8,741 nucleotides of DNA from a bacterium (GTDB lineage Bacteria > NPL-UPA2 > JAGMAN01). Position 1 is the first letter of the stretch; the number at the start of each line of letters is the position of its first letter. The stretch is taken from positions 1-8,741 of the forward strand of contig JAGMAN010000072.1 of NCBI GenBank assembly GCA_023130215.1. Reading direction: 5' to 3'. Below the pieces are notes generated by a model, which worked only from the letters and a program-made list of their open reading frames with translations, made no database searches and had not been told where the DNA came from. The position numbers and the translations under genes were made by a program. Below are positions 1-8,741 of the stretch, piece after piece.

Positions 1-11
1 GTAGTTTTCAC
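1..11 (-). CDS. Possible start of a further downstream gene (partial)
   Basis: A GTG codon at 11-9 on the minus strand is followed by AAA ACT AC before the window ends. A GGAG at 23-20 lies 8 nt upstream, which is good SD spacing. It would begin about 30 bp after the stop of the Dph6-like gene, on the same strand, so it could be the third gene of the riboswitch-controlled operon. The nearby ATG at 25 reads only four more codons before a TGA. Three codons are too few to identify a product, and the call rests only on the start signals. Confidence 0.25.
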
Positions 12-40
12 TCCAAGATCTCCATTGAGAGGTTAGAATC

Positions 41-745
41 TCATTCACTTTCAGGGATAATCTCCAGAAGCCAATGTTTATCTTTAAATATTTTTCTACC
101 AGCTGCAAACTTCACCGGCCTTTTAAAGATGGGACCATCGTAGACAAAGGTATGGTATTCACCTTTCTCCCCACAGAGATCAACCCCGCTCGCCCCGTTG
201 GAGAGCTCTTCTCTACCCGGGTCAATATTGCCCAATCTTTTTAGGTCTTCTATGAATTTCTTATTTACTTCGCGGCCCAGCCACTCTTTGCCTAACAAAT
301 TAGCCTTAGTAGCTACTACAATGGCCTTGAAACCGGTCCGGATAAATTCTTTAAGTAATCCCTCCCTGTCTTCTCCCCATAAAGGCAACAGTGGTTTAAT
401 CTCCGCCTCTTTGCATACCCTCTCTACCCAATCCCGATGCTCCTGAAGGTCTATGTCGCCAAAAATGCCAACCTCAACGCCCTTCTTTTTTAACCCTGAA
501 ACTGCTTTTTTAAACACTCTTTCATAACTTCCCCAGGTAGTCCTCCCTTGGATAATTGGAATGTCTAAGGCATCTGCCTGGACTCTCAAGAGGGTTGAGC
601 TAACTCCGTGTGAACGAGAATGTTTACCATCCTCTGATACCATATTTAGAAGATAGGCAGTTTTAATATCTTGATTTTGCATTGTCTTATAACATGCCAG
701 AGATGTTTCCTTGCCCCCACTCCAGGAAACAAATGCCTTCTCCAT
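41..745 (-). CDS. Dph6/MJ0570-family ATP pyrophosphatase (PP-loop amidoligase-like, ATP_bind_4)
   Basis: This 234-aa protein has the length and layout of the diphthine-ammonia ligase (Dph6, MJ0570) family of adenine nucleotide alpha-hydrolases. The PP-loop is at residues 9-14 (SGGKET, a variant of SGGxDS), and the family's C-terminal signature GVDLCGEKGEYHTFVYDGP is at 187-205. LPLWGEDREGLLKEFI around 120-135 is also typical. Archaeal and eukaryotic members adenylate a carboxylate and amidate it with ammonia to finish diphthamide. Bacteria lack diphthamide, so the bacterial substrate is unknown. The ATG at 745-743 has GGAGG 6 nt upstream. It follows the asparagine-synthetase-like gene after 100 nt and probably shares its B12-riboswitch transcript. 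By inference it may amidate or adenylate a cofactor-related carboxylate. The acidic residue after the PP-loop lysine is E where the consensus has D. The family call is firm and the function is open. Confidence 0.85.
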   Translation of the reverse strand: MEKAFVSWSGGKETSLACYKTMQNQDIKTAYLLNMVSEDGKHSRSHGVSSTLLRVQADALDIPIIQGRTTWGSYERVFKKAVSGLKKKGVEVGIFGDIDLQEHRDWVERVCKEAEIKPLLPLWGEDREGLLKEFIRTGFKAIVVATKANLLGKEWLGREVNKKFIEDLKRLGNIDPGREELSNGASGVDLCGEKGEYHTFVYDGPIFKRPVKFAAGRKIFKDKHWLLEIIPESE

Positions 746-761
746 CTACATCCTCCAATCC

Positions 762-790
762 AAGTTAGCTCGGCTATCGCCTCGCAACTT
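762..790 (-). other. Intercistronic hairpin with tandem G-A mismatches
   Basis: Read as minus-strand RNA, the outer arms AAGUU and AACUU enclose GC/GC, a symmetric GA/GA internal loop, GGC/GCC and a GAUA loop, with one bulged U. Tandem G-A pairs are a common stable RNA internal loop. The plus-strand version would have UC/UC mismatches, so the structure favours the minus-strand operon transcript. It ends about 17 nt upstream of the start codon at 745, just before its SD. It could affect processing or translation of the second gene. Folding was judged by eye. Confidence 0.5.
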
Positions 791-794
791 ACTA

Positions 795-825
795 TCGTAT
801 GGGAAATTTATAATTTCCTATACGG
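795..825. repeat. Near-perfect inverted repeat between the two PP-loop genes
   Basis: The arms CGTATGGGAAATT (796-808) and AATTTCCTATACG (812-824) are complementary across 13 positions with one exception, around a 3-nt TAT loop. The exception is a G-T wobble in plus-strand RNA and an A-C mismatch in minus-strand RNA. The repeat lies 21 bp beyond the stop of the asparagine-synthetase-like gene. It has no T-run on the minus strand, so it is unlikely to be a simple terminator for that gene. mRNA stabilisation or intercistronic processing is possible. Confidence 0.6.
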
Positions 826-845
826 CAAGAAAATTCGTCGTAGGT

Positions 846-1910
846 TTATACTCTACTATGCTCCAAAACATGCCCACAGACTTTGCAATGAAAACTCCCG
901 GAACCCATCCCCGCCCCACATCCTGGACAGGTTTTCTGATCATTTTCAGGCTCAGGGATATCTCCTACTTCTTCTTTGTAAATCTCGTAATAGTAGAGGT
1001 GCTCTTTATTCATAAACTTTGTTGGATAAAGCCTGTTTTTTCTTTCAAACTCTTCATCCGATATCTTTGCGCTAATAATCTCCCTTAACTTTGTAGTCCC
1101 TGAGCCAAATTCTAATGGCCTCTTATCCTGCCAGATAATTTGGTGTGGCAAAACACCCTCAAAAGCCTTGCGTAAAATCCACTTTCCCCAAATCTTCCCT
1201 TCGCTTGCAGTCCTAAAGGCAGCACTCTTACGTGTCCCCCTCCTCAACTTAAGGTCCGATTTTATCTTAAGAGAAAATTTAGTAAATTCCTCATCCAGAT
1301 AGGGTTGCTTTATCTCTAATCCCAATAACTTGCCAAGCTCATTAGAACTAAAGTGCATTAGATAGGAAATCCTCCGGATATAATTGTCTAAGTTGTCCAT
1401 ATCCTGCATGAAGCTATATCCAGCAAAGAGCTCATCTGCGCCATCGCCAGTCATTACCGTCTTTAGTCCTTTCTCTTTAGCAAGCTTCAGGCCAAAGTAG
1501 ACAGTTATATCATTGGGAATGGCCGGGTCAAAACTTTTAAGAGCCTTTATTATTATCGGAATAGAACCAATAGCTTCTTCAGCGGAGATTAGCTTGTGGA
1601 AATATTCAATGTTAAGAAAATCGGCGACATATCTTGCATAATTGAGGTCTTCTCCATAAGATTCAAAGGTGACTACCATTGCCTTAATATTGGGCCTAAG
1701 GCTTGCCAGGATACTTGAATCCAGGCCTCCGGAGAGAAGCAAACCTTCTGCCTGGTTCTTTATGACGGCACTGCGCAATTTATCTTTTAATTCAGTCATA
1801 GAGAATTTCATGTCAGGAAAATCTTCCCTCACCTTAATCCTCATATAATTTTCTATGCAATAAATAAAAATCCTCAGCCTTCTCCGATCAGAAAACTGAG
1901 GAATCAACAT
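846..1910 (-). CDS. Asparagine-synthetase-like protein lacking the glutaminase domain, with C-terminal zinc ribbon
   Basis: This 354-aa protein matches the synthetase half of AsnB. The PP-loop SGGLDSS is at 60-66, TGDGADELFAGY (pyrophosphate/adenylate site) at 154-165, and the C-terminal helix pattern KWILRKAFEGVLP at 243-255. The N-terminal class II glutaminase domain of AsnB (catalytic Cys2, about 200 aa) is absent, so nitrogen must come from free ammonia or a partner, or the acceptor is some other amine. The tail carries CPGC (Cys328, Cys331) and CKVC (Cys342, Cys345), a four-Cys zinc ribbon that AsnB does not normally have. The ATG at 1910-1908 is preceded by GGGTGAGG (1925-1918) at 7 nt spacing. 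Later Met codons (residues 23, 34, 38) lack an SD, though the conserved core starts only near residue 38. It lies directly behind a cobalamin riboswitch and ahead of another PP-loop amidoligase-family gene. The family is firm; the substrate is unknown and perhaps corrinoid-related. Confidence 0.87.
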   Translation of the reverse strand: MLIPQFSDRRRLRIFIYCIENYMRIKVREDFPDMKFSMTELKDKLRSAVIKNQAEGLLLSGGLDSSILASLRPNIKAMVVTFESYGEDLNYARYVADFLNIEYFHKLISAEEAIGSIPIIIKALKSFDPAIPNDITVYFGLKLAKEKGLKTVMTGDGADELFAGYSFMQDMDNLDNYIRRISYLMHFSSNELGKLLGLEIKQPYLDEEFTKFSLKIKSDLKLRRGTRKSAAFRTASEGKIWGKWILRKAFEGVLPHQIIWQDKRPLEFGSGTTKLREIISAKISDEEFERKNRLYPTKFMNKEHLYYYEIYKEEVGDIPEPENDQKTCPGCGAGMGSGSFHCKVCGHVLEHSRV

Positions 1911-1913
1911 CTT

Positions 1914-1967
1914 CCTGCCTCACCCTTCTTTACCATAGAAGAAAACTGGCAAGCTCATCCAGGCAGG
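1914..1967 (-). promoter_or_regulatory. Putative expression platform: stem masking the ribosome-binding site
   Basis: On the minus strand CCTGCCT (1967-1961) is exactly complementary to AGGCAGG (1920-1914). A nested pair, CTTGCCA (1953-1947) with TGGTAAAG (1935-1928), forms with one bulged A and one G-T pair around an 11-nt loop. The outer arm covers the last bases of the SD (1925-1918) and ends 3 nt before the ATG at 1910. The 1967-1961 arm includes CCTG of the riboswitch P1 3' strand, so P1 and this stem cannot form together. No terminator-like T-run follows, so control of translation is more likely than attenuation. Confidence 0.5.
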
Positions 1968-2133
1968 TCTTCTGACTCCCGGCTCAACCTAATCACCACG
2001 CCTTCCCACCCTTGACATCGTAGATGTCAAGGACAGTGGCCTCTTGTGGCTTTCGTCCCCGGTGCACAGCGGCGGGTCCGTCCCTCTGGACTTCCCTATT
2101 CTCCCCACCAGAGAACATCTGGCAGGGCACCTG
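1961..2133 (-). promoter_or_regulatory. Cobalamin (adenosylcobalamin) riboswitch
   Basis: Read on the minus strand, the aptamer opens with AGGTGCC (2132-2126). It continues through the GC-rich core, GCCACTG (2040-2034) and GGGAAGGCG (2007-1999). It closes with the B12 box AGTCAGAAGACCTGCC (1977-1962), one base from the usual AGTCAGGAGACCTGCC. P1 can form from CAGGT (2133-2129) with ACCTG (1968-1964). The order, spacing and total length of about 175 nt fit the classic family. The leader lies 51 nt upstream of the asparagine-synthetase-like start codon and directly downstream of a consensus promoter on the same strand. Known members mostly reduce expression of B12 synthesis or transport genes, or of B12-independent isoenzymes, when cobalamin is plentiful. 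Here it should control the two PP-loop genes. Confidence 0.95.
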
Positions 2134-2159
2134 GACAAGAAATATTCAATTGTGGTCAG

Positions 2160-2188
2160 ATTATAAACCAGCTCAAGCTATCTGTCAA
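2160..2188 (-). promoter_or_regulatory. Consensus sigma70 promoter of the riboswitch operon
   Basis: On the minus strand there is a perfect TTGACA (2188-2183), a 17-nt spacer and a perfect TATAAT (2165-2160). Transcription should start near 2153, about 20 nt before the riboswitch P1 strand. That gives a leader of about 243 nt before the start codon at 1910. Confidence 0.85.
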
Positions 2189-2477
2189 GAGAAAAATGCA
2201 AATTTGAAGGATTTGGATGAGCTAGAAGTGCAAAATTTGCTAGGATTGGACTAGAATACGAGGAGGGTTTAAAAAGTATGGGCTTGAAAGTAAGGTATTA
2301 GTGCAGTTTCAGGGTGGTGCTTGTATACGGATCTGAAAAACTTTGCCGTTAGGCCAAGATGCTCTAAATGAGCGTCTTAGAAGTGGTGGTTTGGCTCTAA
2401 AGGTCAAATAGGACGTTTTAGGGCTGTTTTTAGAGGATGAATTTAGATTGCTTAGGCAGATGCTGCAAGGAAATTAT
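2189..2477. other. Intergenic stretch with no recognisable gene
   Basis: No convincing reading frame is present on either strand. The plus strand has stops every few codons in the frame that otherwise looks longest. There is one small inverted repeat, AAGATGCTC/GAGCGTCTT (2356-2378, one G-T pair, 5-nt loop). No tRNA arms, CRISPR repeats or T-tracts were seen. It may be decayed sequence marking the left edge of the accessory segment. Confidence 0.5.
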
Positions 2478-3224
2478 TCAAGGAAGGATTAGGGGAGGGG
2501 TATCTCGGCATAAATAGTCATATAATGGAGAAAAACTTCTTATAACTGAACTTACCTTATTTGCAAATTCAGGCTTTTTGACTATAGGACACCCATAGTA
2601 CCAATAATCGACACGAAACTGAAGTTGCATGTTGACATACCCCTTGAACTCCCTGGACTTAGCCTGTAAGGCGCTGCTTAGCGCTTCCATCCAGTAACGG
2701 TTCATTTTAATTTTCTCCTCTTGCCGAGCATATCTTTCACCCACTGCAGGGTCAATCTCCATGGTCGCATCGTTGACTAACTCGCTACCGCGATGCCCAC
2801 CCGCCGCATGGCGCTGCTCCAGCCAAAAGTATAAGTTTCGCACTTCAGGCCGTATCTCCTCAATCTTTCTACAGTATTTCTCTGGGTTCATAACCTTATC
2901 CCAATATTCCTTCTTAGAAGCTCCGTTGGGTATCGTCAAGGCTACCACTGCCTTTTGTCGTTGTATACCTACAGTGAAGTGTGGGTGTTTAAATTTATCT
3001 TTATTCTCCTTGTCAGAAAAAATACCCCATACACCGTATCGTTTTGATAGTCCATACTTACCTCTTATGCGCATCCCTCGGTAGGTTGCTTGGATCGAAT
3101 CCTCTATGACTTTCATAAGCTGATCTAAAAATTTCCTGGCTTCATCTGAATCATAACAATTATTATCGAACTTAATTCCACTAAATCTCTTTACGCTCAT
3201 TTCCTCCTCCGCAACCTCATACAT
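2478..3224 (-). CDS. Hypothetical protein, 248 aa, family not recognised
   Basis: This is a soluble-looking, basic and aromatic-rich protein with no signal peptide or membrane segment. The N-terminal half (about 25-100) alternates helix (SDEARKFLDQLMKVIEDS) with strand-like stretches (HFTVGI, AVVALTIP). Residues 105-200 look helical and contain QRHAAGGHRG (137-146). The C-terminus has an aromatic run, DYWYYGCP (206-213). None of these motifs points to a family I know. The start is uncertain. The ATG at 3224 has only a weak SD. An in-frame ATG at 3200 (MSVKRFSG) has GGAGG just 2 nt upstream, which is tight but may indicate the true start and would give 240 aa. Neighbours on the same strand are a membrane protein and a recombinase remnant, so an accessory role is plausible. 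The long uninterrupted frame supports a real gene. Confidence 0.6.
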   Translation of the reverse strand: MYEVAEEEMSVKRFSGIKFDNNCYDSDEARKFLDQLMKVIEDSIQATYRGMRIRGKYGLSKRYGVWGIFSDKENKDKFKHPHFTVGIQRQKAVVALTIPNGASKKEYWDKVMNPEKYCRKIEEIRPEVRNLYFWLEQRHAAGGHRGSELVNDATMEIDPAVGERYARQEEKIKMNRYWMEALSSALQAKSREFKGYVNMQLQFRVDYWYYGCPIVKKPEFANKVSSVIRSFSPLYDYLCRDTPPLILP

Positions 3225-3331
3225 TGCTCTTACTTATCATTCCACAACTCTTTTTTTATTCTCCTTGATTCTAAGAACCCTGCCTAAAAACAGTCCCTAG
3301 GTTGACTAACACGTCACAGAGAAAAGAATCT

Positions 3332-4252
3332 TTAATAATTTAATCGGCGAGATGAAATTGAACCATCTGTAATCCGAAGAACATAACCACGAATTTCACA
3401 AGAGTAGTATTCAACTTCGTGTCCATTCTTGAGCTTCCACCCAACATACGTTGGCACATTCATCTCCACCTCCGTCCAACGGCTCTGACCGCGCGGTCCA
3501 ATTCCGCGATACTTTACCTCCTTCAACACCCCAAAAGAACCACGCTGCTTCGTAGGCTTCCCATACATCTTCATCAGTCCATTAATAACACCCTCCAATT
3601 TATCACGAAACTCCACTGCGGAATATACATTATGAGCAAAGTGACATAAAATTATATCAAGATCATGTGTCCCCTTATTAAAAGAACACTCTACTTTTGT
3701 TGCTACCCCAAATGGTTTCGCCCAAAAGCCTATTTCATAGTTGTGATTGTAATCAACTCTATTATTTAATCTACGAAGAACCTTGTCTTTACTCATTCCG
3801 ATGCGCAGGCTTGTATTATTAAATCGTAATTCGCCAACGCCAGGGGACCCTGTAATATATCTTAATGCCAAGAACCCCAACAAAAATATAATTCCAAATA
3901 GAATTAGTAACCGACGACCCTTGTCAGGTATAGAGCCTACTTCCTTTCCTGTATAAACCTTCATTTTTTTGTCTTGGTCTTCGTTTTGCATAATCACAGA
4001 CTTTGGTTCTGGTTCTACCACAATCTCCTCGAGGTTTATATCTAGACCAGCTTGACGTAGTTTGGCTAGCCAATCAGCCTTTGCTTTTGGACCTTCATAG
4101 ACTGTGCAGGGGACACTCTCGATTAAATCCAGAGCCTCACTCAGTGAAATGGACTTAAAAATTCTCAGCGCCTTAGCCGCTGTTAGTCTTGCGACCGGCC
4201 CCGCGATTTTGGTAATAACTACCTTATATTGCTTGGCCAATCTCCCCACCAT
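3332..4252 (-). CDS. Membrane protein with N-terminal L7/L12-CTD-like domain and C-terminal extracytoplasmic domain
   Basis: This 306-aa protein has three parts. Residues 9-75 follow the pattern of the ribosomal L7/L12 C-terminal domain. The pattern runs VVITKIAG, then TAAKALRIFKSISLSEALDLIES matching the IKAVRELTGLGLKEAKDLVE helices, then a KxxxWLAKLRQAGLDINL helix-strand. After an acidic/basic linker (78-113) comes one transmembrane helix (114-133). It is preceded by KGRR, so by the positive-inside rule the N-terminus is cytoplasmic and residues 135-306 are outside. The outer part contains LRIGMSKDKVLRRL (149-162), which recalls the G-M-S-x-x-x-V turn-helix of BamE/SmpA-like domains, and three cysteines (189, 203, 285). 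It is therefore not a ribosomal protein. The ATG at 4252 has a weak SD (AGAAG). Function is unknown. The L7/L12 resemblance is by eye. Confidence 0.65.
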   Translation of the reverse strand: MVGRLAKQYKVVITKIAGPVARLTAAKALRIFKSISLSEALDLIESVPCTVYEGPKAKADWLAKLRQAGLDINLEEIVVEPEPKSVIMQNEDQDKKMKVYTGKEVGSIPDKGRRLLILFGIIFLLGFLALRYITGSPGVGELRFNNTSLRIGMSKDKVLRRLNNRVDYNHNYEIGFWAKPFGVATKVECSFNKGTHDLDIILCHFAHNVYSAVEFRDKLEGVINGLMKMYGKPTKQRGSFGVLKEVKYRGIGPRGQSRWTEVEMNVPTYVGWKLKNGHEVEYYSCEIRGYVLRITDGSISSRRLNY

Positions 4253-4338
4253 TTCTTCTGGTCAGTATCTGTTGTTTAACCTTCAATCTTCACCTCTGGT
4301 CCATTTTGTGACGGGCTCTCAATGAAAGTTTGTGTGTC

Positions 4339-4943
4339 CTATCTTTTTTCATATGCTTCTCTAACTTGCTCTGGTGCCAGATTAGAGTAGATTTGGGTGG
4401 TAGCTAACCTTTTATGGCCTACTTGTTTTTGTACTGCTGCCATTGGGATACGGTCTAAGAGAGCATGGAGACTATGTGGGTATGCCTTAAAGTGTGGGGA
4501 GAAGCTTCTAAATTGGCTCTCTGAGCGTATTTTTTCATTAACTGTTGTATTGGCTAAAAAGCCTTCCTTGCTTAATCCTGGCCATTTTAAGGTATGCTGA
4601 GACATCGGATAGAACTTCCTTGCTTACAATAATGGTCCTGGCAGTGTTAGTTTTAGTGTTTTCTGCGGGATACGGATAAATCTTTCCTGAAAGTCTATAT
4701 CCTCTACTTTGAGTTTGGCCAGCTCACCTACTCGCGTACCGGTAGAATAGAGAAGTTTCACAATAAGCTTGTCTCTGTAGTTGTCTATAGATTCTATTAG
4801 TTGTTGCCACTCTTCTCTCTTTAAATACTTGATTTCTTTATTATTTTGGTTTTGTGTGTTGGTTTTATAGGTTATTCTTGCCATTTTCAACATTTATTCT
4901 GAGGTAACATTTCTATACTTATTTCAGAATATTCATACTTCAT
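4339..4943 (-). pseudogene. Decayed tyrosine recombinase (phage integrase family)
   Basis: Pieces of one integrase catalytic domain lie in three frames. The first (4624-4893) has LKREEWQQLIESI and STGTRVGELAKL with catalytic Arg54, then runs out at TAA after RFIRIP. A second frame continues the family pattern (AENTKTNTARTIIVSKEVL, about 4663-4606, into SDVSAYLKMARI). A third frame (4339-4605) gives GFLANTTVNEK, then PHSL, VGHKRLATTQIYSNLAPEQV with the His/Tyr motifs (GH 63-64, Tyr73). Two single-base shifts near 4665 and 4575 explain the breaks. Between PHSL and HALLD the usual RHTFAT-like residues, including the second catalytic Arg, are deleted. The N-terminal core-binding domain is missing. 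An AAGGAG SD (4959-4954) precedes an out-of-frame 18-codon stub (4943-4887), perhaps a third shift. The enzyme cannot be active. Confidence 0.85.
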
Positions 4944-4974
4944 ATCATTTACTCTCCTTTATTATTTCCCTGAT

Positions 4975-5469
4975 CTACTTTCTTTTTCCCTTATCATAAT
5001 TTTTGCTATATCGCACCACCAACCCAATTAACAACCTAAGATCAGAATTTCCTATCTTTTTGATAATACTTTTTGCAACAACATCTTCATATAACTTCTT
5101 CATAATATAATCAACTTTTCTCTTCCGTTTTTCCTTATTTTTCTCACTTATTGATCCTTGTTTCTTATCTTTGCTTTTATCTTTATCCGTTACAATTTCC
5201 ACTTTTTTAGTTAATACATAATTTTCTTTCAATTTCTTAAAAAGTTTATCTATTGTTTCTTTAGCATGACGAGGAACAGGTGTTGTAAAACCACCTGGAA
5301 CTTCAGTAATAAATATCCATTTTAAACAACTATTATCTCTATAAACTACATCCCCATATTGATTTGTATAAGTAACCACTTTACAATCTTTTGCAAATAC
5401 TACTGGATTCATACTTACAACAACCATAAAAACAACCAACATCATAACACGTTTCATGACCTTTTTCAT
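4975..5469 (-). CDS. Small secreted lysine-rich protein, family not recognised
   Basis: This 164-aa protein starts with a clear Sec signal peptide: basic MKKVMKR, a hydrophobic core at 8-24, and probable cleavage after VFA (26). The mature part has two cysteines (29 and 48) flanking TYTNQYGDVVYRD (33-45), a beta-hairpin-like stretch that could be disulfide-closed. It loosely recalls the YxYxDxxGxVxYSD start of DUF4124-type periplasmic domains. Residues 93-120 are a very charged Lys/Asp/Glu linker, followed by a helical, basic C-terminus. The ATG at 5469 has AGGAGG (5482-5477) at 7 nt spacing. An exact 12-bp tandem duplication (5453-5476) covers the start and adds four codons. The gene is much more AT-rich than the flanking genes, suggesting recent acquisition together with the adjacent recombinase remnant. 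Confidence 0.65.
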   Translation of the reverse strand: MKKVMKRVMMLVVFMVVVSMNPVVFAKDCKVVTYTNQYGDVVYRDNSCLKWIFITEVPGGFTTPVPRHAKETIDKLFKKLKENYVLTKKVEIVTDKDKSKDKKQGSISEKNKEKRKRKVDYIMKKLYEDVVAKSIIKKIGNSDLRLLIGLVVRYSKNYDKGKRK

Positions 5470-5476
5470 GACCTTT
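5453..5476. repeat. 12-bp tandem duplication at a start codon
   Basis: TTCATGACCTTT occurs twice in succession (5453-5464 and 5465-5476). On the minus strand each copy carries an in-frame ATG, so the secreted-protein gene has two possible starts (5469 and 5457). Only the outer one has an AGGAGG at proper distance. Confidence 0.85.
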
Positions 5477-5604
5477 CCTCCTATTTCTCAAATTTTATTC
5501 TCAATCTATTTATTCTTCATCACCTCCTTTTCCTTTCGCTTTCGCGTATTTACCTCACTTCTCATGCTCAAAACTGGCATTTTCAAGGCTTATTCCAGCC
5601 TATT

Positions 5605-5633
5605 ATTTCGCTTTAGAGGTCCTAAGGCGAAAT
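5605..5633. repeat. 12-bp inverted repeat in the intergenic region
   Basis: ATTTCGC (5605-5611) pairs with GCGAAAT (5627-5633), continued by T-G and TTAG/CTAA, around the 5-nt loop AGGTC. The T-G pair is allowed only in plus-strand RNA; it becomes A-C on the minus strand. The right arm GGCGAAA can also pair with TTTcCGCC downstream (about 5646-5653, one bulge), giving a competing hairpin. A smaller repeat AGGCT/AGCCT lies just to the left (5587-5602), and ACGGA/TCCGT (5674-5688) to the right. No gene is present here on either strand. Confidence 0.65.
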
Positions 5634-5699
5634 GGGGTCAGCTGTTTCCGCCACTCTTAGCCTCACTCTTCACACGGATGATGTCCGTACCGCTTTTTG

Positions 5700-6083
5700 T
5701 TATTTATCTCTTAAAACTGCTTCTATCTTTGATGTATCTATTCTTGATACATCTGTATGAACCAAAGCAGACGCTATTTGACCAGGACTTACATTGAGCC
5801 CCTCTTTTTGCTTGTAATATTTAGCAATTTTTTCAAGCTTAATCCAGTCTTCATCAAAGAGAGGGATTTTATTCCGCCTTTTCTTGAGGGCCCCTACCAG
5901 CGCAGGCCGGCCCCCACTGGATCGCAGCCGTTCTACAAGGAACTGCCGGAGTGCAAATAAAGAAATCGGCCCCTGTCTTGTATCTATTGTTACTCCTACC
6001 GCTTCTGCGCCCAACTCTTTGGCTACAACTTTAAGATTAACCTGTCTCTGGGTTAGTCCGACATTTTTAATTATTCTTGCCAT
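5700..6083 (-). CDS. Small protein with predicted ribbon-helix-helix C-terminus (putative regulator)
   Basis: This is a 127-aa protein. The N-terminal 60 residues (ARIIKNVGLTQRQVNLKVVAKELG and so on) are not recognised. After a GGRP turn and a basic KKRRNK stretch (67-72), the C-terminal part reads as a short strand (KIPLF, 72-76), a helix (DEDWIKLEKIAKYYKQK, 77-93) and a second helix after SPGQ (99-113). This is the strand-helix-helix order of ribbon-helix-helix DNA-binding proteins, where SPGQIA resembles the usual turn. The ATG at 6083 has a strong SD (GAGGAGGGAGG) just upstream. The gene begins 19 bp after the 145-aa protein gene, so the two are surely co-transcribed. The palindromic operator in their promoter makes this protein a candidate autorepressor. 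The fold is a visual prediction. Confidence 0.6.
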   Translation of the reverse strand: MARIIKNVGLTQRQVNLKVVAKELGAEAVGVTIDTRQGPISLFALRQFLVERLRSSGGRPALVGALKKRRNKIPLFDEDWIKLEKIAKYYKQKEGLNVSPGQIASALVHTDVSRIDTSKIEAVLRDK

Positions 6084-6102
6084 TTTCCTCCCTCCTCAAG
6101 TC

Positions 6103-6540
6103 TTATTTTGGATCGTATTCGCGAATTCTGAAAAATTCGCCGGCAAATTCAAACACTACTTCTCCTTGATTTGTTTCCCGGCCAAATCTATGCAGAAATT
6201 CTCTGAGCAGTTTTAAGTTTTTTTCGAATCTGCTCGGATAAATATATGTGTATGTTATGGTGGTCTTTTCCCAAAGCATATCCTCATCTCTTAACTGGTC
6301 TATGCTGTCAATGTCCCTTTCTTGACTTAACCAGGTGCCCTCCGCAGGTGGCATTGTGGTTGAACCTCCCCCGATAATTGCAAGTACTTTCTGGGCTTCC
6401 TTGATCCAAATGTGAAGATTTTTTATCTCTCTGCCCTTTCTATCTTTGTTGGGGATATACAAAGTTAACTGCTGTGTCGAAGGTGCTTCTGCAGAACCTA
6501 AAACTTCTTTCAAGTTGATCTCTAAAATATCATCTGACAT
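6103..6540 (-). CDS. Hypothetical protein, 145 aa, first gene of a two-gene cassette
   Basis: This compact soluble protein has alternating strand and helix stretches: QQLTLYIPNKDRKGREI (23-39), a helix HIWIKEAQKVLAIIGGGSTTMPP (43-65), GTWL (68-71), TTITYTYIYP (93-102), a helix KNLKLLREFLHRFGRETNQGEVVFEF (108-132), then FFRI. Gly-rich IIGGGSTTMPP and HRFGRETNQGE look conserved in style. I have a vague memory of small proteins with this pattern near restriction-modification genes, but cannot confirm it. There is no signal peptide or membrane segment. The ATG at 6540 has GGGAGAG a few bases upstream and sits about 17 nt after the predicted transcription start, so the leader is very short. It is co-transcribed with the downstream ribbon-helix-helix-like gene. 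Confidence 0.65.
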   Translation of the reverse strand: MSDDILEINLKEVLGSAEAPSTQQLTLYIPNKDRKGREIKNLHIWIKEAQKVLAIIGGGSTTMPPAEGTWLSQERDIDSIDQLRDEDMLWEKTTITYTYIYPSRFEKNLKLLREFLHRFGRETNQGEVVFEFAGEFFRIREYDPK

Positions 6541-6563
6541 ATTTATCTCTCCCTATTGTTGTA

Positions 6564-6592
6564 AGTTTACCACTTTTGGCCCCAAAAGTCAA
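6564..6592 (-). promoter_or_regulatory. Promoter of the two-gene cassette
   Basis: On the minus strand TTGACT (6592-6587), a 17-nt spacer and TAAACT (6569-6564) give a plausible sigma70 promoter. Initiation should fall near 6557, about 17 nt before the ATG at 6540. Confidence 0.6.
6572..6589. promoter_or_regulatory. Perfect 18-bp palindrome: probable operator
   Basis: ACTTTTGG-CC-CCAAAAGT is an 8-bp perfect inverted repeat around a 2-bp centre. It fills the spacer and overlaps the last bases of the -35 box of the cassette promoter, which is the classic position for a dimeric repressor to block RNA polymerase. An RNA hairpin role is unlikely because it lies upstream of the predicted transcription start. 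The candidate binder is the ribbon-helix-helix-like protein encoded second in the operon. Confidence 0.6.
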
Positions 6593-6617
6593 GGTTTTTT
6601 TAGATACTAAAAGGCTC

Positions 6618-6642
6618 CTTCTTCGCCCTTCGGGCATAGAAG
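6618..6642 (-). terminator. Weak terminator-like hairpin after the Ada-like gene
   Basis: GCCC/GGGC with a 3-nt loop is extended, after a 2x2 mismatch, by CTTCT/AGAAG. On the minus strand it is followed after 5 nt by TTTT. It lies about 85 bp beyond the stop of the secreted Ada-like gene and just before the promoter of the next unit. That is a sensible place for a terminator, but the T-run is short. Confidence 0.35.
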
Positions 6643-6726
6643 ACTTCTTAACTTATTGATGACAAAAGGGTAATGTATAAGTTCCTATATTATCAAGTAA
6701 AAAGGGCTGAAAAATGCAGGCCTGGA

Positions 6727-7380
6727 TTATCTCGTGCACTTGCGGCAGGGGCGGCGTCCTGACTTCCTTGCTTCCTTCTTCGTCTCGAAATAAACCCGAT
6801 CCTCCTCCCTTATCTTGGAGACATAGATACACATGATCCTATGGAATACTTTAGATTTGCGGTCTGCTACATATCGATATTTCCCTTTCTTAACTTCAGC
6901 AGGCGACTTGCCCAAACGGCGGATTTTACTATCAATTACTTCCTTTTTCTTAATTAAACTATTCTTTATCTCCACTGCTTTATAGGAAAATTCCCGTTCT
7001 ATATCTTTCTTCAGACTGCTTAGGGCCTCCTTCAGCCTCTTGGTCTTCAGACGGCTCATCCGCCCTTTCTCTAAATGTTTAGATATTTCCTTATATCTAT
7101 CAGTGTAAGCCTGAAGGGCTACCTCCTTCTCCTCCTCAAGTACCTCCTGTAACTTCTCTAAGGTAGCTATGGCTCGCTGGCAGTAAGCCTTGTCCCGCTT
7201 GATATTTTCACCCAACTTAGATTTCAATTCATGGTGACAAGCTTTCCAGAGGACAAAATTCTCTTTGTACCAGGCCAGTGCCTCTTCCCTAACAGCAGAT
7301 TCCTCATCAGCCCCAAGCAAACTGCCACTCAGGCTAATGATAAGAAAAAGCACCACTCCGCACCAAACTTTTCTAACCAT
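6727..7380 (-). CDS. Secreted coiled-coil protein with C-terminal Ada-like zinc-binding domain
   Basis: This 217-aa protein begins with a signal peptide (basic VRK, hydrophobic core about 5-22, likely cleavage after LLGA, residue 24). Residues 26-160 are almost wholly charged helix with heptad-like spacing, which suggests a coiled coil. The last 50 residues match the metal-binding domain of Ada-type proteins: YVADRKSKVFH (170-180), HRIMC, VYFETKKEARKSGRRPCRKC. The zinc ligands would be His180, Cys184, Cys212 and Cys215, with His replacing the first of Ada's four cysteines. In Ada this domain repairs DNA methylphosphotriesters in the cytoplasm. Here the signal peptide places it outside, so DNA repair is unlikely and a structural zinc knuckle is more plausible. 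The ATG at 7380 has AGGAG upstream. It is transcribed divergently from prs, from its own promoter with a long leader. Confidence 0.75.
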   Translation of the reverse strand: MVRKVWCGVVLFLIISLSGSLLGADEESAVREEALAWYKENFVLWKACHHELKSKLGENIKRDKAYCQRAIATLEKLQEVLEEEKEVALQAYTDRYKEISKHLEKGRMSRLKTKRLKEALSSLKKDIEREFSYKAVEIKNSLIKKKEVIDSKIRRLGKSPAEVKKGKYRYVADRKSKVFHRIMCIYVSKIREEDRVYFETKKEARKSGRRPCRKCTR

Positions 7381-7527
7381 GACTATTTCTCCTCACTCTA
7401 TGGCTGTGTAAGGACAGATTCCCCCTTCTTCTTTCCTGTCCGAACCAATCAGTCCCGATTCTAAGAAACGCAGTTCCACTCTCTCCGGAAGGCAGCCAAA
7501 GACTTTATCATCAGGGCTCCCGCCTCG
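7381..7527 (-). other. Long structured 5' leader of the Ada-like gene
   Basis: From the predicted start near 7527 to the ATG at 7380 there are about 147 nt without a gene. On the minus strand GGC-GGG-AGCC (7524-7515) can pair with GGCT-GCC (7497-7491), leaving a GGG bulge. Nearer the gene, GGACAG (7441-7436) pairs with CTGTCC (7417-7412) across an 18-nt loop. I compared it by memory with the common riboswitch classes and found no match. Its length and GC-rich start suggest regulation, but this is unproven. Confidence 0.35.
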
Positions 7528-7533
7528 TGTCAA

Positions 7534-7562
7534 ATTTTAGCAAAGAAGAATATGGTTGTCAA
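7534..7562 (-). promoter_or_regulatory. Promoter of the Ada-like secreted protein gene
   Basis: On the minus strand a perfect TTGACA (7562-7557), a 17-nt spacer and TAAAAT (7539-7534) form a strong sigma70 promoter. Its -35 box is 22 bp from that of the rightward prs distal promoter, so the two units are divergent and back to back. Confidence 0.75.
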
Positions 7563-7584
7563 CTTTTCTTTTGGATTTTTTTAC

Positions 7585-7614
7585 TTGACAGGGCTAAGTT
7601 ACATAGGATATACT
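7585..7614 (+). promoter_or_regulatory. Distal prs promoter
   Basis: A perfect TTGACA (7585-7590), an 18-nt spacer and TATACT (7609-7614) give a good sigma70 promoter. A transcript from about 7621 would carry a leader of about 180 nt before the prs ATG. That leader includes a 16-codon frame (7666-7716), preceded by an AGAGGTG-like SD, and small hairpins such as CTTCGG/CCGAAG. Confidence 0.6.
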
Positions 7615-7699
7615 TTTATCTTCGGGTGCTAAAATTATTTATCCGAAGGCCTGAAGAGGTGCTTTATGCCAAGTAGAATTGCTATTCTAACCTTTTGCA

Positions 7700-7728
7700 T
7701 TGACACAGTTCTTTGAGTCTGGTATTAT
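7700..7728 (+). promoter_or_regulatory. Proximal prs promoter
   Basis: A perfect TTGACA (7700-7705), a 17-nt spacer and TATTAT (7723-7728, one mismatch to TATAAT) form a strong promoter. A shifted TATAAT (7726-7731) also exists but with a 20-nt spacer. Initiation should be near 7735. Confidence 0.7.
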
Positions 7729-7736
7729 AATCAAGG

Positions 7737-7761
7737 CTGATTGAGGTATGAGCTCAATCAG
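7737..7761 (+). promoter_or_regulatory. Perfect hairpin at the 5' end of the prs mRNA
   Basis: CTGATTGAG (7737-7745) and CTCAATCAG (7753-7761) are exactly complementary around a 7-nt loop. The hairpin begins within a few bases of the start predicted from the proximal promoter, 41 nt before the ATG. A 5'-terminal stem could protect the mRNA from decay, or the DNA palindrome could bind a regulator just downstream of the promoter. No T-run follows, so it is not a terminator. Confidence 0.55.
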
Positions 7762-7802
7762 GAATACAAGATGTTAAATTGGCGATTTTAAGGAGAGGGA
7801 AG

Positions 7803-8741
7803 ATGGCCGGTGGGCAGTTGAAAGTTTTTACGGGGAAGGCTAATTTAGATTTGGCTGAAAAGATATGTAGATATCTCAAGTTCTCCTTAGGCAAAGCTGA
7901 GGTGACTTCCTTCCCTGATGGGGAAGTGCGGGTGGAGATTAAAGAGAATGCCCGCGGAGCGGATGCCTTCATCATTCAATCCACCTGCCCGCCCGTCAAT
8001 AACAACTTAATGGAACTCCTTGTCATGATTGATGCTCTGCGCCGAGCTTCCGCTCGGAGGATAACAGCCGTCATTCCCTATTATGGTTATGCCCGGCAGG
8101 ACAGAAAAGTTCAGCCCCGGGTTCCGATAACGGCCAAGCTGGTAGCTAATCTAATTACTGTAGCAGGAGCCAACAGGGTATTAGTTATGGACCTGCACGT
8201 TGGTCAGATTCAGGGGTTCTTTGATATCCCGGTTGACCATCTCTTTGCTGCCCCCGCCTTGATAAACTATTTTCGGAAGAAGAGGGTTAGGGATATGGTT
8301 ATCGTTGCTCCTGACCCTGGAGCAGTGGAGAGGGCAGCCGCCTTCGCTAAGCGCCTTAAGGCCTCCCTGGCCATAATAGATAAGCGCCGGCCCCGTCCAG
8401 GGGTATCCAAAGTCTTTAATGTGGTTGGGAAGGTGAAGGATAAGAATGTCATATTAGTAGATGATATGATAGATACGGGAGGAAGTATCATTGAATCAGC
8501 CAAGGTATTAAAGGAAAAGGGAGCCTCCAATATCTATGTTGGCTGTACTCATCCTGTCTTCTCTAAAAGGGCAGGCGAGCGTCTTCAGAACTCTATAGTT
8601 AAGGAAGTGGTAGTGACCGATACCATACCCTTTAGAAGCAAGCAGAATAGCAAGGTCAAAGTGCTATCGATAGCAAGTCTCTTAGGGGAAGCCATTAAGA
8701 GAATTCACAATGAAACATCGGTTAGCTCACTCTTCGTATAA
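7803..8741 (+). CDS. prs: Ribose-phosphate pyrophosphokinase (PRPP synthetase)
   Basis: This enzyme makes 5-phosphoribosyl-1-diphosphate from ribose 5-phosphate and ATP, feeding purine, pyrimidine, NAD, histidine and tryptophan synthesis in the cytoplasm. The 312-aa length is normal for the class I enzyme, and all landmarks are present. These are FPDGE (37-41), the YYGYARQDRK ATP-loop region (93-102), DLHVGQIQGFFDIPVDH (130-146) with metal-ligand His132, DKRRPRP of the catalytic flexible loop (193-199), and the PRPP-binding loop DDMIDTGGS (220-228). DLHV replaces the more usual DLHA, and APDPGA replaces SPDxGG. The ATG at 7803 is chosen because AAGGAG lies 7 nt upstream; the frame extends back to a TTG at 7779 without start signals. 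It is the only plus-strand gene and ends in TAA at the last base of the window. Confidence 0.97.
   Translation: MAGGQLKVFTGKANLDLAEKICRYLKFSLGKAEVTSFPDGEVRVEIKENARGADAFIIQSTCPPVNNNLMELLVMIDALRRASARRITAVIPYYGYARQDRKVQPRVPITAKLVANLITVAGANRVLVMDLHVGQIQGFFDIPVDHLFAAPALINYFRKKRVRDMVIVAPDPGAVERAAAFAKRLKASLAIIDKRRPRPGVSKVFNVVGKVKDKNVILVDDMIDTGGSIIESAKVLKEKGASNIYVGCTHPVFSKRAGERLQNSIVKEVVVTDTIPFRSKQNSKVKVLSIASLLGEAIKRIHNETSVSSLFV

Follow-up and report, generated by a model that had tools for sequence, protein, structure and literature searches.

Background

Many bacteria rely on scavenged cobamides, and for more than a decade DUF71-B12 proteins have stood in their salvage loci without an assigned reaction. 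A 2012 study linked bacterial DUF71/Dph6-like proteins with btuFCD and cbiB, 75 of 102 adjoining B12 transporter genes, and reported a strict anticorrelation of DUF71-B12 and CbiZ in bacteria (PMC3541065). Where Dph6 has its presumed catalytic Glu, DUF71-B12 has a His (PMC3541065). A 2016 review listed the function of the group as unknown (PMC5041015).

Here, we analysed an 8,741-nt stretch of bacterial DNA (contig JAGMAN010000072.1; hereafter, the window), in which a cobalamin riboswitch precedes a gene for an AsnB-like enzyme, named asnL, and a DUF71-B12 gene. The link of DUF71-B12 to salvage has been known since 2012, and AsnL is the new part of the finding.

Results and discussion

Features of the window

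2160..2188, minus strand: sigma-70-type promoter, TTGACA-17-TATAAT, matching the consensus at 12/12 positions
1945..2149, minus strand: cobalamin riboswitch aptamer (RF00174), full-length, model positions 1-189
1871..1902, minus strand: intrinsic terminator, a 13-pair stem followed by TTTTTATTT, the predicted expression platform of the riboswitch (z -2.4)
846..1811, minus strand: asnL, putative AsnB-like PP-loop amidoligase without a glutaminase domain (PF00733, E 5.8e-40)
873..929, minus strand: C-terminal zinc ribbon of AsnL, CPGCG...HC..CG, with four cysteines that would bind zinc
41..745, minus strand: DUF71-B12 gene, Dph6-like PP-loop ATP pyrophosphatase (PF01902, E 1.5e-51)
1..11, minus strand: start of btuF, 11 bases, GTGAAAACTAC, identical to the btuF start of a genome of the same genus (G007)

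The original prediction had described a consensus promoter, a clear B12 riboswitch and, on the same strand, an AsnB-like and a Dph6-like gene; all of these were borne out, by the promoter match, the Rfam covariance model and the two Pfam domains. It did not contain the terminator hairpin with its U-tract (1902-1871) between aptamer and asnL, or the btuF start in the first 11 bases.

Riboswitch control

The aptamer scored 85.3 bits against the RF00174 covariance model (gathering threshold 31.5; E 1.8e-20) and is the only RF00174 match in the 1.01-Mb genome to which the window belongs (G000). The aptamer of G007 is almost identical, promoter and aptamer are conserved as far as the -35 hexamer, and the promoter is kept at the same place as TTGACA/TATGAT. 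Promoter-like sites overall were no more frequent in the window than in shuffles.

When B12 is plentiful, cobalamin riboswitches of this established type favour the terminator, which shuts the operon down; when B12 is scarce, transcription proceeds. Judging from its anatomy, the window riboswitch would work in the same way. A terminator-like hairpin with a T-run was found 3' of the aptamer in 6/6 leaders examined; the window operon is therefore most likely controlled by transcription termination, as in Dehalobacter (PMC4285132).

Just upstream of the promoter, approximately 4.5 kb of the window (2190-6726) are lacking in G007, where the riboswitch and the neighbouring gene (window 6727-7380) are only approximately 40 bases apart. 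Two tyrosine recombinase fragments (4339-4605 and 4624-4893) lie in this segment along with several ORFs that had no informative family match, so the segment looks like a decayed mobile insertion. An ordinary ribose-phosphate diphosphokinase gene occupies 7779-8741 on the plus strand.

AsnL and its DUF71-B12 partner

The start of asnL was placed at 1811 by homology (family alignment A3), the next upstream ATG being at 1844. The ATG of the longest ORF, at 1910, was rejected because it sits before the terminator and the homologues favour 1811.

AsnL starts directly at the synthetase domain. PF00733 was the sole domain found, and no N-terminal class II glutaminase domain was found in the window protein. 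The four ribbon cysteines are present in 7/7 complete AsnL C-termini of alignment A3 and also in G387. Additionally, AsnL has kept an SGGLD PP-loop and the WQxKR-motif Lys, and it is acidic at the position that the Glu of SGEGSDE occupies in AS-B. In the alignment, DPAxPND of AsnL stands where E. coli AsnB has TTIR. In AS-B, the TTIR segment binds aspartate. The motif pattern of AsnL fits a putative enzyme that uses ATP to amidate a non-aspartate substrate. AsnL scored below the cut-offs of both asparagine synthetase equivalogs (150.9 of 499 bits for NF006949 and 113.3 of 267.1 bits for TIGR01536) and lies far under the cut-off of all named NCBIfam models. Predicted from two sequences, the structure of AsnL reached a mean pLDDT of 37, too low to be useful.

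The ATG of the DUF71-B12 gene is preceded by a Shine-Dalgarno-like GGAGG. The encoded protein carries the motif EKGEYH, and E[KNR]GE[YF]H was present in 11/11 aligned sequences; the published motif ENGE[FY]H, which replaces EGG[ED]xE of Dph6, is relaxed here at its second position (K or R for N). By its PF01902 domain, this motif and its B12-transport context, the window protein is a member of the DUF71-B12 subgroup. It was rejected as a diphthamide enzyme, since it reached 115.8 bits against the TIGR03679 Dph6 equivalog, below the cut-off of 197.3 bits. With both genes well below the asparagine synthase and diphthine-ammonia ligase cut-offs, a correction of annotation may follow.

Short in-frame inserts that are missing from relatives occur in the window copies of both AsnL (1191-1244, approximately 11 residues) and DUF71 (176-226, approximately 14 residues). 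No convincing second copy of either insert was found in the sequence searched.

Genomic context

The window has the order promoter, riboswitch, terminator, asnL, DUF71-B12 and btuF. The DUF71-btuF junction is conserved between the window and G007, and together with the 11 identical bases this indicates that the contig stops inside btuF. The pair heads a B12-salvage operon that, by analogy with related genomes, would continue with btuFCD, cobU, cobT and cobS. Specifically, the order is DUF71-btuF-btuC-btuD in G006, riboswitch-btuF-btuC-btuD-cobU-cobT-AsnL in G007 and riboswitch-cobU-cobT-cobS-AsnL-DUF71-CbiZ-radical SAM-btuF-cobA-btuC-btuD-riboswitch-btuB in G101. Related B12 loci with AsnL were also found in G368, G239, G272, G182, G095 and G387.

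In G007, an apparent remnant of the DUF71 3' end lies between the riboswitch terminator and btuF (L052 5263-5400). This remnant suggests that the AsnL-DUF71 pair was removed from the site before btuF, AsnL now standing behind cobT. Contrary to the strict anticorrelation reported for bacteria, two loci encode CbiZ right next to DUF71-B12 (L074 8247-8978 and L117 3-656). Small radical SAM proteins are encoded in three AsnL operons (G101, G239 and G387; L074 7386-8246, L076 1-510 and L137 5644-6372), and in G387 AsnL and DUF71 are separated by a peptide precursor, CbpA (TIGR04164), and a peptide-modifying radical SAM enzyme, CbpB (TIGR04163) (L137 3273-4932).

The genome of the window, for which genome-wide statements cover 12 family searches, encodes CbiB together with a CobD-like aminotransferase and a corrinoid protein of the methyltransferase type. 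On this gene content, the host is likely to rebuild corrinoids as well as use them. The same content bears on the proposal that AsnL, in place of the membrane enzyme CbiB, couples cobyric acid with aminopropanol or aminopropanol phosphate. Asparagine-synthetase relatives such as beta-lactam and carbapenam synthetases can use organic amines, and the incomplete genomes G007 and G006 yielded no CbiB. However, CbiB is encoded in both G000 and G272, so AsnL was rejected as a general replacement. Beta-lactam synthetase-type enzymes have Tyr where AS-B has an acidic residue, and AsnL resembles AS-B at this position. We regard a CbiB-like role as highly doubtful.

Distribution and phylogeny of AsnL

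An AsnL profile was searched against 386 genomes, and a second search centre then added G387. Matches in the 386 genomes were bimodal, with eight at 324 bits or more and the rest at 130 bits or less, so that AsnL was present in 9 of approximately 390 sampled genomes. All nine sit in B12-salvage loci: eight adjoin btu or cob genes, and that of the window lies between the riboswitch and DUF71/btuF. AsnL formed a monophyletic clade (support 100/100) against 12 AsnB paralogues. For AsnB paralogues that served as controls, the probes used revealed only generic ABC ATPases and nothing B12-specific in the neighbourhood, within the stretches examined.

We infer that the hosts span at least three phyla, those of the window, G272 and G101. 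A survey of the phylum of G272 yielded no further AsnL, a scan of named genomes yielded nothing but the same-genus relative G007 (JAUWHM010000117.1), and a scan of viral contigs gave no match. A search of the open-access literature for asparagine synthase with a cobalamin riboswitch or cobinamide returned nothing relevant beyond PMC3541065. In the sample, AsnL looks like a small family that is restricted to B12-salvage clusters and had not been recognised before.

That AsnL is an ordinary asparagine synthetase sitting in the operon by chance is very improbable. Although it belongs to PF00733 and its best solved-structure match was E. coli AsnB (PDB 1ct9), with beta-lactam and carbapenam synthetases also matched, it lacks the glutaminase, has the aspartate-site segment replaced and a zinc ribbon added, forms a separate clade and has a B12 context in every member. 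On these differences, a plain asparagine synthetase was rejected.

Co-occurrence with DUF71, CbiA/CbiP and CbiZ

AsnL and DUF71 occur together more often than chance would predict (Fisher p 1.8e-4; 2.8e-4 when the genus of the window is left out; 0.009 with family f98 collapsed), which is supportive only, because the samples are small and contain related genomes. The genomes are also incomplete. The two need not strictly co-occur, since AsnL is present and DUF71 was not detected in G095, a genome that is 98% complete; many DUF71-B12 loci are without AsnL.

GATase_3 proteins of the CbiA/CbiP type were absent from 10/10 AsnL-lineage genomes, including that of the window, and present in 4/6 DUF71-only genomes (p 0.008 for the contrast, likewise supportive only). 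The original prediction had proposed amidation of corrinoid side chains and named a complete cbiA/cbiP set in the same genome as the observation to set against it; with both absent there, the idea survives. As a sign of replacement, however, this absence is weak, because it is expected in any salvage-only genome.

CbiZ was found in 2/16 genomes, G101 (AsnL locus) and G029 (DUF71-only locus), each time beside DUF71. DUF71-B12 is therefore not merely a CbiZ substitute in these two, which speaks against the published idea of a mere stand-in.

Proposed role of the pair

The most likely reading, although a tentative one, is that AsnL and DUF71-B12 use ATP to amidate side-chain carboxylates of corrinoids that are being salvaged; the substrate, the nucleophile and the reaction direction are all deduced. 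It is based on the co-occurrence, the CbiA/CbiP pattern and the chemistry of both families, namely adenylation of a carboxylate and usually formation of an amide. When B12 is scarce, the riboswitch operon would be transcribed and both PP-loop enzymes, members of carboxylate-adenylating families, would be made. Imported corrinoids that are incompletely amidated or hydrolysed could then have their carboxylates converted to amides with ammonia, and the products would re-enter the CbiB/CobU/CobS/CobT route in bacteria without CbiA and CbiP. Several observations stand against this reading. AsnL has no glutaminase to supply ammonia; the uncoupled occurrence of AsnL (G095) and of many DUF71-B12 genes is not expected of an obligate pair; and with His in the place of the Dph6 Glu, the reaction of DUF71-B12 may not be amidation (PMC3541065).

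An alternative is a CbiZ-like activity of DUF71-B12, proposed in 2012, by which the nucleotide loop of cobamides of foreign origin would be opened. AsnL would help or would itself catalyse the reverse step, amide formation, and the pair would remodel the lower-ligand end and not the side-chain amides. This agrees with the phyletic argument published in 2012 (PMC3541065), with the failure to find CbiZ in G000 and most AsnL genomes, and with the presence of CbiB and the CobD-like protein to rebuild from cobyric acid. In G101 and G029, however, CbiZ and DUF71 share an operon, which argues against it, and a referee of the earlier work commented that hydrolysis would be unusual chemistry for a PP-loop ligase (PMC3541065). 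We consider this alternative possible but rather improbable.

The peptide-modifying radical SAM enzyme and precursor peptide of G387 hint at chemistry other than corrinoid amidation. The pair might make or modify a non-corrin target, be it a peptide, a transport ligand or part of the lower ligand, and CbpA (40.2 bits, cut-off 35) and CbpB (714 bits) would be conceivable partners. The small radical SAM proteins of the G101, G239 and G387 loci would agree with such a target. Yet CbpA occurs in 1/9 AsnL loci and CbpB was seen in that one only, whereas the neighbours common to AsnL loci are uptake and nucleotide-loop genes. We judge a non-corrin target unlikely.

For corrinoid amidation, the original interpretation holds in part. 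By operon context, both enzymes belong to B12 salvage, and CbiA and CbiP are absent, but the statement that neither enzyme family is standard in the B12 regulon is wrong for DUF71-B12, given its published context (PMC3541065) and the subgroup motif in the window. More broadly, and with still greater reserve, salvage-only bacteria may possess in these two enzymes a new PP-loop route by which corrinoids are amidated or remodelled, built from families other than CbiA/CbiP, CbiB and CbiZ. A dedicated AsnB-like partner points the chemistry of DUF71-B12 towards ATP-dependent amide formation, and such a route, if true, would give DUF71-B12 both a partner and a testable reaction.

Comparison with known systems

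AsnL shares with E. coli AsnB the synthetase domain, the PP-loop and the conserved Lys motif. Unlike AsnB, it has no N-terminal glutaminase, carries DPAxPND in place of TTIR, ends in a zinc ribbon and was found only in B12 loci in the sample. If AsnL and DUF71 amidate corrinoid carboxylates, CbiA/CbiP would be their functional counterpart, although of a different family, CbiA combining nucleotide-binding and GATase_3 domains, and not present in the tested AsnL-lineage genomes.

Operon 2 of Dehalobacter restrictus likewise has a cobalamin riboswitch and a predicted terminator before genes for corrinoid uptake and salvage, while the main text of that paper does not mention asparagine-synthetase or PP-loop genes (PMC4285132). 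In a few Archaea, AsnB-DUF71 fusions similarly pair an AsnB module with a DUF71 module; there, the AsnB module has kept its glutaminase and was interpreted as the supplier of ammonia (PMC3541065).

A further close system is the DUF71-B12 subgroup of COG2102 described by de Crecy-Lagard et al. in 2012, with which the window shares PF01902, the motif E-x-G-E-[YF]-H, adjoining btuF/btuCD and, in its relatives, cob genes (PMC3541065). It differs from that subgroup in that the window gene is preceded by asnL within one riboswitch-controlled unit, and in that DUF71-B12 elsewhere stands beside CbiZ.

Follow-up and report, generated by a model that had tools for sequence, protein, structure and literature searches.

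The question raised by this locus is whether a small two-gene operon with an inverted repeat in its promoter is a self-repressing module, such as a toxin-antitoxin (TA) pair, and if so, what its first protein might do. The stretch of DNA analysed, hereafter the window, is 8,741 nucleotides long, and the operon lies on its minus strand. Its first gene, A (6103-6540, minus strand), encodes a 145-aa protein that is a candidate member of the SAM-lyase/PII-like superfamily, and its second gene, B (5700-6083, minus strand), encodes a 127-aa putative autorepressor or antitoxin. B starts 19 bp downstream of A and is preceded by a strong Shine-Dalgarno sequence, GAGGAGGGAGG (6087-6098, minus strand; also written GAGGAGGGAGGAAAATG). 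The promoter contains a -35 box, TTGACT (6587-6592, minus strand), and a -10 box, TAAACT (6564-6569, minus strand), separated by a 17-bp spacer, and the leader is short. The original prediction, which had described an operon of this composition, spacing and leader length with a strong Shine-Dalgarno sequence before the second gene, was accurate on all these points. The -35 box is kept in the related loci L002, L003, L035, L026 and L006, and the -10 box is kept in L002 and L003 and reads TAAGCT in L035.

The inverted repeat (6572-6589, no strand) reads ACTTTTGG-CC-CCAAAAGT and is a putative operator. It had been described as an 18-bp perfect palindrome filling the promoter spacer; the 8-bp arms are indeed perfect, but the 2-bp centre, CC, is asymmetric and not self-complementary, and the repeat, while occupying most of the spacer, also reaches into the last three bases of the -35 box. 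When the 90 bp upstream were shuffled with preservation of dinucleotides, 0.8% of the shuffles matched or beat this repeat, which is thus beyond chance. The half-sites ACTTTTG...CAAAAGT are found at the same position before A in L002 and L035 (both from the Omnitrophota sample), in L003 (a metagenome-assembled genome labelled Nitrospirota) and, one base shorter, in L026 (Planctomycetota sample). Genomes G000, G145, G146 and G620 each contain one perfect match to ACTTTTGN4CAAAAGT, always before A. Between the window and L035, all 14 half-site bases are identical, although synonymous sites are saturated or nearly so (dS of 1.7 for B, and above the limit for A). More distant pairs carry other promoter repeats: ACTTTCggtgcaGAAAGT in L006, CTTTCTATATAGAAAG in L015, TTTTGGGTACttaGTACCCAAAA immediately 3' of the -10 box in L016, and CGGCGATCtatattGATCGCCG spanning the -10 box in L013. 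Taken one locus at a time, the repeat is not significant in several cases (P 0.11 for L002, P 0.27 for L006), and no inverted repeat was seen in the promoters of L017 and L018. An upstream hairpin with 14-bp arms in L004, possibly a terminator, was left out of the operator count. A repeat is present in most homologous loci, and the retention of the half-sites despite nearly saturated synonymous sites, together with the single perfect match per genome, provides good evidence for a dedicated autoregulatory site. We infer that B is the protein that binds it.

An intact and adjacent A-B pair was found in 11 loci (the window, L002, L004, L006, L013, L015, L016, L017, L018, L026 and L035), which span Omnitrophota, Planctomycetota and other phyla. 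In all of these A comes before B, and the two genes almost touch. Of the damaged pairs, L003 has a frameshift in A, L019/L045 a broken B and L030 a truncated A. A type II TA system is expected to consist of two small neighbouring genes that are kept together, and the 11 pairs conform to this, the exceptions being L045, where B is broken and A is still open, and L071, where B occurs without a recognisable A. Independent occurrence of the two genes would have spoken against a joint module; they are nearly always together, but the clearest exceptions are relatives of B that accompany a PIN toxin or IetAS, to which we return below. An A-like gene was present in 3 of the 285 genomes of the Omnitrophota sample and in 9 of the 294 genomes of the Planctomycetota sample, so its distribution is patchy. 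Both A and B are under purifying selection, with omega values of 0.09-0.36. The frameshift of A in L003 was not used as an example of toxin decay: it concerns one base in a TTAAAA run and constraint continues downstream of it, so either the sequence contains an error or the gene was lost very recently.

Repeat, A and B form a single unit of DNA homology (5701-6593, minus strand). L003 is 93.7% identical to the window over exactly 5701-6593, and L002 is 77% identical over 5732-6593. Upstream of the -35 box the window has no homology to either locus. Because the homology stops at the -35 box in both comparisons, the operator, A and B travel as one unit, a mobility that the original prediction had not foreseen. 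In L002 the pair lies between hisA and hisF of a histidine operon (gene names read from the open reading frames). A broken tyrosine recombinase, represented by two Phage_integrase fragments (4339-4893, minus strand), lies downstream of the pair in the window, and a recombinase remnant lies likewise downstream in L003. An intact tyrosine recombinase is located immediately upstream of A in L015 (also designated L038), and another is present in L046 (a synonym of L035). In L046 the pair is flanked by an Xre/MbcA/ParS-type antitoxin gene and a BrnA antitoxin gene, and is close to BrnT, a CopG antitoxin, a plasmid RepA and the recombinase, on a plasmid-like island. The same island, in a genome of the Omnitrophota sample, carries a 112-aa gene of histone-fold appearance beside an HU-like gene (L046, 2237-2844). 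Scans of viral contigs gave no relatives of the cassette-type A, and a tblastn search of phage and plasmid collections with A returned only a 26% match to a DUF3574 protein and, separately, a weak hit in a Brevundimonas phage.

Other features of the window were recorded as well. A cobalamin riboswitch aptamer (1945-2149, minus strand; Rfam RF00174, 85 bits) lies just upstream of an asparagine-synthase-like gene (846-1910, minus strand) with no visible glutaminase domain, and an ATP-pyrophosphatase of the diphthamide synthase family (41-745, minus strand) is likewise downstream of the riboswitch. A further gene (3332-4252, minus strand) encodes an apparently membrane-anchored protein of 306 aa, which near its N-terminus shows weak similarity to the C-terminal domain of ribosomal L7/L12 (E 6e-4).

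Scans of A and B against Pfam, NCBIfam and PADLOC gave nothing useful, and A had neither an S-AdoMet_lyase nor a DUF3574 match in Pfam. A matches no known toxin family, in line with the earlier impression that it is unlike the common toxins; it is not an orphan as had been supposed, since it has relatives in several phyla. A and its relatives match the PHROG family phrog_3543 (function not known) with E values of 8e-6 to 3e-3, and prophage-like forms match with 4e-8; A itself matches weakly directly and more strongly via intermediates. An AF2 model of A, made with 3 sequences, adopts a ferredoxin-like fold (pLDDT 68.6, pTM 0.67). A Foldseek search of the PDB with this model placed the phage SAM lyase Svi3-3 at ranks 1 and 2 (E 6e-3 and 1e-2, prob 0.99), while a further SAM lyase and SAM-AMP lyases occupied ranks 7, 8 and 10-12. 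SAM lyase is a trimer of ferredoxin-like folds, and the predicted monomer of A, compared as a monomer, agrees with it. Because VIA-align gave the model a Z of 6.2 over 105 residues against SAM lyase, below designed ferredoxin folds, the fold match on its own would prove little.

A similar result was obtained independently of the model with profile A10, built from eight diverse A-like sequences and including no SAM lyase. Among all PDB sequences, this profile ranked Svi3-3 first (E 0.085) and SAM or SAM-AMP lyases at 4-6, and its alignment places G68-x-W70, E91 and Q125 of A opposite G56-x-Y58, E69 and Q104 of Svi3-3. These Svi3-3 residues are conserved and contact the substrate in SAM lyases (PMC7877911), and the Glu and Gln are also common to SAM-AMP lyase (PMC12255297). 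With profile A11, built from another row set, Svi3-3 drops to rank 5 (E 0.73). The superfamily profile scores the Svi3-3 segment above all shuffles (0 of 1916 as high), and a profile of the cassette clade alone did not find Svi3-3. MAFFT and hhalign alignments of T3 SAMase with A were unconvincing and provided no sequence link, and relatives of Svi3-3, sought in viral contigs and phages for a SAM lyase profile, were not found. Across 15 diverse A proteins, seven columns (P30, G59, T61, G68, W70, E/D91 and Q125) show little or no variation. The Gly-x-Tyr, catalytic Glu and Gln of SAM lyases are thus all represented in A, with Trp for Tyr and, in several clades, Asp for the catalytic Glu at position 91.

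Svi3-3, T3 SAMase and SAM-AMP lyase thus resemble A in the predicted ferredoxin-like fold and in the order of G-x-[YW], E and Q, and in Svi3-3 the spacing of these residues is similar as well. A differs from SAM lyases in that sequence similarity is near noise, in the missing S-AdoMet_lyase match, in the Asp of some clades, and in being chromosomal, in a two-gene operon with a partner that appears to be of the ribbon-helix-helix (RHH) type. The model, the superfamily profile and the invariant residues each point to the SAM lyase superfamily, each of them weak when taken alone, and we consider it likely that A belongs to the phage SAM lyase/SAM-AMP lyase superfamily, a resemblance that had not been anticipated. 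Proteins of phrog_3543 and DUF3574 have the same P, G, T, G-x-W, E/D and Q columns as A. One DUF3574-like relative, which does not have B as a partner and has the appearance of a secreted protein, retains these residues, and cleavage of SAM is implausible for such a protein. For this reason cleavage of SAM or SAM-AMP by A, although predicted, is rated below the superfamily assignment. A second class of A-like proteins, with WDRVTVxE instead of WExxxV, occurs in genomes G241 (L028, L029, L031-L033) and G285 (L020, L027), with five copies in one genome of the Planctomycetota sample, and is mostly followed by a small basic protein and not by B.

Proteins of the B family share an N-terminal part (LGA...GP..L..LR..L..RLRS.GGRP, including the GGRP linker) and a C-terminus with a strand-helix-helix pattern (RxKIPL..DW..LE.iA...vSPGQiAsaLl). 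The AF2 model of B was too poor to use (pLDDT 53), and its best VIA-align score (Z 3.4) was uninformative. No RHH match was obtained for the B of the window in Pfam or for the B profile among PDB chains. The most distant B, in L016, matches CopG_antitoxin (E 0.025) and a phage repressor family of PHROG (E 0.007), and the gene following a prophage-like relative of A in L024 encodes an RHH protein of the HicB family (E 2.5e-12). The RHH C-terminus that had been proposed for B thus finds support in the pattern and in the matches of distant relatives but not in a Pfam match or a usable model of the window protein, and no confident non-DNA-binding fold was found for it, with the same poor model. 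The C-terminus of B looks RHH-like and is a putative DNA-binding domain.

A search with B alone retrieved B-family genes without A. In L069 such a gene lies directly 3' of a PIN-domain gene (PF01850, above the cut-off), a toxin-first order, and in L070 a B-family gene is the first of an operon with IetA (E 3e-71) and IetS (E 3e-24), which together form the known defence system IetAS. This operon occupies 1559-5353 on the minus strand of L070, with a ParA-like gene upstream. B relatives therefore occur with other effectors, as partner-swapping antitoxins do, although in the IetAS operon the B-family gene comes first and not second, and in both the IetAS and the PIN-domain (VapC-like) operons the effector differs from A. 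Partner exchange, a feature of type II TA systems, is seen both in the combination of B with PIN in L069 and in that of distant A-like genes with RHH-looking genes in L023 and L024. In these loci (L023/L051 and L024/L050) the A-like genes match phrog_3543 (E 4e-8) and the RHH-looking gene, of the HicB family in L024, follows about 80 bp later; L051 has phage-like neighbours.

Of the known systems, the toxin-first pairs with an RHH antitoxin, HicAB and BrnTA, resemble the cassette in having two small genes, an RHH-like second partner, a promoter operator, a patchy and mobile spread and TA genes alongside, and differ in that the A protein, in the position of the toxin, matches no known toxin family. 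The notion of a small self-repressing module such as a TA pair fits well with the gene order, the co-conservation and the conserved single operator, TA function itself being a prediction. We consider the chances about even that the cassette is a mobile module of the TA or defence type, combining an effector that resembles SAM lyases with an antitoxin that represses its own operon. This role is preferred mainly on the basis of gene company, namely the PIN gene, IetAS and the antitoxin genes that flank the L046 pair. Such a module could operate as follows. The RHH-like C-terminus of B would bind DNA and its N-terminal part may contact A. B, or an A-B complex, bound to the inverted repeat over the -35 box, would block RNA polymerase and repress its own operon. 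If B disappears, or is titrated in the course of an infection or as the element is lost, A would be released from neutralisation by B, and free A would deplete SAM or a derivative, bringing the cell or the invader to a halt.

The same layout is known from acr-aca cassettes, and A might instead be an anti-defence protein that counters restriction-modification or BREX as a SAM lyase, or type III CRISPR as a SAM-AMP lyase. On entry, a strong promoter would drive a burst of A, after which an Aca-like B would repress at the inverted repeat. Phage SAM lyases do counter restriction and BREX, a phage SAM-AMP lyase is a candidate anti-CRISPR (PMC12255297), and in acr-aca operons (Aca1, Aca2) the effector also precedes the repressor, with inverted repeats over the -35 and -10 boxes (PMC8434428). 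The position of the cassette beside recombinases and on a plasmid-like island would suit this as well. However, B appears to be RHH-like and not HTH and has a conserved N-terminal part beyond what DNA binding would require, the cassette was not found in phage, the phage and plasmid collections contain no relative of A beyond the 26% DUF3574 match, relatives of B accompany a PIN toxin and IetAS rather than anti-defence genes, and copies are present in chromosomal loci such as the his operon. An anti-defence role therefore seems unlikely to us.

We give similarly little credence to a type II TA system in which the ferredoxin-like A has another target, for example RNA or protein, and owes its likeness to SAM lyases to convergence. 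Ferredoxin-like folds are common, many unrelated folds reach VIA-align Z values of 5-8, several clades have Asp instead of Glu, and the secreted DUF3574-like relative keeps the residues. On the other hand, SAM and SAM-AMP lyases top two independent searches, with the model and with the profile, and the conserved columns of A coincide with SAM lyase active-site residues. A metabolic regulatory pair, in which A would be a PII-like ligand sensor that tunes the repressor B with no role in toxicity or defence, is more improbable still. The SAM lyase fold is GlnB-like (PMC7877911), one copy lies in a histidine operon, and there is a single dedicated operator, but the patchy spread, the several A-like copies in one genome, the mobility and the TA neighbours suit selfish modules better than housekeeping sensors.

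As a kind, the cassette would thus be a TA or defence cassette, of which the effector and antitoxin families look undescribed; the open-access literature searched did not yield any description of a toxin-antitoxin pair with a SAM lyase. It is a tentative and rather doubtful proposal that this is the first TA or abortive-infection module with a SAM (or SAM-AMP) lyase effector, in which bacteria and mobile elements would have reused a SAM-destroying fold of phages for self-poisoning, under the control of a partner-swapping RHH-type antitoxin that PIN toxins and IetAS have as well. SAM-destroying enzymes serve phages in counter-defence and, in CRISPR, represent a signal-degrading step. If the preferred reading of a TA- or defence-type module is true, a chromosomal mobile operon in which a relative of these enzymes is controlled by a partner-swapping, antitoxin-like repressor would tie the destruction of a metabolite to TA and defence biology. 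B would then be a new antitoxin family, associated with PIN toxins and IetAS as well, phrog_3543 and DUF3574 would gain a testable function, and the candidate active-site residues of A make the reading directly testable.
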